DNA from: Halobaculum sp. CBA1158
GTDB taxonomy: Archaea > Halobacteriota > Halobacteria > Halobacteriales > Haloferacaceae
Length of the DNA: 64,000 nucleotides
Direction of reading: 5' to 3'
Assembly: GCF_021431925.1 (NCBI RefSeq)
Contig: NZ_CP090371.1
Span: 744,001-808,000, forward strand
Within the stretch, counting starts at the first letter, position 1. Each line of letters begins with the position of its first letter. The notes under the pieces were generated by a model that had not been told where the DNA came from, did no database searches, and saw nothing but the letters and a program-made list of their open reading frames with translations. A program made the translations under genes and the position numbers. This document shows positions 1 through 64,000 of this stretch, in pieces.

Positions 1-871
1 GGTCGTACGCCCACTCGCGGGTGTACTCGGCCATCTCCCGGTGGCGTTCGGAGCGCTCCTCGTGGCCCTCCGCCAGCATGTGTTTCATCTGCTTTCGGTA
101 CGCGAGCATGATCGGGATCGCGGGCGTCGAGTGCGTCTGCCCCTTCCGGTCGTAGTAGTCGAGCGCGCGCTGGAAGCCGCCGTACCACGACGCCGAGTCC
201 CTCTCGAGTTCGCGCTCGTACGCCTCGTCGCTGACGACACACACGGCGAGGCCCGGGGGCATCGCGAACGCCTTCTGGGTCGACGCGAAGATCACGTCGA
301 TGTCGTGGGCGTCGATATCGACGTAGTCGCCGCCCAGCGCCGACACCGCGTCGACGACGAAGTACGTGTCCGGGTACTCCGCGATCACGTCGCCGATCTC
401 CTCGATCGGGTTGCGGACGCCGGTGGAACTCTCGTTCATCACGGTCGCGACCACGTCGTAGTGCGTGTCGCTCGCGTCGAGGTGCTCGCGGATGTCCTCG
501 GGCTTGACCGCCTCGCCCCACTCGTACTCGAGGCGGTCGACGTTCTTGCCGAGGCGCTCGGCGACGTTGGCGTGGCGCTCGCTGAAGCTCCCGCACGTGG
601 GCACGAGGATGTTCTCGTCGACGAGGTTGAGCGTCGACGCCTCCCAGAACTCCGTCCCGGAGGCCGTGAGGATCATCACCTCGTTGTCGGTCCCGAGGAA
701 CTCCTTGGTGTCCTCGACGATGGTCGTGTAGAGGTCGGTCATCCGGTCCATCCGGTGGCCGAACATCGGCTGGGCCATCTCCTCGATCACGTCCTCGCGG
801 ACCTCGGTCGGCCCGGGGATGTACAGCGTCTTCTCCGGGTACTCGCCGGTGTACTCGCGTTTCTCGCTCAC
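1..871 (-). CDS. Class V PLP-dependent aminotransferase (alanine-glyoxylate/serine-pyruvate type), partial
   Basis: Likely transfers an amino group between alanine or serine and a 2-oxo acid, using pyridoxal phosphate in the cytoplasm. About 290 residues are visible; the C-terminus lies beyond base 1. Seen: an N-terminal YIPGPTEV segment, a TASGTEFWEAS cofactor-phosphate region, a VVDAVSALGG stretch carrying the cofactor-binding Asp, and STQKAFAMPPG, whose Lys should form the internal aldimine. The start is the GTG at 871, giving MSEKREYTGEYPEK; another in-frame GTG three codons upstream (880) is possible and no ATG is available. The family assignment is firm, but substrate choice among alanine, serine, phosphoserine and glyoxylate cannot be read from sequence. 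Confidence 0.88.
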   Translation of the reverse strand, partial: MSEKREYTGEYPEKTLYIPGPTEVREDVIEEMAQPMFGHRMDRMTDLYTTIVEDTKEFLGTDNEVMILTASGTEFWEASTLNLVDENILVPTCGSFSERHANVAERLGKNVDRLEYEWGEAVKPEDIREHLDASDTHYDVVATVMNESSTGVRNPIEEIGDVIAEYPDTYFVVDAVSALGGDYVDIDAHDIDVIFASTQKAFAMPPGLAVCVVSDEAYERELERDSASWYGGFQRALDYYDRKGQTHSTPAIPIMLAYRKQMKHMLAEGHEERSERHREMAEYTREWAYD

Positions 872-969
872 AGAATCCACCTGATGGATATGGGTTGCCG
901 GCCGTGGTCAAGCCACTTGTGGTCGGCACAACGACCGCGCCCGCGACGCCGTCGCCGATGCGGTCGCCG

Positions 970-2316
970 TCACGGTTGCCGATGCGGCTGCGACCCCTCG
1001 CGACGCCTCGGGACCAGCGAGAAGGGGTACTCCCCGAGGAGGTCGTAGCCGTCGTCGGCGACGACGATCAGATCCTCCAGGCGGACGCCCCCTTCCCCGG
1101 GGTCGTACACCCCCGGCTCGATCGTCACCACGTCGCCGGCGGCCAGGGGTTCGTCGGCCGACAGCGACGGCCCCTCGTGGAGCGAGACGCCGACGCCGTG
1201 GCCCGTCGAGTGAGTGAACCCGACCGCGTCGGAGTCGACGCGGAAGCCGTGGGCCGCGAGCTCGGCGGCCGCCTCCTCGTGGACCGTCGAGGCGGGGACG
1301 CCGGCGGCGACCTCCGCCAGGGCGGCCTCGCGGGCGCGCTCGACGGCGAGGTACGCCCGGCGCTCCCAGCCGCCGTCCGGGTCGACCGCGAACGTCCGCG
1401 TCACGTCGCCGTAGTAGCCGTCCGGACCCCGCGGCGACACGTCGAGCAGCACGGTCTCGCCCGGGCGGATCGCGTCCGTGCCGGTGTAGTGGAGGTCGGC
1501 GGCGGTCGCGCCCGCCCCGATCACGGTGTTGCCGGCGTCGCGGACGCCGTGGGCCGCCAGCACCTCGTTCACCTGCCGGCGGAGGCGCTCGGTCGAGAGC
1601 GCGCCGCCGTTCCAGCGCACCGCGCCCGCGCCGTCGTCGGCGTCGGGATCCGGCGTCGCCTCCGCCAGTATCGCCTCCGCGCGGGCGACGCCGCGGATCG
1701 CCGCGCGCTGGACGCGTCGCAGGCGATCGATCTCGGCGTCGGTCTTCGTCCGTCGCGCGCGAGCGATCGCGTCCGTCGAGGCGACCTCGTAGCCGGCGTC
1801 CGACAGGTAAACGGCGGCGTCGTGGGGAATCGACTGCGGGACGAGGACTGTACCGCCGTCGACGCCGCGGGCCGACAGCGCCGCGGCGGCCCGAACGCCC
1901 GCGTGATCGCCCTGTCGGTCGGTCAGGACCGCCTCGCCCGGGAACTCCCGGCGCGCCTGCTCGTCGAACAGCGCGGGCGCACAGAGGGCCGTGTGGAGGT
2001 CGTCGGTGGCGGTGTCGTCGCCTGCTGCGTCGCCGTCGGGAGACTCGTCGGGGTCGTCGCCGCTGTCGCCGGCGTCGTCGCCGTGGCTGTCGCTGCCGGG
2101 GGCGTCGGTCGCCACGAACGCGTAGTTGCGGTCCGGTCCGGAGAAGCGCGTGAGCCACCGGAGGTCGTCGTCGAAGCGGTCGCCGACGGCGACGAAGCCG
2201 ACGGCGTCGCGCTCGGCGAGTTCGGTCGCGAGCGACGCGTAGTCGGTCCCGAGCGCGTCGTCGTCCCCGCCGTCGGCGTCGCCACCGCGGGCGTCCGGCC
2301 CGTCGCCCGCGCGCAT
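970..2316 (-). CDS. M24 family metallopeptidase (Xaa-Pro aminopeptidase/dipeptidase-like)
   Basis: Predicted cytoplasmic metallopeptidase that removes residues next to proline, 448 aa. The N-terminal half is a creatinase-like domain with an acidic Asp-rich insertion near residues 95-130. The C-terminal pita-bread domain has all five metal ligands: Asp in LLDVSP, Asp in YYGDVTR, His in STGHGVG, Glu in TIEPGVY and Glu in RLEDLIVV. Its ATG directly abuts the TAG stop of the upstream helicase gene, so the two are probably co-transcribed and translation may be coupled. The last residues (about 15) are basic and poorly conserved-looking. Exact peptide specificity is not predictable. Confidence 0.9.
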
Positions 2317-4176
2317 CTACGCCTCGAGTTCGGGGTCGGGTGCCTCGCTCTCCTCGACGATCTCGTCGACGATCGCCTGCGGGTCGCGCTCGTCGAGTTC
2401 GTTGTGGAGCACGACCGAGATCGGCAGCGTCGGTGCCCCGTTGACGAGGTTCTCCATGAGGACGAGCCGCTCGCGAGCGCGCGACATGCCGACGTAGAAC
2501 ACGCGGCGCTCGTTGTCGGTGAGCACGGGGACGGGGTCGGTCGTCTTCGTGAACTCCTCGCCGTCGCGCCCGGTCACGTCGAGCCCCTGCTGGTCGGCCT
2601 GGGCGGCCATCTGCTCGACGACTTTCTCGGTGAGGTCGGTGTTGACGAACACGTGGTCGGCCTCGCGACCCTTCGCGGAGTGGATGGTGCCGAGGCGGAC
2701 CCGGCTGGGGTCCTCGCCCTCGTACTCGCCCGCGAAGTACGCCTTCATCGACTTGCGCTGGAAGCTGGTGATCTTGCGGGCCATGTCGGCGGCGGCGGGG
2801 CCGTCGGGCATGAACGGAACGTACTCTTTCACGTCCTCGGGCGACAGCGGGATCTCCGCGAGGTCGTCCTCCTCTGCGGTCTCCTCCACGTCGTCGAGGA
2901 AGTCGTACAGCTCGTCGCGCTCGTTGGAGCCGAACGCCGAGTCCTGGAGGATGTCCGCGAGTCGGCGCGCCTCGAGGGCGGTGAGCGCCTCGTTGCGCTC
3001 GACTGCCTCGACCGCGCTGACGTAGTCGCCGAGCCGGTCGGTCCACATCCGCTGGTCGGTGAGACACGAGAAGGGGATCCCCTCGGAGATGAACTCGTCG
3101 ATGAAGTCGAACATCTGATACCGCGCCCGGAACAGCACCATCACCGTCTCGTCGTCGGTGGAGCCGATCGTGTGGCGGACGTTCCGCACGAGATCGAGCA
3201 TCGACGGCGAGTCGATCGCCTCGACGGTCCCTCCCTCCTTGCGGGGCTTGAGGTCCTTCTCCTGGCGCTTGTCGATGTGACGGATCTCCGTGTTGACGAC
3301 GTTGAGGATGTTCGACGGGAGCCGGTAGGAGTTGGGCAACACCTCGTCCTCGTCGACCTCGGTGTCGAGCAGCAGCGCCGGGTCCGCGCCCTGCCAGGCG
3401 TACACGACCTGGTCGTCGTCGCCGGCGATGAGGCCCGATTCCATGTGCGGCTTCCACTCCTCGTACACGTCGTACTGGAGGGTGGTGATGTCCTGGAACT
3501 CGTCGATGACGAGGTGGTCGACCGTCGGAACGAGCGACCGCTGGGCCACGCGCTCGAGCATGTCCGCGAAGCCGACCAGCTCGTTGTCGCCCTTGTACGC
3601 GCGCCACGCCCGAATGGCCTCGGGCACGTCGAGGCGCTCGTCCGAGGAGGGCCACGTCGGCGTGTACTTGTTCCCCTCCTGGGCGTTGGGGTCGATGTCC
3701 GGCGGGAGGCGGACCTCCTCTACGTCCCACTGGAAGGGGACGTCGTACCAGTCGGCCACGTCGCGCTTGGTCCGCTGGAGCCACTGGGAGGTGGCGATCA
3801 CCTTGTTGCCCAGCGTCGTCGACCGGGCGGTGCGACGGCCCGCGCCGGAGTACTCGTCCTCGTACTCGACGCCGTAGTCGTCACAGAACTCCTCTTTGTC
3901 GTCCTCGCCGACCACGTCGCCTCGCGAGAGGTTCAACAGCTCGTACGCCTTCGCGTGCATCGTACAGACGTTCCCCTGCAGGTGTCGAGGGGTGGTGTCG
4001 AGTCGCTCGGTGAGTCGCTCGCGCACCTCGGCGGCGGCCGCTCGGGTGTACGAGACGACGAGGATATCGCGCATCGCCACGCCGTCGTCGATGAGCCCCT
4101 CGACCCGGTCGAGGAGCGCGGTCGTCTTCCCGCTGCCCGGACCGCCGAACAGTCGGGTGACCGTCGGATCGCTCAT
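2317..4176 (-). CDS. Superfamily I DNA helicase (UvrD/Rep type)
   Basis: ATP-dependent DNA unwinding enzyme, probably in repair or replication restart, 619 aa. Motifs in order: I GGPGSGKTT (about residue 11), Ia YTRAAAAEV, II VIDEFQD, III AGDDDQVVYAWQGAD, IV NSYRLP, V GTIHSAKGREADHVFVN, VI YVGMSRARERLVL. It is shorter than bacterial UvrD (about 720 aa). Start: ATG at 4176 is preferred over ATG at 4182 because a TATA-like box at 4199-4207 would place transcription initiation near 4177, a leaderless transcript. The stop touches the ATG of the M24 peptidase gene. The helicase assignment is strong; pathway is inferred. Confidence 0.92.
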   Translation of the reverse strand: MSDPTVTRLFGGPGSGKTTALLDRVEGLIDDGVAMRDILVVSYTRAAAAEVRERLTERLDTTPRHLQGNVCTMHAKAYELLNLSRGDVVGEDDKEEFCDDYGVEYEDEYSGAGRRTARSTTLGNKVIATSQWLQRTKRDVADWYDVPFQWDVEEVRLPPDIDPNAQEGNKYTPTWPSSDERLDVPEAIRAWRAYKGDNELVGFADMLERVAQRSLVPTVDHLVIDEFQDITTLQYDVYEEWKPHMESGLIAGDDDQVVYAWQGADPALLLDTEVDEDEVLPNSYRLPSNILNVVNTEIRHIDKRQEKDLKPRKEGGTVEAIDSPSMLDLVRNVRHTIGSTDDETVMVLFRARYQMFDFIDEFISEGIPFSCLTDQRMWTDRLGDYVSAVEAVERNEALTALEARRLADILQDSAFGSNERDELYDFLDDVEETAEEDDLAEIPLSPEDVKEYVPFMPDGPAAADMARKITSFQRKSMKAYFAGEYEGEDPSRVRLGTIHSAKGREADHVFVNTDLTEKVVEQMAAQADQQGLDVTGRDGEEFTKTTDPVPVLTDNERRVFYVGMSRARERLVLMENLVNGAPTLPISVVLHNELDERDPQAIVDEIVEESEAPDPELEA

Positions 4177-4198
4177 TACCATGCCCTCTCGGTCCCGA

Positions 4199-4207
4199 CC
4201 AATAAGC
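4199..4207 (-). promoter_or_regulatory. TATA-like box for the helicase-peptidase pair
   Basis: GCTTATTGG on the minus strand, centred about 27 bases before the ATG at 4176. This is the usual spacing for a haloarchaeal leaderless promoter and decides between two nearby ATGs. Confidence 0.55.
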
Positions 4208-4364
4208 CCCGTGGCTCGTGCTCGCGAACGGACGCGTCCGGAACGGAGAAGGCCGATACCGATGCTCGTGCGGGGCGATCTCCCCCGATACCCGCGACGC
4301 TGGGTCCGATCCGGCGTCGCAAACGCGGGCGCTCTCGGGTCGCTACCGGGTCGCTATCGAGCCG

Positions 4365-4553
4365 TCACCGGACGGTCTCGGGTCGCCACCCGCACACCGA
4401 GCACTCCGCGGCGTCCCCCTCGTGAAGCCCGCCGCAGTCTGGACATTGCAGCTTGTTATACGACTCTTCCCATCGGGCTGCCTCCGTGTCGTGGCCGCGA
4501 CTGGTCAGGAACTCGTCGAACAGGTCGTCGTTCGGGCTCGGTGCCGACGCCAT
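4365..4553 (-). CDS. Small CPxCG zinc-finger protein, HVO_0416-like
   Basis: A 62-aa protein with two Cys pairs, CPDCGG and CSVCGW, which together make a four-cysteine zinc site in the C-terminal half. The N-terminus MASAPSPNDDLFDEFLTS is acidic and ends in a conserved-looking WEESYNKLQCP. It resembles the HVO_0416 family of small haloarchaeal zinc-finger proteins, whose function is unknown. The ATG at 4553 is chosen over one nine codons upstream because homologues as remembered start with MAS. About 190 bases without a gene separate it from the helicase start, and about 150 bases follow its start before the M32 carboxypeptidase end. Confidence 0.78.
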   Translation of the reverse strand: MASAPSPNDDLFDEFLTSRGHDTEAARWEESYNKLQCPDCGGLHEGDAAECSVCGWRPETVR

Positions 4554-4700
4554 ACATGGTACGCTATACCATGACAGCATATAGTCCTTCTGGCGACTCT
4601 CTCAAACCTGAAATCGGCCGACGTAGCCGTGATTCCCGCGCTCTCGCCGCGGACGCAGGTTCGTCGCCGATTCCGCGTCGCCGACGCTCGGGCCTCCCGA

Positions 4701-6230
4701 TCAGAGCCCGTACAGTTCGCCGAACTTCTCTTCGACGTAGTCGAGGAAGTACTCCGCGGTGAGGGGTTCGCCGGTCGCCTCCTCGACCAACTCGTCGGTC
4801 GGGTAGCGCCGTCCGTGCCGGTGCACGTGCTCGGTCATCCACTCCCACAGCGGCTCGAACTCCCCCTCGCGGATCAGCGCGTCCACGTCGCCCAGGTCCT
4901 CGCGCATCGCGTGATCGAGTTGCGCCGCCAGCACCGAGCCGATGGTGTACCCCTGGAAGGCGGCGAATCGACTGCTCCAGTGGATGTCCTGGAGACAGCC
5001 GTCGGCGTCGGTGTCGGGGACGACCCCGAGGTAGTCGTCCATCTTCGCGTTCCAGACCTCGGGGATCTCGTCGACTCCGACGTCGCCCTCGACGAACGCG
5101 CGGTCGATCTCACACCGGAGGATGATGTGGAGGTGATAGGTGAGTTCGTCCGCCTCGACCCGAATGAGGTTGTCCGGGTAGATCTGGTTGACAGCCTCGT
5201 ACGCCTCGCGTGCGGTGGCGTCGGTGCCGAGGTGGTCGTTCGCCTCGTCGACGAACCCCTCCCAGAACGGCTCGGTGCGCGCGACGTGGTTCTCCCAGAA
5301 CCGCGACTGCGACTCGTGGACGCCGGAGGACAGCGACGCGCCCAGCGGCTCGCCGAACCGCCCGTCCGGCAGGCCCAGTTCGTAGCTCGCGTGGCCGAAC
5401 TCGTGGACCGTCGCGGTGAACGCGTCCATCGGGTCCTCGGGCTTGAACCGCGTCGTGATCCGCGCGTCGAACTGGTTGCCCGAGGTGAACGGGTGGGCGG
5501 ACACGTCGATCCTCCCGCGGTCGTCGGGGTACGCCAGGGCGTCGAGGACCGCCTCCGAGAGGCCGCGCTGGGTCTCTTCGTCGTACGGTCCCGCCTCCAC
5601 GAACGGCGACGCGAGGTCGCGGTCGGCGGCCTCGATCGACTCGATGAGCGGGACGAGTCCGGCCTTCAGCTCCTCGAACACCTCCTCCAGTCGGTCGAGC
5701 GGGAGGTACGGCTCGCCGTCCTCGTACATGACCTCGTAGGCGGGGCGGTCGGGATCGATCGCCTCCGCGCGGTCGACGTGCAGGTCGCGAAGCGTCTCCA
5801 GCGCGGGCGCGAACCGCGAGAAGTCGTCGTCGCCCTTCGCCTCCTGCCACACCTGCTGGCTGTGCGACTGGTGCTCGGTCAACTCCTCCACCAGCGACTC
5901 CGGGAGCGAGCGGTTGCGTCCGTGGCGACGCCGGATCTCCCGAACGTTCGCCGCGCGCTCGGCGTCGAGGTCGGCGTCCTTGGCGGCCGCGAGCGCGTCG
6001 GCCATCGCGTCGCCCGTCAGCTTCTCGTGGGTCGTCGCCGACAGCGCCGCCAGCTGCTTCCCGCGGGCGGGCGTTCCACCCTCGGGCATCGTCACCTGCT
6101 GATCCCAGTAGAGAACGCCGCTGCCGCTTTCGAGGTGCGACACCCGGGCGTACTGGTCCATGAGGTCGCGATACGCCTCGGGCGCGTCGTCGTCGACCGT
6201 CGAGTCGAGGTCCGCGTCGGGGACTGCCAT
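4701..6230 (-). CDS. M32 family carboxypeptidase (thermostable carboxypeptidase 1-like)
   Basis: Metal-dependent carboxypeptidase trimming residues from peptide C-termini, cytoplasmic, 509 aa, a normal length for M32. The HEXXH zinc motif is HEFGH in TVHEFGHASYELGLP (about residue 270), followed by the family HESQSRFWENHV segment that supplies the third ligand, and the late GYTIGSVLAAQL signature. No signal peptide. It stands alone, with a small membrane-protein gene upstream on the same strand after a 123-base gap, so it may share that transcript. Family assignment is secure. Confidence 0.93.
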   Translation of the reverse strand: MAVPDADLDSTVDDDAPEAYRDLMDQYARVSHLESGSGVLYWDQQVTMPEGGTPARGKQLAALSATTHEKLTGDAMADALAAAKDADLDAERAANVREIRRRHGRNRSLPESLVEELTEHQSHSQQVWQEAKGDDDFSRFAPALETLRDLHVDRAEAIDPDRPAYEVMYEDGEPYLPLDRLEEVFEELKAGLVPLIESIEAADRDLASPFVEAGPYDEETQRGLSEAVLDALAYPDDRGRIDVSAHPFTSGNQFDARITTRFKPEDPMDAFTATVHEFGHASYELGLPDGRFGEPLGASLSSGVHESQSRFWENHVARTEPFWEGFVDEANDHLGTDATAREAYEAVNQIYPDNLIRVEADELTYHLHIILRCEIDRAFVEGDVGVDEIPEVWNAKMDDYLGVVPDTDADGCLQDIHWSSRFAAFQGYTIGSVLAAQLDHAMREDLGDVDALIREGEFEPLWEWMTEHVHRHGRRYPTDELVEEATGEPLTAEYFLDYVEEKFGELYGL

Positions 6231-6353
6231 GTGCGTGGCTGTGTGGCTCGCGGTATCAAGCTCCGGGTGGCCCGCGCGGATGGCCGGCTCTCCGCGGCCG
6301 ACGCGGTCGTCGTGCCTCCGGCGCGGTCGTCGCGCGTCCGACTGACGGGGCGG

Positions 6354-6773
6354 CTACCGTGGACCGTCGAACGTCGCCACCCCGTCCTCGACGACGACGC
6401 CCCGGCGAACGACGCCGTCGACGGCCCACCCGGCCGCGTACGCCATCGCGACGAACGTGCCGTAGCCGGCGACGAGCGAGAGCGCCCCGTTCGGGCCGGC
6501 GACGCTCGCCCCGAACAGCGTCGTCGCGAGCAGCGTGACGAGCAGCGTCGCCGCGAGCGCGCCGACGACCTCCCGACCGCGGACCGGCAGCGCCGCGGCG
6601 AGGAGTCCGCCGCCGGCGACACAGCCCCCGAGGAGCGCGGACCGCGCCAGCGCCCCCGGGGTGAACACGGCGGTCGGATCGCCCCACGAGACCCCGAGGA
6701 TCACCTGGACGCCGACGGCCGTCGCCGTCCACAGCGCGACCTGGACGAGGACCGAGACCGGGTGGCGTCGCAT
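6354..6773 (-). CDS. Predicted four-helix membrane protein of unknown function
   Basis: 139 aa, not recognised as a named family. Four hydrophobic segments are visible at about residues 8-28, 40-62, 66-90 and 100-120, joined by short loops; no charged residue lies inside the helices and no catalytic motif is evident. The C-terminal RRGVVVEDGVATFDGPR tail is probably cytoplasmic. It sits between endonuclease IV and carboxypeptidase genes on the same strand, with gaps of about 43 and 123 bases, so it could be read from the endonuclease promoter. Coding is supported by GC-rich third positions and coherent hydrophobicity. Confidence 0.65.
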   Translation of the reverse strand: MRRHPVSVLVQVALWTATAVGVQVILGVSWGDPTAVFTPGALARSALLGGCVAGGGLLAAALPVRGREVVGALAATLLVTLLATTLFGASVAGPNGALSLVAGYGTFVAMAYAAGWAVDGVVRRGVVVEDGVATFDGPR

Positions 6774-6816
6774 CGATAGTCGTGCTGGATCGTGCTGGAA
6801 GTCGAGCGCGTCGCGA

Positions 6817-7671
6817 CTACTCCTCGCGCAGTTCCCGCACGCGCTCGATGTTCCACGCGAACGACTTGCCGTCCTCGGTGGGGGTCTCGAGCACCAGCGG
6901 CACGTCGCGAAGGTCCTCGTGGTTGATGAACGCGCGCATGCCCGCCTCGCCGATGCGCCCCTCGCCGACGTGGGCGTGCTCGTCCTTGTTCGTCCCGCAC
7001 TCGTGTTTGGAGTCGTTGAGGTGGACGCACCGCAGGTGCTCCAGCCCGACGACCTCGTCGAGTTCGGCTATCGTCTCGTTCACCGCCTCCTCGCTGGAGA
7101 GGTCGTAGCCCGCGGCGAACGCGTGGGCCGTGTCCAGACAGATGTCGAGGTCCTGCTCGGAGCGGTCGAGCACCTCGGCGAGGTGCTCGAAGTCGCCGCC
7201 GAGCTTGGTGCCCGAGCCGGCGTCCGATTCGACGAGGACGGTCACGCCGTCCGGAACGTCGAGTTCGTCGAGGGCGCTGGCGGCGTTGTCGAGGCCCCGT
7301 TCGACGCCCGCGCCGGTGTGCGCGCCGAGGTGGACGTTGACGTACGGGATGTCGAGCTTCGCGGCGGCGTCGACCTCCTTTTGCATGGAGTCGACCGACT
7401 TCTCGCGGAGGTCGTCCTTCGGCGTGCAGAGGTTCACGAGGTACGACGAGTGGATTACCCAGGGGCCGACCCCGTGCTCCTCGCTGGCCTCGCGGAACCG
7501 CTCGGCCTCGTCGTCCGCGATGCTTGGGTCCTGCCACACCTGCGGGGAGTGGGTGAAGATCTGCCCGCAGTTGCCGCCGTCGTCGACCAGCGCGTCGACC
7601 GCGTTGTACGTGCCGCCGGCGATGGACTCGTGGGCCCCGACCTTCAGCGTCGGGTCGCTGTCTGCGCTCAT
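6817..7671 (-). CDS. nfo: Deoxyribonuclease IV (AP endonuclease)
   Basis: Cuts DNA 5' to abasic sites in base excision repair, 284 aa, the typical length for the Nfo/endonuclease IV family with a TIM-barrel fold and three zinc ions. Seen: [10 protein letters not shown] near the N-terminus, [20 protein letters not shown] (His ligands), [10 protein letters not shown] (Glu ligand), [13 protein letters not shown] (Asp and His ligands) and [23 protein letters not shown] near the end (split: VHLNDSK then DEHAHVGEG). All expected metal ligands appear present. Start ATG gives [16 protein letters not shown]. Assignment is very strong. Confidence 0.95.
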
Positions 7672-7822
7672 ACCCTCCGGTCACGAGGCGGGGGGCAAAG
7701 CGGCTTCGGAAGCGGCCGTCGCGTGGTCGCCGGGGACGGCGGACGCGTCTCCGGTGGATCCCGGCGCGGGTCGGCCATCGTTCCTTTCAGTCTCGGCGAT
7801 CGATCGGCCGGGCGAACACGCC

Positions 7823-8524
7823 ATGCAGGTCGATGCGGTCGTCAGTCGCCTCGAACGCGCGTTCGAGCCCGCCCGCGAGCTGCTCGTCCCCCCGCTGTCG
7901 GACCCGCGCGTCATGGGCGCGTGGGCCGTCGTCGTCGCGGTCTCGACGGCCGTGCTGCTGTGGGACCTCCGCGAGCGCAACGAGGCGATCCCGTCGTTGA
8001 TGCAGGGCGTCTGGACGCTGACGGTGCTGTACTCCGGGCCGTTCGGACTGGCGGTGTACTGGTACGCCGGCCGCACGCAGATCCCCGGCGATTCGTTGGG
8101 GCGGCGCGGCTTCCGGTCGACGGCCCACTGTTACTCCGGTTGCGGTGCCGGCGAGGTGACGGGCATCCTGCTGGCGCAAGGAGTGCTCGGACTGGCGGTC
8201 GGCTGGGTCGCGGCGGCGACGTTCGGCTTCGCGTACCTGTTCGGCTTCTCGCTCACGGTCGGTCCCCTGCTTCAGGAGGGCGTCGGGCTCCGGGAGGCCG
8301 TCGTCGACGCGGTCTACAGCGAGACGCCGTCGATCACGGTGATGGAGGTCGTCGCGATCGGCACCGACCTCCTGCTTGCGGCCGACGCGCACGTCGGCGA
8401 CCTGCTGTTCTGGGGCGCGCTGGCGTTCTCGCTGTCGGTCGGCTACCTCGCCGCCTACCCGGTGAACCTCGCGCTCGTCCGCGTCGGGGTCAAGGAGGGG
8501 ATGGCGAACCCGGCGGAGCTGTGA
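7823..8524 (+). CDS. DUF4396-type membrane protein
   Basis: 233 aa, with about six hydrophobic segments from residue 30 onward. The central HCYSGCGAGEVTGI segment resembles the conserved HCxxGC signature of DUF4396 proteins, whose biochemical role is unknown; a paired Cys/His could bind metal. A preceding GPFGLAVYWYAGR is also typical. A short amphipathic N-terminus (MQVDAVVSRLERAFEP) precedes the first helix. The ATG at 7823 is the first good start after the divergent endonuclease IV start at 7671. Function is not predictable. Confidence 0.72.
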   Translation: MQVDAVVSRLERAFEPARELLVPPLSDPRVMGAWAVVVAVSTAVLLWDLRERNEAIPSLMQGVWTLTVLYSGPFGLAVYWYAGRTQIPGDSLGRRGFRSTAHCYSGCGAGEVTGILLAQGVLGLAVGWVAAATFGFAYLFGFSLTVGPLLQEGVGLREAVVDAVYSETPSITVMEVVAIGTDLLLAADAHVGDLLFWGALAFSLSVGYLAAYPVNLALVRVGVKEGMANPAEL

Positions 8525-8590
8525 CGGGACCGGGCACCGCGTGACCGCCGGTCGGCGCGACCGGGTATCGACTCCGACACCGGGGACCGT

Positions 8591-8600
8591 ACGCTTATTG
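8591..8600 (+). promoter_or_regulatory. TATA-like box for the peroxiredoxin gene
   Basis: ACGCTTATTG, about 30 bases before the ATG at 8626, the spacing expected for leaderless transcription. Confidence 0.5.
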
Positions 8601-8625
8601 GACTGACCGTCGTCCGTCCCGTCAA

Positions 8626-9174
8626 ATGTCACGGTCGGATACGTCACGCGAACCGAGCGAGCCGCTCGACGTGGGCGACCCCGCACCCGATTTCGCCGCG
8701 ACGCTCGTCACCCCCGAGGGCGACGCCGAGGAGACCGCGTTCTCGGACCTCCTCGACAAGCCCGTTCTCCTCAGCTTCTACACCGTGGACTTCAGTCCCG
8801 ACTGCATCGAGGAGTGGTGCGCCTTCCGCGACTTCGACTGGTTCGCCTCCGGCGACGAGGTGCGGGTCGTCGGCGTCTCCAAGTCCGGCCCGCGGATCCA
8901 CCGGCAGTTCATCGACCGACTGAACCTCGGCTTCCCGCTGTACGCCGACACCGACCTCGCGGTCTCGGAGGCGTTCGGGGTCGCCTACCGGACGTTCGGG
9001 CTCTTTCGCCGCTCGCGACGCTCGTGCTTCCTCGTCGACACCGACGGCGAGATCCGGTACCGCTGGCTGGGGGAACACTGGCTCGATCCGACCCGGGACA
9101 CGCCGCCCGTCTCCGAGATCCACGAGGCCGTCCGGGAGGAGCTGGGCGACGAGCCGGAGACGTTCGGCTTCTGA
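8626..9174 (+). CDS. Peroxiredoxin-like thioredoxin-fold protein (AhpC/TSA family)
   Basis: 182 aa. Likely reduces peroxides using a reactive cysteine in the cytoplasm. Seen: GDPAPDFAATLV opening typical of redoxins, LLSFYTVDFSPDCIEEWCAFRD where the first Cys (about residue 64) occupies the peroxidatic position and a second lies four residues later, a GVSKSGPRIHRQF strand, and SCFLVDTDGEIRYRW near the end. The canonical Thr of PxxxTxxC is replaced by Ser-Pro (FSPDC), so peroxidase activity may differ from a classical enzyme. Single gene with its own promoter; convergent with the lipoate ligase gene. Confidence 0.85.
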   Translation: MSRSDTSREPSEPLDVGDPAPDFAATLVTPEGDAEETAFSDLLDKPVLLSFYTVDFSPDCIEEWCAFRDFDWFASGDEVRVVGVSKSGPRIHRQFIDRLNLGFPLYADTDLAVSEAFGVAYRTFGLFRRSRRSCFLVDTDGEIRYRWLGEHWLDPTRDTPPVSEIHEAVREELGDEPETFGF

Positions 9175-9296
9175 GGGTCGGCGGCGACCGTGGCGGGTCG
9201 CTCGGCGGCGACCGGGCCGACCTCCTCGGCGGCGGCGCATCGGGCGACGACACCGCGGCCGCCCCGCGGGAACGCCCCGAGCGGTCGATCGCTCGC

Positions 9297-10157
9297 CTAC
9301 CGCTGGCCGGGTCGCTCGCGCACCCAGCCGTCGCTTCGGTACTTCTCGTCGGCGATCTCCTCGGCGCGCGCGAGTTCCGCCGCCGTCCAGTCCCCCGCCT
9401 CGGCGTCGCTCCACGTCGCCAGCGCGTCCTCCAGGGCGGCGACGGCGTCCCTCCGCGTCGCGTCCGCGAGGTCCGTGATCCCGGCGACGCGCTCGCGGAA
9501 CTCGGCCTCGTCGACGCCGTGGTCGCGAAAGACCGCGAGGTGCTCGCGCGCCCGCGCGTCGAAGGTGATCGACCCGTGCTGGATGACGCTGTCGTCGCGC
9601 CGGTACTGGGCGTTGCCCGAGAGCTTCCGGCCGGCACCGCCGTCCGCGCACACGTCGTGTGCCGGGTGGAGACCGCGGAGGTAGCAGGCGGGGCGGTGGA
9701 TCGCGGGTCGCTCCTCGTCGGTGTAGTCTGCGTCGACGCCGAGCGCGCGCAACGCCGACAGCACCGGCGCACACAGCAGGTGATACGCCCCGAGGAGGTC
9801 CCCCGGCAGCTCGTCGGCCGGGGCCGTGATCGAGTAGGAGACGTCGCCGTCGCGGTCGTGGTAGATACCGCCGCCGCCGGTCTGGCGTCGCGTCACGTCG
9901 ATCCCCGCGTCGGCGCAGTACTCCCAGTCGACGGTGTCGGGCTCCTGGGCGTACCCCATCGAGAGACAGGAGGGCTCCCAGCGGTACACCCGGACCGTAC
10001 GGGGCCCGCCGTCGGCGGCGGTCTCGGCGGCGACCTCGTCCAGCGCCATGTTCAGCGGGCCCGAACGGGATTCCTCGCGGATCAGCCGCCACTCGCGGTC
10101 GGCGAGCGGGCCGGGACTGGCCCCGGGCGAGTCACCGTCGGCGTCCGAATCGCTCAT
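9297..10157 (-). CDS. Lipoate-protein ligase A family protein (BPL/LPL domain)
   Basis: 286 aa. Predicted to attach lipoate or octanoate to lysines of carrier domains such as GcvH, encoded at 33.1-33.5 kb. Seen: NMALDE near the N-terminus, VYRWEPSCLSMGYAQ, the VTRRQTGGGGIYHD substrate-binding loop and GRKLSGNAQ containing the catalytic Lys; GSITFDA follows as in LplA. The C-terminal accessory domain is short. The ATG at 10157 (MSDSDADGDSPG) is chosen because the upstream open frame is Arg-rich and unlike coding sequence. It could instead be an octanoyl transferase (LipM-like); the two are hard to separate by eye. Confidence 0.85.
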   Translation of the reverse strand: MSDSDADGDSPGASPGPLADREWRLIREESRSGPLNMALDEVAAETAADGGPRTVRVYRWEPSCLSMGYAQEPDTVDWEYCADAGIDVTRRQTGGGGIYHDRDGDVSYSITAPADELPGDLLGAYHLLCAPVLSALRALGVDADYTDEERPAIHRPACYLRGLHPAHDVCADGGAGRKLSGNAQYRRDDSVIQHGSITFDARAREHLAVFRDHGVDEAEFRERVAGITDLADATRRDAVAALEDALATWSDAEAGDWTAAELARAEEIADEKYRSDGWVRERPGQR

Positions 10158-10336
10158 ACTCCCCGTCCGGCGTCGTCGCTCAAAGAGCCCCCGGTCGCCT
10201 CGCCCGGCGGCCGCGGGGCTCTCGTCGGCAGTCCGGTCGGTCTCGGGGCCGCCGCCGGTGTCCGATCCGGCACCGACGCCCCGTCGCGTCCGTCGCCGCG
10301 AACGCCTTTTCACCCCGCGGCGACGACACACGCGTG

Positions 10337-11254
10337 ATGGTCGGGAACGTCGCGGAGACGATGGCCGAACTCGAGCCCGAGGACTTCTATCTCCTCTCGG
10401 GCGTCGAGCAGGGCATGCGCTTCTCCGAGTGGGTGAACGTCGAGAAGATCCCGGAGTACGCCGGGCTGTCGGAGGAGAACGCCGAGTACCGGATCGACCG
10501 CTGCTCGGACATGGGACTCATTCGGCGGAAGACGATCCAGTACGAGGGCTACCAGCTCACCTTCGAGGGGTACGACGCGCTCGCGCTGCACACCTTCGCC
10601 GAGCGCGAGACGGTCTCGGGGATGGGCGCGCCGCTGGGCGTCGGCAAGGAGAGCGACGTGTACGAGGTGGAGTCGTACCGCCCGCTGGCGCTGAAGTTCC
10701 ACCGCGAGGGGTACACCAACTTCCGGGAGGTGAACAAGGAGCGCGACTACACCGCCGACAACGACCACGTCTCCTGGCAGTACACCGCCCGCAAGGCCGC
10801 CGAACGCGAGTACGGCGCGCTCGAGGACCTGTACCCGAACGTCTCGGTCCCCCGGCCGATCGACCACAACCGCCACGCCATCGTGATGGAGAAGCTCCCC
10901 GGTCCGGAACTGGCGAACGCGAAGCTCCGCTCGGAGCAGGTCGGCGGCGTGCTCGACCTCGTCCTCCGGGAGATGGACCTGGCGTACCGCGCGGGCTACG
11001 TCCACGCCGACATGTCCGAGTACAACGTCGCCGTCAGCGACGAGGGCGTGACGGTCTTCGACTGGCCGCAGTCGGTCGAGACCGGCCACGCGAACGCCGA
11101 CGAACTGCTCGCGCGCGACGTGGACAACGTCGTGAGCTACTTCCGACGCAAGTACCCCTCCGAGACGCCGTCGGTGGACGAGGGCGCTGTGACCGACGCG
11201 ATCCTCGAGGGCTCCTTCGAGTCGGTCCGCGCGCTGGCGGACGCCGACGCCTGA
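10337..11254 (+). CDS. rio2: RIO-type serine/threonine protein kinase Rio2
   Basis: 305 aa. Rio2 is an atypical kinase/ATPase acting in late maturation of the small ribosomal subunit in archaea and eukaryotes. The N-terminal 85 residues form the winged-helix domain special to Rio2 (LEPEDFYLLSGVEQGMR). The kinase lobe has GVGKESDVYEV (flexible P-loop), ALKFHREG (ATP-binding Lys), GYVHADMSEYN (catalytic loop Asp and Asn) and VTVFDWPQ (metal-binding Asp). Start is ATG 10337; a GTG one codon upstream is possible. Next comes the FlaD/E-domain gene after 110 bases with its own TATA-like box. Confidence 0.95.
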   Translation: MVGNVAETMAELEPEDFYLLSGVEQGMRFSEWVNVEKIPEYAGLSEENAEYRIDRCSDMGLIRRKTIQYEGYQLTFEGYDALALHTFAERETVSGMGAPLGVGKESDVYEVESYRPLALKFHREGYTNFREVNKERDYTADNDHVSWQYTARKAAEREYGALEDLYPNVSVPRPIDHNRHAIVMEKLPGPELANAKLRSEQVGGVLDLVLREMDLAYRAGYVHADMSEYNVAVSDEGVTVFDWPQSVETGHANADELLARDVDNVVSYFRRKYPSETPSVDEGAVTDAILEGSFESVRALADADA

Positions 11255-11303
11255 GTCGGGCCGACCCGCGTTTCGGTTTCAGGGCTGATATTCGGGTCCG
11301 TAG

Positions 11304-11311
11304 GTATATAC
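11304..11311 (+). promoter_or_regulatory. TATA-like box before the FlaD/E-actin-membrane trio
   Basis: GTATATAC in an otherwise GC-rich gap (11255-11364). It would start a transcript near 11335 with about 30 bases of leader before the ATG at 11365, so the trio can be expressed independently of rio2. Confidence 0.5.
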
Positions 11312-11364
11312 ACCGACTGACGGATATCCAGACAGCGGCATCGGGAGTGCGGACGAACCAGGAC

Positions 11365-11823
11365 ATGCTCAGACCGAGCGACTACGACCCGAAGGAGTTG
11401 CGAGCGTTGACGGGAGCGGCGGCGCTGACGCACGCCGACGAGGACGTCGACCGGTGGGCGCAGCCGGACGACTTCCTCGGTCGAGCGGACGCGCGCGTGC
11501 GGGCAGCGCAGGTGGAGGACGCGTTCCTCCTTCAGGCAGCGAGCGACGGCGCGAGTCGGCCCTACCTCCCGGCGATCCCGGGATCGGTGGTGGGGACGCG
11601 GCTCGCGCTCGATTGGCTTCGCTACCTCGTCGGCGTCGGCGGGCGCGAACGCGCCCGCGAGGCGCTCGCCTTCTACCGGGACGTGGAGTGGCTCGGCGCG
11701 GACGCCGAGGACACCCTCGCGGCGCACCTCGAGGCCTTCGACGAGACCGAGGGCTCGCGCTTCGACGCCGGTCACCATCGGACGAGCCTCCTGTTCGTCG
11801 CCCGCCTCGCCGCGCTCCGATAA
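11365..11823 (+). CDS. Archaellum accessory FlaD/E-domain protein (stand-alone domain)
   Basis: 152 aa. The stretch RPYLPAIPGSVVGTRLALDW, continuing into LRYLVGVGGRERAREALAFY and a WLGADAEDTLAAHLEAF helix, matches the Arch_fla_DE (FlaD/FlaE, ArlD/E) C-terminal domain, which in motile archaea forms part of the cytoplasmic collar of the archaellum motor. The N-terminus MLRPSDYDPKELRAL is also family-like. Unlike FlaD or FlaCE it has no long coiled-coil N-terminus, and no other archaellum gene is visible. It is followed by the actin-like gene after only two bases, pointing to a joint role in polar or cytoskeletal organisation (inference). Confidence 0.8.
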   Translation: MLRPSDYDPKELRALTGAAALTHADEDVDRWAQPDDFLGRADARVRAAQVEDAFLLQAASDGASRPYLPAIPGSVVGTRLALDWLRYLVGVGGRERAREALAFYRDVEWLGADAEDTLAAHLEAFDETEGSRFDAGHHRTSLLFVARLAALR

Positions 11824-11825
11824 CC

Positions 11826-12893
11826 ATGGCAGCAGAATCCGACTCAGCAGACGACAGCTTCGAGAGTAGCCAGCCAACCCCAATCGGCGTCAAGCTCGGC
11901 TCCACCCGGACGGTGCTCCGGTACCCCGAGGAGGGTGAGGATGCGCCCCGGACGGTCCGCACGCTCACCTGTCTCGCCACCTACGAGGACGCCATCACCG
12001 GTGAGGAGAAGGCCCTGTTCGGGGAACAGGCCGCCGCCGAGTACCCCGAGCGCGTGGAGTTCATGCTCCGCTCGGGCCTCCCCGAGGACGACGACCGCGC
12101 CGAACTGGCGGACCGCTTCTTCCGCGAACTCCTCGCGGCCAACGGCGTCCCCGCCGACTCGGCGGTCGTGTACGCCGTCCCGACGATGGAGAACGACGAC
12201 GGCCTCGAGAACCTCACCGAGGTCATCGAGTCGTCGAACATCGGCGAGCACACGATGCGCGCGTACCCCGAGTCCCTCTGCGGAGCGATCCCCGCGATGG
12301 GCGACGGCGTCGAGGCCGTCGACGACGTGTTCATCTCCGTGAACATGGGCTCGACGAACCTCGAGGCGTGCGCGTACCGCCGCGGCGACCAGCTCGTGCC
12401 GTTCTCGACGGGCTCGGTCACCGGCAACGACGTGGACCGACGGATCGTCGCGAACGTCGAAGAGGAGACGCAGGGACGCGTTCACGTCGACCTGACCACC
12501 GCCCGCGAGTACAAGGAGGAGCACGGCAACGTCGGGAACTTCGAGCCGTTCTCGGACGTGATCCAGCAGCCCGGCGGCGGCTCCCACGAGTTCACCATCG
12601 AGGACAGCGTCGTCGACGCGCTCGACTGGTACCTCGACGCCGCGGTCAACGAGGTCGCAAACGAGTTCCTCCCCGAACTCGCGAACGACTACATGAAGGT
12701 GTACCAGCTCTCGCTGGGCAACGACATCGCCGTCACCGGCGGCATGGCGTGCATCCCCGGCCTCGTCGAGGAGTTCGAACGCCGCCTGAGCGCGGAGCTC
12801 GACCGCGACGTGAACGTCGTCGCTCCCGACGATCCCGACCTCGCGGCCGCCGAGGGCGCACACCGGATCGCCGAGCGCCTCGCCGACCGGTAG
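11826..12893 (+). CDS. Actin-like ATPase, salactin/volactin-like (MreB/Hsp70 fold)
   Basis: 355 aa, the size of a compact actin fold. Seen: phosphate-1-like VKLGSTRTVLRY near residue 22, VYAVPTMEN, phosphate-2-like FISVNMGSTNLEACAY at about residue 160, and adenosine-loop IAVTGGMACIPGLVEEF near residue 300. The usual Asp of phosphate loops 1 and 2 (DLG, DIG) is replaced by Lys and Asn, so nucleotide hydrolysis may be altered. Haloarchaeal salactin and volactin are known polymerising actins; the overall plan agrees, but orthology needs a tree. It lies 2 bases after the FlaD/E-domain gene and 6 bases before a membrane-protein gene, an operon-like arrangement. Confidence 0.82.
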   Translation: MAAESDSADDSFESSQPTPIGVKLGSTRTVLRYPEEGEDAPRTVRTLTCLATYEDAITGEEKALFGEQAAAEYPERVEFMLRSGLPEDDDRAELADRFFRELLAANGVPADSAVVYAVPTMENDDGLENLTEVIESSNIGEHTMRAYPESLCGAIPAMGDGVEAVDDVFISVNMGSTNLEACAYRRGDQLVPFSTGSVTGNDVDRRIVANVEEETQGRVHVDLTTAREYKEEHGNVGNFEPFSDVIQQPGGGSHEFTIEDSVVDALDWYLDAAVNEVANEFLPELANDYMKVYQLSLGNDIAVTGGMACIPGLVEEFERRLSAELDRDVNVVAPDDPDLAAAEGAHRIAERLADR

Positions 12894-12899
12894 GGACCC

Positions 12900-13637
12900 A
12901 TGGGCGGCTTCGACTTCGACTCGGCCGCGGCGGACGCCGACACGGCCGTCTCGCCGGCCGAGCCGGAGCCGCTCGACGACCTCGATTCTCACGCGGACGC
13001 GCACGCGCCGACGCACGACGGCGTCGATGCGCGCCTCGACGCCCTGCTGTACGCCGGGGAAAAGCGGCGCGCGAGCCTCCCTGTGGCGACCGGCCACCTG
13101 GTCGCGACCGACCACCGCGTGCTCGCGTACGCCCCCGACGCGAACCCCGACGAGCGGGCGACCCTCCGCGCGGTCCACCGCGTCAACGTCACGGACGTCT
13201 CGCTGTCCTCCTCCGGGGCCGACTGGCTGGTCCGTCCCGTCGCCTACGCGGTCCTGGGCGGGCTCGCGATGGTTATCGCCGGATCGGTCGTCTCCTTCGA
13301 CTCGATGAGCGCGTCGATGCCCGACTCCGCGGGGGCGACGGGCGTCGGCGGCCTGCTCTCGATGATCGGCGGCGTCCTGTCGGTGCTGTCGCTCGTGGAC
13401 GACCTCCTCCGGGTCGTCGGCGCGCTCTCGCTGTTGGTCGGGGCGGGACTGCTGGGCGCGTACGCCCGCAGCCGCGGCGGCGAGGTCGCCGTCGAGACGG
13501 AGGGGGAGGCCGACACGCTGCGGGTCGCCGCCGGCGACGCTGACTCCGAGGCGCTGGCACGCTTTCGCGCGGACGCGGGGCTCGCGGACGGTGACGGCAA
13601 AAACACGGAGCACATCGCGGGACGGCTGCGCCGATAG
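12900..13637 (+). CDS. Membrane protein of unknown function in the actin cluster
   Basis: 245 aa, no recognised family. An acidic Ala/Asp-rich N-terminus (residues 1-45) is followed by a soluble segment LLYAGEKRRASLPVATGHLV with ATDHRVLAYAP, reminiscent of bacterial PH-like domains, then three to four hydrophobic helices at about residues 118-140, 155-175 and 180-205, and a C-terminal soluble tail. The start ATG lies 6 bases after the actin-like stop, so they are probably co-translated. A membrane anchor for the actin filament or FlaD/E-domain protein is a reasonable but unproven idea. Confidence 0.68.
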   Translation: MGGFDFDSAAADADTAVSPAEPEPLDDLDSHADAHAPTHDGVDARLDALLYAGEKRRASLPVATGHLVATDHRVLAYAPDANPDERATLRAVHRVNVTDVSLSSSGADWLVRPVAYAVLGGLAMVIAGSVVSFDSMSASMPDSAGATGVGGLLSMIGGVLSVLSLVDDLLRVVGALSLLVGAGLLGAYARSRGGEVAVETEGEADTLRVAAGDADSEALARFRADAGLADGDGKNTEHIAGRLRR

Positions 13638-13700
13638 GGCGGCCGCGAGCCGTCCCGCCATCGCCGTGGATCGGTCGCCGGCTCGGACTCGTCTCGGTCT

Positions 13701-13770
13701 GTTTCGTTCCGGTCCGTTCCGGTTCGTTCCGGTCCGTTCAGGTCCGTTCCGGTCCGTTCTGTTTCGTTTC
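13701..13770. repeat. Seven-unit tandem 10-bp repeat (GGTCCGTTCC-like)
   Basis: Seven units in exact 10-base register, consensus GGTCCGTTCC with one or two changes each, between the convergent ends of the actin-cluster membrane gene and the CBS-HPF gene. The plus strand is T-rich after C/G, so it might also help termination. Confidence 0.85.
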
Positions 13771-13784
13771 CTCCGCTTCGACCG

Positions 13785-14927
13785 TTACAGCTCGCCCAGC
13801 TTCCGGAGGAGCTGACCGCGGTAGCGCTCGTCGGCGGTGACGCCCTTCACCTCGAGGACGTTTCGCTCCAGCTTGTCGAGCGCGACGTGGAAGGCGTGTT
13901 CGGCCCCGTACCCCTCGCCGGAGCCGGCCACCTGCCCGTGGGTGGTGCGGAGGCGGATCTGCGCCTGGATGAGCGGCGTCCCGCGGAGCTTCTCCTTGTG
14001 CTCGTGGAAGCGGACGTGCGCGTGCAGCACCCGCATCTCCTGGTACTTGTCGGACACCTTCCCGATCGACTCGCGGACGTCCTCGCGGGTGAGGGTGTCG
14101 AGGAGGGCGACGTTCGTGATCTGCACGTCCATCGCGTCCTCCTCGGTGAAGGTGAGCGCGCGCAACACGTCGGTCTTGGTGAGCACGCCCGCGACCAGGT
14201 CGTCGCGCTCCTCGGGCGTGACGACGAGACCGCTCACGTCGTTGTCGAGCATGGTCTCGACGGCGTCGCGCACGGACTCGTCGGCGGTGACGGTGAGCAC
14301 TGGCGACGACATCATGTCGTACACCGGCAGGTCGAGCATGCGGTCGATGTCGCCGCTGCGGTCGCCGCGACCCTGTCGCTCGTCGTCGCGAACGACGAAG
14401 TCCACGATGTCGTGGGTGGTGAGGATCCCCCCCAGGCGACCGTCGTCGTCGACGACGGGGAGTCGCGAGATGCCGTTCTCGCGCAGGCGGTTGATCGCCT
14501 GGCCGACCTGGGCGTCCTCGGTGACGGTGACCACGTCCGCGGTGTAGATGTCCTCGACGCGCAGCGCGTCGAGGTTGTCGAGCACCGCCTCGAGGAGGGC
14601 GTCCACGGTGACGATCCCGTAGAGCTTCTCGCCCTCGTACACCGGAGCGATCCGCACGCCGCCCTCGACGAGCACGCGCGCGACCTCCCTGACGTCCTCG
14701 CGACGATCCACCTCGGGGGCGGCCTTCATCAGGGCCGCCGCCCGGGTGTCGTCGTCGACGCGGGAGTTGATCAGCTCCCGCTCGCCGAGCACGCCCGCGT
14801 ACTCGCCGTCGTCCATCACGACGATCCCCTTCGGATTCTCGCGGTCGAAGAGGGAGCGGACCTTCCCCAGTCGTTCGTCCGCGTCTACCTCGACGAACTC
14901 CGGCACGGCGATGTCTTCGATGTCCAT
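13785..14927 (-). CDS. Four-CBS-domain protein with C-terminal HPF/RaiA-like domain
   Basis: 380 aa. Residues about 5-110 and 125-280 contain two Bateman modules, each a CBS pair with repeated D-GRLGGILTTHDIVD-like ends; CBS domains sense adenine nucleotides or SAM. Residues about 285-380, beginning VQITNVALLDTLTREDVRES, end in TTHGQVAGSGEGYGAEHAFH and KLERNVLEVKG, resembling the S30AE/HPF ribosome-hibernation fold. The likely role is nucleotide-sensing control of ribosome dormancy (inference). A TATA-like box at 14956-14965 fits leaderless transcription from ATG 14927. Confidence 0.8.
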   Translation of the reverse strand: MDIEDIAVPEFVEVDADERLGKVRSLFDRENPKGIVVMDDGEYAGVLGERELINSRVDDDTRAAALMKAAPEVDRREDVREVARVLVEGGVRIAPVYEGEKLYGIVTVDALLEAVLDNLDALRVEDIYTADVVTVTEDAQVGQAINRLRENGISRLPVVDDDGRLGGILTTHDIVDFVVRDDERQGRGDRSGDIDRMLDLPVYDMMSSPVLTVTADESVRDAVETMLDNDVSGLVVTPEERDDLVAGVLTKTDVLRALTFTEEDAMDVQITNVALLDTLTREDVRESIGKVSDKYQEMRVLHAHVRFHEHKEKLRGTPLIQAQIRLRTTHGQVAGSGEGYGAEHAFHVALDKLERNVLEVKGVTADERYRGQLLRKLGEL

Positions 14928-14955
14928 AACTCCATCCCGACGGTACGATTCCCCG

Positions 14956-14965
14956 GGTATTGAAG
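14956..14965 (-). promoter_or_regulatory. TATA-like box for the CBS-HPF gene
   Basis: CTTCAATACC on the minus strand, centred about 33 bases upstream of the ATG at 14927. Confidence 0.4.
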
Positions 14966-15068
14966 CTTGGTTCGGATCCCAGCGGCTGAATCCGTCACGC
15001 GTGTGCGCCGAACGACCGCTTAAATCGTCGGCAACGACCGTTTCGACGACGCTGCGGGCCGGACGGGC

Positions 15069-15488
15069 TCAGACGATCCCGTCGGCCTCGCCGATCGGCG
15101 TGACCGAGTAGTCGACGGTCTTGGTGTCGGTGGTCGCGCGGATCTTCCCGACGAACGTCGAGATCTGTTCGAGGTTCCCTTCGAGGATGAACAGCTCCAT
15201 GCAGTTGTGGTCGCCCACGTGGCTGTGGAAGTTCGAGGCGACGATGTCCTCGTGTTCGTGACGAAGCCGCATCATGCGCTCCTCGACGGCCGTCCCCTCG
15301 TAGTCGAACACGACCGTGACGATCCCCATCAGCTCGCGGTCCTCGAGTCTGCGGTCCTCGAACTCCCCGAGGAGGTCGCGTGCGGCCTCCCGGAGGAATT
15401 CGCTGCGGCCGGTGTAGCCGTGTTCCTCGGTGAACTCGTCGATCCGGTCGACGAGGCTGTCCGGCATCGAGACGCTGACGACGCCCAT
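15069..15488 (-). CDS. nikR: Nickel-responsive regulator NikR
   Basis: 139 aa. DNA-binding repressor of nickel uptake genes. N-terminal ribbon-helix-helix [17 protein letters not shown] (residues 3-45), then a ferredoxin-like ACT domain with the square-planar Ni(II) ligands in order: [16 protein letters not shown], where the His residues and Cys correspond to the known His-His-His-Cys site. C-terminal TVDYSVTPI is conserved. No nik transport genes are in view, so its targets lie elsewhere. An AT-rich element at 15508-15520 precedes the ATG. Confidence 0.92.
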
Positions 15489-15507
15489 GTAATAACTGAA
15501 CCGCGAT

Positions 15508-15520
15508 CGATTAATAATCC
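15508..15520 (-). promoter_or_regulatory. Promoter element of nikR
   Basis: GGATTATTAATCG on the minus strand, centred about 26 bases before the nikR ATG: a TATA box for a leaderless transcript. No clear NikR operator palindrome was seen. Confidence 0.5.
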
Positions 15521-15586
15521 TTCCGCACCCGACGCGGGTCGCGGCCGATCGATCCTCTGAATCTCAGCTCTGAGTCGCGCGTGTCA

Positions 15587-15595
15587 ACGCTTATG
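15587..15595 (+). promoter_or_regulatory. TATA-like box for the CheY-like gene
   Basis: ACGCTTATG, centred 29 bases before ATG 15620. It overlaps the two upstream candidate starts and so argues against them. Confidence 0.5.
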
Positions 15596-15619
15596 TCGGC
15601 CGCCGGGGAGGACGCGGAC

Positions 15620-15982
15620 ATGACGAGACGGGTCCTCATCGTGGACGACTCGGGGTTCCAGCGGACGCTTATTCGCGGCATCCTGGAAGAGGAGTTCGAG
15701 GTCGTCGGGGAGGCCGAGAACGGCGACGAGGCGGTCGACCTGTTCGAGGAGACGCGTCCGGACCTCGTGACGATGGACATCATGATGCCCGAGCGAGACG
15801 GGATCGAGGCGACCGACGCCATCAAGGACCGCGATCCCGGCACGCGCGTCGTGATGTGCACGAGCGTCGAGCAGCGCGACCAGATGAAGCGGGCGGTGCA
15901 GGCCGGGGCCGACGGCTACGTCACCAAGCCCGTCGAGGAGGACACGCTGCGGTCGGAAGTCGAGAGCGCGCTGGCGTCCTGA
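15620..15982 (+). CDS. CheY-like response regulator (single receiver domain)
   Basis: 120 aa, a receiver domain alone. Acidic pair DD at about residues 9-10 in VLIVDDSGFQ, phospho-acceptor Asp in LVTMDIMMPERDG, Thr/Ser in VMCTSVEQRDQM and Lys in GYVTKPVEED are all present. The sequence is close in style to haloarchaeal CheY, but no chemotaxis genes are nearby, so the partner kinase is unknown. The ATG at 15620 is preferred over 15593 or GTG 15581 because a TATA-like box (ACGCTTATG, 15587-15595) overlaps those upstream starts. Confidence 0.88.
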   Translation: MTRRVLIVDDSGFQRTLIRGILEEEFEVVGEAENGDEAVDLFEETRPDLVTMDIMMPERDGIEATDAIKDRDPGTRVVMCTSVEQRDQMKRAVQAGADGYVTKPVEEDTLRSEVESALAS

Positions 15983-15995
15983 CTCCGCGGTCGGT

Positions 15996-16192
15996 TCGTC
16001 GCTATCGCTCCTCGCGACGTGCCGCCGCAGAACTGGGTCGGGGCGGATTCGAACCTCGTTCACTCCGCTCGCTAGCGCTCGCTCCGTTCCCTGCTTCGAA
16101 TCCGTCGGACACCACCGACCGCGGCGCGGACTCCTCGCTTCGCTCGTCGTCGGTGCGCCGCGAAAGGATGGGTTGGGGCGGATTCGAACCGC
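15996..16192. repeat. Long direct repeat, copy 1, carrying a tRNA-Val 3' fragment
   Basis: About 197 bases nearly identical to 16265-16461, offset 269 bases. It contains a tRNA-Val 3'-end fragment at 16035-16055 (acceptor strand plus T-arm half) and an inverted partner TTCGAATCC at 16095-16103, and ends inside the second fragment. Apparent open frames here (products such as WGGFEPRS-SNPPD) are repeat artefacts, not genes. Confidence 0.85.
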
Positions 16193-16241
16193 GGTCGTTC
16201 CGCTCGCTGACGCTCGCTGCACTCTCTGGTTCGAATCCGCC
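16170..16241 (-). repeat. tRNA-Val 3'-end fragment forming a 14-bp inverted repeat
   Basis: GGGTTGG at 16170-16176 is followed by GGCGGATTCGAACC (16177-16190), identical to the end of the intact tRNA-Val. A perfect inverted copy, GGTTCGAATCCGCC, lies at 16228-16241. The pair could form a hairpin with a 37-base loop. Confidence 0.8.
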
Positions 16242-16264
16242 ACGCACCGCCCCGGCGGCACGGC

Positions 16265-16461
16265 TCGTCGCTATCGCTCCTCGCGATGTGCCGCCTCAGG
16301 ACTGGGTTGGGGCGGATTCGAACCGCGGTCACTCCGCTCGCTAGCGCTCGCTCCGTTCCCTGCTTCGAATCCGTCGGACACCACCGACCGCGGCGCGGAC
16401 TCCTCGCTTCGCTCGTCGTCGGTGCGCCGCGAAGGGATGGGTTGGGGCGGATTCGAACCGC
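16265..16461. repeat. Long direct repeat, copy 2, ending in the intact tRNA-Val
   Basis: Second copy of the 197-base repeat. It contains the third tRNA fragment (16304-16326) with inverted partner TTCGAATCC at 16364-16372, and its end coincides with the 3' end of the functional tRNA-Val (16439-16461). This suggests duplication anchored on the tRNA 3' end. Confidence 0.85.
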
Positions 16462-16512
16462 CGGCCTGCTCCGTGTGAAGGAGCCGTCATAACCGGACTA
16501 GACCACCAACCC
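16439..16512 (-). tRNA. tRNA-Val (anticodon CAC)
   Basis: A complete 74-nt cloverleaf on the minus strand: acceptor GGGTTGG pairs with CCAACCC; anticodon stem GCTCC/GGAGC closes a 7-base loop TTCACAC with anticodon CAC (bases 16475-16477, complement GTG codon); T-arm GGCGG-TTCGAAT-CCGCC. The CCA tail is not encoded. No intron seen. Three partial copies of its 3' end lie just downstream in the tRNA sense. Confidence 0.95.
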
Positions 16513-16593
16513 GCACCCGAACGTATCCCGGTGGGAGGCTTAAGACTTACCGTCCGACGCGACGGGCGAACGCCGGCGAATCGACCGACCCGA

Positions 16594-16602
16594 GGATTAA
16601 TC
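16594..16602 (+). promoter_or_regulatory. TATA-like box for the RHH gene
   Basis: GGATTAATC, centred 29 bases before the GTG at 16627; it supports that GTG as the start of a leaderless gene. Confidence 0.5.
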
Positions 16603-16626
16603 CCGTCCGACAACGGACCCCCGGGC

Positions 16627-16875
16627 GTGACGAAGATCGAAGTCGACCTGCCCGACCGAATCGACAGCGAGATCTCGCGCCTCACAGAGCAGGGGGAGTT
16701 CCTCAACCGCAAGGAGGCCATCGAGGACTTCCTCACCCGCGGTATCCAGGCGTACGACGTGGACGAAGAGACCCGCGACGGGGAGGCCGACGGCGACCTC
16801 TTCACCAACGCGGTCGACGAACAGCAGGACCCCGCCGCGCTCGACGGCGACTCGAACGACGAGCCGACGTTCTGA
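16627..16875 (+). CDS. Ribbon-helix-helix (CopG-like) small protein
   Basis: 82 aa with a GTG start. The N-terminal KIEVDLPDRIDSEISRL strand-helix and the following NRKEAIEDFLTRGIQAY helix form a CopG/Arc-type DNA-binding fold (residues 3-45). The C-terminal half is acidic and probably unstructured. It resembles a haloarchaeal family labelled DUF7120, a match made from memory. It may act as a transcriptional regulator; its target is unknown. It converges with the small coiled-coil gene on the other strand. Confidence 0.75.
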   Translation: MTKIEVDLPDRIDSEISRLTEQGEFLNRKEAIEDFLTRGIQAYDVDEETRDGEADGDLFTNAVDEQQDPAALDGDSNDEPTF

Positions 16876-16893
16876 GTCGGCCCGTCCCGCCGA

Positions 16894-17160
16894 TCACTCG
16901 CTCGACCGGCTCTCGCGGTAGTCCCGCAGGCGCTCGCGAGCGTCCTGCACAGCCTCCTTCGCCTCGCCCTCGGCCTTCCCCGACAGCTCCTTCAGGTCCG
17001 ACTCGAGCCGGTCCAGCCGCGAGGGCTCGGGCACCTTCTCCTTGCCGACCAGCTCGCGAACGCGCTCCTCGACCGGCTCCAACTCCTCTTTGACGCCCTC
17101 TTTCGCGTGCTCGGCCGCTCGTCCGAGGTAGTACCGTGCGTCCTCGAAGTGCTTGGACAT
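16894..17160 (-). CDS. Small charged helical protein, DUF7553-like
   Basis: 88 aa, soluble, dominated by Lys/Glu-rich helices: MSKHFEDARYYLGRAAEHA, then EELEPVEERVRELVGKEK and LDRLESDLKELSGK. The pattern of heptads suggests a helical bundle or coiled coil. It resembles the haloarchaeal DUF7553 family, of unknown function. ATG at 17160; TTTATTC at about 17184-17191 upstream can serve as a TATA box. Function not assignable. Confidence 0.75.
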   Translation of the reverse strand: MSKHFEDARYYLGRAAEHAKEGVKEELEPVEERVRELVGKEKVPEPSRLDRLESDLKELSGKAEGEAKEAVQDARERLRDYRESRSSE

Positions 17161-17318
17161 ACCTGTCCTTTGCCGAACGACGAATAAATCGTTTGTGGCG
17201 GTACTCGCTGGAGCCGACCGGACCGCCAGGATCGACGGACACGGAAGCCGCGACCGTCGGGACCGTCGATGCCGTCGCCGCCGAACGCGAGGGCGCGGGG
17301 ACGCGTCGGCCGGGTCGC

Positions 17319-17855
17319 CTACTCGTAGTCCGGGGCGTCCTCCGGGACGCCGTCGCGGGCGTTGACGACCCGCGCGAACGTGAACAGCGCGTCCGAGAGG
17401 CGATTGAGGTACGCGACCGCCTCGCCGTTCACCGGTTCGTCGTCGGCCAGATCGACCGCGCGGCGTTCGGCGCGCCGGACGACCGTCCGCGCGTGATGCA
17501 GCTTCGCGCCCGCCTCGCTCCCCGACGGAAGCACGAAGTTTCGCAGCGGCTCCAGCTCCTCGTCGAGCTCGTCGATCCACGCCTCCAACTGCTCGGTGTG
17601 GGACTCGCGGACGACCGGGTCGTCCTCGTCGGGGTCGGGATTGGCGAAGTCCGCCTGGAGCACGTGGAGGTGGTCCTGCACGCCGCGGAGCATCTCGTCG
17701 ACGTCGTCGTACCCCGTCGGGCGGACCGTGCCGACGAGCGCGTTCGCCTCGTCGACGGTGCCGTACGCCTCGATGCGCCGGGAGGTCTTCGACACCCGGG
17801 ACATGTCCCGGAGGTCGGTCTTTCCCTCGTCGCCGCGGCCGGTGTAGATCTTCAT
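17319..17855 (-). CDS. Cob(I)alamin adenosyltransferase, PduO type
   Basis: 178 aa. Transfers the adenosyl group of ATP to cob(I)alamin to make coenzyme B12. The N-terminal MKIYTGRGDEGKTDL is the ATP-binding signature, followed by RIEAYGTVDEANALVG, and the C-terminal VVRRAERRAV with YLNRLSDALFTFAR carries conserved Arg and Asp of the active site. The length fits the PduO family. It is 4 bases after a glutaredoxin-like gene on the same strand, so a thiol-redox partner in cobalt reduction is conceivable (inference). Confidence 0.93.
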   Translation of the reverse strand: MKIYTGRGDEGKTDLRDMSRVSKTSRRIEAYGTVDEANALVGTVRPTGYDDVDEMLRGVQDHLHVLQADFANPDPDEDDPVVRESHTEQLEAWIDELDEELEPLRNFVLPSGSEAGAKLHHARTVVRRAERRAVDLADDEPVNGEAVAYLNRLSDALFTFARVVNARDGVPEDAPDYE

Positions 17856-17859
17856 GACG

Positions 17860-18099
17860 CTACGCGAGGGTCCGCTCGACGTACTCGAGGATGTTCGCCG
17901 ACTCGTTCATCGTGACGCCGCGCTCGTCGTCGACGAGCACCGGCACGCCGCGCTGCCCGCTGACGCGGGCGACCTCGTCGCGCTCGGAGTGGAGCGCGTC
18001 CGTCCAGATCGTCTCGTAGGCCACGTCGGCATCCTCGAGCGCGTCGTGGACCTTCTCACACCACGGACAGCCGTCCAGCGCGTACAGCGTTACGGACAT
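17860..18099 (-). CDS. Glutaredoxin-like protein
   Basis: 79 aa, a single thioredoxin-fold domain of glutaredoxin size. Redox motif CPWC at residues 11-14 in LYALDGCPWCEKVH, cis-Pro in GVPVLVDD, and NESANILEYVE at the C-terminal helix. ATG at 18099 is used; an in-frame GTG at 18138 would add 13 residues with no family similarity. Immediately upstream of the cobalamin adenosyltransferase gene (4-base gap), almost certainly one transcript. Its thiol partner in haloarchaea may be gamma-glutamylcysteine rather than glutathione (known of the group). Confidence 0.85.
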   Translation of the reverse strand: MSVTLYALDGCPWCEKVHDALEDADVAYETIWTDALHSERDEVARVSGQRGVPVLVDDERGVTMNESANILEYVERTLA

Positions 18100-18171
18100 G
18101 GATCTACCGTCGTCGGCGACCCGGAAGTAGCTTGCCACGACGGGCGTTCCGGCCGGAGCACCGTCGATGGC

Positions 18172-18285
18172 CTCGTCATCGTCGTCATCCTCGTTTTCGT
18201 GATCGTCGTCGTCATCGTCGACGTCGTTATTGTCGTCGCCGCGGTCGTCCTCGTCCTCATCGTCGCCGACGGCGTCACCGTCGCT
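18172..18285. repeat. Low-complexity GTC/ATC trinucleotide-like tract
   Basis: About 114 bases of irregular GTC, ATC and CTC triplets between the divergent glutaredoxin and S9 peptidase genes. Read on the minus strand in the glutaredoxin frame it would give an Asp/Glu-rich run, but no start codon lies upstream. Confidence 0.7.
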
Positions 18286-18340
18286 CGCACGGACGGCCCG
18301 TTCCCGAACCGTGAAGTGGCAGTCCCGTCACCCGAGCCGT

Positions 18341-20500
18341 ATGCAGACGGGACTCGATTCAGAGGCGTTCTACGACCTCAGGCTGCTTTCGGAGGTGGCG
18401 GTCTCGCCCGACGGCGAGCGCGTCGCGTTCGTCGCCACCGAATCCGACCCCGCGGCCGACGAGACGCGGACCGGGCTGTACGTCGCGCCCGCCGACGGCT
18501 CGCGCGATCCGCACCGACTCACGCGCGCGTCGACGGCCTCCGCGCCGACGTGGGGACCCGACGGCGACACCCTCGCGTTCCTCGCCGCGCGCGATGAGGA
18601 CCTCGACCGGAAGCGCGGCCGGGTCGACGCGGACGACCCTGACGACCGAGGAGAGGGCGGAGCCGACGAGGAGGACGAGGACGACAGGGACGACGAGTCC
18701 GACGGGGACGACGGACCCGGCGACGGCGACGACCCGAAGCAGCAGGTGTGGCTGTTCGACCTCGCGCTCGGCGGCGACGCCCGACAGGTGACCGCCTTCG
18801 AGCGCGGCGTGACGGAGTTCGACCTCTCGCCGGACGGCGATCGCCTCGTCGTCGCCGCCCGCGACCCGACCGACGAGCAGGAGGAGTACCTCGACCAGCG
18901 GGAGGAGGGAGGCCCGATCGAGGTGACCCGGCTCCAGCACAAGCGCGACGGCGCGGGCTGGCTCGACGACGTGACCACGTACCTGTTCGTCGGCGACGCC
19001 GACGGCGACGCCGCCGACGCCACGGCGTTCGAGCGCCTCGACGACGCCCACGGCGCGGGCTCGGCCGAACCGCTCGCGGGACTCCAGCCCGCGTGGGGAC
19101 CGACCGACCGGATCGCGTTCACCACCTGCGTCGACGAGGACCCCGACGACACCGGCGCGTACGACGTGTGTACGATCGCGCCCGACGGCTCCGACCGCCG
19201 GGTCGTCACCGACGGGAGCCTCCGGTGTGCCTCGCCGACGTGGTCGCCCGACGGCGACCTGCTCGCATTCGGCGGGAGCAACTACGAGAACTGGTACGAG
19301 CCGACGGAGGCGTACGTCGCGCCCGACGAGGCCGAGGCGGCGTTCGAGTCCGTCTCCGCGGAACTCGACCGGACGCTCGCGCGCACCGGCGCGCCCCGGT
19401 GGCTGGACGGGGAGACGGTCGTCGTCCCGATCGCCGACGAGGCGTGGACCAGGCTCGCCGTGTGCCCGGTCGACGGTCAGCCCCGGCGGGCGTTCTCCCG
19501 GCAGGGTCGCGACCGGACGATCGCGGCGTTCGACCTCGCGGGCGACACCGTCGCGCTCGGGTTGACGGGCGCGGACCAGCCGCCGGACGTGTTCGCGGTC
19601 CCGGGTGCCGAGCTCCGTTCGGACGACGCCGGCGGCCCGACGAGGCGGCTCTCGGCGCTCAACGACGGGTGGCTCGCCGAGCACGACGGCTCGCTGCCCG
19701 ACTGTGAGGTCGTCGCCTACGAGAACTCGGACGGCGAGGAGATCGAGGCGGTCGTCTACTACCCGAACGACTTCGACCCCGACGCCGACGACCCGGCCCC
19801 GACCGTCTGCTCGATCCACGGCGGGCCGATGAGCTACGACGCCCCAGCCTACCGGTTCACCCTCCACTACTGGGCCAGCCGGGGGTACGTCGTCGTGAAG
19901 CCCAACTACCGCGGGTCGACCTCCTACGGCCGAGACTTCTCGGAGCGCCTGAAGGGCAGCAGGGGCGAACTCGAGACCGACGACGTGGTCTCGGCGGTGG
20001 AGCACCTCGTCGACGAGGGCGTCGCCGACCCCGACCGGCTGTTCTGCACCGGATTCAGCTACGGCGGGATCACGACCGCACACGTCGTCACTCGCACCGA
20101 CGCGTTCGCGGCCGCCGCCCCCGAACACGGCATCTACGACTTCTACGCGAACTTCGGGACCGACGACAACCACAACTGGCACGAGTGGGAGTTCGGGATG
20201 CCCTGGGAGAACGAGGCGACCTACCGCGACATCTCCTCGATCACCCGCGTCGGCGACATCGAGACCCCGCTCCTGATCACCGCGGGCGAGGAGGACTGGC
20301 GGTGTCCGCCGACGCAGGCCGAACAGCTGTACGTCAGCGTGCGCAAGCAGGGGATCGACGCGAAGCTGGTGATCTACCCGAACGAGCACCACAACATCGG
20401 CAAGCCGAAGCGGGCGACCCACCGGATCGAGGAGTTGACGGAGTGGTTCCGAACGCACGATCCGGGCGTGGCTGAGGGAGCAAACGGAGTGAGCGACTGA
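18341..20500 (+). CDS. S9 family peptidase (acyl-aminoacyl-peptidase/dipeptidyl-peptidase type)
   Basis: 719 aa. Serine peptidase cleaving short or blocked peptides, cytoplasmic (no signal peptide). The N-terminal two thirds form a beta-propeller of WD40-like blades (repeated PTWGPDGDTLAFL-like units), with a highly acidic Asp/Glu insertion at about residues 85-130. The C-terminal alpha/beta hydrolase has GFSYGGITT with the nucleophilic Ser, GEEDWRCP with the Asp and NEHHNIGKP with the His. The ATG at 18341 begins MQTGLDSEAFYDLRLLSEV, typical of the family. Stands alone between opposed genes. Confidence 0.93.
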   Translation: MQTGLDSEAFYDLRLLSEVAVSPDGERVAFVATESDPAADETRTGLYVAPADGSRDPHRLTRASTASAPTWGPDGDTLAFLAARDEDLDRKRGRVDADDPDDRGEGGADEEDEDDRDDESDGDDGPGDGDDPKQQVWLFDLALGGDARQVTAFERGVTEFDLSPDGDRLVVAARDPTDEQEEYLDQREEGGPIEVTRLQHKRDGAGWLDDVTTYLFVGDADGDAADATAFERLDDAHGAGSAEPLAGLQPAWGPTDRIAFTTCVDEDPDDTGAYDVCTIAPDGSDRRVVTDGSLRCASPTWSPDGDLLAFGGSNYENWYEPTEAYVAPDEAEAAFESVSAELDRTLARTGAPRWLDGETVVVPIADEAWTRLAVCPVDGQPRRAFSRQGRDRTIAAFDLAGDTVALGLTGADQPPDVFAVPGAELRSDDAGGPTRRLSALNDGWLAEHDGSLPDCEVVAYENSDGEEIEAVVYYPNDFDPDADDPAPTVCSIHGGPMSYDAPAYRFTLHYWASRGYVVVKPNYRGSTSYGRDFSERLKGSRGELETDDVVSAVEHLVDEGVADPDRLFCTGFSYGGITTAHVVTRTDAFAAAAPEHGIYDFYANFGTDDNHNWHEWEFGMPWENEATYRDISSITRVGDIETPLLITAGEEDWRCPPTQAEQLYVSVRKQGIDAKLVIYPNEHHNIGKPKRATHRIEELTEWFRTHDPGVAEGANGVSD

Positions 20501-20592
20501 GGCCACGGAACTCGGCGGAGCGGCACACGACCGCTCCGCCTATCACAAGCTGTCGGCCCCGTCGTCCCGTCGACGCTCCCGCGACCGACCGG

Positions 20593-21453
20593 TCAGCCGT
20601 CGCGTCGGCCCACCGACTCGGCCAGCAGGTCGGCCAACTCGTCGTACGGGACGGCCTCCTCCATCCGGTCGTACGTCCCCGACTCGAGCACCTCCGCGCC
20701 GATCGCATCCAGCGCGGCGAGGGTGGCGCGCATCGGCCCCGAGCCGACGCTGACCCGAGCGACCCCGAGGTCGCCCATGTCGGGCACGGGCGGCGCGCCG
20801 GGGCCGCCGAGGACGTTGAGCGGCGCGTCGATCCGGTCGGCCAGCGCGGCGATCGTCTCGCGGTCGGTAACCCCCGGGACGAACGCGCAGTCGCCGCCGG
20901 CGTCGACGTAGGCGTTCGCCCGCGCGACCGCCCGGTCGAGGCGGTCGCTCGGGTCGCCGACGCCGGCCCAGAACACGTCGGTCCGGGCGTTGACCACCGC
21001 CGGAACGTCCGATTCGTCGGCGGCCGCCCGGGCGGCGCTGATCGCCGCGGCGTGGTCGTCAGTCGCGGTCAGCGGGTCGGCCGGGTCGCCGGTGCCGTCC
21101 TCGAGATTCACGCCGATGGCCCCCGCCTCGATCGCCCGGGCGACCGTCTCGCCGACGGCGTCGGGCGCGTCGCCGTAGCCGGCTTCGATGTCCGCACTGA
21201 CCGGGAGCGCGACGCTCTCGGCGATACGTCTCGTCGCCGCGATCATCTCCTCGCGCGGGACGCGCTCGCCGTCGGGGTAGCCGAGCGAGGCGGCGACGCC
21301 GGCGCTCGACGTGGCGACGGCCGCGAATCCCTGTCGTTCGTACATGAGCGCGCTCGCGACGTCCCAGGCGTTCGCCAGCACGAACGCCCCGTCGGAATCC
21401 TCGTGGAGCGCCCGAAACGTCCGCGCGCGGTCTCGCTGTGTGTCGTAGTCCAT
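20593..21453 (-). CDS. Isocitrate lyase/PEP mutase superfamily protein
   Basis: 286 aa, a PEP mutase-like TIM barrel. Seen: FVLANAWDVASAL near the start, VSADIEAGYGDAP with metal-binding Asp residues, GVNLEDGTGDP, and PAVVNARTDVFWAG. It lacks the KKCGH-type catalytic cysteine loop of isocitrate and methylisocitrate lyases, so it is probably a different C-C lyase or hydrolase, such as an oxaloacetate-type enzyme. ATG at 21453 (MDYDTQRDRARTF) is preferred; upstream in-frame starts lack similarity. It converges with the S9 peptidase. Confidence 0.85.
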   Translation of the reverse strand: MDYDTQRDRARTFRALHEDSDGAFVLANAWDVASALMYERQGFAAVATSSAGVAASLGYPDGERVPREEMIAATRRIAESVALPVSADIEAGYGDAPDAVGETVARAIEAGAIGVNLEDGTGDPADPLTATDDHAAAISAARAAADESDVPAVVNARTDVFWAGVGDPSDRLDRAVARANAYVDAGGDCAFVPGVTDRETIAALADRIDAPLNVLGGPGAPPVPDMGDLGVARVSVGSGPMRATLAALDAIGAEVLESGTYDRMEEAVPYDELADLLAESVGRRDG

Positions 21454-21719
21454 TGTCCCGTCCGCCGCGATCTCACGCTCCGACAGCGGCGAATCGACTG
21501 TCAGGTCGCCGCCCGCGGTAATAACGCTGCGGTCGGAACGGCCGGCGCGGTCGACGGCGTCCACGGCCCGCAGCCGTCGTCACCTGTCGCTGCCGGCGTC
21601 CCGCGGTGGCCGCCTCGCTGGACGGACCTGTCGGAGCGACTGCTCGTCGGGCGGGTCGCGAAAGAATCGGAGATCGGTGTCGTCTGGTGCCGCACCTCGA
21701 GGGCGCGGCGTTCGGTGCC
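21454..21719. other. Gap between lyase-like and cold-shock genes
   Basis: About 266 bases, GC-rich, with no supported gene or repeat. It holds the promoter region of the lyase-like gene on the minus strand; no convincing TATA box was found. Confidence 0.5.
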
Positions 21720-21914
21720 TTACAGGCGCTGCAGATTCGTCGCGCGGGGGCCCTTCTCGGCCTCCTCGATGTCGAACTCGACCTCCTGATCCTCCTCCAG
21801 ATCGGGGCCGCCAACGTCCTCCATGTGGAAGAAGACGTCCTCGTCCGCGTCCTCAGTATCGATGAATCCGTAGCCGCCGGTGTCGTTGAAGAAGTCGACC
21901 TTCCCTTTCGCCAT
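21720..21914 (-). CDS. cspA: Cold-shock domain protein (CspA family), copy 1
   Basis: 64 aa, a single OB-fold cold-shock domain that binds single-stranded RNA or DNA. RNP1-like GGYGFI and RNP2-like VFFHME are both present. It differs from the second copy at 28497-28691 mainly in a few charged residues. ATG at 21914. A TTATCAG-like element near 21939-21945 on the minus strand could be its TATA box. Confidence 0.93.
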   Translation of the reverse strand: MAKGKVDFFNDTGGYGFIDTEDADEDVFFHMEDVGGPDLEEDQEVEFDIEEAEKGPRATNLQRL

Positions 21915-22280
21915 ACCCACTCGAGTCGAGACTGACTGATAACCCTTCCGTACCGGGGCCCCGTGTGTGACCTCGGCACGTGAGTGTCGGTAGCGTGGCT
22001 CGGTCTCGGCGGACGGGTGTTCGGGCGGGCGAGCGAACAGCGGCCATTCCTGGATGTTCGGTCACCCACCTGGGACCCGTTCCCCGCGACCGGGGCCGAG
22101 GCGGTGTCCGGGGAGTTCGCGTCGCTGACGGCGGGGACTCCGGCGACTGCTCGGGCGGCACCCGCGACCGTTCAGGCGGTCTCGGAGCCGTCGGGTCGCG
22201 CGTGGTTCTCCTCCGTGTGACCGGCGAGGAGCGGTCGCCGCCGGCGGGCGATCGTCCCGATCGAACGGGCGCTGTAGCCC
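21915..22280. other. Gene-free gap (366 bases)
   Basis: Contains the upstream region of the cold-shock gene and the 3' side of the thioesterase gene. Open frames on the plus strand here are short and lack any recognisable feature; nothing else was identified. Confidence 0.5.
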
Positions 22281-22667
22281 TCACTCGGCAACGTGGCGCT
22301 CGGCCGCCTCGCGGACGGCGTCGGGCAGCGGGGCCGGCTCCCCGTCCGCGAGCGCGACCTGGACGGTCTCGGCCTCGGCGACGAGACTGCCCTCGGCGTG
22401 GAGTTCGTACGCGAACGTGAGACTGGAGGTGCCCACGTCGGCCACCTCGAGCACGGCCCGGACCGAGCCGGTCCCCCGGATCGGCGCGCGGTAGTCGATG
22501 TCGAGGGAGGCCAGCGCGGCCTCCGAGTCCGCGAGGTCGACGCCGACCTCGTCGTCGAAGAAGGCCGTGCGGATCTCCTCGAGGTAGGTGCAGTAGACGG
22601 CGTTGTTCACGTGTCCCATCGGATCGAGATCGCGGTACCGGACGGGAATCGTCGTCTCGTAGGTCAT
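22281..22667 (-). CDS. Acyl-CoA thioesterase (hot-dog fold, 4HBT type)
   Basis: 128 aa. Hydrolyses acyl-CoA thioesters. The N-terminal PVRYRDLDPMGHVNNAVYC contains the conserved Asp and the HVNN signature of the 4-hydroxybenzoyl-CoA thioesterase family; YLEEIRTAFF follows. No signal peptide. ATG at 22667 (MTYETTIPVRYRD) is chosen because the upstream frame is basic and non-family. Substrate unknown. Confidence 0.9.
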   Translation of the reverse strand: MTYETTIPVRYRDLDPMGHVNNAVYCTYLEEIRTAFFDDEVGVDLADSEAALASLDIDYRAPIRGTGSVRAVLEVADVGTSSLTFAYELHAEGSLVAEAETVQVALADGEPAPLPDAVREAAERHVAE

Positions 22668-22759
22668 ACGTCCCGATCGGCCCCGAGGGGTTTCGAGGTG
22701 TCGTTCCGGGGCCGCCGGGGACCGGTGTCTTGAACTACGCGCGCCGCACACGGACGACC

Positions 22760-22930
22760 ATGAGCCTCGAAATGGAGTTTTACTGTCCCGGCTGCGGGGA
22801 GGAACAGGACTTCTGGCGCGTCGCGGCGATGACGCTACATCTGGGCGAGAAGACGAAGTGGCGGTGCAACGAGTGCGACTACGGTCTCACGCGCATCGAC
22901 GGCGACATCAGCTCCGCCATCGAGGCGTAA
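22760..22930 (+). CDS. Small zinc-ribbon protein (DUF7838-like)
   Basis: 56 aa. Two CxxC knuckles, CPGC (residues 8-11) and CNEC (residues 36-39), make a beta-ribbon zinc site; between them is AAMTLHLGEKTKWRC. It resembles a haloarchaeal zinc beta-ribbon family recalled as DUF7838. ATG 22760 (MSLEMEFYCPGCG) is preferred over an upstream TTG. Function unknown. Confidence 0.8.
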   Translation: MSLEMEFYCPGCGEEQDFWRVAAMTLHLGEKTKWRCNECDYGLTRIDGDISSAIEA

Positions 22931-22955
22931 CCGCCCGGTTCTGCCGCAGTTCCGT

Positions 22956-23588
22956 TCATCCCGGGAGCAGGTCCCCGAGCGCGGCCCCCACGGCCATCGG
23001 CACGGTCGCGACGAGGACGCTTCCCAGCGCGACCGTCGGCTCCGCCCAGTCGACTCGCCCCCACGCGGTCAGCCCGACGACCGCTGTGAGGACGGCGACG
23101 CCGAGGACGCCGACCGGCCGACGGGGAACGACCCCGAGGATCGGGTTCTGCACCCGGACGTCCTGGAACTCTGCGACGTACAGGATCCCGACGGTGAGCG
23201 CCACGGCGAACGCCGCCGTCCCCGCGAGGGACGCCGGCCGGGTCGCGATGAACGCCCCGACTTCGGTCGTGCCGCCCTCGACGAGCATCGGGATGCCGAA
23301 CAGGACGCTGCCGACCAGCGCCTCCGCGAGGTCGCCCCGGTCGAACCCGCGGACGACGCGTCCGAACACGCCGCTGTGAGGCGTTGACAGGTCGCGAGCG
23401 GTCCGCATCGCGTCGCGCACCTTCCGTCGCTCGTCGGCGTCGTCGACGGACTCCTCCAGCGTCTCCAGGTCCTCGATCAGGTCCTCGACGGTCGAGACGC
23501 CGTCCGCGTCCCCGTCGTCGCCTGACCCGATTCCGCCCCCGGACGCGCCGTCGCGCCGGCCGGCCCCGCCGCCGTGGCTGTCGCTCAT
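22956..23588 (-). CDS. DUF2391 family membrane protein
   Basis: 210 aa. A Gly/Asp-rich N-terminus (1-30) leads to an acidic coiled segment VEDLIEDLETLEESVDDADE and then four hydrophobic helices from about residue 85 to the end. Matches the plan of DUF2391 integral membrane proteins common in haloarchaea, whose function is unknown. ATG at 23588 is used; another lies four codons upstream. Convergent with the small zinc-ribbon gene. Confidence 0.75.
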   Translation of the reverse strand: MSDSHGGGAGRRDGASGGGIGSGDDGDADGVSTVEDLIEDLETLEESVDDADERRKVRDAMRTARDLSTPHSGVFGRVVRGFDRGDLAEALVGSVLFGIPMLVEGGTTEVGAFIATRPASLAGTAAFAVALTVGILYVAEFQDVRVQNPILGVVPRRPVGVLGVAVLTAVVGLTAWGRVDWAEPTVALGSVLVATVPMAVGAALGDLLPG

Positions 23589-23627
23589 CGGTCGGTGCAC
23601 CGCGTGAGAGAAGGTAGTTCCGGCGGT

Positions 23628-23735
23628 GTCGCGGTCGGGGATCTCGTCGCGGTTGGGGGCGGATCCCGGTCGGGGGTCCCGCCGCAGTCGCCGATCGCGT
23701 TCCGGTCGGAGATCGCGTCGCGGTCGAAAAAGGGT
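23628..23735. repeat. Degenerate tandem repeat (CGGTCGGGGATCnCGTCG-like)
   Basis: Several imperfect units resembling GCGGTCGGAGATCGCGTCGC lie between isocitrate lyase and the DUF2391 gene. Unit boundaries are loose. Confidence 0.5.
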
Positions 23736-23781
23736 CGCATCGCGGGTCGTCGCCGGCGTCGACCGCTCGGGAGCCGCCGCG

Positions 23782-24852
23782 TCAGTCGTCGTCGCTCGTG
23801 CTCTCTATCTCGTCCTCGCTGCGGTCGGCCGTCGAGATGGGGTCCTCCTGGTCCTCGGAGAAGCCCGCGGAGCCCTCGATGCGCTCCTCGGCCTCGGGGT
23901 CGAAGCGCGTCTCGATGTCCTGGTAGCGGTCGACGAACGAGAGCGCGTGGTGGCTCTCGGTCTCGTGACCGATGTAGCGCTCCTCCAGGTCGAACTGCGC
24001 CTCCTCGTCGTTCTCCGCGATGTTCGCGAAGTCCTCGTAGACGGCGTGTGCGCCCGAGTGCAGCGCGTAGAGGGTGATGAACTGGTACTTGTAGCCCAGG
24101 TCGCCCAGCTCCTCGAAGGTAAGCGGGTCCTCCTCGGCACCCCACTCGAACGACGACGAGTAGTTGAACGCGAGGTCGACCTCGGGGTGGGTCTCGTGGA
24201 GCGTCTCGGCGTAGTTGACGGCGTCCTCACGCGAGGGGTCGGGCATCTCGGGCCAGACCAGGTCGACGCCGGCGTCGGCGTAGATGCGGCCGCGCTCGAG
24301 GTGCTCCTCCCAGTCGCCGTTGGCCGAGCCGTAGGCGTCGGTGCGGGCGATGACGACCGTGTCCTCGCTCTGCTTGGCGTCGACGGCCGCCTCGAAGCGC
24401 GAGCGAGCCTTCTCGCGGGAGACGATCTGCTTGCCCGCGATGTGGCCGCAGCGCTTGGGCGTCGTCTGGTCCTCGATGTGGACGGCGGCGACGCCGGCCT
24501 TCTCGTACTCGCGGACGGCGCGGCGGACGTTGTGGGTGCCGCCGTAGCCGGTGTCGCAGTCGGCGATGACCGGGAGGTTCGTCGCCTCGACCATGCGCTT
24601 GGCGTTCTCGACCATCTCGGTCATCGTCACCATCTCCAGGTCCGGGAAGCCGAACTGGCCGAGGACGGTGGAGTAGCCAGACATGTACGCGGCGTCGAGC
24701 CCGGCCATCTCCGCGAGGCGGGCGTCCAGCGCGTGGTACATCCCGGGGGCGAAGACGTAGTCCTGCTCGTCGAGCATCCGGCGCAGCTTCGCGCCCTGGG
24801 GGTTGTCGATGTCCTTCGTGAAGACGTCCTGGTCGAGTTCTGAGGGGTGCAT
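23782..24852 (-). CDS. aceA: Isocitrate lyase
   Basis: 356 aa. Splits isocitrate into succinate and glyoxylate in the glyoxylate bypass, allowing growth on acetate or fatty acids. Seen: [27 protein letters not shown] with metal-binding Asp, and the catalytic [12 protein letters not shown] loop (KRCGH instead of bacterial KKCGH), followed by VIARTDAYG. It is shorter than bacterial AceA (about 430), as expected in haloarchaea. Its ATG overlaps the TAA of a 71-aa upstream frame by one base. Malate synthase is not in view. Confidence 0.94.
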
Positions 24853-25067
24853 TATTCGGAGTCCTCCATGAGCGCGATCTCGAAGGGGTCGCGGCGACTG
24901 CGGCGCTCGGCGCGGTCGCGGCGGCTGTTCGCGGTGCCGGGGGTGGTCGCGGGGTCGGTCGTCGCCTCTGTGCGGCCCGTTCGCGTCCCCAGGTCCGGAA
25001 CCAGCGGGGCGTCGGTCTCCTCGGTCGGCCGGCGACCGGCGGTGGGGCGGGCGGAGCGACGGCTCAT
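24852..25067 (-). CDS. 71-aa Arg-rich small protein coupled to isocitrate lyase
   Basis: Not recognised. [19 protein letters not shown], an Ala/Thr/Pro-rich middle and an end [14 protein letters not shown]: basic and probably disordered, unusual for an acidic haloarchaeal proteome. Its third positions are G/C-rich as in real genes. Its TAA overlaps the aceA ATG (TAATG), and its own ATG overlaps the TGA of the 29-aa frame (ATGA). The tight overlap is the main evidence that it is translated; it could be a leader for translational coupling only. Confidence 0.5.
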
Positions 25068-25153
25068 CGGTCGTCTGCCTCCGTCGAGAACAGGCTCAGT
25101 TCGCGGTCGTCGATCTCGTCGAGGTCGGTCGTGGGGTTCGGGTTGAACGTCAT
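25064..25153 (-). CDS. 29-aa acidic micro-ORF at the head of the aceA transcript
   Basis: Not recognised. [20 protein letters not shown] and a short LFSTEADDR end; very acidic. Codons are G/C-ending, consistent with coding. ATGA overlap with the 71-aa frame gives a chain of three overlapping frames ending in aceA. Too short for a fold call. Confidence 0.45.
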
Positions 25154-25290
25154 GGTGTGGGTCGTTCGGGTGGTGTGGGTGGTGTCGGCGGGTCGGTGTC
25201 GATGGTCGAAGCCTGTGCGTGTCTTGCTGCGGATTTGCGGTGATGTACACCCATGCTGTGTCGCCTCACACGTGTCCAGCCGGGAGCACA

Positions 25291-25300
25291 CAATAAATGT
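25291..25300 (-). promoter_or_regulatory. Probable TATA box of the aceA transcript
   Basis: ACATTTATTG on the minus strand inside an AT-rich island (about 25288-25365), rare in this genome. It predicts initiation near 25268 and a leader of about 115 bases before the 29-aa frame, long for a haloarchaeon. Confidence 0.5.
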
Positions 25301-25488
25301 AACGAACTATAATGATAATATTCCATAATGGCATACAACTCCGGATATCCCCTTATTTGTGATTGTGTACCACGGTAAGGTATCCGGACGGAGACGCGGA
25401 CGGATCGATCGATAGAGCGCGGGCGCTCCGTCGATGGAGCCGCGAGCGGATCGACGGACCGATATGCCCGACAGCAGAGGTGTCGCGC

Positions 25489-25884
25489 ATGGCTCGACGG
25501 GATCCGGTGGCGGTGACGCTGGCGCTGGTCGCCGTCGGCGGCGCGGTCGGCGCGTCGGCGCGGTACGCCGTCGGGGCGGCGCTCCCGGGGCTCGCGGGCA
25601 CGCTCGCGGCGAACGTCTCGGGGAGCCTGTTCCTCGGGTTCCTGCTGTACGAGGCGCTTCGGACCGACGCGCTGGGCGACCGGACGCGGACGCTGCTGGC
25701 GACGGGCGTGCTCTCCTCGTACACCACCTACAGCACCGTCACCGTCGAGGTCGCTCGCGCCGACCCGGTCGTCGGCGTCGGGTACCTCCTGGCGACGTAC
25801 GCGCTCGGCGTCGCGGCCGCCGTCGCGGGCCGCGCGGGTGCGGCGTGGATCGACCCGCGGGACGGTCGGGAGGTGCGAGCGTGA
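25489..25884 (+). CDS. crcB1: Fluoride channel subunit CrcB/Fluc, first of pair
   Basis: 131 aa with four transmembrane helices. Exports fluoride as part of a dual-topology Fluc dimer. Seen: VGGAVGASARYAVG, AANVSGSLFLGFLL and TGVLSSYTTYSTVTVE, matching the CrcB Asn and Thr/Ser/Phe-track signatures; here the central track has YTTYST where the second copy has FTTFSS. ATG 25489 is chosen; an in-frame TTG at 25363 would add an Arg-rich extension. Overlaps crcB2 by the GTGA sequence. Confidence 0.9.
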   Translation: MARRDPVAVTLALVAVGGAVGASARYAVGAALPGLAGTLAANVSGSLFLGFLLYEALRTDALGDRTRTLLATGVLSSYTTYSTVTVEVARADPVVGVGYLLATYALGVAAAVAGRAGAAWIDPRDGREVRA

Positions 25885-26237
25885 CCGTCCCCGACCCCGC
25901 GCTCGTCGCCGCCGGCGGCGCGGTCGGCGCGGTCGCGCGCCACCTGATCGGCTCGGCCGTCGACCGCGACGGCTTCCCGCTGGGGACGCTGACGGTGAAC
26001 GTCGTCGGCAGCCTCCTGCTCGGGCTGCTCGTCTTCCACCCGGTCGGCGGCGACGCGCTCCTGTTCGCCGGCACGGGAGCCTGCGGCGCGTTCACGACGT
26101 TCTCGTCGTTCTCGGTCGGGGTGGTCCGGCTGTGGGACCGCGGGGAGCACGGACGGGCGGCGCTGTTCGTCGTCGCCAACACCGCGCTGGCCGGGGTGGG
26201 CGTCGTCGCCGCCGCGGTGCTGACGGGCGCGTGGTGA
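25881..26237 (+). CDS. crcB2: Fluoride channel subunit CrcB/Fluc, second of pair
   Basis: 118 aa, GTG start overlapping the crcB1 stop by four bases. Four helices; GTLTVNVVGSLLLGLL and TGACGAFTTFSSFSVG are the canonical Fluc pore segments with conserved Asn and Phe/Ser residues. Two single-repeat Fluc genes side by side usually make an antiparallel heterodimer (known of the family). Translation is likely coupled to crcB1. Confidence 0.92.
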   Translation: MTVPDPALVAAGGAVGAVARHLIGSAVDRDGFPLGTLTVNVVGSLLLGLLVFHPVGGDALLFAGTGACGAFTTFSSFSVGVVRLWDRGEHGRAALFVVANTALAGVGVVAAAVLTGAW

Positions 26238-26349
26238 GTCGGTGGCGGGCGTCGCCACCGATCCGCTGATCCTCGCTGTCGCCCGCCCGCCTGCCGCCGG
26301 CGACGCCGCGACCGAAACGCCGTAGTTCCTCCCCCGTGTCGGCCCGGTC

Positions 26350-26790
26350 GTGACCCGCCGCGTACTCGTTCCCCTCGACCAGTCGGACCACTCGACGAAG
26401 GCCCTCGATCACGCCATCGACGTCCACGCGGACGCGACGCTCGTGCTGGTCAACGTCGTCGACCCGACGCGGTGGATCTCCGCGGGCGACGACGAGGGGA
26501 TCGAGCCGTACTACTCCGAGCACCTGGAGCGATCGGCGAAGGAGTCCAGCGACGACCTGCTGGAGGAGGCGGCCGACCGCGTCCGCGACGCCGGCGGCGA
26601 CGCCGAGACGCTCCAGCTCATCGGCGGCCCCGCCCGGAGCATCCTCGAGTACCTGCGGGAGGACGACGCCGACATCGACCAGGTCGTGATGGGCAGTCAC
26701 GGCCGCACCGGGCTCAGCCGCATGCTCATGGGCAGCGTCGCCGAGAAGGTGACGCGTCGCTCGCCCGTTCCTGTGACGGTCGTGCGCTGA
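26350..26790 (+). CDS. Universal stress protein (UspA family)
   Basis: 146 aa, a single Usp domain with GTG start. N-terminal RRVLVPLDQSDHSTKAL and the ATP-binding GSHGRTGLSRMLMGSVAEKV (G-2x-G-9x-G(S)) near the C-terminus indicate an ATP-binding Usp. Likely cytoplasmic; physiological role uncertain. It lies 112 bases after crcB2. Confidence 0.92.
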   Translation: MTRRVLVPLDQSDHSTKALDHAIDVHADATLVLVNVVDPTRWISAGDDEGIEPYYSEHLERSAKESSDDLLEEAADRVRDAGGDAETLQLIGGPARSILEYLREDDADIDQVVMGSHGRTGLSRMLMGSVAEKVTRRSPVPVTVVR

Positions 26791-26870
26791 GCACCCTCCG
26801 CCGGCCGCTCCCGCGTCCGTCCGTCCGTTCGGTCGGTACCGATTAGCCGTTCGGGGCCGTGGATCCGTCG

Positions 26871-28367
26871 ATGTCGCGTCACCCCGGCTTCCACTCGCTG
26901 CACGAGGAGACCGCCGCGACGCTCCCGGTCGAGGGGTCGCTCCCCGATTGGCTGACCGGCAGCCTGATTCGAAACGGCCCGGGCGCGTTCTCGTTCCCCG
27001 GCGGGAGCGCGGTCGACCACTGGTTCGACGGGCTGGCGATGCTGTACCGCTTCACCTTCGACCCCGGCAACCGGGGCGGCGGCGTCGCCGACGGCGACCG
27101 CTCGGTCGACGGGGACGCGGTCCACTACCGCAACCGCTTCCTCCGCACCGACGCCTACGAGGCCGCCCGCGCGGGGGAGTTCGACGGCGGCTTCGCCACC
27201 GGCGAGACCACGCTGCGGTCTCGACTCGCGACGTTCCTTCGGGAGCCGTACGACAACGCCAACATCGTCGCCGAGCGCGTCGGCGACGACTACCTCGCGC
27301 TCACAGAGTCGCCCCGTCGGGTCCGGTTCGACCCGAACGACCTCGACGCCGTCGGCGACGACGAGTACGAGGGGGACCTCCCGCGGGGGCAACTCGCGTG
27401 CGCGCACCTGAAGCGCGACCCGGCCACCGGGGCGCTGGTGAACGTCGAGACGGCGTTCGGCCGGACGAGCGCGTACCACGTCCACGCGCTCACGCCCGAC
27501 GGCGACCGTCGTCACGTCGCGAGCGTCGAGACGGACAAGCCCGCGTACCTCCACAGCTTCGGGCTCACGCCGCGGTTCGTCGTGATCGCGGAGTTCCCGC
27601 TGCGCCTCGATCCGTTGCGGCTGTTCAGGCCCGGCAGACAGCGTCCGTTCATCGAGCAGTTCAGTTGGGAGCCCGACCGCGGCACCCGGGTGGTCGTGGT
27701 GGACCGGACGACCGGCGAGGTCGTCGCGGAGCCGGTCGCCGACCCCGTGTTCGGCTTTCACCACGTGAACGCCTTCGAGCGCCGCGGCGGCCGCGAGGTC
27801 GTCTTCGACCTCGAGACGGTCCCGGACGCGACGACCATCGACTCGCTGTACCTCGAGGAGCTTCGGGCGGGGAGCTTCGGCGCGCTCGGCGCGCGCGTCG
27901 AGCGGTTCGTCGTCGACCTCGGCGACGCGAGCGGGTCGGGTCGCTATCGGACCGGCGAGGCGACGGTGTCCCGGCGGACGCTGTACGACGGCGGAACCGC
28001 GCTGCCGACGGTGTCGCCGGCGGCGTGGTGTCGCCGCCACCGGTACGTCTACGCGATGAGCACGGACCGGCCAGTGAACGAGTGGGCGCGGGCGGTGCTG
28101 AAGCTGGACGTGGAGACGGGAACCGTGACGGAGTTCGATGACGGCGGCTACTTCGGGGAACCGGTGTTCGTACCGAACCCCGCCGGCGACGCGGAGGACG
28201 ACGGCGTCGTCTGCGCGGTGACGCTTGAACCGGACGCCGACCAGTCCTCGCTGGTCGTGCTCGACGGGGAGACGTTCGCCGAGCGGGCGCGGGTGCGACT
28301 GCCGCACGCCGCCCCGTTCGACTTCCACGGTCGGTACTTCCCGGAACTGACCGCCAGAACCGCCTGA
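26871..28367 (+). CDS. Carotenoid oxygenase family protein
   Basis: 498 aa. Non-haem iron dioxygenase that cleaves a carotenoid or apocarotenoid double bond. Seen: GSLIRNGPGAFSFPG near the N-terminus, DHWFDGLAML with a propeller-blade start, iron-ligand-type His residues in TSAYHVHALTPDG, AYLHSFGLTP and FGFHHVNAFE, and the final FDFHGRYFPE. Four spaced histidines agree with the RPE65/CCD family. ATG 26871 (MSRHPGFHSLHEE) is preferred over the upstream GTG. Whether it makes retinal or another product is not known. Confidence 0.9.
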   Translation: MSRHPGFHSLHEETAATLPVEGSLPDWLTGSLIRNGPGAFSFPGGSAVDHWFDGLAMLYRFTFDPGNRGGGVADGDRSVDGDAVHYRNRFLRTDAYEAARAGEFDGGFATGETTLRSRLATFLREPYDNANIVAERVGDDYLALTESPRRVRFDPNDLDAVGDDEYEGDLPRGQLACAHLKRDPATGALVNVETAFGRTSAYHVHALTPDGDRRHVASVETDKPAYLHSFGLTPRFVVIAEFPLRLDPLRLFRPGRQRPFIEQFSWEPDRGTRVVVVDRTTGEVVAEPVADPVFGFHHVNAFERRGGREVVFDLETVPDATTIDSLYLEELRAGSFGALGARVERFVVDLGDASGSGRYRTGEATVSRRTLYDGGTALPTVSPAAWCRRHRYVYAMSTDRPVNEWARAVLKLDVETGTVTEFDDGGYFGEPVFVPNPAGDAEDDGVVCAVTLEPDADQSSLVVLDGETFAERARVRLPHAAPFDFHGRYFPELTARTA

Positions 28368-28496
28368 GACGGAGCGTCGAGCGGAACCGACGGGGACCGC
28401 GGAAGGCCGACTGTCCGGGCGCGTGAGGGCCGCTACCCCCGTGGTACCGCGGCTCGCGGAAGAGTTATCCCCGGACGGGCTGTACGTCTATTCGCA

Positions 28497-28691
28497 ATGA
28501 CGAACGGAAAAGTTGATTTCTTCAACGACACTGGCGGCTACGGTTTCATTTCGATCGAGGACGAGGACGAGGACGTGTTCTTCCACATGGAAGACGTCGG
28601 CGGTCCGGATCTCGAGGAGGGACAGGAGGTCGAGTTCGACGTCGAGGACGCCCCCAAGGGCCCCCGCGCGACGAACGTCGTCCGAAACTGA
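28497..28691 (+). CDS. cspA: Cold-shock domain protein (CspA family), copy 2
   Basis: 64 aa, one cold-shock OB fold with GGYGFI and VFFHME. Its core NDTGGYGFI and VFFHMEDVGGPDLEE is shared with copy 1, so the pair are recent or strongly constrained paralogues. A GAGTTATCC element near 28461-28469 upstream may be the TATA box. Confidence 0.93.
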   Translation: MTNGKVDFFNDTGGYGFISIEDEDEDVFFHMEDVGGPDLEEGQEVEFDVEDAPKGPRATNVVRN

Positions 28692-29018
28692 CCCCGGAAC
28701 GAACCACGCACGACTGAACGGATCGACGCGGATCTCCGTCTCTCTCGTCTCCTCACGGCGGCGCTGACACGGGTCGACTCTCGTCGACGTTTTCGCGGAA
28801 CCCGCCCGACTTCGAGCGACGGCGACGCCCGACGGCGACGGCGGCTCCGACCGCCGACGACCGCCGGCGACCGACGCCGAGCGAGGGCGGGACACTACTG
28901 ACCTCGGAGCCGCCGCTATCGTTCCGGGGCGGGTCTCGAAGAACCGCGGCGCGATCGGGGACGGGGACGGCCCGGCGTCGGGACCGCTACCCGTCGCGGG
29001 TCTCTCCCGTCGAGGACG
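28692..29018. other. Gene-free gap (327 bases)
   Basis: Lies between convergent cspA copy 2 and gcvPB. GC-rich with GGCGACGGCG-like runs but no supported gene, tRNA or clear hairpin; nothing else seen. Confidence 0.5.
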
Positions 29019-30554
29019 TTACTCGTCGTCGTCGAGCGCGTGCCACGACAGCCGCGGGTTCCGCGCGGCGGAGGTCTGATCGACGCGCCGGGCCGCGGTC
29101 TTCGTGGGGGCCTCGTCGAGTTCCTCGTCGCTGTCGGCGACGGCCTCGTTGAACGCGTGTGCCAGATCCTCCAGCGAGCGCTTGTTCTCGACCTCCGTCG
29201 GCTCGGTCAGCATCGCCTCGTCGACGAACTCGGGCCACTTCGTCGTCGGCGGGTGGACGCCGTAATCGAGCATCCCCTTCGCCACGTCGGCGGCGTCGCG
29301 GTCGCCCGCGGTCGCGGCGAACTCGTGGTGGAACGGGCCGTAGGGGACCTCCATGTCCAGCAGGCTCGCGAGGTAGTTGGCGTTCAGCGTCGCCTTCGCG
29401 GAGGCGTCGAGCAGCCCCTCGTCGCCCAGTCGGCGGATGTAGGCGTACGCCCGGACCAACACGAGCCAGTTGCCCGAGAAGCCGTGGACCTTCCCGATCG
29501 AGTGCTCGGGGTCGAACAGCTCGTACCCGGGGCCGCCGTCGTCCTCGGCGTCGCTGTCGCCGTCGTCCGCGCGCCCGTCGTCGCGGTCGCGGTCCGCCAG
29601 CGCGCCGCCGTCGGCGGCGGCCGCGTCGCGGGCGTCGGAGCCGTTCTGCGCCGCTCGCACCCGCGGGCGGGGGAGGAACTCGGCCAGCTCCTCGACGACG
29701 CCGACCGGGCCCGCCCCGGGGCCGCCGCCGCCGTGGGGCGTCGCGAACGTCTTGTGGACGTTGTAGTGCATGATGTCGAAGCCCATGTCGCCGGGGCGAG
29801 CGCGCCCGAGCAGCGCGTTGAGGTTCGCGCCGTCGTAGTACAGCAGCCCGCCGGCGTCGTGGACGATCTCGGCGATCTCGACGATGTCGCGCTCGAACAG
29901 CCCCACGGTGTTGGGGTTGGTGAGCATCAGCGCGGCGGTGTCGTCGCCGACGGCGGCCGCGAGCGCCTCCACGTCGACGCGGCCGTCCTCGCCGGAGGGG
30001 AGTTCGACCACGTCGTAGCCGGCCATCGCCGCCGTGGCGAAGTTGGTCCCGTGGGCCGAGGCCGGGATGATCACCTCGCTTCGATCGTTGCCGTGGTGCT
30101 CGTGGTACGCCTTCGCGACGGCGATGCCGGTGAACTCCCCGGCCGCGCCCGCCGGCGGCTGGAGCGTCACCGCGTCCATCCCGCCGATGTCGGCGAGGTA
30201 CTCCTGGAGGCCGTACAGCACCTCGAGGTTCCCCTGGACCGTCTCCGGGTCGCGGTCGGGGTGGACCGCCGCGTTCGGGTCGGCGGCGACGGCGTCGGCG
30301 AAGGAGGGGTTGTACTTCATCGTGCACGAGCCGAGCGGGTACGGCCCCGCCTCCACCGACCAGTTCATCTGCGACAGGCGGGTGTAGTGGCGGGCCAACT
30401 CCGGCTCCGAGAGGCCGGGCAACTCCAGGGAGTCGCGCGTCAGGTCGTCGGGCAGGGCGGACCCGGCACCGGGGTTCACCTCCGTCGAGTCCTTCTCCGA
30501 GAGGAGGGACTCGTTGCGGTCGTCGTCGCCGTAGCGGGCCTGATCATAATTCAT
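29019..30554 (-). CDS. gcvPB: Glycine dehydrogenase (decarboxylating) subunit 2
   Basis: 511 aa. Catalytic P-protein half: decarboxylates glycine and passes the aminomethyl group to lipoyl-GcvH. PLP-binding Lys in [19 protein letters not shown] (about residue 265), with [14 protein letters not shown] and [11 protein letters not shown] upstream. A low-complexity acidic insertion (about residues 300-345) lies before [22 protein letters not shown] overlaps the gcvPA stop by ATGA, so translation is coupled. Confidence 0.95.
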
Positions 30555-31891
30555 GGCGTCACCTCCGCGAACGCGGCGGCGAGGTCGTCGGCCGCGTCGG
30601 CGTTCAGCTCGGTCACACACACCTGTATCGTCTCGTCGTCGAGGACGTGGACGGCGAACCCGCGCTCCTCGAGCCCGGCGGCGACGCCGGGGGCGTCGTC
30701 GACGCCGACGGTGAACTCGCGGAGGTGGTGCCCGTCGTCGAGCGGGGCGGTCACGCCGTCGAGCGCGTCCAACTCCCCCGCCAGCGACGACGCCTCCCGG
30801 ACGCACGTCTCCGCGATGTCGACGAGCCCCTCAGGGCCGAGATACGCCGCGTGCATCGCCGCCCGCAGCGCCACCCACGCCTGGTTCGTGCAGATGTTCG
30901 AGGTGGCGCGCTCCTTCCGGATGTGTTGCTCGCGGGTCTGCAGCGTCAGCGTGAACGCCCGGCGGTCGTCGGCGTCCTCGCTCTTCCCGACGAGCCGGCC
31001 GGGCACCTGTCGGAGGTAGTCCTCGCGGCAGGCGAACAGCCCGAGGCCCATCCCGTAGCTCGTCGGCAACCCGAGCGCGCCCGCCTCGCCGACGACGGCG
31101 TCCGCGCCGACCGACGCGGGCTCCTCCAGCAGCGAGAGGGCGACCGGGTCCGAGCCGACGCAGAAGAACGCGTCAGCGTCGTCGGCGAGGTCGCCGACGG
31201 CGGCCAGGTTCGGCTCGATGGTGCCCGTCACCGTCGGCGTCTCGACGTACACGAACGCGGCGTCCTCGTCGACCGACTCGGCGAGCGCGTCGAGGTCGAC
31301 CGTGTTGTCCGCGTACGGGTACGTCTCGACTGTGAGGTCGGAGCCGTCGACGTAGTTGTCGAGGGTGGCGCGCTTGCCGTCGCGCAGGTCCTCGGGGACG
31401 AGCAGCGTCGACCCCGAGACCGACCGGACGCGCTCGGCCAGCAGCGCCGACTCCGCGAGCGCGGCCGCGGCGTCGTACATCGAGCAGTTGGCGACCGGCA
31501 GCCCCGTCAACTCGACCAGGATCGACTGGTACTCGAACAGCGCCTGGAGGAAGCCCTGGGTGATCTCCGGCTGGTACTGCGTGTAGCTTGTGAGAAACTC
31601 CGAGCGCGCCGAGAGGTCGTCGACGACCGCGGGCACGTAGTGGGAGTAGTGGCCCCGACCGAGGAACTCCGTGAGGTCGTCGTTGCGCGCGAACGTCTCC
31701 CGCAGGTCGTTCCTGACCGTGCGTTCGTCGCGCTGCGGGATGCCGAACGCGCCGTCGAAGGCGACGTCCTCGGGGATGTCGAACAGGTCGGCCTCGTCGT
31801 CGACGCCGAGCGCGTCGAGCATCGCTGCCGTCTCGTCGGCGGTGTGGGGAGCGAACGGCGACCCGCTCGCGCCCGCGTGGCGTCCGCTCAT
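30551..31891 (-). CDS. gcvPA: Glycine dehydrogenase (decarboxylating) subunit 1
   Basis: 446 aa, the usual size of the split P-protein N-terminal half. Seen: [36 protein letters not shown], and [16 protein letters not shown], all family signatures. Pairs with GcvPB. The ATG at 31891 ([17 protein letters not shown]) is chosen because the upstream open frame is Arg-rich. It is the fourth gene of the gcv run, after a Tat-lipoprotein gene. Confidence 0.95.
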
Positions 31892-32022
31892 CGGAGGCTC
31901 CTCCCGGCACGTCCGTGCGGAGCGAACGGCGTTCCGTGTCCACGTCTGTCCATAGTCGTGCCTACGGCGCGCCCACCAAGAGTCGTTCGTTCCCGGGCGG
32001 CGTGGCCGGCTATCGCGGCGGG

Positions 32023-33030
32023 TCAGGTTGGCGTCCCGGTCCCGGTCGCGCCTCCGGTGAACGCCGACTCGTCGACGCGGAGCGACGCCCAGTACACCGC
32101 GCCGTCGTAGCGGACGACGTACTCCCCGCCGACGCGATCGCCCCCGGGCGGATCCTCCCACCCGAACGCCACGGGGTCGCGGTCGCGGAAGCGGTCGACG
32201 AGCGATCGGAGCGCGTCGCTCGGCTCCTCGTCGCTCGCGACGTGATACCCCGAGTAGTCGTCGCCGTCGGGTGCGGGCGTCTCCGGGTCGACGGCGGCCT
32301 CGACGATCTCGCGCTCCTCGGCTGGAAGCCCCTCGAGCGCGAAGCCGAACCGCTCGCGCACGTCCGCGCCGAACTCGGCGGCCGAGGCGACGCGGTCGGC
32401 GGTCAGGCGGTAGGTGTAGACGGCGTCGGTGCCGCGGTCGTCCACCTCGATCGTTCCGGGGCCGTCGGGCCAGACGACGGCGTCGTACTCGGGGTCGGGG
32501 ACGAGGACGGACTCCTCGACCGATCCGGGCCGGTAGCTGAGGGTCGTCCCCACGCCCGGCGGGCGGTGGTCGTCGTAGCCGGCCCGCGAGAGCGCCTCTC
32601 GGTCGACTCCCGGCAGGTCCGCGAACCGGATCCGGTCGGCCGAGTCGGGCGTCTCCTCGCCGTCCGCCGTGCGGATCGGGTTCATCGTCACGCCGAAGCG
32701 GTGAACCTCTCGCGAGTCGACCGTCTCGGCGGCGAAGCGGTACACGCCCTCGCCGGCGACGACGACCGGCCGGTCGGTCGGGAGCGGCTCCCGGGTGTCC
32801 TCGACGGTCGCCGACCCGGTCTCGACGACCTCGCGGGCGAGCGCGTCCGGGTTCGCGGGGTCGTCGTCCGCGCCGAAGGCGTACAGCGCCTCGCGCGCGA
32901 GGCCGGCGTCGTCCTCGGCGGTCAGCCGGAGGGAGGCGGTCGGGGCGGGCGCACAGCCGGTACAGCCACCGGTGGCGGTCACGGCCAGCGTCGCCGTCGT
33001 CGCGAGGAACGACCGGCGGTCGAGGGGCAT
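32023..33030 (-). CDS. Tat-exported lipoprotein of unknown function within the gcv cluster
   Basis: 335 aa. N-terminus [20 protein letters not shown] has a twin-arginine motif (RRSFLA), a hydrophobic stretch and a lipobox-like TATGGC, so it is probably exported folded by Tat and lipid-anchored. The mature part is acidic, with no recognised domain. The C-terminal [20 protein letters not shown] is beta-rich. It separates gcvH from gcvPA (87 and about 130 bases) on the same strand; the link to glycine cleavage is unclear. A GAATACC element at about 33060-33068 might give it its own promoter. Confidence 0.75.
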
Positions 33031-33116
33031 GTCCGCCCGTACACGACAGCCCGCCAAGAGGTATTCGGAGGCGAAAACGCCGGTTGTAGTGACCGTCGGT
33101 CGCGGGACCGGCCGGA

Positions 33117-33491
33117 CTACGCGATCTGGTCGCGGTACTCCTCGGCCGAGAGGAGGCCGTCGAGGTCGGCCTCGTCGGCGTCGAGTTCGAGCATCCAGCC
33201 CTCGCCGAAGGGGTCGTCGTTCACGAGTTCGGGCGCGTCGAACAGCGCCTCGTTCACGGCGGTCACCTCGCCGGAGGCGGGCGCGTACATGTCCGAGACG
33301 GCCTTGATCGACTCGATGACCCCGAACTCCGCGCCGGCGTCGACCGCGTCGCCCTCGCTCGGTAGCTCCACGAACACCACGTCGCCGAGTTCGTCCTGCG
33401 CGAAGTCGGTGATGCCGACCCGTCCCGTCTCCGGGTCGATCCACTCGTGCGACTCGCGGTAGCGCAGGCCCTCGGGTACGTCGAAGCTCAT
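33117..33491 (-). CDS. gcvH: Glycine cleavage system H protein
   Basis: 124 aa. Lipoyl carrier shuttling the aminomethyl group between P, T and L proteins. Seen: [31 protein letters not shown], and [16 protein letters not shown], where the Lys of ESIKA is the lipoylation site. Normal length. A lipoate ligase-like gene at 9297-10157 could load it. Gap of 93 bases after gcvT. Confidence 0.97.
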
Positions 33492-33584
33492 CGTCTACTC
33501 GAACCACGGCGGGGAGGGTACTTGGGTGTATGCGAAACCGAACGGCCGGCGGGGTCGCGACTGCTCGAACGGGACGGTGTGTGA

Positions 33585-34703
33585 CTACTCGAACGGGACG
33601 GTGACGACCTTCGCGCGCTTCTCGCGCCCGCGGACGACGACGCGGACCTCGGTACCGGGATCGGTGCGGTCGGTCGGCAGGTAGCCGAGCGCGATCGGCT
33701 TGTCGAGGCTCGGACTCATCGTCCCCGAGGTGACGACGCCGACGACGTGGCCGTCCTCGTCGGTCACGTCGTAGCCGTGGCGCGGGACGCCGCGGTCGAG
33801 CAACTCGATGCCGACGAACGTCTCCTCGACGCCCGCCTCGCGCTGGGCCGCGAGGGCGTCGCGCCCGACGAACTCGGTGTCGAGGTCGACGACGAAGCCG
33901 ATGTCGGCCTCGTACGGCGTGCGCGGTTCGTCCTCGGGGTGGAAGTCCTGCCCCGACAGGAGGAAGCCGTGTTCGATCCGGAGCGTGTCGCGCGCGCCGA
34001 GGCCGCAGGGGGCGGCGTCGTCGGCGAAGAGGTCCCACACCGCCTCGGCCGACTCCCACGGGCACAGCACCTCGAAGCCGTCCTCGCCGGTGTACCCCGT
34101 GCGAGCGACCCAGCAGTCCGCGCCGGCGAGCGGGGCGAACGTCGCCGAGAACCGCGAGAGGTCGCGGACGCCGGTGGCGTCGCCGTCGACCGCGTCGGCG
34201 ACGATCCCGGGCGCGTCGGGACCCTGCACGGCGAACATCGCCCAGTCCTCGGTGACGTTTCGGACCTCGCAGTCCAGCCCCCACTCGTCGCGGTGGTCGA
34301 TCCACCGCTCGTGGGCGTCGGCGTCGTGGCCCGCGTTCGGGATGAACAGGTACGCGGGGACGGAGGCGTCGGCGTCGGGCGTCTCGTCGGGGAGGCGGTA
34401 GACGACGGTGTCGTCGATCATGACGCCGTCCTCGCGGGTGATCGCGGCGTACTGCGCGTCGCCCGGAGAGAGGGCCGTCACGTCGTTCGTCGTGAGCCGC
34501 TGCATGAGCGCCGTCGCGTCGGGCCCGACGACCTCGATCTCGCCCATGTGCGACACGTCGAAGACGCCGGCGGCCTCGCGAACCGCCGCGTGCTCGGTCC
34601 GGATCGAGTCGAACTCGACGGGCATGTCCCACCCGCCGAACTCGGTGAACTTCGCGCCGCGATCGGCGTGGACCTCTCGGAGGGGCGGCCTGCGGAGTGT
34701 CAT
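33585..34703 (-). CDS. gcvT: Glycine cleavage system aminomethyltransferase T
   Basis: 372 aa. Transfers the methylene group to tetrahydrofolate and releases ammonia. Seen: FTEFGGWDMPVEF near the start, VFDVSHMGEIEV with the folate-binding Asp, YTGEDGFEVLCP, GLGARDTLRIEHGFLLSGQD, and a C-terminal GTMSPSLDKPIALGYLP. Probably first gene of the gcv transcript. An AT-containing element CCATTACTC near 34733 may be its promoter. Confidence 0.96.
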   Translation of the reverse strand: MTLRRPPLREVHADRGAKFTEFGGWDMPVEFDSIRTEHAAVREAAGVFDVSHMGEIEVVGPDATALMQRLTTNDVTALSPGDAQYAAITREDGVMIDDTVVYRLPDETPDADASVPAYLFIPNAGHDADAHERWIDHRDEWGLDCEVRNVTEDWAMFAVQGPDAPGIVADAVDGDATGVRDLSRFSATFAPLAGADCWVARTGYTGEDGFEVLCPWESAEAVWDLFADDAAPCGLGARDTLRIEHGFLLSGQDFHPEDEPRTPYEADIGFVVDLDTEFVGRDALAAQREAGVEETFVGIELLDRGVPRHGYDVTDEDGHVVGVVTSGTMSPSLDKPIALGYLPTDRTDPGTEVRVVVRGREKRAKVVTVPFE

Positions 34704-34885
34704 ACCTACGGGGTCAGTCGGGGGCGAGTAATGGTTTGGTATTCGGTCCGACGGGCCCGGTCCGAAGCGACTGCCGACGCACGCGATCGGGTGCCGAGCG
34801 GTGACGCGCGCCGAAGACCTTCGTCCCGCCCCCGAACGCGGCAATCCAGACGCGCCGTCCATCCGTTCTGATAATCTGACGCGAT

Positions 34886-34895
34886 CGGTTAAGTC
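34886..34895 (+). promoter_or_regulatory. TATA-like box of the 7TM histidine kinase gene
   Basis: CGGTTAAGTC, centred about 29 bases before the ATG at 34920. Confidence 0.4.
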
Positions 34896-34919
34896 GGCGC
34901 GGGCGTCCCCTCCGGGCAG

Positions 34920-36617
34920 ATGGTCGAACTCGTGAGTAGCGCGTCGTTCTACTGGTACGTGCTGGCGTACGTCGTCGCGGTGGCCGGCTGTGCGGTCGCG
35001 CTCCGGCGCGCGGCGGCGGTCGACGACGAGGAAACGCGCGTGGGGCTCGTCGGACTGCTGGTCGCGAGCGGCGGGTGGGCGGCCGCACAGCTCGCCTACC
35101 TGCTCGCGCCGGCCGGGCCCCTCCAGTACCTGTTGTATCTGACGGGCCTGATCGTCGGGCTGAGCACCATCGGCGGCTGGCTGTACTTCTGTTCGGCCTA
35201 CACCGGGCGGTCGTTCCACCGGAACCCGACGTATCGACGGCTCGCCGTCGCCGTCTTCGTCGCCATCGTGGCCGTCAAGGTGACCAACCCGATCCACGGG
35301 CTGTACTTCAGCGCCGAGCCAGTCTCGACGCCGTTCGCCCACCTCGCGATCCGGCCTGGGTTGGCCCACTGGGTCGTCACGGGGCTGTCGTACTCGCTGG
35401 TCACGATCGGCTTCTTCATGCTGTTCGACCAGTTCCTGGAGGCGGAGTTCGACACGCGCCCGCTGGCGGCGCTGGTGGGCGTGACCGCCCTCCCGGTCGT
35501 GTTCGATATCGTCGAGATGACCTCTCCGCTGGTGCCGGACCTGAGCCTCGAACCCGTCGGGGTCGCCGCGTTCGCCGTCGGGACGCTGTTCGTCTTCGAG
35601 GACCGCTTCCTGTCGGTTCAGCTGTCCGACGGCGTCGACGACCCGCTGATCTACCTCGACGAGAGCGACCGAGTCCGGGAGACGAACGATCGCGCTCGCG
35701 ACCGGTTCCCGGAGCTTCGGGGGGCTCGAGGCGAGCGACTGGACGCGGTGGTGCCCGCGCTCGCGTCGGCGCTGTCCGACGAGGAGGGAGTGATCGAACA
35801 CCGCGGAGGCGACGGACTCCGTTATTACCTCGTGTCCACGACGGAGTTCGTCCGCTCGCGCGGTTCGATCGGGAAGCTGGTGATGGCGAGCGACGTGACC
35901 GAAAGCGAGCGTCGACGCCGCGAGCTGGAGCGACAGAACGAACAGCTCGAGTCGCTGGCGGCGGCGATGCGCCACGAGCTGTTGAACACCCTCCAGATCG
36001 TCGCCGGGCGAGTCGATCTCGCCGGCTCGGAGCTCGAGTCGGGCGACGTGAGTTCGGCCCGGGAGTCGCTGCGGACCGCCTCGGGGAGCGCACAGCGGAT
36101 GCGCGACCTCGTCGAGGACTTCGCCGACGTCGCCCGTCAGGGTCGGACCGTCGAGGCGACCGAGTCAGTCCGGCTCGAGGAGGCCGTCGATGAGGCGTGG
36201 GCGGAAGTCGACACGGAGGGCGTCGAGCTCGTCTGCGAGGCCGACTGCGGGATCGAGGCCGACGCTGATCGCCTCGAGTCGCTGTTCGCGAGCGCGTTTC
36301 GATTCGGCGTCCACAACGACGCCGATCGGATCACCGTCAGGCCGTGTGAGGACGGCTTCTCCGTCGCCGGCGACGGCACCGAGTACCCCGAGATGGACCC
36401 GGAGTCGTTCTTCGAGTACGGCGGGGCGGTGCCCGACGCAGAGGCGGGGATCGCGCTGCCGAACGTCCGGACGCTCGCGCGCGTCCACGGGTGGAGCGCC
36501 GACGTCGACCCCGACCACGACGGCGGGGTCCGCGTCGTCGTCTCCGGAGCGTGTACGGGCGACGCCGTCGACGGGGTCGCCGACGGAGCGAGCGCGACGC
36601 CGGCGGCGGGCGGCTGA
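34920..36617 (+). CDS. Membrane sensor histidine kinase (7TM N-terminus, PAS, HisKA) with degenerate ATPase domain
   Basis: 565 aa. Residues 1-225 have about seven hydrophobic helices as in 7TM sensor kinases (7TMR/histidine-kinase N-terminal type). A PAS-like domain spans about 230-330, then a HisKA H-box in AAMRHELLNTLQIVAGRVDL. The ATPase domain is hard to see: the N-box is altered (FRFGVHNDADR), there is a weak G1 VAGDGTEYP, and no typical GxGLGL. It may act as a phosphotransfer or scaffold protein rather than an autokinase. Signal unknown. It converges with gapA. Confidence 0.82.
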   Translation: MVELVSSASFYWYVLAYVVAVAGCAVALRRAAAVDDEETRVGLVGLLVASGGWAAAQLAYLLAPAGPLQYLLYLTGLIVGLSTIGGWLYFCSAYTGRSFHRNPTYRRLAVAVFVAIVAVKVTNPIHGLYFSAEPVSTPFAHLAIRPGLAHWVVTGLSYSLVTIGFFMLFDQFLEAEFDTRPLAALVGVTALPVVFDIVEMTSPLVPDLSLEPVGVAAFAVGTLFVFEDRFLSVQLSDGVDDPLIYLDESDRVRETNDRARDRFPELRGARGERLDAVVPALASALSDEEGVIEHRGGDGLRYYLVSTTEFVRSRGSIGKLVMASDVTESERRRRELERQNEQLESLAAAMRHELLNTLQIVAGRVDLAGSELESGDVSSARESLRTASGSAQRMRDLVEDFADVARQGRTVEATESVRLEEAVDEAWAEVDTEGVELVCEADCGIEADADRLESLFASAFRFGVHNDADRITVRPCEDGFSVAGDGTEYPEMDPESFFEYGGAVPDAEAGIALPNVRTLARVHGWSADVDPDHDGGVRVVVSGACTGDAVDGVADGASATPAAGG

Positions 36618-36629
36618 GCGCGTCCCCCG

Positions 36630-37688
36630 TCAGTACGCGTCGACGTAGGCGGCCACGTCGAGCAGGCGGTTGGAGAAGCCGTACTCGTTGTCGTACCACG
36701 TCAGTACCTTGGCGACCCCCTCGTCGTCGTCGCCGACGACGTTCGTGGACTTGAGGTCGACGTACGAGGAGAACGGCAGACCGACGATGTCGCGGCTGAC
36801 GACCTCGTCGTCGGTGTAGCCGAGCACGCCCGCCAGCGGGCCGGAGTCGGCCGCGGCGCGGAACGCGTCGTTGATCTCGGCGGCCGAGGGCGACGACTCC
36901 AGGTCGACGACCAGTTCGGTGAGCGAGCCGTTCGGGACGGGCACGCGCATCGCCATGCCGTCGAGTTTGCCCTTCAACTGCGGGAGGATCTCTGTGGCCG
37001 CCTGCGCCGCGCCCGTCGAGGTGGGGACGATGTTCTCCGCGGCCGCGCGTCCGCGGCGCGTCTTCGCCTTCGGCCCGTCGACGAGGTTCTGGCTCCCGGT
37101 GTAGGCGTGGACCGTCGTCAGCGTCCCCGAGGCGATGCCGAACTCCTCGTCGAGCACCTTCGCGATCGGGGTGACGGAGTTGGTGGTGCAGGAGGCGTTC
37201 GAGACGACCGACTCGCCCTCGTACTCCGTCTCGTGGTTGACGCCGTACACGAGCTGTTTGACCGGCTCGTCGCCCTTCGGCGGCGCGGAGATGACCGCCA
37301 CGTCCGCGCCGGCCTCGACGTGTCGTCCGGCGTCGCCTCTCGTCCGGAAGACGCCCGTACACTCCAGGGCCACGTCCACGGCGAGGTCGTCCCACGGGAG
37401 GTCGGCGGGGTCCTGCTCGTCGAGCACGGGGACCGCGGTGCCGCCGATCGATAGCTCGCGCGCGTCGGCGTCGTACTCGACGCCCTCGAGCCGCCCCATC
37501 ACCGAGTCGTAAGAGGCGAGATACCGCATCTCCTCGCCGTCCATCACGTCGTTGATGCCGACGAGCTCGATCCGCGGGTCCCCGAGCACCGCCCGGAAGA
37601 CGTTGCGGCCGATCCGACCGAACCCGTTCAGCCCGACTCTGACGGGATCGTCCACGTCGTCTCCCGCGACGAGATACGATTTACTCAT
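36630..37688 (-). CDS. gapA: Glyceraldehyde-3-phosphate dehydrogenase, type I
   Basis: 352 aa. Bacterial-type GAPDH. Seen: VGLNGFGRIGRNVFRAV (NAD-binding), the active-site SNASCTTNSVTPIAKVLD, TVHAYTGSQNLVDGP, KGKLDGMAMRVPVPNGS and the C-terminal WYDNEYGFSNRL. Haloarchaea use type I GAPDH for glycolysis and type II or other forms for gluconeogenesis in some species (known of the group). ATG at 37688 follows an AT-rich ATAATTCGG stretch acting as part of its promoter region. Confidence 0.95.
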   Translation of the reverse strand: MSKSYLVAGDDVDDPVRVGLNGFGRIGRNVFRAVLGDPRIELVGINDVMDGEEMRYLASYDSVMGRLEGVEYDADARELSIGGTAVPVLDEQDPADLPWDDLAVDVALECTGVFRTRGDAGRHVEAGADVAVISAPPKGDEPVKQLVYGVNHETEYEGESVVSNASCTTNSVTPIAKVLDEEFGIASGTLTTVHAYTGSQNLVDGPKAKTRRGRAAAENIVPTSTGAAQAATEILPQLKGKLDGMAMRVPVPNGSLTELVVDLESSPSAAEINDAFRAAADSGPLAGVLGYTDDEVVSRDIVGLPFSSYVDLKSTNVVGDDDEGVAKVLTWYDNEYGFSNRLLDVAAYVDAY

Positions 37689-37931
37689 AACCGAATTATT
37701 GCTGTCCGACGACTTATCGCTTGCGGGTGATCGCCGAGGTGTGCTCGGACCGATGGATCTCGCACTCGCACGCCGGATAGTTCGGAGCAACGCCGTTCGG
37801 AGACCACGGTCGTCGCCGATTCGATTCGGGGGCGTTCCGCGGTCCGTCGCCGGGCCGAGCATCGGCTACCGGCCGACAGCGCGAGCGAGCGACGTACAAA
37901 GGTAAAGTGTCTCTGCCGCGGATACTCCGGC

Positions 37932-38417
37932 ATGAGCGACACGGATATCGACGACGTGGACAAGGCGATCCTGTACGCGTTGCAGGAGGACGCCCGCAAC
38001 ACGTCGTCGGGGGACATCGCAGAGCGAACCGACACCTCCGACAGCACCGTCCGCAAGCGCATCCAGCGCCTCGAATCCGCCGGCGTGATCAAGGGATACA
38101 GCGCCGACGTGGATTACCAGCAGTCGGGCTATCCGCTCCGGATGCTGCTCTACTGCACCGCCTCGATAGCCGAGCGGGGCGACATCGTCTCCGAAATCCT
38201 GCGGATCGACGGCGTCGTGTCGGTCCAAGAGCTGGTCACCGGCGAACAGAACCTCCTCGTCACCGCCGTCGGCGAATCGGACGACGACATCACTCCCGTG
38301 GCACAGGAACTCCTCGACATGGGGCTCACCGTCGCCGACGAGGTCCTGATCCGGAGCCACGAGACCACCCCGTTCGGCGAGTTCGACCCCTCGACACACG
38401 CGGCGAGCGACGGGTAG
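37932..38417 (+). CDS. Lrp/AsnC family transcriptional regulator
   Basis: 161 aa. N-terminal HTH (residues 1-60: DKAILYALQEDARNTSSGD, TDTSDSTVRKRIQRLESAGV) and a C-terminal RAM/ACT-like domain GDIVSEILRIDGVVSVQEL. Archaeal Lrp proteins regulate amino-acid, energy and central carbon metabolism. It lies upstream of dabBA in the same direction and divergent from gapA, so both are candidate targets (inference). TATA-like AAAGGTAAAGT near 37897-37907. Confidence 0.92.
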   Translation: MSDTDIDDVDKAILYALQEDARNTSSGDIAERTDTSDSTVRKRIQRLESAGVIKGYSADVDYQQSGYPLRMLLYCTASIAERGDIVSEILRIDGVVSVQELVTGEQNLLVTAVGESDDDITPVAQELLDMGLTVADEVLIRSHETTPFGEFDPSTHAASDG

Positions 38418-38787
38418 GCGATACCGATCCGTTCTCTCGACCGCGACAGTCGAACGATCCGGTACCGGCGTGCTCGCCCGAGACCGAGTCGGCTACCGGA
38501 GACGAGCGACACCGACACCGGCGAGAACGGATCCGACCCGAGTCGTCGGTCTCGACTCTCCGAAGATACGCCGATCCGCGTCGCCGGCCGCCGCTGCGAC
38601 TCCGCGTCGGGGGATCCCGCCCGCTGAACCTGAAAACATAATGTTCTTTGATACTCTATATTGGAACGATTTGTGAAGATAAGCAAGTTTAATAACCAAA
38701 CCGTTCTCGACTGCGGGTGAGGACGACCAGAACCGGCCCGTCGAACCGGTACCGGCCGACGAGACGGGTCGCGACACGGATCGAACG
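38418..38787. promoter_or_regulatory. Gene-free AT-rich gap upstream of dabBA
   Basis: 370 bases. Contains an AT-rich core (about 38630-38705), a perfect 11-base palindrome AACATAATGTT (38635-38645), a probable TATA box GTTTAATAAC (38687-38696) and about 65 bases of possible leader before the dabB ATG. This is the strongest regulatory-looking gap in the window. Confidence 0.6.
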
Positions 38788-40275
38788 ATGGCAGGACATA
38801 CCTCGAAGAGGACGGTCGGAGCGCTCCCGGACACGACGGCGGAGTCGCCGTTCGTGCCCGTCGCACTAACCTGGCTCGCGTGGGTGCTGTTCGCCGCGAG
38901 CGTCGCCGCCCTCGCGGTCCGAGTCCTGTTCGGTGGCGACTGGGCGATCCCCGGCGTCGTCGCCGTCGACGGACTGACGGTCCTGATGTGGGTGGTCGTC
39001 ACGTTCTTCAGCGGTATCGTCCACAGCTACTCCCGTCGGTACGTGGCGGGTACCGCCCACGAGACGAGGTTCTTCGTCCTCGTGTTCGGCTTCACGGTGA
39101 CCGTGATGGGGCTCGTCGCGGCCGACCACCTCGCCCTGTTCGGGCTCCTGTGGCTGAGTATGGGCCTACTGATGGCGAAGCTCATCGGACTCGCCCGCGG
39201 CTGGAGGCAGGCGCGGGCCGCCGCGAGGGTCGCCCGCAGGCACTTCGCGGCCAGCAGCGGGCTCCTCGCCGTCGCGCTGGCGGCGCTGTGGTGGGAGACC
39301 GGCGCGACGACGGTCTCCGGAATCGCCGCGGCCGCCGACACGCCCGGCGGCTCGGTGTGGCTCGTCGCGGCCGGCGCGCTCGTCCTCGCGGCGATGATCC
39401 AGTCCGCGCTGATCCCGTTCCACACCTGGCTGCTCTCCTCCATGACCGCGCCGACGCCGGCGTCGGCGCTGATGCACGCCGGCTTCGTCAACGCGGGCGG
39501 CATCCTCCTCACCCGGTTCGCTCCGGTCGTCACCGTCGACTCCGCCCTCATGCTCGCGGTGGTCGCCGTCGGCGGGGCCAGCGCGATCGGCGGAAAGCTC
39601 CTGAAGTCCGTTCGGACGGACATCAAGGCCAAGCTGGGCTGTTCGACGGTCGGACAGATGGGATTCATGATCATGCAGGTCGGCCTCGGGTTCTTCGGGG
39701 CCGCGATCACCCATCTCATCCTCCACGGCTTCTACAAGGCCTACCAGTTCCTCAGCTCGGGCGAACGGGTCGAACACACCGCCCCAGATGGAGGGACCGG
39801 AGCCACGATAGGGCGGGTGGCGAGCGTGGGCGGCGTGGTCGTGACGCTCCTGACCGGCCTGGCCGGCGGCGCGCTGTTCGCGGTGCTCACCGGGAAGGGA
39901 CTCCGCGTCGACAGCGGGCTCCTGCTGACGTTCTTCGTGGCGTTCACTACCCTCCACGCCGCCCGGGACGCGGTCCAGCAGACGTCGCTTCCGGCGGCAG
40001 CCCGCTACGCGGCCGTCCCGGTGGCGTTCCTCCCCGCCATCGTCGTCTACGCCGTGGTCTACGAGGGGGTCTCGGCGCTCCTGACCGTCGAGCCGGTGTC
40101 GACCGAGCTGACCGTCCTCCACGTCGTGATCGCCGCCGTCTTCGTCGGCATCTACGTCGGCATCGAGACTGGCGTCCACGAGAACAGCCGGCGTCTCTAC
40201 GTGGCGCTGTTGAACGCCGGCCAGCCGTCCTCGGACACCGTGATGACCGCCACGGAGGAGTACAATGAGTACTGA
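38788..40275 (+). CDS. dabB: Inorganic carbon transporter subunit DabB (proton-channel-like, NuoL/MrpA family)
   Basis: 495 aa with at least a dozen hydrophobic segments. Membrane partner of DabA; known DAB complexes use an ion gradient to drive hydration/trapping of CO2 as bicarbonate. Seen: complex I/Mrp-type features such as GLLWLSMGLLMAKLIGLARG, LIPFHTWLLSSMTAPTPASA and ALMHAGFVNAGGILLTRF (with the conserved Lys/His region) and STVGQMGFMIMQ. It overlaps dabA by 11 bases. The combination with dabA makes the DAB call firmer than family alone. Confidence 0.88.
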   Translation: MAGHTSKRTVGALPDTTAESPFVPVALTWLAWVLFAASVAALAVRVLFGGDWAIPGVVAVDGLTVLMWVVVTFFSGIVHSYSRRYVAGTAHETRFFVLVFGFTVTVMGLVAADHLALFGLLWLSMGLLMAKLIGLARGWRQARAAARVARRHFAASSGLLAVALAALWWETGATTVSGIAAAADTPGGSVWLVAAGALVLAAMIQSALIPFHTWLLSSMTAPTPASALMHAGFVNAGGILLTRFAPVVTVDSALMLAVVAVGGASAIGGKLLKSVRTDIKAKLGCSTVGQMGFMIMQVGLGFFGAAITHLILHGFYKAYQFLSSGERVEHTAPDGGTGATIGRVASVGGVVVTLLTGLAGGALFAVLTGKGLRVDSGLLLTFFVAFTTLHAARDAVQQTSLPAAARYAAVPVAFLPAIVVYAVVYEGVSALLTVEPVSTELTVLHVVIAAVFVGIYVGIETGVHENSRRLYVALLNAGQPSSDTVMTATEEYNEY

Positions 40276-42736
40276 ACCCACCATCCACGACAGGATAGAC
40301 GAGGCGGCCGCCGTCGTCGGGGGGCTCTGGCCGATACACTCGTTCGTGACGGCGAACCCCCTCTCCGGGTTCGAGGACCGGCCGTTCGACGAGGCGGTCG
40401 GACGGGCGGCCGACCTGCTGGGCGGCCGTGGCTACCCGAGCGCCGAGACGTTCCGCGGAGCGATGGAGCACGGTCAGATCGACCCGGAGATACTCGAATC
40501 GAAACTCGCCGAGGCCGGCTACGAGGGCGACCCCGAACTCCTGCTCGATCGCATGGCCGAGGCGGCCGACGCGGACACGCTCGCGGCCGACGGTGATACG
40601 GTCGACGCGGACGAGCACGCGGCCGACGATGACGCCGCCGGCGACGCCCGTACCGCCCGGGACCGCGCCGAGCAGATACTGTGCAAGTGGCTGTCGGCCT
40701 TCCTCGACGAGGGGAGCGCCCACTGGTCGATGCCGAACCGCGAGGCGGGGTTCTACACCGCCTTTCGCGAGGTCGCCCGCCACGACACCGAGATCCCCGA
40801 CGAGGGAGTCGCCGCCGATCTTCCCGAAACGCCGACGGAGGCCATCGAGGCCGCGCTGGAGCCGTATACCGAGGATCGGTGGGTACGGATATTCGAGGAG
40901 CAGTTGGCCGCGCTCCCCGGCTGGACCGGCCTCATCAAACAGCGCGCCGAGGACGAGGGCGCGTGGCAGTCGGCTTGCCCGATCACGCTCGCGGGGTATC
41001 TCGCGGCCCGTCTGGCGTTGCTCGACGCCTTCGGCGTCGACATCGAGCCCTCGACGACCCCCGACGGCGTCGAGGTCGACGCGGGCGACGAACTCGCCGA
41101 GGCGTTCCTGAGCGCGTGGGAGGCGAGCTATCGAACCGAACTCGTCGAGCGCGTCGCCGCCGAGGGCCGGTCGCTCGACCGGCGTGACTCCTCGGGTCGC
41201 CCGGACGCGCAACTGGTGTTCTGTATCGACACCCGGTCGGAGGTCGTTCGCCGTCACATCGAGGCCGCGGGCGACTACGAGACCCACGGCTACGCCGGAT
41301 TCTTCGGGATCCCGATGGAGTACCGGGGCTACGACGCCGACGTGTCGGTCGACGCCTGCCCGCCGATCCTCGAACCGGAGCACCACATCACCGAGGTACC
41401 GACCGACAGGGACACGCAGGCGAGACACGACCGCCTGTCGGGCGTCCGCGAGGTGGTCGACGAGGTCATCGAGACGCTCGAGGCCAACGCCGCCACGGCC
41501 TACGGATACGTCGAGACCGCGGGGAGCGGCTACGGTCTCGCGGTCGCGGCCCGCACGCTCCTCCCCGGTCGCGTCCACGACCTGCTCGACGTCGCCGACG
41601 ACGCCGTGCCGGACGACCACGAGTTCTGTGATCAGATCGTCCGCCACCAGCACGAGTACGCCGGCGACCTCCCGGTGGGCCTGACGACCGAGGAGCGGGT
41701 CGAGTACGCCGCGACCGCCTTCGAACTGATGGGCTGGGAGGAGTTCGGTCGGCTCGTCGTCTTCGCCGGCCACGCCAGCGAGACGGCCAACAACCCCTAC
41801 GACTCGAGTCTGGACTGCGGCGCTTGTGCCGGCAACCCCGGCGGCCCGAACGCCCGCGTCCTCGCGGCCATCTGCAACGACGAGACCGTGCGCGAGCGGC
41901 TCCGCGACCGCGGCATCGACGTGCCCGAGGACACCGTGTTCCTCGCCGGCCAGCACAACACGACCACAGACGAGATCGAACTGTACGACGGTCACGTCCC
42001 CGAGAGCCACGCCGAGGATCTCACGCGGCTCCGCGCCGACCTCGAGACCGCCCGCGCCGACGCGACCGCGGAGCGCGCCGCCGACATGGGCGTCGAGGGC
42101 GCATCGAGCGTCCGCGAGACGGAGCGCCGGGCCGCGGACTGGGCCGAGACCCGTCCGGAGTGGGGACTGGCCGGCAACGCCGCGTTCGTCGTCGGTCCGC
42201 GGGCGCTCACGGCGGACCTCGACCTCGACGGCCGCTCGTTCCTCCACTCGTACGACTGGTCGACCGACCCCGCCGGCGACGCGCTCGAGGCGATCCTGAC
42301 CGGGCCGATGGTCGTCACCCAGTGGATCAACAGCCAGTACTACTTCTCGACGGTCGACAACTCGGTGTACGGGAGCGGGTCGAAGGTGACGCAGAACCCG
42401 GTCGGCAACGTCGGCGTCCACCAGGGCAACGGGGGCGACCTGATGACCGGCCTCCCGCTCCAGTCGCTGATGGCCGCCGACGGCGAACCGTACCACCAGC
42501 CGCTTCGGCTCTCGACGGTCGTCCACGCGCCCGTCGACCGCGTCACCGACGTTCTGGCCGACCACGGAGCGGTGACCGATCTGCTGGACAACGACTGGCT
42601 CTCGCTGACGGTCGTCGACCCGACCCGGGATCACCGCGCGTTCCGCTACGAACGGGACCTGAACTGGACGCCGGCGTCCGAGGTGGGGGAGGTCCGCCCG
42701 TCCACGGCGACCGCCCCGACGGCCGCGGACGACTGA
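40265..42736 (+). CDS. dabA: Inorganic carbon transporter subunit DabA (UPF0753/DUF2309)
   Basis: 823 aa. Cytoplasmic, carbonic-anhydrase-like subunit. Zinc-site candidates: LVFCIDTRSEVVRRH (Cys and Asp) and the HAS...DCGACAGNPGGPNARV segment (His and Cys), matching the known Cys-Asp-His-Cys set. N-terminal GGLWPIHSFVTANPLSGF is family-typical. An Asp/Ala-rich insertion (about residues 100-135) looks haloarchaeal. Starts inside dabB (ATGAGTACTGA), so co-translated. Confidence 0.92.
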   Translation: MSTEPTIHDRIDEAAAVVGGLWPIHSFVTANPLSGFEDRPFDEAVGRAADLLGGRGYPSAETFRGAMEHGQIDPEILESKLAEAGYEGDPELLLDRMAEAADADTLAADGDTVDADEHAADDDAAGDARTARDRAEQILCKWLSAFLDEGSAHWSMPNREAGFYTAFREVARHDTEIPDEGVAADLPETPTEAIEAALEPYTEDRWVRIFEEQLAALPGWTGLIKQRAEDEGAWQSACPITLAGYLAARLALLDAFGVDIEPSTTPDGVEVDAGDELAEAFLSAWEASYRTELVERVAAEGRSLDRRDSSGRPDAQLVFCIDTRSEVVRRHIEAAGDYETHGYAGFFGIPMEYRGYDADVSVDACPPILEPEHHITEVPTDRDTQARHDRLSGVREVVDEVIETLEANAATAYGYVETAGSGYGLAVAARTLLPGRVHDLLDVADDAVPDDHEFCDQIVRHQHEYAGDLPVGLTTEERVEYAATAFELMGWEEFGRLVVFAGHASETANNPYDSSLDCGACAGNPGGPNARVLAAICNDETVRERLRDRGIDVPEDTVFLAGQHNTTTDEIELYDGHVPESHAEDLTRLRADLETARADATAERAADMGVEGASSVRETERRAADWAETRPEWGLAGNAAFVVGPRALTADLDLDGRSFLHSYDWSTDPAGDALEAILTGPMVVTQWINSQYYFSTVDNSVYGSGSKVTQNPVGNVGVHQGNGGDLMTGLPLQSLMAADGEPYHQPLRLSTVVHAPVDRVTDVLADHGAVTDLLDNDWLSLTVVDPTRDHRAFRYERDLNWTPASEVGEVRPSTATAPTAADD

Positions 42737-42765
42737 CCCGACGCGCTCCCCGAGACGGGGAGAAG

Positions 42766-42775
42766 GCTTATTCGG
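42766..42775 (+). promoter_or_regulatory. TATA-like box for hsp20
   Basis: GCTTATTCGG, about 30 bases before ATG 42800. Confidence 0.5.
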
Positions 42776-42799
42776 CACAGCGGCCAAGGCTGGAACAGA

Positions 42800-43177
42800 A
42801 TGCGCGACGACCGTGACGATCCGTTCGGCGACATCTTCGACGAGATCGAGCGGATGATGAACGGGATGAACGGCGCGGGCGGCCCCGCCGACGGCGACGC
42901 GGGGTTCGCCGGCGAGACGCACGTGTCGGTGTACGAGGAGGGCGACACGCTCCGACTCGTCGCCGACCTCCCGGGCGTAGAGAAGGACGGGATCGACCTC
43001 CAGTGCGACGGTACGACGCTCACCATCTCCGCGACCGGCGAACACCGCCGGTTCGACGAGCGCGTCCGCCTCCCGGTCCGCGTCGACGAGCACTCCGCGA
43101 GCGCGTCGTTCAACAACGGCGTCCTCGAGGTGACGTTCGACGCCCTCGAGCCCTCCGCCGATATCGACGTGGAGTAG
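42800..43177 (+). CDS. Hsp20/alpha-crystallin small heat-shock protein
   Basis: 125 aa. An ATP-independent chaperone. An acidic Met-rich N-terminus (residues 1-35) precedes the alpha-crystallin domain ETHVSVYEEGDTLRLVADLP with GVEKDGIDLQ and the ASASFNNGVLEVTFD end, containing the conserved A-x-x-x-N-G-V-L motif. C-terminus ends in SADIDVE, without the usual IxI tail motif. Own leaderless promoter. Confidence 0.93.
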   Translation: MRDDRDDPFGDIFDEIERMMNGMNGAGGPADGDAGFAGETHVSVYEEGDTLRLVADLPGVEKDGIDLQCDGTTLTISATGEHRRFDERVRLPVRVDEHSASASFNNGVLEVTFDALEPSADIDVE

Positions 43178-43287
43178 CCGCGTCGGTCGGCTCCGTTCGG
43201 CTCCGTCCGGTTCCGTTCGGTATCAACCCCGTCGACGCCGGCAGCGTCGCCGCTCATCGCGTCCGCCTCACCGCGCCCGCGACCCGC

Positions 43288-44226
43288 CTACCGAGTCGCC
43301 GTCCGTCGCACCAGCGCGGCGATGTCGGCGTCGAAGCCCTCGCGGTACTTCTCGGCGGCGTCGACCGTCGGCCGGGCGTTCGTCTCCGACACCACCAGCC
43401 GACCGTCCGTCTCCAGCAGGTCCACCCCGAGCAGCGGCGCGTCCAGCGCGGCGGCGGCCGCCTCCGCCAACCGGCGCGCGTCGTCCGCGAGGTCGACGCC
43501 CTCGGCGACCGCGCCGCGGTGGACGTTGTGCTTCCACCGCCCCGCGGCGAGCGCGTCGTCGGGGATACGGCGCTCGACCGCGCCCGCGTACTCGCCGTCG
43601 AGCACCATGACGCGGTAGTCGGTCGCGTCCGGCAGGAACTCCTGGAGCAGGTACGACTTGTCGCCGGTCGCGCGGTAGTCGTGGACCAAGTCGAGGTAGT
43701 CGGTCACCCCGAGCAGGGAGTCGGGGTCGGACGCCTTCGCGACGCCGGTCCCGCGGGTCGTCGAGTTCGGCTTGACGACCAGGGGGTAGCCGATCGCGTC
43801 GGCGGCGGCGAGCACGTCGGCCTCGTCGGCGGGGTTGGAGACGAGGCGCGTCTCCGGCACCGGGAGTCCGGCGTCCGCGAGTCGCGCGAGCGTCCCGGCC
43901 TTGTTGCGCGAGGCGAGCACGGTCTCGCGGCCGTTCACCCACGGCACCCCGAGGCGGGCGTCGACCACCGCGCCCTCCATCAGCCGCGACGGGTACACCC
44001 ACCCGGCGTCGAAGCCGGCGAACTCCCCGGCCGCGTCGCCCGCGCGGTCGCCGTCGGCGGTCGCGTCGGCTCCCTCGCCGTCGGCGACGGTGAGCACGCG
44101 CTCGTCGACGCGCACGTGCTCGACGGCGACGCCGTGGGGCGCGAGGCGTTCACGGAGGCGTTCGAACGTCTCCGCGCGGGTCGTCACCGCGAGGCGAACG
44201 TCGGGGTCGGTCGGCGTGGCGGCCAT
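43288..44226 (-). CDS. RimK-like ATP-grasp ligase
   Basis: 312 aa. Predicted to form an amide/peptide bond using ATP, often glutamate or a carboxylate on a protein or small molecule. Seen: ASRNKAGTLARLADAGLPVP, YPLVVKPNSTTRGTGVAK (ATP-lid with Lys), SYLLQEFLPDATDYRVMVLD, and VDLLETDGRLVVSETNARP near the metal site. An acidic linker (about residues 52-75) is haloarchaeal. Substrate unknown; a glutathione-like or coenzyme F420-type ligase role cannot be excluded. Confidence 0.88.
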   Translation of the reverse strand: MAATPTDPDVRLAVTTRAETFERLRERLAPHGVAVEHVRVDERVLTVADGEGADATADGDRAGDAAGEFAGFDAGWVYPSRLMEGAVVDARLGVPWVNGRETVLASRNKAGTLARLADAGLPVPETRLVSNPADEADVLAAADAIGYPLVVKPNSTTRGTGVAKASDPDSLLGVTDYLDLVHDYRATGDKSYLLQEFLPDATDYRVMVLDGEYAGAVERRIPDDALAAGRWKHNVHRGAVAEGVDLADDARRLAEAAAAALDAPLLGVDLLETDGRLVVSETNARPTVDAAEKYREGFDADIAALVRRTATR

Positions 44227-44355
44227 CGGTCTACCGGCCCGAGGGGGCCCCGGGAGTTAGCGGTTCGGCTCCCGGTCGGCGGCGACCGCGTCACGCCCCC
44301 GCACGCGCGACCGGGGAAACGAGGCTTCTTACGGCCCGAGACGGTACGCCGGGGC

Positions 44356-45009
44356 ATGAGCGATTCCGACGTTCCCTCGCAGGTGCCCGCGGAGTGCCCG
44401 GGCTGTGCCGAGGAGACGCCCCACGAGGTGCTGAAGCCCGGCGGCCACGCCACGGTGCAGTGTACGGCCTGCGGTCACACCCACAAGGTCGAGGTCCCCG
44501 AGCAGACCACCGTCGACGTCGACGTGATCGTCTCCCAGGACGGCGAGTCGTACGCCGCGACGCTGTCGGGCGACCCCGAGCAGGTCGTCGAGACCGGCGA
44601 GGAGTTCATCGTCGAGACCGAGGAGGCGATCCAGCAGGTGCGCGTCACTTCGATCGAACTCTCCGGCGACCGCCGCGTCGAGGAGTCCGACCTCGACCAC
44701 GCCGCGACCGTCTGGACGCGCGTCGTCGACAACGTCGCCGTCAACATCACCGTCCACCCGAAGGACGGCCGCCGCGACGAGACCCGGAGCCTGAAGGTGT
44801 ACGTCCCCGGCGACTACGAGTTCGTCGTCGGCGAGACGGTCTCCTTCGGCGACGACGAGATCGAGATCGAAGGCGTGCAGGTGCGCGACGAGGCCGCCGA
44901 CACCTACCGCCACGAGAAGTTCGACCACGACGGCGACATGGTGTACGCCAAGGACGTGAAGCGGGTGTACGCCCGCGACACGAAGACCGCGGCCTGGTCG
45001 GCCTGGTAG
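44356..45009 (+). CDS. HVO_0476-type zinc-finger protein
   Basis: 217 aa. N-terminal four-Cys zinc finger ECPGCAEETPHE with CTACGHTH (residues 13-42), followed by an acidic beta-rich region. Closely matches the remembered HVO_0476 family, conserved in haloarchaea and of unknown function. ATG at 44356; it diverges from the ATP-grasp gene. Confidence 0.85.
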   Translation: MSDSDVPSQVPAECPGCAEETPHEVLKPGGHATVQCTACGHTHKVEVPEQTTVDVDVIVSQDGESYAATLSGDPEQVVETGEEFIVETEEAIQQVRVTSIELSGDRRVEESDLDHAATVWTRVVDNVAVNITVHPKDGRRDETRSLKVYVPGDYEFVVGETVSFGDDEIEIEGVQVRDEAADTYRHEKFDHDGDMVYAKDVKRVYARDTKTAAWSAW

Positions 45010-45271
45010 GTCGGGTTCGCTGGCCGTCGGCGACCCGGAGCGTCGGGGTGCGATCGGACGATGGTACCGGCCGACCGCGAAGATCCGCTGGCAGGACGGC
45101 GACGTCGGCCGAGCGTAACAGAGCGTTTTGCGATCGGGTTCACGTATTCGTTGAGCCAACAGATATTTTTTCGATGAAAGAATAAATTAACGCGGAGAGT
45201 AGCTGCGATATCAGAGATCGAAGCGCGCCCCGAACCCAAGAGCGGCCGGACGGAGAAGACGGAGCCAACAC
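45010..45271. promoter_or_regulatory. Gap with AT-rich promoter for the GAF kinase
   Basis: 262 bases. An AT-rich patch (45155-45195) contains a T-run (ATTTTTTC, about 45165-45172) and AATAAATTAAC (45181-45191), which is a likely TATA box giving about 55 bases of leader before ATG 45272. The T-run could also end the upstream transcript. Confidence 0.5.
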
Positions 45272-46447
45272 ATGAGCGACACCACACTCGCGGCACCGAA
45301 GGCGAGGGAGAAACTCTACGAGCGCGTTCGCAGGGACGCCCCGTTCGACCGGAAGGCCGAGGACGCCCTGGAACTGGGCCGACGGTACCTGGGCGTGGAG
45401 AACGGCCATCTCACAAGGATCGATCGGGAAACCGATCACTGGGAGGCGATCGCCAGCACCGATCCGGATGGCGGACGGTTCCACGCGGGCCTGGAACTGG
45501 ACCTGGACGAGACGTACTGCCGTCGGACCGTCGAGGCGGACGACCAGGTTGCGCTCCACGACGCGCCGGAACAGGGGTGGGTCGACGACCCCGCCTACGA
45601 GGCCCACGAGCTCCGCTGCTATCAGGGGACGACGCTCGTCCTCGACGGGGATCCCTACGGGACGGTGTGCTTCGTCTCGTCGAACGTCCGCGAGGAGTTC
45701 GACGACGACGAACTGCTGTTCGCCGAACTCGTCGCCCGGCTGCTCGAACGCGAACTCGAGCGGGAGCGACACGAGGCCGAACTCGAACGACAGACCGCCC
45801 TCGCAACCGTACTCAACCGCGTTCTCCGGCACAACCTCCGGAACGACATGGGCGTCATCCGCGGCCGCACCCGGCTCATGGCCGAGGAGCTGGAGGACGA
45901 CTCCGCGGGCGAGGTCGTCCTCGACCACGTCGACGGCCTCCTCGAACTCAGCGAGAAGGCGCGCGAGCTGGACCGGGTCGTTTCCGCCGAGTTCGAGTAC
46001 GAGTCCGTAGACGTGCCGACGCTCGTCGAGGGAGTGGCCGAGTCGGTCGCGGAGGACTACCCCGCTGCGTCCGTGTCCGTCGACGCCGACGGGCGGGCCA
46101 CCACCGACCTGCTGCCGAGCTTCGAGCGCGCCGTCGAGGAACTCGTCGAGAACGCCGTCAAACACGGCGGCGAGGAGCCGACGGTCGCGATCACCGCCGA
46201 GACGGTCCCGAACGCCGTCGAGATCCGGATCGCCGACGACGGCCCCGGCCTCCCGGACCAGGAGGTCGAGGTGTTGAACGCGGGGACCGAGTCACCTCTC
46301 CTCCACGGGAGCGGACTGGGCCTGTGGCTCGTCCGCTGGATCGCGTCCGGACACGGCGGATCGGTCGAGGCGACCGACACGGACGACGGGACGATGATGA
46401 GGGTGTCGGTCCCGCGAACGCCCCGGTTGACTGGCGTCGACCGCTGA
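45272..46447 (+). CDS. GAF-domain sensor histidine kinase
   Basis: 391 aa, soluble. Residues about 20-165 form a GAF domain (ELGRRYLGVENGHLTRID, with GTTLVLDGDPYGTVCFV). The H-box RVLRHNLRNDMGVIRGR (about residue 190), N-box ELVENAVKHGG, G1 ADDGPGLP and G2 GSGLGLWLVRWIA are complete, so it should autophosphorylate. No response regulator next to it. The last codons (GVDR) lie in a tandem repeat. Confidence 0.92.
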   Translation: MSDTTLAAPKAREKLYERVRRDAPFDRKAEDALELGRRYLGVENGHLTRIDRETDHWEAIASTDPDGGRFHAGLELDLDETYCRRTVEADDQVALHDAPEQGWVDDPAYEAHELRCYQGTTLVLDGDPYGTVCFVSSNVREEFDDDELLFAELVARLLERELERERHEAELERQTALATVLNRVLRHNLRNDMGVIRGRTRLMAEELEDDSAGEVVLDHVDGLLELSEKARELDRVVSAEFEYESVDVPTLVEGVAESVAEDYPAASVSVDADGRATTDLLPSFERAVEELVENAVKHGGEEPTVAITAETVPNAVEIRIADDGPGLPDQEVEVLNAGTESPLLHGSGLGLWLVRWIASGHGGSVEATDTDDGTMMRVSVPRTPRLTGVDR

Positions 46448-46503
46448 CGGGCATCGACCGCTGACGGGCGTCGACCGCCGACAGGTATCGACCGCCGACG
46501 GGC
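46433..46503. repeat. Four-unit 17-bp tandem repeat at the kinase 3' end
   Basis: Four units GGCGTCGACCGCTGACG, GGCATCGACCGCTGACG, GGCGTCGACCGCCGACA, GGTATCGACCGCCGACG in exact register, beginning inside the last codons of the GAF kinase gene. Confidence 0.85.
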
Positions 46504-46739
46504 GAGACTGTGACCTCAGACCCCGTGGCCGTCGGACCGTGGAGGCGTGCCGGCGTCAGTAAGTGACAGAACGAGGATAGAAGTGCGCTTCAGCGAGCGC
46601 TTTTGATCCCCCGCGATCACGACCCGGACATGCGACACGGTCCCCGACCGCCCAGGCTCCAACGGCGACGGTCCCGACCACGGCGACGGCTCCGACCGCC
46701 GCGAGGCTCCCGACCGGACGTCCGACGCGGGGGTCGTCG

Positions 46740-47825
46740 ATGAGCGGACGGAGCTGGCGCGTCGCCGACCCCTACGCCCGCCTGACCGATCCCGACGCGG
46801 CCGAGACGCCGCGGGAGACGAGCTTCGCGGACGCGGCGTCGAGCGCGAACTTCGTCGTCCACGAGCCGACGACCCTCCCCCGGGACTGCGTCGTCGAAAC
46901 GGTGACGTACCGCCCCGAACAGCCCCCCGGACGGCCCGACGGGATCGACGCGGCGGGCATGGGCCAGACCCCCTGGAGTGACGGCAACCCCTCGAGCGTT
47001 CGGGCGGTGGTCCGCGGCGACGACCGGGCGCTGCGGATCAAGGAGTTCCTCTACGACTGGGCCCCGCCGGCCGCGAGCGTCGCGCCGCTGTGGCGCACGC
47101 CGGAGCCGACGCCCGTCGACTGCGGCGACGCGGTTGGCTGGCTCGGTACGGACTACGAGGACCGCCGCGGCGCGTGTCTCCAGCGCGAGTGCGCCCAGAT
47201 CGAGGCCTCGGTCACCGACGGGACGTTCTCGGACGACGAACTCGCGGACCTGCTGTCCGGGATGGAGCCCGCCGACCCGGCCGCGAGCCGGGGCGTCCGC
47301 GACGCGCCGTTTCACGCGCTGAACTACTGGGTCCGCTACGGCTGTCGACCGCCCGGCGTCCCCCACGGCCTGTGGGACTATCCCGGTCCGCGCCCCTACG
47401 ACGAGAGCCGACCGGTGTCGCGGTCGGCGCTCTCGCGCGACCCGCCCGCCCGGCCGCTGGTCCCCGCGAGCGACGACGTGTTCGCGCTCGACTCCGCGCT
47501 CGCGTTTCCCGACGCCGACGCCGTCGAGTGCGTGTTCCGGAACCGGGCGAACGGGAGCGACCACCTCTGGATCACGGCCGCCGCCGAGGGGAGCCGGCTC
47601 GCGCCCGACATCCCGCCGGAGCCGGCCGACCAGCCCTGCGAGCGACGCGAGGGGATCGACCTCCGCGACACGGTCGTTCACTACGCCGCCCTCGACGAGG
47701 AGCGCGGCGCGTGGGAGGCGCTGTGGCGCGAGGCCGGCACGCGGTACGCGGCGTGGGCCGGTGCCTCGCTCGCGCTCGACGGGACCGCGTTCCGCGGGGT
47801 CGTCGAAGGGCTCCGGGAGCCGTGA
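46740..47825 (+). CDS. Hypothetical soluble protein, haloarchaea-like
   Basis: 361 aa, not recognised. Opening MSGRSWRVADPYARLTDPDA and the segment IKEFLYDWAPPAASVAPLWR are notable; Cys residues at CGDAVGWLG, GACLQRECAQIEA and NYWVRYGCRPP could bind metal but follow no named pattern. No transmembrane helix or signal peptide. About 290 bases of noncoding DNA precede it and 125 bases separate it from the PIMT gene. Coding is supported by length and GC-rich codon ends. Function unknown. Confidence 0.65.
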   Translation: MSGRSWRVADPYARLTDPDAAETPRETSFADAASSANFVVHEPTTLPRDCVVETVTYRPEQPPGRPDGIDAAGMGQTPWSDGNPSSVRAVVRGDDRALRIKEFLYDWAPPAASVAPLWRTPEPTPVDCGDAVGWLGTDYEDRRGACLQRECAQIEASVTDGTFSDDELADLLSGMEPADPAASRGVRDAPFHALNYWVRYGCRPPGVPHGLWDYPGPRPYDESRPVSRSALSRDPPARPLVPASDDVFALDSALAFPDADAVECVFRNRANGSDHLWITAAAEGSRLAPDIPPEPADQPCERREGIDLRDTVVHYAALDEERGAWEALWREAGTRYAAWAGASLALDGTAFRGVVEGLREP

Positions 47826-47950
47826 GCGACGGCTCGGCGGGTGTCGGGACCGCTGCCTCGGAGACTTCGTGATCGCGCTCGGAGCCGCTGGCCGGAGGGG
47901 GAGTCGCGCGTCGAGCCAGCCGTTTTGTGGCGTGCCCCCGAAGCGCCGCC

Positions 47951-48613
47951 ATGGACACCGAGGCGGCCCGCGAGCGCATGGTCGACCGGCTCCGCGGTCG
48001 CGAGATCGATCCGGCGGCGCTCGACGCCCTGCGGACCGTCCCCCGCCACGAGTTCGTCCCCGGCCGCGACGCCGGCGCGGCCTACGCCGACCGACCGCTG
48101 CCCATCGGGGGCGACCAGACGATCAGCGCGCCGTCGGTGGTGGCGCTGATGTGTTCGCTGCTGGCTGTCGCCCCCGGCGACGACGTGCTGGAGATCGGCA
48201 CCGGCTGCGGCTACCACGCCGCCGTCACGGCGGAACTCGTCGCAGGCGACCGTGCCGACGCCGGCGGCGTCTACTCCGTCGAGTACGATCCCGAACTGGC
48301 GGCGGCGGCCCGCGACCGGCTCTCGCGGCTGGGGTACGACGCCGTGCACGTCCGCGTCGGCGACGGCCACGAGGGCTGGTCCGAACACGCCCCCTACGAC
48401 GCGGCGTACCTCACGTGTGCGACCCCCGAGATCCCCGAAGCGGTAGTCGACCAGGTCCGCGCGGGCGGCCGGGTCGTCGCGCCCGTCGGCGACGCCGTCG
48501 GCCGCTTCGGCGGCCAGCGACTCGTCCGCCTGACCGTCGGCGAGGACGGCATCGAGCGCGAGGACCACGGCGGCGTCCGGTTCGTGCCGATGCGAGGCGG
48601 CGAGGGGGACTGA
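47951..48613 (+). CDS. pcm: Protein-L-isoaspartate O-methyltransferase
   Basis: 220 aa. Repairs isoaspartyl residues in damaged proteins using SAM. Seen: VPRHEFVPG, GDQTISAPSVVALM (the family TIS motif), VLEIGTGCGYHAAVTAEL (SAM motif I), VYSVEYDPELA and the late VVAPVGD. Complete and normal-sized; compare the diverged paralogue at 55817-56590. Confidence 0.93.
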   Translation: MDTEAARERMVDRLRGREIDPAALDALRTVPRHEFVPGRDAGAAYADRPLPIGGDQTISAPSVVALMCSLLAVAPGDDVLEIGTGCGYHAAVTAELVAGDRADAGGVYSVEYDPELAAAARDRLSRLGYDAVHVRVGDGHEGWSEHAPYDAAYLTCATPEIPEAVVDQVRAGGRVVAPVGDAVGRFGGQRLVRLTVGEDGIEREDHGGVRFVPMRGGEGD

Positions 48614-48652
48614 GAGACGGCCCGCGGCGCGTCGCGGTCGCGGAGGGACGAC

Positions 48653-48660
48653 CTTTTATT
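48653..48660 (+). promoter_or_regulatory. TATA-like box for the winged-helix methyltransferase
   Basis: CTTTTATT, about 28 bases before ATG 48685. Confidence 0.5.
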
Positions 48661-48684
48661 CCCTCCCGCGAAGCCAGGTGAACG

Positions 48685-49608
48685 ATGCCGAGCGACGAGC
48701 GAACCGGACTCGACACCGGGTCGTTGCTGCTCGTGCGGGCCGCGCGCCTGACCGGGGTGCTCGAGGCGCTGCTCTCGACGGCCGGCACGCCCGGCGAGGT
48801 GGCCGCCGAGACCGACCTCTCCGTCGCGGACGCGGACCGGCTGGTCGGGGCGCTCGCGGACCTCGGGCTGTTCGAGGAGGTCGACGGCGCGTACGAGCCG
48901 ACCAACCGCGCGCTCGGCATGCTCGCCAAGCGCGACGTGCGTTCGATCGGCGCGATCCCGCACGAACTGGATCGCCTCGAGGAACTCGTCGGCCTGCCCG
49001 AGACGCTGGAGACGGGCGTGCCGCCCGAGCGGCCCGCCGAGTGGGAGGTCAACGCCCTCGGAGCCCACCACGCGAGCGACGAGGCGACCGTCCGTGCGCG
49101 GGTCACGGCCGCGGTCCGCGCGGCTCCCGACGCCGACTCCGTCGTCGACGTGTGTGGGGGATCGGGCGTTCACGCCCGCGAGTTCGCCGCCCGCGGCCTC
49201 GACGCGACGCTCGTCGAGTCGCCGTCGGCCGTCGACGCGCTGGGTCGGGTCCACGGCGACCGCGTCCGCCTCCACGCCGGGACGCCGGCGGCGCTCGAGG
49301 AGTCGTTCGGTCTCGCCTTTCTCGGCGGCGTGCTCTCCGGAATGGACCCCGCGGAGGCGCGGGCGACGCTCGCGGTGACTGCCGACCTGCTGTCCCCCGG
49401 TGGCGCGCTCGTCGCCGTCGACGCCCTCGGCGACGGATCGGCGGCGAGCGTCGCCGCCGAGGCCCGCGGACTGGCCACCGGGCACGGGGGCGCACACGAC
49501 CCCGACGAGGTGCGCGACTGGCTCGCCGAGGCGGGGCTGGCCGACGTTCGGATCGAGTCGGTACCTGGCACCGAGGACACCGCGGTGATCGGCGTCGTCG
49601 ACGACTGA
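48685..49608 (+). CDS. SAM-dependent methyltransferase with winged-helix dimerisation domain
   Basis: 307 aa. Residues 1-85 resemble the O-methyltransferase dimerisation wHTH (SLLLVRAARLTGVLEALLST, VADADRLVGALADLGLFEEV). The Rossmann half has SVVDVCGGSGVHAREFAARG (motif I, with CGGSG), and ESPSAVDALGRVHGDRVRLHAG. The family includes O-methyltransferases on small phenolics or quinones; substrate unknown. It converges with dppB. Confidence 0.85.
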   Translation: MPSDERTGLDTGSLLLVRAARLTGVLEALLSTAGTPGEVAAETDLSVADADRLVGALADLGLFEEVDGAYEPTNRALGMLAKRDVRSIGAIPHELDRLEELVGLPETLETGVPPERPAEWEVNALGAHHASDEATVRARVTAAVRAAPDADSVVDVCGGSGVHAREFAARGLDATLVESPSAVDALGRVHGDRVRLHAGTPAALEESFGLAFLGGVLSGMDPAEARATLAVTADLLSPGGALVAVDALGDGSAASVAAEARGLATGHGGAHDPDEVRDWLAEAGLADVRIESVPGTEDTAVIGVVDD

Positions 49609-49658
49609 GACGGTCGAGGAACTCCGGCGGTACCACGGGGCCGGGGAGTCGCTCCCCG

Positions 49659-49730
49659 TCGACGACTCACTTCGCGTCGACAGTTCACTCCGCGCCGACG
49701 GTACAGTCCGCGTCGGCAGTTCACTCCGTG
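49659..49730. repeat. Four-unit 18-bp tandem repeat at convergent gene ends
   Basis: Units TCGACGACTCACTTCGCG, TCGACAGTTCACTCCGCG, CCGACGGTACAGTCCGCG and TCGGCAGTTCACTCCGTG in register, between the methyltransferase and dppB ends. The last unit overlaps the dppB stop. Confidence 0.8.
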
Positions 49731-50674
49731 CCGGTACGCGGGTCGACCACAGCGGTCACCACGTCCTCGATGAGCGTCCCGACGACGCCCAACAGCGACG
49801 TGACGAGCGTCGCCGCGAGCACGACCGCGATGTCGCGGTCGCGGATGGCCGTCAGCGTCACCTCGCCGAACCCTGGGATCCCGAGCGCCGTCTCGACGAG
49901 GTAGACGCCGAGCAGGAGCACCGCGAGCACCCGGATCGAGAACAGCGACACCAGCGGCGGGGCCGCGTTGCGCAGGACGTGCGCGGCGATCCGACGCGGG
50001 GGCGCGCCGTTGGCGCGGACGAGCTTCACGAACGGTCGCCCGGTGACCGCGGCGGCCTCGGCGGCCGCGTACCGCGTCAGCGTCGCCCCCAGCGTCGTGG
50101 CGACGACGACTGCGGCGGTCGCGAGCGCGAGTCGGTTCGACCCCGCGAACGCGCCCAACTCGGGGTCCCAGCGGACCAGGAGGTCCGCCTCCGCGGCCGC
50201 GAGGAACGCCAGCGCCTCCGCCAGGAGGAACGCCGGCATCGCCGCCCCGAGGTGCGAGAACGCGTCGGCGACGCGGCCGGCGGCTCCGCGCCACACGGAG
50301 GAGGCCAGCCCGCCGAGCACGCCGAGGAGGCCGGCGGCCGCGACGCCCGGCACGAGGTACGCCAGCGTGTTCTTCAGCGCCGGCGCGAGGATCGCGTTCA
50401 CCGGGCGCTGCTGGACGTACGACTGCCCGAACTGGAGCGTTCCGAGCTCCCACATCCAGTGGGCGTACCGCTCCCACAGCGGGTCGTCGTAGTTCATGCG
50501 CTCGCGGTACTGCTCGGCCACCTGCCGGGCCTCGTCGGCCGGGAGGCCGTACTGGAGGATGCTGAGGTTGTGGTCGGGGGCGGCCACGAGGCCCAGGAAC
50601 GCCGCCGTGACGACGACCCAGACGACGAACACCGCCCACCCCAGTCGTCGCGCGAGGAACGCGCGGCGGCTCAC
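49721..50674 (-). CDS. Peptide/nickel-type ABC transporter permease DppB-like
   Basis: 317 aa, GTG start (MSRRAFLARRLGW). About six transmembrane helices; the first, AVFVVWVVVTAAFLGLV, is typical, and PLWERYAHWMWELGTLQFG is the periplasmic loop. ALKNTLAYLVPGVAAAGLLG and RANGAPPRRIAAHVLRNAAPP match the DppB/OppB EAA-like loop. It lies on the opposite strand from the DppC, DppD and DppF genes, which is unusual. Confidence 0.88.
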   Translation of the reverse strand: MSRRAFLARRLGWAVFVVWVVVTAAFLGLVAAPDHNLSILQYGLPADEARQVAEQYRERMNYDDPLWERYAHWMWELGTLQFGQSYVQQRPVNAILAPALKNTLAYLVPGVAAAGLLGVLGGLASSVWRGAAGRVADAFSHLGAAMPAFLLAEALAFLAAAEADLLVRWDPELGAFAGSNRLALATAAVVVATTLGATLTRYAAAEAAAVTGRPFVKLVRANGAPPRRIAAHVLRNAAPPLVSLFSIRVLAVLLLGVYLVETALGIPGFGEVTLTAIRDRDIAVVLAATLVTSLLGVVGTLIEDVVTAVVDPRTGTE

Positions 50675-51002
50675 GGCGGGACACCCCCTCGGAGCGGCGT
50701 CCACGCGGGGACCGTGGTCTGCATGTCGGTGTCGTCCAGTCGACAGGGACAAAACTGTACCGTGGCTGAGCCGACGATTTCAGTCACCGTCACGAATATG
50801 CCCCTCCGGTCGGTCGCCCCGAGGTGTCAATGGTCCCCACTCGACTGCTGACGGCGGTTCGCCCGGACGCGTCCGGGCGTCGCTCGCGGCGTCGCCGACG
50901 CGGTCGCCGAGCGGTCACGCCGGGTCGTCGCCCGCGGCGGACGATCGCCCGCGGCGGACGCGGTCCGCGACGGGAGTCGACGCCGTCGTCGGAGGTGCGA
51001 CC
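50675..51002. promoter_or_regulatory. Divergent promoter region of the ABC importer
   Basis: 328 bases between the two oppositely oriented permease genes. It contains a perfect 18-base palindrome GCCCGGACGCGTCCGGGC (50861-50878) and a 16-base direct repeat (50928-50943 and 50945-50960). No clear TATA boxes were seen. Candidate operator of both units. Confidence 0.55.
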
Positions 51003-52202
51003 GTGAGCGGCGGCACGGCCCCCGAGGACGGTCGCTTCGCCGTCGACCGGGGCGATCCCGGCCCGCTCGAACGCCTTCCGGTCGCCCCGCGGACGGTCGG
51101 TCTGCTCGCCACCTGGCTCGTGCTCGCGGCCGCCGGGCTCTGGGAGGAACTCGTCACCACGGAGGGCGTCGTCCCGTTCTGGGGGTTCGCCACCGGGATC
51201 ATCGAGTACCTCTACTACGCCTCGCTCGCGGTCGTCGCCTGGTACCTGGTCGTGCCGCTGGCGCGCCGGCCCGACCTGCGGCGGCGCTACTGGCGACGGC
51301 TCCGCCGGAAGCCGCTGGCGCTCGCGTCGGCGGCGTACCTCCTCCTCCTGTGGTACGCCGCGACGTTCGGGACGTGGACGCTGTCGGTGCTCGGGATCGA
51401 GTCGACCGATAACATCCGGTACGGCGTGCCGGCGGCGCAGCCGCCCGCCTGGACCGCCGTCGAGATGTCGCCGACGATCCCGTACTGCCTCGCCTCCCGC
51501 GAGGGCGACATGTGTCCGGGGACGTGGACGTTCCCGCTCGGGACCACCGTCGACGGCAACGGGATGGTGCACCTGATGGTCGAAGGCGCGCGCGTCGCCG
51601 TTCAGGTGTCGCTCGTGACCGCCGCGCTCGTCGTTCCGTTCGCGGTCGTCGTCGGCACCGTCGCCGCCTACTACGGCGGGCGCGTCGACGCGTTGCTCAT
51701 GCGGTACGTCGACCTCCAGCGCGTCGTCCCCGCGGTGTTCGTCGTCCTGCTCGTCCAGGAGTCGTTCAACCGCAGCCTCGTGACGATCGTCGTCGTCTTC
51801 GGGCTGTTCGACTGGGACGGAACCGCCCGACTCGTCCGCAGCGCCGCCGCCTCGCACGTCGACGCCGGCTACGTCCGCGCCGCCCGCGACGCCGGCATGA
51901 GCGACCTCGCGATCGTCCGTACCCACGTCGTCCCGAACGTCGGCGACACCGTCGTCGCCGCGGTCGCCGACCGCATGCCGACGCTCGTGCTCGTCGAGGC
52001 CGGGATCGCCTACCTCGGCTTCACCAACCCCCTCGCGCAGTCGTGGGGGTCGACCATCGCGATCGGCTTCTCGCGGTTCCCCGAGCTGTGGTGGACCGTC
52101 CTGTTCGCCGCCGTCCCGCTCGTGCTCACCGTCGCCGCGATGTCGGTACTCGGGGACGCCCTGCGCGACGTGCTCGACCCCCGCGCGGAGGTGAGCGCGT
52201 GA
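51003..52202 (+). CDS. Peptide/nickel-type ABC transporter permease DppC-like
   Basis: 399 aa, longer than the usual 290-300, with GTG start. Extra N-terminal helices (about residues 30-95) and a large extracytoplasmic loop containing Cys residues precede the transmembrane domain (GARVAVQVSLVTAALVVPFA, YVRAARDAGMSDLAIVRTHV). The EAA-like loop is present. Stop overlaps dppD by GTGA. The extra loop might stand in for binding-protein contact. Confidence 0.85.
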   Translation: MSGGTAPEDGRFAVDRGDPGPLERLPVAPRTVGLLATWLVLAAAGLWEELVTTEGVVPFWGFATGIIEYLYYASLAVVAWYLVVPLARRPDLRRRYWRRLRRKPLALASAAYLLLLWYAATFGTWTLSVLGIESTDNIRYGVPAAQPPAWTAVEMSPTIPYCLASREGDMCPGTWTFPLGTTVDGNGMVHLMVEGARVAVQVSLVTAALVVPFAVVVGTVAAYYGGRVDALLMRYVDLQRVVPAVFVVLLVQESFNRSLVTIVVVFGLFDWDGTARLVRSAAASHVDAGYVRAARDAGMSDLAIVRTHVVPNVGDTVVAAVADRMPTLVLVEAGIAYLGFTNPLAQSWGSTIAIGFSRFPELWWTVLFAAVPLVLTVAAMSVLGDALRDVLDPRAEVSA

Positions 52203-53311
52203 GCCGCCGCGATCCGCCGACAGCGGACGCCGGCGGCGACGACGACGCCCGCGACTCTGGCGGAGCCATCGCCGGCGACAGCGACATCGACGGGACCGTC
52301 ACCCGCGACGGGGACGAGGACCCGCTCCTCTCGGTGCGGGACCTCCGGACGCAGTTCCCGACGGCACAGGGGACGGTCCGCGCGGTCGACGGCGTCTCCT
52401 TCGACGTGTACCCGGGCGAGACGGTGTGTCTCGTCGGCGAGTCGGGGTCGGGCAAGACCGTCACCTGCGAGTCGATCGCCCGCCTCGTCGACGAGCCCGG
52501 CGAGGTCGTCGGCGGGGAGGTGCGCTTCGACGACCGCGACCTCGTCTCGCGCTCCGAGCGCGAGATCCGGTCGGTGCGGGGCGACCGCATCGCGTACGTG
52601 TTCCAGGACCCCCAGCAGGCGCTCGATCCGGTGTACGAGATCGGCGCGCAGGTCGCGGAGGTCGTCGGCTACCACCGAGCGGTGAGCGACGCCGCCGCCC
52701 GCGAGCGCGCCGTCGAGCTGCTCGACCGCGTCGGGCTCCCGAACGCCGCCGACCGCGCCGACGACTACCCCCACCAGCTCTCGGGCGGGATGAAACAGCG
52801 CGTCGCGATCGCGATGGCGCTGGCGGGGGATCCGGACCTGCTGATCGCCGACGAGCCGACGACGGCCCTCGACGTGACGATCCAGGCGCAGATCCTCGAC
52901 CTCTTCGCCGACCTGGGCGAGCGCGAGGGGCTGGCGACGCTGTTCGTCACCCACGACCTGGGCGTCGTCGCCGGGATCGCGGACCGCGTCGTCGTCATGT
53001 ACGGCGGGCACGTGATGGAGCGCGGCGACGTGCGGCAGGTGTTCGAGCGGCCGGCGCACCCGTACACCCGGGCGCTGCTGGCGTCGCTGCCCGGTCGCGG
53101 CGGCGAGCGCATCGGCGGCGAGCCGCCGAACCTCCGCGACCCGCCCGACGGCTGCCGGTTCCACCCGCGGTGTCCCCACGCCGTCGGGGAGTGTTCCTCG
53201 GGCGAGGGACCGCCGCTGTACGACGCCCCCGCCGGCGGCGAGGCCGCCTGCGTCTTCTACGACGGCGTCCGCGACCCGAGCGTCCTCGACGAGGACGGGG
53301 GTGCGCCGTGA
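52199..53311 (+). CDS. Peptide/nickel-type ABC transporter ATPase DppD-like
   Basis: 370 aa. Walker A LVGESGSGKTVT, Q-loop FQDPQQALDP, signature LSGGMKQRVAIAMALA, Walker B LLIADEPTTALDVT, H-loop FVTHDLGVVAG. The C-terminal oligopeptide motif (AHPYTRALLAS...) and a CRFHPRCPHA Fe-S-like Cys cluster are present. An acidic N-terminal tail of about 45 residues is unusual. Overlaps dppF by GTG context (53308). Confidence 0.94.
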   Translation: MSRRDPPTADAGGDDDARDSGGAIAGDSDIDGTVTRDGDEDPLLSVRDLRTQFPTAQGTVRAVDGVSFDVYPGETVCLVGESGSGKTVTCESIARLVDEPGEVVGGEVRFDDRDLVSRSEREIRSVRGDRIAYVFQDPQQALDPVYEIGAQVAEVVGYHRAVSDAAARERAVELLDRVGLPNAADRADDYPHQLSGGMKQRVAIAMALAGDPDLLIADEPTTALDVTIQAQILDLFADLGEREGLATLFVTHDLGVVAGIADRVVVMYGGHVMERGDVRQVFERPAHPYTRALLASLPGRGGERIGGEPPNLRDPPDGCRFHPRCPHAVGECSSGEGPPLYDAPAGGEAACVFYDGVRDPSVLDEDGGAP

Positions 53312-54801
53312 GCCGCGACCGCGACCCGGACGCGCAGGCCGCGTCCGGACGGGCCGTCGGCAACGACTCCGCGACCGCCGGCGGCGACAGCGTCGGCGAC
53401 GGCGACCGCCCCGCGAACGACCCGCTGGTGGTCGTCGAGGACCTCGAGCGTCACTACCCGATCCGGTCGGGGCTGCTCCGCCGGCGGACCGGCGCGGTCC
53501 GCGCGGTCGACGGCGTCTCCTTCGAGATCGGCCGCGGGGAGGCGCTGGGGCTCATCGGCGAGTCGGGATCGGGGAAGTCGACGGTCGCGGAGACGCTGTT
53601 GCGGCTGGACGAGCCGACCGGGGGAACGGTCCGCTTCGACGGCACGCTCGTCGCGGGCGGCGACCGCGACGGGAACGCCGCCGGCGATGCCGGCGACGCC
53701 GGGGCCGACTCCGAGGCGCTCTCGGAGCTCCGCCGGCGGACGGCGATGGTGTTCCAGGACCCCTCCTCCAGCCTCGATCCTCGGATGACCGTCGGCGAGT
53801 CGGCGGCCGAACCGCTGTCGGTCCGGGGCGTCGCCCGCGGGCGTCGGCGCGAGCGCGTGGCGACGCTGTTCGATCGCGTCGGCCTGAGCCCGGACCACCG
53901 CGACCGCTACCCGCACGAACTCTCCGGCGGGCAGAAGCGCCGTGTTTCGATCGCCCGAGCGCTCGCGCTCGACCCCGAGTTCGTCGTGCTCGACGAGCCG
54001 ACGGCGGCGCTGGACGTGTCGGTGCAGGCGGAGATCCTGGGGCTCCTGGAGGACCTTCGCACCTCCTTCGACCTCTCGATGCTGTTCATCAGCCACGACG
54101 TGAGCGTGATCCGCGAGGCGTGCGACCGGGTCGCGGTGATGTACGCCGGCGAGGTGGTCGAGACGGGGCCGACGGCGGCCGTCCTCGACGATCCCGCCCA
54201 CCCGTACACTCGTGCGCTGTCGGCGGCGGTGCCGACGCCGGACCCCCGCGCGGGGCGGCCGGAGAACGTCCTCTCGGGGGCCGTCCCCGACCCGGCCGAC
54301 CCTCCAGACGGGTGCCGGTTCCACACCCGTTGTCCGGAGGTGATTCCGCCGGAAGGGAGCGGCCTCACGAGCGAGGAGTACGGTGCGGTGATCGACTTCC
54401 GCGTCGCGCTCGCGGACGGCGCGATCGACCCCGACGGCCTGCGCGATCCGGCCGACGGCGACGACGAAACCGCCCTCGCGGACGCGTTGCGGGCCGAGTA
54501 CGACCTCCCGGACCCCGACGGGGAGGCGGGGCGCGCGCTCGACGACGCCGTCGCCCGCGCCGCCGCCGGCGACGCGGCCGACGCCGCGAGTCTGCTCCGA
54601 GAGTCGTTCGAGTCGGTGTGCGTCCGCGAGTCGCCCCGGCGGACGCCCGTCGGTGACGCCGGCGACGACCGCGGATACGACGACGGCCGCGACGGCGACA
54701 ACGACGACGACGAGCGCGACCGACGCGTCGGCGACGACGGCGGCGACGTGACGGCCGCGACGAGGCCCCGGACGTCGGCGTGTCACCTGAGGAACGGGTA
54801 G
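53308..54801 (+). CDS. Peptide/nickel-type ABC transporter ATPase DppF-like, with long C-terminal extension
   Basis: 497 aa, against about 330 for DppF. Walker A LIGESGSGKSTV, signature LSGGQKRRVSIARALA, Walker B FVVLDEPTAALDVS, H-loop FISHDVSVI. After the HPYTRAL and CRFHTRCPE segments a 130-residue extension follows, acidic with SSEEYGAVIDFRVALADGA-like helix and a disordered Asp-rich tail. Third gene of the plus-strand operon. Confidence 0.92.
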   Translation: MSRDRDPDAQAASGRAVGNDSATAGGDSVGDGDRPANDPLVVVEDLERHYPIRSGLLRRRTGAVRAVDGVSFEIGRGEALGLIGESGSGKSTVAETLLRLDEPTGGTVRFDGTLVAGGDRDGNAAGDAGDAGADSEALSELRRRTAMVFQDPSSSLDPRMTVGESAAEPLSVRGVARGRRRERVATLFDRVGLSPDHRDRYPHELSGGQKRRVSIARALALDPEFVVLDEPTAALDVSVQAEILGLLEDLRTSFDLSMLFISHDVSVIREACDRVAVMYAGEVVETGPTAAVLDDPAHPYTRALSAAVPTPDPRAGRPENVLSGAVPDPADPPDGCRFHTRCPEVIPPEGSGLTSEEYGAVIDFRVALADGAIDPDGLRDPADGDDETALADALRAEYDLPDPDGEAGRALDDAVARAAAGDAADAASLLRESFESVCVRESPRRTPVGDAGDDRGYDDGRDGDNDDDERDRRVGDDGGDVTAATRPRTSACHLRNG

Positions 54802-54849
54802 CGGTCGGGGCCCGTACGACTTTCACGTCGGGGTCGCCTAATCGGAACG

Positions 54850-55173
54850 ATGACCTCGCTCGGATCGTCCCTCCGTTCGGACGGACGCGTCGCGTTCGCC
54901 CGCGTGACCGCCCTCGTGACTGCCGCGCTGCTCGCGGTCGTCGCGCTCGCACGGGCGACGCCCCTGTCGGAGGCGGCGTCGCTCGTCGCGTGGCCGGCGC
55001 TGGCGGCGGCGTTCCTGCTCGATACCGCGGCGTACAACGAACTGGGCGTCGTCGTCGGCGACGCGGGCTTCTGGGCGCTGTTCGTCGTGTTCGCCGTCGT
55101 CCAGGCCGCCGCGGTCGTCGCTGTCGCCCGTCGGCTTCGCGGCCGCTTCAGACGGCGCGTGAACAGCGCATGA
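54850..55173 (+). CDS. Small membrane protein of unknown function
   Basis: 107 aa. Three hydrophobic helices (about 18-38, 45-62, 70-92) and a basic tail ARRLRGRFRRRVNSA. Not recognised; downstream of dppF with 48 bases, so possibly on the same transcript. GC-ending codons support coding. Confidence 0.55.
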   Translation: MTSLGSSLRSDGRVAFARVTALVTAALLAVVALARATPLSEAASLVAWPALAAAFLLDTAAYNELGVVVGDAGFWALFVVFAVVQAAAVVAVARRLRGRFRRRVNSA

Positions 55174-55271
55174 CGACGGAACTGGCCGCGAACTGACCGC
55201 GGGAGGACGAACCGAGGACCGGTCGCCGGAGGCGCAACTGCGAGGGGCCGACTGCCACCGAGTCCGGTCGA

Positions 55272-55568
55272 CTACTGGGCGGAGGCCGACGACTCGGAAG
55301 CGATCCCGATCTCGCCGTCGATGTCGGTCTCGACGTGATCGTCGCCGAGAGAGTAGAAGCGCTGGCGCGCGTCCATGATGTTCAGTTCCTCGCGCAACAC
55401 GTCGGCGTCCCTGAGTTCCTCGAGCGCGTAGCGGACGGTTCGCTGCGGGAGCAGCGTCTCCTCGGCCAACTCCGCCTGGGTGAGTCGGGTCTCTCGCTCT
55501 AGCACGACGAACACGAGTTTGGCGCTCGGTGGGAGATCGGCGACCGCTTCGCGGAGATCATTTGTCAT
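55272..55568 (-). CDS. Winged-helix transcriptional regulator (MarR/TrmB-like)
   Basis: 98 aa. ASAKLVFVVLERETRLTQAE-type helix start (SAKLVFVVLERETRLTQAEL), then PQRTVRYALEELRDADVLRE as recognition helix and wing. Acidic C-terminal tail. ATG at 55568; upstream in-frame starts add Arg-rich sequence. Likely a small haloarchaeal repressor; targets unknown. Confidence 0.82.
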   Translation of the reverse strand: MTNDLREAVADLPPSAKLVFVVLERETRLTQAELAEETLLPQRTVRYALEELRDADVLREELNIMDARQRFYSLGDDHVETDIDGEIGIASESSASAQ

Positions 55569-55650
55569 CGGATCCTCGCACGGCCCCCGCCGGCAAAGTG
55601 CTCTCCCGGGTGTGTTCGACCGGCGCACGAGCGATCGGTGGTGGGATCCG

Positions 55651-55727
55651 GGAATCGGTCGGGCTCCGGAGAACGGTCGGGCTGCGGGAATCGATCGGGT
55701 GCCGCCGGGAATCGGTCGAGTGCCGCC
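55651..55727. repeat. Short degenerate tandem repeat upstream of the PIMT-like gene
   Basis: Four imperfect units of 18, 18, 20 and 21 bases built on GGAATCGGTCGGGCTCCG, between the divergent HTH and PIMT-like genes. Confidence 0.65.
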
Positions 55728-55816
55728 GGGGTGTCCGCGGGGCGTCGGTCGGACGGACCGCTCCGGCGTCGGCGACGAGCGCACGACTCATTACCGCCGA
55801 GACCGACACGCCGCGT

Positions 55817-56590
55817 ATGGACGGGCCGGACCCGGCGCTGCTGCGCGAGGATATGCTCGACGCCGTCGAGCACGCGCTCGGTGACGCGCCGGCGGAGGAA
55901 GTCCGCGAGGCGATGACGACGGTCCCCCGCGAGGAGTTCGTCGCGGAGGCCCCGTACGCGAACCGCGCGGGCGAGCAGGGCGGAACGCGGGTGCTCGCGC
56001 CGGCGACGGTCGCGCGACTGCTGTCGGCGCTCGCGGCCGAGGAGGGCGACGAGACGCTCGTCGTCGGCGTCGGCGTCGGCTACACCGCGGCGGTGCTGGC
56101 CGAGATCGTCGGGGCGAGGCGCGTCCACGCCGTCGACATCTCCCGACGGGTGGTGTACGACGCCCGACAAAACCTCGCGGCGGCGGGCTACGACGCCGTG
56201 CTGGTCGACCGCGCCGACGGCGCGAGCGGCCTGCCGGCGTACGCCCCCTTCGACCGCGTGCTCGTCGAGGCGGCGGCCGTCGAGCCGCCCCGCGACCTCC
56301 TCGACCAGCTCGCGCCCGACGGTCGGCTGGTGCTGCCCCGCGGGCGAGGGGCGGACCAGACGGTCGTCGCGTTCGAGCCCGACGGCTCGGGCGGTGCCGT
56401 CGAGGTCGACACCGCGGGTCCGGTGTCGCTGTCGCCGTTGCTCGTGGAGGGCGAGGAGGCCGGCGCGGGCGTCCGCAACCGCACCCGTCGGGAGGACGCG
56501 GAGTTCTCCGATCAGGGCTACTTCGCGAAGAGCGGCTGGGAACACGAGTGGATCGACTGGGACGACCGACTCACCGGGACCGACCGCTGA
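55817..56590 (+). CDS. PIMT-like methyltransferase, second and diverged copy
   Basis: 257 aa. SAM fold with TLVVGVGVGYTAAVLAEIVG (motif I), RVHAVDISRRVVYDAR and APFDRVLVEAAAVE. The family catalytic TISxPxxVA loop is altered (GGTRVLAPATVARLL), and ETGxGxGY becomes VVGVGVGY, so isoaspartate repair activity is doubtful; it may methylate something else. C-terminal EWIDWDDRLTG is an added tail. ATG at 55817. Confidence 0.82.
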   Translation: MDGPDPALLREDMLDAVEHALGDAPAEEVREAMTTVPREEFVAEAPYANRAGEQGGTRVLAPATVARLLSALAAEEGDETLVVGVGVGYTAAVLAEIVGARRVHAVDISRRVVYDARQNLAAAGYDAVLVDRADGASGLPAYAPFDRVLVEAAAVEPPRDLLDQLAPDGRLVLPRGRGADQTVVAFEPDGSGGAVEVDTAGPVSLSPLLVEGEEAGAGVRNRTRREDAEFSDQGYFAKSGWEHEWIDWDDRLTGTDR

Positions 56591-56638
56591 CCGGCCGGGT
56601 CGTCCCCCGCCGGCGTCGGTCGCCGTTCCGAACCGTCG

Positions 56639-58621
56639 TCACCTCTCAGTCCCGTTGCGGCGGTTCCCGGACGCTGCCGGATCACCGTCGCCGTCGGAAT
56701 CGGAACCGAGACCGTCGCCGCCGTCGGGATCGGCCTTTGCGTCGGGGTCGACCACGGGAAACCGCGCGGTGACGACGGCTCCGCCGCCGTCGCGCTCGGC
56801 GTAGTCGACCGTCCCGCCGGCGGCGTCGACCGTCCACCGGACGAGCCACAGCCCCACACCCTGCCCGTGTCTCGTCTGGCTCTCCGTGCCGCGGTCGAGC
56901 GCCGCCCGGCTGTCGGCGGTGATCCCCGGTCCCTCGTCGAGGACCCGGAGGACGACTTCGTCGCCGTCGCCGCGCACCGACACGGTCACCGGCGTGTCGC
57001 CGCCGTGTTGGACCGCGTTGGTGACGAGTTCCTCCGCGACCAGCGAGATCGGCGCGGCTCCGGCGACGTGAACGGTCTCCGCCGGGAGCGACAGCCGGAG
57101 TTCCGCCGTCGGGTCGGTTCGGGCGACGTCGGTGACCGCGTCGCGCACGATCGCGCCGGCGTCGACCGGGTCGCGCTCGCGGGCGGCGACCACGTCCTCG
57201 CGGAAGCGGCGGACGCTGTCCGAGAGGTCGAGGATGTCCGTGGCCGCGGTATCGATCCGGTCGACGGACTCCCGGAGCCGCTCCACGTCCACCGCCCCCG
57301 CGCCGCGCTCGTCGTCGGCGAGCGCCTCCCGAAGCACCCGATCGATCTCGTCGGCGTAGCCGACCACGACGTTGAGCCGGTTGCGGACGTTGTGTCTGAG
57401 CACGCGATCGAGCACGGTGAGCCGCTGGTTGCGCGACACGCGGTCGGTCACGTCGCGCTGGAAGCCGAGGTAGTGGGTCACCTCCCCGTCGGCGTCCCGG
57501 ACCGGCGAGATGTCGAGCGCGTTGTACCAGGCCCGTCCGTCCTTGCGGCGATTCAACAGGACCACCGACGCCTCCTCGTCGTTCTCGATCGCGCGACGGA
57601 TCCGGGCGACGGGCTCGGGATCGGTCGCGTTCGTCTGGAGCATCCGCGGGTTCCGCCCGAGCAGCTCCGCGGCGTCGTACCCGGTGAGCCGCTCGAACTC
57701 CTCGTTGACGTAGATGAGCGGATCGTCGGGACGGGTGTGGTCGCAGATGGTGATCCCGACGGTCGCCTCGTTCATCGCCCGCCCGTACAGCGACAGTTGG
57801 CGCTCGTTCGCTCGGTGCTCGCGGAGGTCGTGAACGAGCACCTCCACGTCGTCGTCGTCGACGCGCACGGCCGTCAGCTCGACGGGCAGGGAATCGGTCG
57901 CGGGCGACACGCCCGGCGACCCGACGCCGTCGGCCCCGTCGTCGACGTCCGCCCCTCCGTCGGCGTCGGACGCGAGCGAGCGCGTCAGCGACACCTCGAT
58001 CGGGCCGGCACGCTCGCCGGCGGCGGCGGTCGCGAGCGCCTCGGCGACGCGGTCGCGGTCGGCCGGGAGCGCGAGCGACACGATCGGGGTGTCCTCCAGT
58101 CGCTCGGCGGGAACGCCCAACAGCGAACTCGCCGCCGGGTTCGCGTACGACACCACGCCGTCGGCGCAGACGAACACGCCGTCCGGGTGGTGGGTGAGGA
58201 GTCGCTGGAAGCGGTTCCGGCTCGCCGCCAGCTCCGTCGAGTAGGTCCGCGCCCGCCCGAGCGACCGGAGTCGACGCGCGAGCACCGCCCGCCGAACGGG
58301 GGCGGCGATCACGTCGTCGACCGCGCCGTCGGGCAACTCCGCGAGCGCTCGCTCGGGGTCGCCGTACCGCTCGGGCACGTACAACAGCGCCGGGAGGTAG
58401 GTGCTCGCGCCCCGCTTGCGGACCGCGAGCGCGCCGCCGTGATCCCGAGCGCCGGCGACGTCGAGCAGGCACACGTCGAACGCGGCGTCGAACGGATCGC
58501 CGTCGCCGGCGACGACCGGTTCGAAGCCGTCGGCGTCCTCGAGCCACCGGCGGAGCAGGTCGCGGTCGGTCGATTCCTCGACGACGAGCTGTACCCTCGT
58601 CGCCGCCGAGCGCTCACTCAT
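56639..58621 (-). CDS. PAS histidine kinase with receiver-like N-terminus and cysteine-less LOV-like PAS
   Basis: 660 aa. Residues 1-125 look like a receiver domain (Asp in DVCLLDVAG, but no conserved Lys). Two PAS domains follow (about 140-260 and 285-395). The second has LLGRNPRMLQTNATDPEPVA, resembling LOV domains where NCRFLQ is expected, but Cys is Pro, so no flavin adduct. H-box RVLRHNVRNRLNVVVGY, N-box LVTNAVQHGG, G1 VLDEGPGI, G2 GQGVGLWLVRW complete the kinase. Its ATG lies 8 bases inside the KaiC-like stop. Confidence 0.9.
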   Translation of the reverse strand: MSERSAATRVQLVVEESTDRDLLRRWLEDADGFEPVVAGDGDPFDAAFDVCLLDVAGARDHGGALAVRKRGASTYLPALLYVPERYGDPERALAELPDGAVDDVIAAPVRRAVLARRLRSLGRARTYSTELAASRNRFQRLLTHHPDGVFVCADGVVSYANPAASSLLGVPAERLEDTPIVSLALPADRDRVAEALATAAAGERAGPIEVSLTRSLASDADGGADVDDGADGVGSPGVSPATDSLPVELTAVRVDDDDVEVLVHDLREHRANERQLSLYGRAMNEATVGITICDHTRPDDPLIYVNEEFERLTGYDAAELLGRNPRMLQTNATDPEPVARIRRAIENDEEASVVLLNRRKDGRAWYNALDISPVRDADGEVTHYLGFQRDVTDRVSRNQRLTVLDRVLRHNVRNRLNVVVGYADEIDRVLREALADDERGAGAVDVERLRESVDRIDTAATDILDLSDSVRRFREDVVAARERDPVDAGAIVRDAVTDVARTDPTAELRLSLPAETVHVAGAAPISLVAEELVTNAVQHGGDTPVTVSVRGDGDEVVLRVLDEGPGITADSRAALDRGTESQTRHGQGVGLWLVRWTVDAAGGTVDYAERDGGGAVVTARFPVVDPDAKADPDGGDGLGSDSDGDGDPAASGNRRNGTER

Positions 58622-60050
58622 CGAGCAGCTCGGGACTCCCCGAGAGGACCCCTCGAAGTCGGGTCATCGGCTCGCCGAGGTCGATACCCTCGTCGGTGAT
58701 CCGGAACTCCCGGAGGGTTCGTTCGAAGTCCGACGTCCGCTTTTTCAACACGCCGATCGCCTTCCGGAGTTCGCCCTGAAGCTCCAGGTACCGGAGGAAG
58801 ACGATCGTGTCGGCGAGGTAGCTGATGCGGTCGCTCGTCACCTCGAAGTCGCCGGTGACGCTCCCCACGTCGTCGACGAGTATCGCCGTGACGCCAACGT
58901 TCCGGAGGTACCGACACAGCGCGTGGAGTTCGCGAACGATGTCGTCGTCCTCGCCGCGAAGCGAGAGCCGGTAGCCGGAGACGCCGTCGATCAGCACCGT
59001 CTCGACGCCCTCCTCCTCGACGGCCGTGCGGACCTCCGCGGCGAACTCGTCGGGCGAGACTCCGAGCGGCTCCACCTCCCGCACGTCGAGAGTTCCGGTG
59101 TCCCGGAGCCGCCGCATCGGCAGGCCGGTCGCCTCCGAGCGGTGCGTGAACGTCGACGCGCTCTCCTCGAACAGGAACGCCACCGCCCGCTCGTCGCGGG
59201 CGGCCGTCTCCGCGAGGAAGTTCGCCGCGGTGGTCGTCTTTCCCACGCCGCTGGGCCCCGACAGCACCGTCACGGTCCCGCGGTCGATGCCGCCGTGCAG
59301 GAGGTCGTCGAGTTCGTCGACGCCCGAGGAGACGGTCTCGGCGGTGAACTCGACCGCGTGGTCGCCGGGGACCAGACGCGGGTACACCCGGACGCCGCCC
59401 TCCCGGATCCGGGCGGTGTGGACGCCGCTCGCGAACCCCGAGCCGCGGAACTTCCTGACCTCCAGCGTCCGGCCCTTCTCGGCGTGCGACAGCGAGACGG
59501 TGCCGTCGCAGACGAACTCCAGGTCGTCGTCCGGCACCGACGACGACGGCTGGGTCGAGAACAGCACGGTCGCCCCGCGATCGGTGAGAAAGCGAATGAA
59601 CGACGCGACCTCGCGTCGGAACTGGTAGTCGTCGCGCACGTAGTGGCGCAACTGCGTCATCGGGTCGACGAACACCCGGTCGGGGTCGTGCTCGTCGACG
59701 GCTCGGGCGATCCGATCTGTGACTCCGTCTGCCTCCACCTCGTCGGCGGCGAACACGTCGTACCTGCGGTCCTCGTCGAAGGCGTCGCCGTCCGGGCTCA
59801 GGTCCAGAAACGCCACGTCCGCCGCGTCGATGCCGAGGCGCTCGGCGTTCGCGCGAACGTTCTCGGCGGGCTCCTCGAAGCCGACGAACAGCGTCGATCC
59901 CTCTCCGGCGGTGAGGAACTGCAGGCCGAGGACCGTCTTCCCAGTCCCCGGTGCGCCGCTGAGCATGTATGCACGCTCGGGGACGAACCCCCCGTGCAAC
60001 ACGGTGTCCAGTCCGGGCACGCCGGGATCGACGCGTCCCCGTTGATCCAT
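58614..60050 (-). CDS. KaiC-like double RecA-domain ATPase
   Basis: 478 aa with two RecA-fold domains, as in KaiC: Walker A GAPGTGKTVLG (about residue 37) and GPSGVGKTTTA (about 265), each preceded by a SGVDELDDLLHGG-type or PGLDTVLHGG motif. Walker B-like FVDPMTQL and LIDGVSGY are present. Members of this family often regulate signal transduction. Overlaps the kinase start by 8 bases, so the two proteins are made together. ATG at 60050 fits a TATA box at 60072-60081. Confidence 0.9.
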   Translation of the reverse strand: MDQRGRVDPGVPGLDTVLHGGFVPERAYMLSGAPGTGKTVLGLQFLTAGEGSTLFVGFEEPAENVRANAERLGIDAADVAFLDLSPDGDAFDEDRRYDVFAADEVEADGVTDRIARAVDEHDPDRVFVDPMTQLRHYVRDDYQFRREVASFIRFLTDRGATVLFSTQPSSSVPDDDLEFVCDGTVSLSHAEKGRTLEVRKFRGSGFASGVHTARIREGGVRVYPRLVPGDHAVEFTAETVSSGVDELDDLLHGGIDRGTVTVLSGPSGVGKTTTAANFLAETAARDERAVAFLFEESASTFTHRSEATGLPMRRLRDTGTLDVREVEPLGVSPDEFAAEVRTAVEEEGVETVLIDGVSGYRLSLRGEDDDIVRELHALCRYLRNVGVTAILVDDVGSVTGDFEVTSDRISYLADTIVFLRYLELQGELRKAIGVLKKRTSDFERTLREFRITDEGIDLGEPMTRLRGVLSGSPELLDE

Positions 60051-60071
60051 ACCGGTACACCTTGTGGCTGA

Positions 60072-60081
60072 GTTACTTAAC
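60072..60081 (-). promoter_or_regulatory. TATA-like box for the KaiC-kinase operon
   Basis: GTTAAGTAAC on the minus strand, centred 26 bases before ATG 60050; leaderless. Confidence 0.55.
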
Positions 60082-60139
60082 AACCCCGACCGGCCGTGAC
60101 ACGCGAAACGACTTTCACGCGATCCGACGAGTCGCCGGC

Positions 60140-60622
60140 ATGGCATACAGCTACGAGCCGCACTACTTCGAGGACTTCGAGGCGGGCCAGGAGTTCGTGA
60201 GCGTCGGGCGGACCGTCACCGAATCGGACTTCGTGATGCACTCGGCGCTGACGGGCGACTGGACCGAACTGCACACGAACGCCGAGTACGCCGAGGAGAA
60301 CGCCTTCGGCGAGCGCATCGCACACGGCCCGATGACGTTCGTGCAGGCGACGGGGTTCGTCTACCGCACGGGCATCGTCGAGCGGACCGCGCTGGCGTTC
60401 CTCGGGATGAACTACATGGACCTCCCGAACCCCGTCTTCATCGGCGACACCATCTCGATGGAGATGGAGGTGACGGAGACCAACGACGTCGAGAGCCGCG
60501 ACGACGCCGGGCTGGTCGTCATCGACTGCGAGGTGACGAAGGAGGACGGGACGGTCGTGCTGCAGGGCGACATGAAGTTCCTCATCAAGACGCGGGCGGA
60601 GGCGGACGACCCGCACGCGTGA
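60140..60622 (+). CDS. MaoC-like dehydratase/enoyl-CoA hydratase
   Basis: 160 aa hot-dog fold. FEAGQEFVSVGRTVTESD start and the catalytic ALTGDWTELHTNAEYAE (Asp and His, cf. MaoC Dxx(N)xxH), then ERIAHGPMTFVQATGFVYRT. Likely hydrates enoyl-CoA in fatty-acid or phenylacetate breakdown; near the paa operon but on the other strand. ATG 60140. Confidence 0.88.
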   Translation: MAYSYEPHYFEDFEAGQEFVSVGRTVTESDFVMHSALTGDWTELHTNAEYAEENAFGERIAHGPMTFVQATGFVYRTGIVERTALAFLGMNYMDLPNPVFIGDTISMEMEVTETNDVESRDDAGLVVIDCEVTKEDGTVVLQGDMKFLIKTRAEADDPHA

Positions 60623-60636
60623 GCGGTCGCCGCCGG

Positions 60637-60894
60637 TCAGACCGACCGGGCGTAGCGAACGCCCAGGTAGAACGCCACGGCGGGAATTGCGAACGTCGAG
60701 AGGAGGTTCACGGCGAGGAGGTACGCGCTCACCGTCTCTCCGAACGTTCCGATCGTCGGCAGCCACATCGATCCGGTCTCGACGTACCTGTTCAGCGTGA
60801 CCTCGAGGAGGGACTCAAGCAGGAGCACGCCGACCACGACCGCGAGGAGGGCGAGCGGGTAGCGAATTCGCCCGGCGGGGGTTCGTACGGACAT
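60637..60894 (-). CDS. Small membrane protein, three helices
   Basis: 85 aa. Hydrophobic helices at about residues 12-30, 42-60 and 62-78. Ends in FYLGVRYARSV. Not recognised; converges with the MaoC gene and follows paaD zinc ribbon gene by 85 bases on the same strand, so may ride on the paa transcript. Confidence 0.55.
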   Translation of the reverse strand: MSVRTPAGRIRYPLALLAVVVGVLLLESLLEVTLNRYVETGSMWLPTIGTFGETVSAYLLAVNLLSTFAIPAVAFYLGVRYARSV

Positions 60895-60979
60895 CGTGTC
60901 CGATCGTCCCCTCAAATAGTCATAAAATTCTTGGCCACGAGCGCCCGCGGTCGCCGCCGCACGTCCCACGCCGGTAGGG

Positions 60980-61168
60980 CTACCCGAACCGTTCGAACGG
61001 CTCGCCGCACTCGCGACAGAAGTGCATCGACCGGCACAGACCCGGGCCCTTCGGGTGTTCGCGGTCGGTGTCGGTCGATCCGCAGTACGGGCACTCGGCG
61101 GGGTCGTCGTCCGCGTCGCGTCCGGCGGCCCCCGCGGTGACGCTCGGGTCGGGTGCGTTCCGACGCAT
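60980..61168 (-). CDS. Zinc-ribbon protein corresponding to the PaaD C-terminus
   Basis: 62 aa. CPYCGSTDTDREHPKGPGLC and then FCRECGEPFERFG form the four-Cys ribbon seen fused at the C-terminus of bacterial PaaD (CPRCGSxxT...CxxCxEPFxxF). Here it is a separate gene: its ATG overlaps the paaD stop by one base (TGATG). An acidic N-terminal tail is haloarchaeal. Confidence 0.85.
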   Translation of the reverse strand: MRRNAPDPSVTAGAAGRDADDDPAECPYCGSTDTDREHPKGPGLCRSMHFCRECGEPFERFG

Positions 61169-61638
61169 CAGACGCTCAACCCGAACTCGCGCAGGGCCTC
61201 CCGGCCCGCGTCGGTCACCATCGCGACGGTCCACTCCGGCGTGTAGCGCAGGCGTACTTCCGCCTCCTCGACGCCCGGCGCGGTCTCGGCGGCGCAGCGC
61301 ACGTCGTTCGTGAGCATGTCGCGGGCCGGACAACCCGTGTACGTGAGCGTCATCTCCACCTCACAGCGGCCCGTCCCCTCGTCGACGGTCACGCCGTAGA
61401 TCAGGCCGAGATCCACGACGCCGACGGGCATCTCCGGATCCTCGACCTCGTAGAGCGCGTCCCACACGTCCGTCTCGACGCCGCTCGCGTCCGCGCCCGT
61501 CTTGGGGTACTCGTCGGGCGCTTCGCCGTCCTCGTAGGAGGTGTACGCGCACGCCTCCGCGTCGGACGGGGCACCCGTGTCGTCCGCGGCGTCGCCGCCG
61601 GCCCCGCCGGGCACGTCCGTCGGCATGTTCGTCGGCAT
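61168..61638 (-). CDS. paaD: Phenylacetyl-CoA epoxidase subunit PaaD (MIP18/DUF59 domain)
   Basis: 156 aa. Iron-sulfur maturation-type DUF59 domain: WDALYEVEDPEMPVGVVDLG followed by LIYGV, and TYTGCPARDMLTNDV with a Cys. The N-terminal 45 residues are acidic and disordered-looking. In bacteria PaaD is needed for epoxidase maturation. ATG 61638 abuts the paaC stop directly. The zinc ribbon part is the next gene. Confidence 0.9.
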   Translation of the reverse strand: MPTNMPTDVPGGAGGDAADDTGAPSDAEACAYTSYEDGEAPDEYPKTGADASGVETDVWDALYEVEDPEMPVGVVDLGLIYGVTVDEGTGRCEVEMTLTYTGCPARDMLTNDVRCAAETAPGVEEAEVRLRYTPEWTVAMVTDAGREALREFGLSV

Positions 61639-62541
61639 CTACGCCTCCTCTCCCCGCAGGCGCGCGGGGCGGTCGAAGTCGACCTCGCGGTGCGTCGCGG
61701 TGAACGCCTCGTACAGGTCGAACCAGTCGTCGGTATGGCTCCCGTCGCGGCCGCGGGCCTCCGGGCGAGCCACCCCGTCGGGCTCGGGGACGACGAGGCC
61801 GTACCCCTCCAGCGTCGGGACCACCGTGTCGAGCCACTCCTCGCGCATCGACGTGAGCGACTCGCGGCGGAACCCGGCGGCCCGGATCTCGGCCTCGTGC
61901 TCGCCCGGACACCACAGCGACAGGGCGTGCGCGAACAGGTCGTCGACGGCGGCCTGCAGGCGCTCGCGGGCGTCGTCGTCGCTCGCGAGACGCTCGAGCC
62001 AACTCAGCGCGTGTTCGCGGTGGTACTCCTCCTCGGCCAGCGCCTTGCCGACGCGGTCGGCGAGGGGGGCGTAGCTGGTGTCGACCAGCGCCTCCAGGCG
62101 GATCCGCTCGGCCACGTCGTACAGGTACGTGCGGACGACGGCGTCGCCCCAGCCGTCGTCGTCGAAGGGGCGCTCGACCAGCGTCGCGTGCGTCCACTCT
62201 CCGGCGGGACGCCGCCAGATGCACTCCTCCTCGGTGTAGCCCAGTTCCTGCAGGAGGTCGTACCACAGGCGGGCGTGGCCGAACTCGTCCTGCGCGACGT
62301 TAGCGAGCGCGAGATCGGACTCGATAGTCGGCGCGAATATCTGCCACTCGGTGAGTCGCTCGGCGTGGACGAACTCGTCGTCGGCGAGCCGGAACAGCAG
62401 CTCCTCCAGCGCGACCTGCTGCTCGGGAGTGAGGTCGTCACGGTCGAGCGAGGCGGCGGCGGGCCCGTCGTCGCCGCCGGGTGCGTCGTCGCTGCCGGGC
62501 GCGTCGTCGCCGGCGTCGCCCGTGCGGGGATCGTCGCTCAT
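61639..62541 (-). CDS. paaC: Phenylacetyl-CoA epoxidase subunit PaaC
   Basis: 300 aa, non-catalytic ferritin-like subunit. Seen: LLFRLADDEFVHAERLTEWQ, ANVAQDEFGHARLWYDLLQEL and VGKALAEEEYHREHALSWL, as in PaaC; an acidic N-terminal 40-residue tail. ATGA overlap with paaB. Pairs with PaaA in the epoxidase core. Confidence 0.93.
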   Translation of the reverse strand: MSDDPRTGDAGDDAPGSDDAPGGDDGPAAASLDRDDLTPEQQVALEELLFRLADDEFVHAERLTEWQIFAPTIESDLALANVAQDEFGHARLWYDLLQELGYTEEECIWRRPAGEWTHATLVERPFDDDGWGDAVVRTYLYDVAERIRLEALVDTSYAPLADRVGKALAEEEYHREHALSWLERLASDDDARERLQAAVDDLFAHALSLWCPGEHEAEIRAAGFRRESLTSMREEWLDTVVPTLEGYGLVVPEPDGVARPEARGRDGSHTDDWFDLYEAFTATHREVDFDRPARLRGEEA

Positions 62542-62879
62542 ACCTCCCCCTCCGACTCCAGTTGCTCGCGTCGCTTCCGGGCCGCCTCGCGCTGTTCGGC
62601 CTCGCTGTCGGCGACCTCCTCGGCGAACGACGCGTCGATGTCGTTGTACGTCATCGCCCAGCGGTACGACTTGTCGGTGCGGCCGCCGAAGGCGGCGTCC
62701 TCGGCGTCGACCTCGCCGATCTCCGACCGCGGGACGACCCACAGCGAGTTGGTCTGCATCCGGCGGGCGTGCTGGACCTGCGCGAACAGCGTCGCCATCT
62801 CGCGGTCGGGCGCGTGGACGTTGCCGACGTGGCGGTGGGCGTCGCCGGACTCCTCCTGTCTGAACACTTCCCAGATCAT
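62538..62879 (-). CDS. paaB: Phenylacetyl-CoA epoxidase subunit PaaB
   Basis: 113 aa. Small structural subunit: MIWEVFRQEESGDAHRHVGN and NSLWVVPRSEIGEVDAED match PaaB. C-terminal Lys/Arg/Glu-rich helix. Overlaps paaC (ATGA) and follows paaA by 2 bases. Confidence 0.93.
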   Translation of the reverse strand: MIWEVFRQEESGDAHRHVGNVHAPDREMATLFAQVQHARRMQTNSLWVVPRSEIGEVDAEDAAFGGRTDKSYRWAMTYNDIDASFAEEVADSEAEQREAARKRREQLESEGEV

Positions 62880-62881
62880 GG

Positions 62882-63820
62882 TCAGTCGGCCGCCTGCGGC
62901 GCTCCCGCCGCGCCGTCCTCCCAGCTCTCGAGGCTGTCGCGGACCCACTCGACGGCCTCCTGTCGGCGGGCGCGCGAGCCGATCTGCTCGCGGCTCCCCT
63001 CGTAGTCGTTCCTCGCGATGGCCCAGAACTCGTCCCAGTCGAGGTCGTCCTCGCGGACGGCCATCGTCCCGTCGTCGCGCTCGAAGATCCGCGGGTACTC
63101 CGGAATCTCGAGGCCGTACTTCTCGGCCTTCGGGATGTACATGTTCAGGAACGAGTTCCGAAGCTCGTCGTTTGAGGTCGTCTTCAGGCCGACCTCCTGG
63201 GCGAAGCCGTCGTGAGTCGACTCGTCGTTCGTCGGCCCGAAGAACTGGAGGATGCGGGGCCACCACTCCTCGAAGATCTCCTGGGTGCGCTCCTGGGTCG
63301 CCTTCGACCCCCGCATCAACTCCCGGAGGATCGACTCGCCGTGTTTCACGTGGAACCCCTCCTCGAAACAGACCTTGTCCATCGCGTGGGCGTACGGGGT
63401 CCAACTCGTCCGTTTCAGGGTCGCCTGCCGGCGCATCGCGCCGCCGTCGACGAAGAAGTCGATCATCGGTGCCTCGTACCACGAGTCGACCGGGTAGTGG
63501 AAGCAGTTGAGGAACTTCCCCTCGCCCGCCTGCAGTTCCTCGAGCATCTCGTCACGCGTCTTCACGCCGAGCGTCTCGGCGGCCCGGTACAGCAGTTGCG
63601 CGTGGCCGATCTCGTCTTGCACCTTCGCGGTGTTCGCCAGCTTCCGGTCCAGCGACGGCGCGTGTCGGGTGAACTCCTTGTCGAGGTACCCGCCCATCAC
63701 CTCGCTGTTCGCGTGGAACTGGATCATCCGCGTCGCCCGAACGCGGTACTCCTCGGGCATGTCGTCGTTCGGGCCGAACTGTCGCGGCCCGGCCCGGGCT
63801 CTCACCTCGTCGAGATCCAT
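62882..63820 (-). CDS. paaA: Phenylacetyl-CoA epoxidase catalytic subunit PaaA
   Basis: 312 aa. Di-iron monooxygenase that epoxidises the ring of phenylacetyl-CoA with O2. Ligand segments: NSEVMGGYLDKEF, TAKVQDEIGHAQLLYR (ExxH), FVDGGAMRRQATL, and FEEGFHVKHGESIL (ExxxxxH). First gene of paaABCD plus zinc ribbon. ATG at 63820; TATA-like GGTAAGTG at about 63846-63853 upstream. Confidence 0.94.
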   Translation of the reverse strand: MDLDEVRARAGPRQFGPNDDMPEEYRVRATRMIQFHANSEVMGGYLDKEFTRHAPSLDRKLANTAKVQDEIGHAQLLYRAAETLGVKTRDEMLEELQAGEGKFLNCFHYPVDSWYEAPMIDFFVDGGAMRRQATLKRTSWTPYAHAMDKVCFEEGFHVKHGESILRELMRGSKATQERTQEIFEEWWPRILQFFGPTNDESTHDGFAQEVGLKTTSNDELRNSFLNMYIPKAEKYGLEIPEYPRIFERDDGTMAVREDDLDWDEFWAIARNDYEGSREQIGSRARRQEAVEWVRDSLESWEDGAAGAPQAAD

Positions 63821-63855
63821 ATGATCGTTCGTTATCGTTGTCGCACTTACCGATT

Positions 63856-63873
63856 CACCCGTACATACGGGTG
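63856..63873. promoter_or_regulatory. Palindromic operator between paaA and a divergent regulator
   Basis: CACCCGTACATACGGGTG: two perfect 8-base arms around a 2-base centre. It sits just upstream of the paaA TATA-like box and directly before TTTATATA (63875-63882), the TATA of the plus-strand gene. A regulator bound here could switch both. Confidence 0.7.
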
Positions 63874-63903
63874 TTTTATATAGCAATCGTGCGGACTGAC
63901 CGC

Positions 63904-64000
63904 ATGATCGAGGAGTGCCTCGCCGTCGAGGTCCGCGTGAGCGGCGACGACTGCCCCCTCGCCGAGGCGACGGCGGCCACGGGGACGCGGGTGCGTGCGG
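63904..64000 (+). CDS. Probable haloarchaeal HTH regulator, partial
   Basis: Only 32 residues lie inside the window: MIEECLAVEVRVSGDDCPLA followed by EATAATGTRVRA. This start resembles bacterio-opsin activator-like HTH regulators that precede catabolic operons in haloarchaea. Divergent from paaA with a shared palindrome, so a likely regulator of phenylacetate breakdown. The rest is beyond the window. Confidence 0.6.
   Translation, partial: MIEECLAVEVRVSGDDCPLAEATAATGTRVRA

Follow-up and report, generated by a model that had tools for sequence, protein, structure and literature searches.

The T stem-loop and the 3′ end of tRNA genes are known att sublocations in archaea (PMC8371274), and 22 nt of a tRNA are duplicated by a Haloquadratum provirus (PMC3119063). 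A partial 3′ tRNA duplicate downstream of the gene, at the T-loop/3′-end sublocation, is also what the att repeats of tRNA-integrated elements (SSV, pNOB8, SNJ2-type integrases) have in common with the haloarchaeal tRNA-end units described here. In contrast to those repeats, the units are free of integrase and cargo, have a class-conserved two-hairpin core, stand in tandem and are inherited vertically. Integron cassette arrays and their attC sites likewise show tandem units bounded at G|TT, an imperfect strand-specific hairpin, a variable apical part and reordering, whereas the tRNA-end units contain no ORFs, depart from the attC R′ consensus and are also reassorted inside the unit. This consensus is GTTRRRY, and to our knowledge no integron integrase is known from haloarchaea. 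In a screen of 6718 archaeal genomes, integrons were reported only from MAGs of nine phyla, with haloarchaea unmentioned (PMC9668308).

Other described repeats share single features with the units. REP/BIME elements are short non-coding hairpin modules in mosaic and tandem combinations, but they are dispersed intergenically, whereas the haloarchaeal units lie behind tRNAs only and carry a tRNA copy; REP surveys (PMC12306157) treat elements other than the tRNA-end units. The SMRs, PATEs and MITEs of Haloquadratum (PMC3119063) resemble the units as ~110-bp non-coding repeats with inverted repeats, but are scattered and use other mobile elements as targets, unlike the units, which are tandem, class-wide and located at tRNA 3′ ends. 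In Methanopyrus kandleri (PMC5217627), a palindrome forms a hairpin 10 bp downstream of tRNAs, at about half of the tRNA genes; it differs in being 18 bp long, in having no tRNA copy or array and in being reported as M. kandleri-specific. The intergenic terminators of Haloferax volcanii consist of T stretches with a final C, hairpins precede some of them, and two termination sites are reported for tRNA-Pro (PMC7237163). No description of tRNA-end units was found in the open-access literature, a search that could miss a subscription paper, and they are apparently a class-wide repeat family without an earlier description in the literature covered. In the reading that we favor, with a probability of roughly 0.55, the tRNA-Val locus analyzed below is one array of this haloarchaea-specific, non-coding unit family, and the array is the store from which the 3′ end of the tRNA is recycled.

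The tRNA-Val(CAC) array of Halobaculum

The window, a stretch of 64,000 nt from Halobaculum sp. CBA1158, corresponds to positions 744001–808000 of contig 1 of the 3.32-Mb genome and contains a single tRNA gene, tRNA-Val(CAC), identified by ARAGORN on the minus strand (Table 1). Downstream of its 3′ end and on the same strand, copies of this end follow at a spacing of ~135 bp, and the array received the top TRF score in the window (614, with a period of 135). The original prediction had placed three such copies, in tRNA orientation, at 16304, 16170 and 16035 and had assigned to each an inverted T-arm partner, one of them a perfect 14-bp inverted repeat. The copies were found within one base of these positions and every partner was located, the middle one forming the perfect repeat. 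A 197-base block had also been predicted to recur at an offset of 269; the offset was correct, and the measured length is 201 nt with 96% identity. The order of the units is A-B-A′-b(truncated), i.e. a duplicated dimer, and the 201-bp repeat therefore represents the duplicated A-B pair. Compared with H1 of its own array, the truncated fourth unit had a score of 30, unmatched by other arrays. When positions 15000–17500 were scanned with Rfam 15, the tRNA alone scored above the gathering score, and no other known structured RNA family was matched.

Table 1. Features of the tRNA-Val(CAC) locus, in window coordinates.
Feature	Position	Strand	Evidence or remark
tRNA-Val(CAC), intact	16438–16512	−	ARAGORN; Rfam RF00005, 63.7 bits
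Last 21 nt of tRNA-Val(CAC) (G53-N73), GTTCGAATCCGCCCCAACCCA	16438–16458	−	
Unit 1 body (A), 114 nt	16324–16437	−	R1 match G000:C1:760311-760375
Unit 1 H1 region	16374–16437	−	
Unit 1 inverted T-arm, CGGATTCGAA	16364–16373	−	
Unit 1 H2, GCAGGGAACGGAGCGAGCGCTAGCGAGCGGAGTGACCGCG	16324–16363	−	
Copy 1 of tRNA-Val 3′ end	16303–16323	−	21/21 identical
Unit 2 body (B of the Val array), 113 nt	16190–16302	−	R1 match 760177-760241
Unit 2 H1 region	16242–16302	−	
Unit 2 inverted T-arm	16228–16241	−	Perfect 14-bp inverted repeat with 16177–16190
Unit 2 H2	16190–16227	−	
Copy 2 of tRNA-Val 3′ end	16169–16189	−	21/21
Unit 3 body (A′, near-duplicate of unit 1), 114 nt	16055–16168	−	R1 match 760042-760106
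Unit 3 H1 region	16105–16168	−	
Unit 3 inverted T-arm	16095–16104	−	
Unit 3 H2	16055–16094	−	GTGAACGAG in place of GTGACCGCG of unit 1
Copy 3 of tRNA-Val 3′ end, CCCCGACCCA	16034–16054	−	20/21
Truncated fourth unit, first ~42 nt of unit-2-like H1	15992–16033	−	Resemblance to own-array H1
201-bp direct repeat, distal copy	15992–16192	.	Repeat search; partner 16261–16461, 96%, offset 269
201-bp direct repeat, tRNA-proximal copy	16261–16461	.	Repeat search

The gene of a CheY-type response regulator (15581–15982, plus strand) is convergent with the array and abuts the truncated unit, with its stop at 15982, and that of a NikR-like nickel regulator (15069–15488, minus strand) lies past the distal end. 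Beyond the 5′ end of the tRNA, the divergent segment 16623–16875 (plus strand) encodes a small ribbon-helix-helix-like protein (VTKIEVDLPDRIDSEISRLTEQGEFLNRKEAIEDFL...) without a Pfam match. Further short tandem repeats of the window are located at 46428–46504 and 40563–40632 (17/34-bp and 36-bp periods).

Architecture and fold of the tRNA-end units

A tRNA-end unit is composed of a pyrimidine tract, which adjoins the preceding tRNA end, an H1 hairpin, an inverted T-loop/T-stem, an H2 hairpin of the form TCAGGGAG...CGACCGTG and a copy of tRNA positions 54–73. The copy spans the sequence from the T-loop boundary (G53/T54) to the discriminator base and lacks CCA. H2 occurs as type A (nCAGGGAG, an apical stem and CGACCGnG) and as types B and C. 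The units are 80–190 bp long, contain no ORFs or element-sized cargo, and stand head to tail behind the tRNA gene in the sense of its transcription, with 0–6 units per locus. Three units of the window possess H1, the inverted T-arm, H2 and the 54–73 copy behind the tRNA. The genome as a whole has 24 units behind 16 of its 44 tRNAs, so that more than half of the tRNAs are without an intact unit, and no T-arm copies were found upstream of any of the 44. The matching architecture behind these 16 tRNAs and across the class excludes a chance origin of the Val array.

The two arms of H2 covary (score of 0.227 vs 0.090 in shuffles, 0/500), and 57 of 92 units across the class have TCAGGGAG as their exact 5′ box, which the search had left free. 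The conservation of this box amid a diverging remainder suggests that it may be a recognized signal. In H1, the paired YGAR motif (tandem G-A mismatches) was present in tRNA sense in 151 of 174 units and in the antisense form in 10 of 174, compared with 19/132 and 14/132 in the control. Of 125 units, 119 have the better fold on the tRNA-sense strand under RNA parameters and 114 under DNA parameters, and H2 was found in sense 143 times and never inverted relative to the tRNA. The strand-specific fold, the YGAR bias and the lack of inverted H2 indicate that the folding species is a single strand of tRNA sense, either RNA or ssDNA; sense-strand stability is common to both and does not discriminate between them. 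Opposite the T-arm bases, G.T is favored over A.C (0.44 vs 0.12).

If the folding species is RNA, the units could be transcribed trailers that act in tRNA 3′-end formation, fail-safe terminators or structured 3′ UTRs, and the copied tRNA end could compete with the 3′ half of the tRNA itself or sequester it. Such a function is consistent with the invariable co-direction of units and tRNA, with a fold that favors the transcribed sense, with the preference for G.T and with T-tracts at similar frequency behind tRNAs (72/122) and behind copies (64/110), and it agrees with the T-stretch terminators, in part hairpin-preceded, and the two tRNA-Pro termination sites of H. volcanii (PMC7237163). However, GC mutation bias is also able to yield G.T over A.C, most tRNAs of this genome have no intact unit, and RNA function alone leaves both the match of 54–73 to the local tRNA and the tandem amplification unexplained. 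We regard it as a possible, though not a likely, account of the units.

Distribution across haloarchaea and relation to mobile elements

The 3′-fragment arrays recur at other haloarchaeal tRNA loci. A covariance model (R1) built on 37 units, all of type A, matched at least 138 of 145 haloarchaeal genomes and at least 55 of 58 genera (~95% of genomes); these counts are lower bounds in which the best first-look candidates were scored, and type B and C units are under-counted because R1 derives from type-A units and was also the means by which most congener loci were retrieved. In a phylum-wide sample of 247 genomes, R1 matched at least 44, all of them haloarchaea (44 of the 48 sampled), and had no match in the ~200 non-haloarchaeal genomes. 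The seven haloarchaeal genomes without an R1 match (G022, G028, G102, G024, G036, G136 and G148) would be useful for tracing a co-lost factor; the first three belong to one genus (g21), the remaining members of which have only one or two R1 matches.

Named genomes were also scanned with the pattern CGACCGYGGTTCRAATCC, in which the 3′ half of H2 was fixed beforehand, and at least 119 stretches matched. The 122 matches listed span more than 25 named haloarchaeal genera and comprise 101 units behind a tRNA (66 of them with a 21/21 copy), nine matches inside intact tRNAs, three degenerate copies behind a tRNA and nine matches with no tRNA in reach, mostly at contig or locus ends. Haloferax is among the genera with units, which H. 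larsenii has at loci L155 and L173. The association with tRNAs, on which the original prediction depended, held for 101 of the 104 evaluable non-tRNA matches listed, for 29 of the 30 top class-wide loci, which have copies behind a tRNA, and for all 30 loci checked in two further genomes. With as many as two dozen units in a genome and a presence in ~95% of the sampled haloarchaea, the family touches essential tRNA genes and provides a class-wide marker for annotating haloarchaeal genomes.

The original prediction had offered repeated integration at an attachment site as one explanation, in which the copies would be attL/attR remnants, left as footprints by viruses or plasmids that repeatedly integrated at the tRNA and excised again. 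The copies are indeed 3′ tRNA duplicates in the same orientation, at a known archaeal att sublocation (PMC8371274), and resemble the 22-nt duplication of the Haloquadratum provirus (PMC3119063). PF00589 proteins are encoded in this genome; its integrases are all at least 37 kb away from every chromosomal tRNA, and no IS200 transposase lies within 17 kb of one. The unit core had no match among 50,697 phage records. In viral contigs, the pattern matched only twice, once in an intact tRNA and once without a nearby tRNA, and the type-B pattern was not found. The sole plasmid match was an 827-kb replicon with the probably orthologous tRNA-Val beside cobO. An H1 and H2 core at class-wide fixed boundaries, conserved, non-coding and vertically inherited, is not what MGE remnants would leave, so integration is unsupported and we consider such footprints very improbable. 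Partial tRNA copies behind haloarchaeal tRNAs should thus not be taken, by themselves, as evidence of integrated viruses.

The 827-kb replicon belongs to Natronorubrum bangense (locus L315; NZ_CP031306.1, 200313-205377), where a type-B-like unit stands behind tRNA-Val(CAC) near a cobalamin adenosyltransferase gene (cobO), the same gene type as in the window. Because of this shared neighbor, the Val(CAC) unit locus is probably orthologous across families.

Inheritance and turnover of the arrays

At variant positions of the tRNA, the copy has the base of the local tRNA in 114 of 121 cases and the commonest base in 4 of 121 (58 loci; those with a 3′ end more than four positions off the commonest form were left out because ARAGORN misnames some intron-containing tRNAs). 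Of 98 unit bodies, 64 had their nearest relative behind the same tRNA of a different species and four behind a different tRNA of their own genome, so spread between tRNAs within a genome is rare. Units are inherited with their tRNA, vary in number between species and amplify in tandem. The same figures (64/98 vs 4/98) point to vertical descent without the transposition-like dispersal of MITEs or SMRs, and the dispersal typical of REP/BIME was not seen either, as the checked matches were linked to tRNAs. Orthologous unit bodies are strongly diverged, even within a genus.

Changes in unit number and composition are apparent between close relatives. In congeners, Val(CAC) has 0, 1 or 3 units; in genome G048, four identical 111-bp units stand in tandem behind tRNA-Lys, and evenly spaced runs occur in genomes G131 and G073. 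Modules have been reassorted between sister species at Leu(TAA), Ser(GGA), Gly(GCC) and Glu(TTC): the Leu(TAA) unit of G005 combines H1 of unit 1 with H2 of unit 2 of G007, while between the same genomes Gly(GCC) shares H1 with differing H2, and Glu(TTC) shares H2 with differing H1. Compared with congener G001, this genome has a swapped unit order at Lys(TTT) and is its empty counterpart at Lys(CTT), where a similar flank follows straight after the tRNA. The joints of module exchange are the inverted T-arm and the 20-nt tRNA copy, as expected for deletion or duplication between short direct repeats. It is not the case that every array tail is a duplicated H1: homology of the tail to its own H1, which simple tandem duplication would produce, reached significance in just 10 of the 82 arrays, and many arrays are therefore old mosaics. 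The identical tandem units, the duplicated dimer and the reassortment at short direct repeats fit the other explanations in the original prediction, slippage and an expanding tRNA-borne repeat.

In the favored reading, with its recycling of the tRNA 3′ end, the pattern of changes points to recombination or replication slippage between short direct repeats as the probable mechanism, and the functional last 20 nt of the tRNA would be whichever copy stands first in the array. The copies would be identical to the local tRNA because each is periodically tested as tRNA sequence. A 20-nt tract is, however, short for ordinary homologous recombination. Haloarchaea are polyploid, and unequal exchange between chromosome copies would thus be available. 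H2, a single strand of tRNA sense that is never inverted, may be kept by selection through a class-wide recognition factor, which would read it as RNA (trailer or termination) or as ssDNA. The units offer a natural system for the concerted evolution of a gene and its own fragments, and the conservation of H2 points to a putative hairpin-recognizing factor.

Slippage could also have acted on a non-adaptive repeat that was seeded once in the haloarchaeal ancestor and carries no recognized signal. Tandem runs, mosaics and the range of 0–6 copies per locus would follow from it, but the 57 of 92 exact H2 boxes in strongly diverging unit bodies, the lack of inverted H2 and the restriction of R1 matches to haloarchaea in the phylum-wide sample would not, and we think it rather improbable. 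A site-specific system similar to attC, in which folded single strands are the substrate of a recombinase at G53|T54 and the unit is a cassette with an attC-like imperfect hairpin at its end, would account for the constant G|TTC boundary, the imperfect stem with conserved boxes, the variable apical part, the strand-specific fold and the reordered units. However, reassortment also occurs at the inverted T-arm, which is unexpected from a reaction at G|TT only, a candidate recombinase was not identified, and the published survey of archaeal integrons (PMC9668308) makes no mention of haloarchaea. The units read GTTCRAA where attC has its R′ box, with C as the fourth base (GTTCRA); the likeness to attC, and to an integron or CALIN, stops at the boundary and the hairpin, and we find a system of this kind improbable. 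More tentatively, recycling from the array may mean that tRNA genes are 'open-ended', with their last 20 nt exchangeable and continually replaced from the adjacent cassette-like array through a hairpin-recognizing factor. This class-wide factor may be a putative recombinase or an RNA-binding protein that reads the sense-strand hairpin.

A second repeat of ~84 nt, rich in CTCACTCCGTTCGCTC and with a terminal copy restricted to the T-stem/acceptor end, is present in tRNA-Arg arrays, at loci L017 (G000:C1:1529470 region) and L029 and in the tail of L070. In genome G048, the tRNA-Lys array (locus L233) contains a copy that resembles tRNA-Arg, the one chimera observed.
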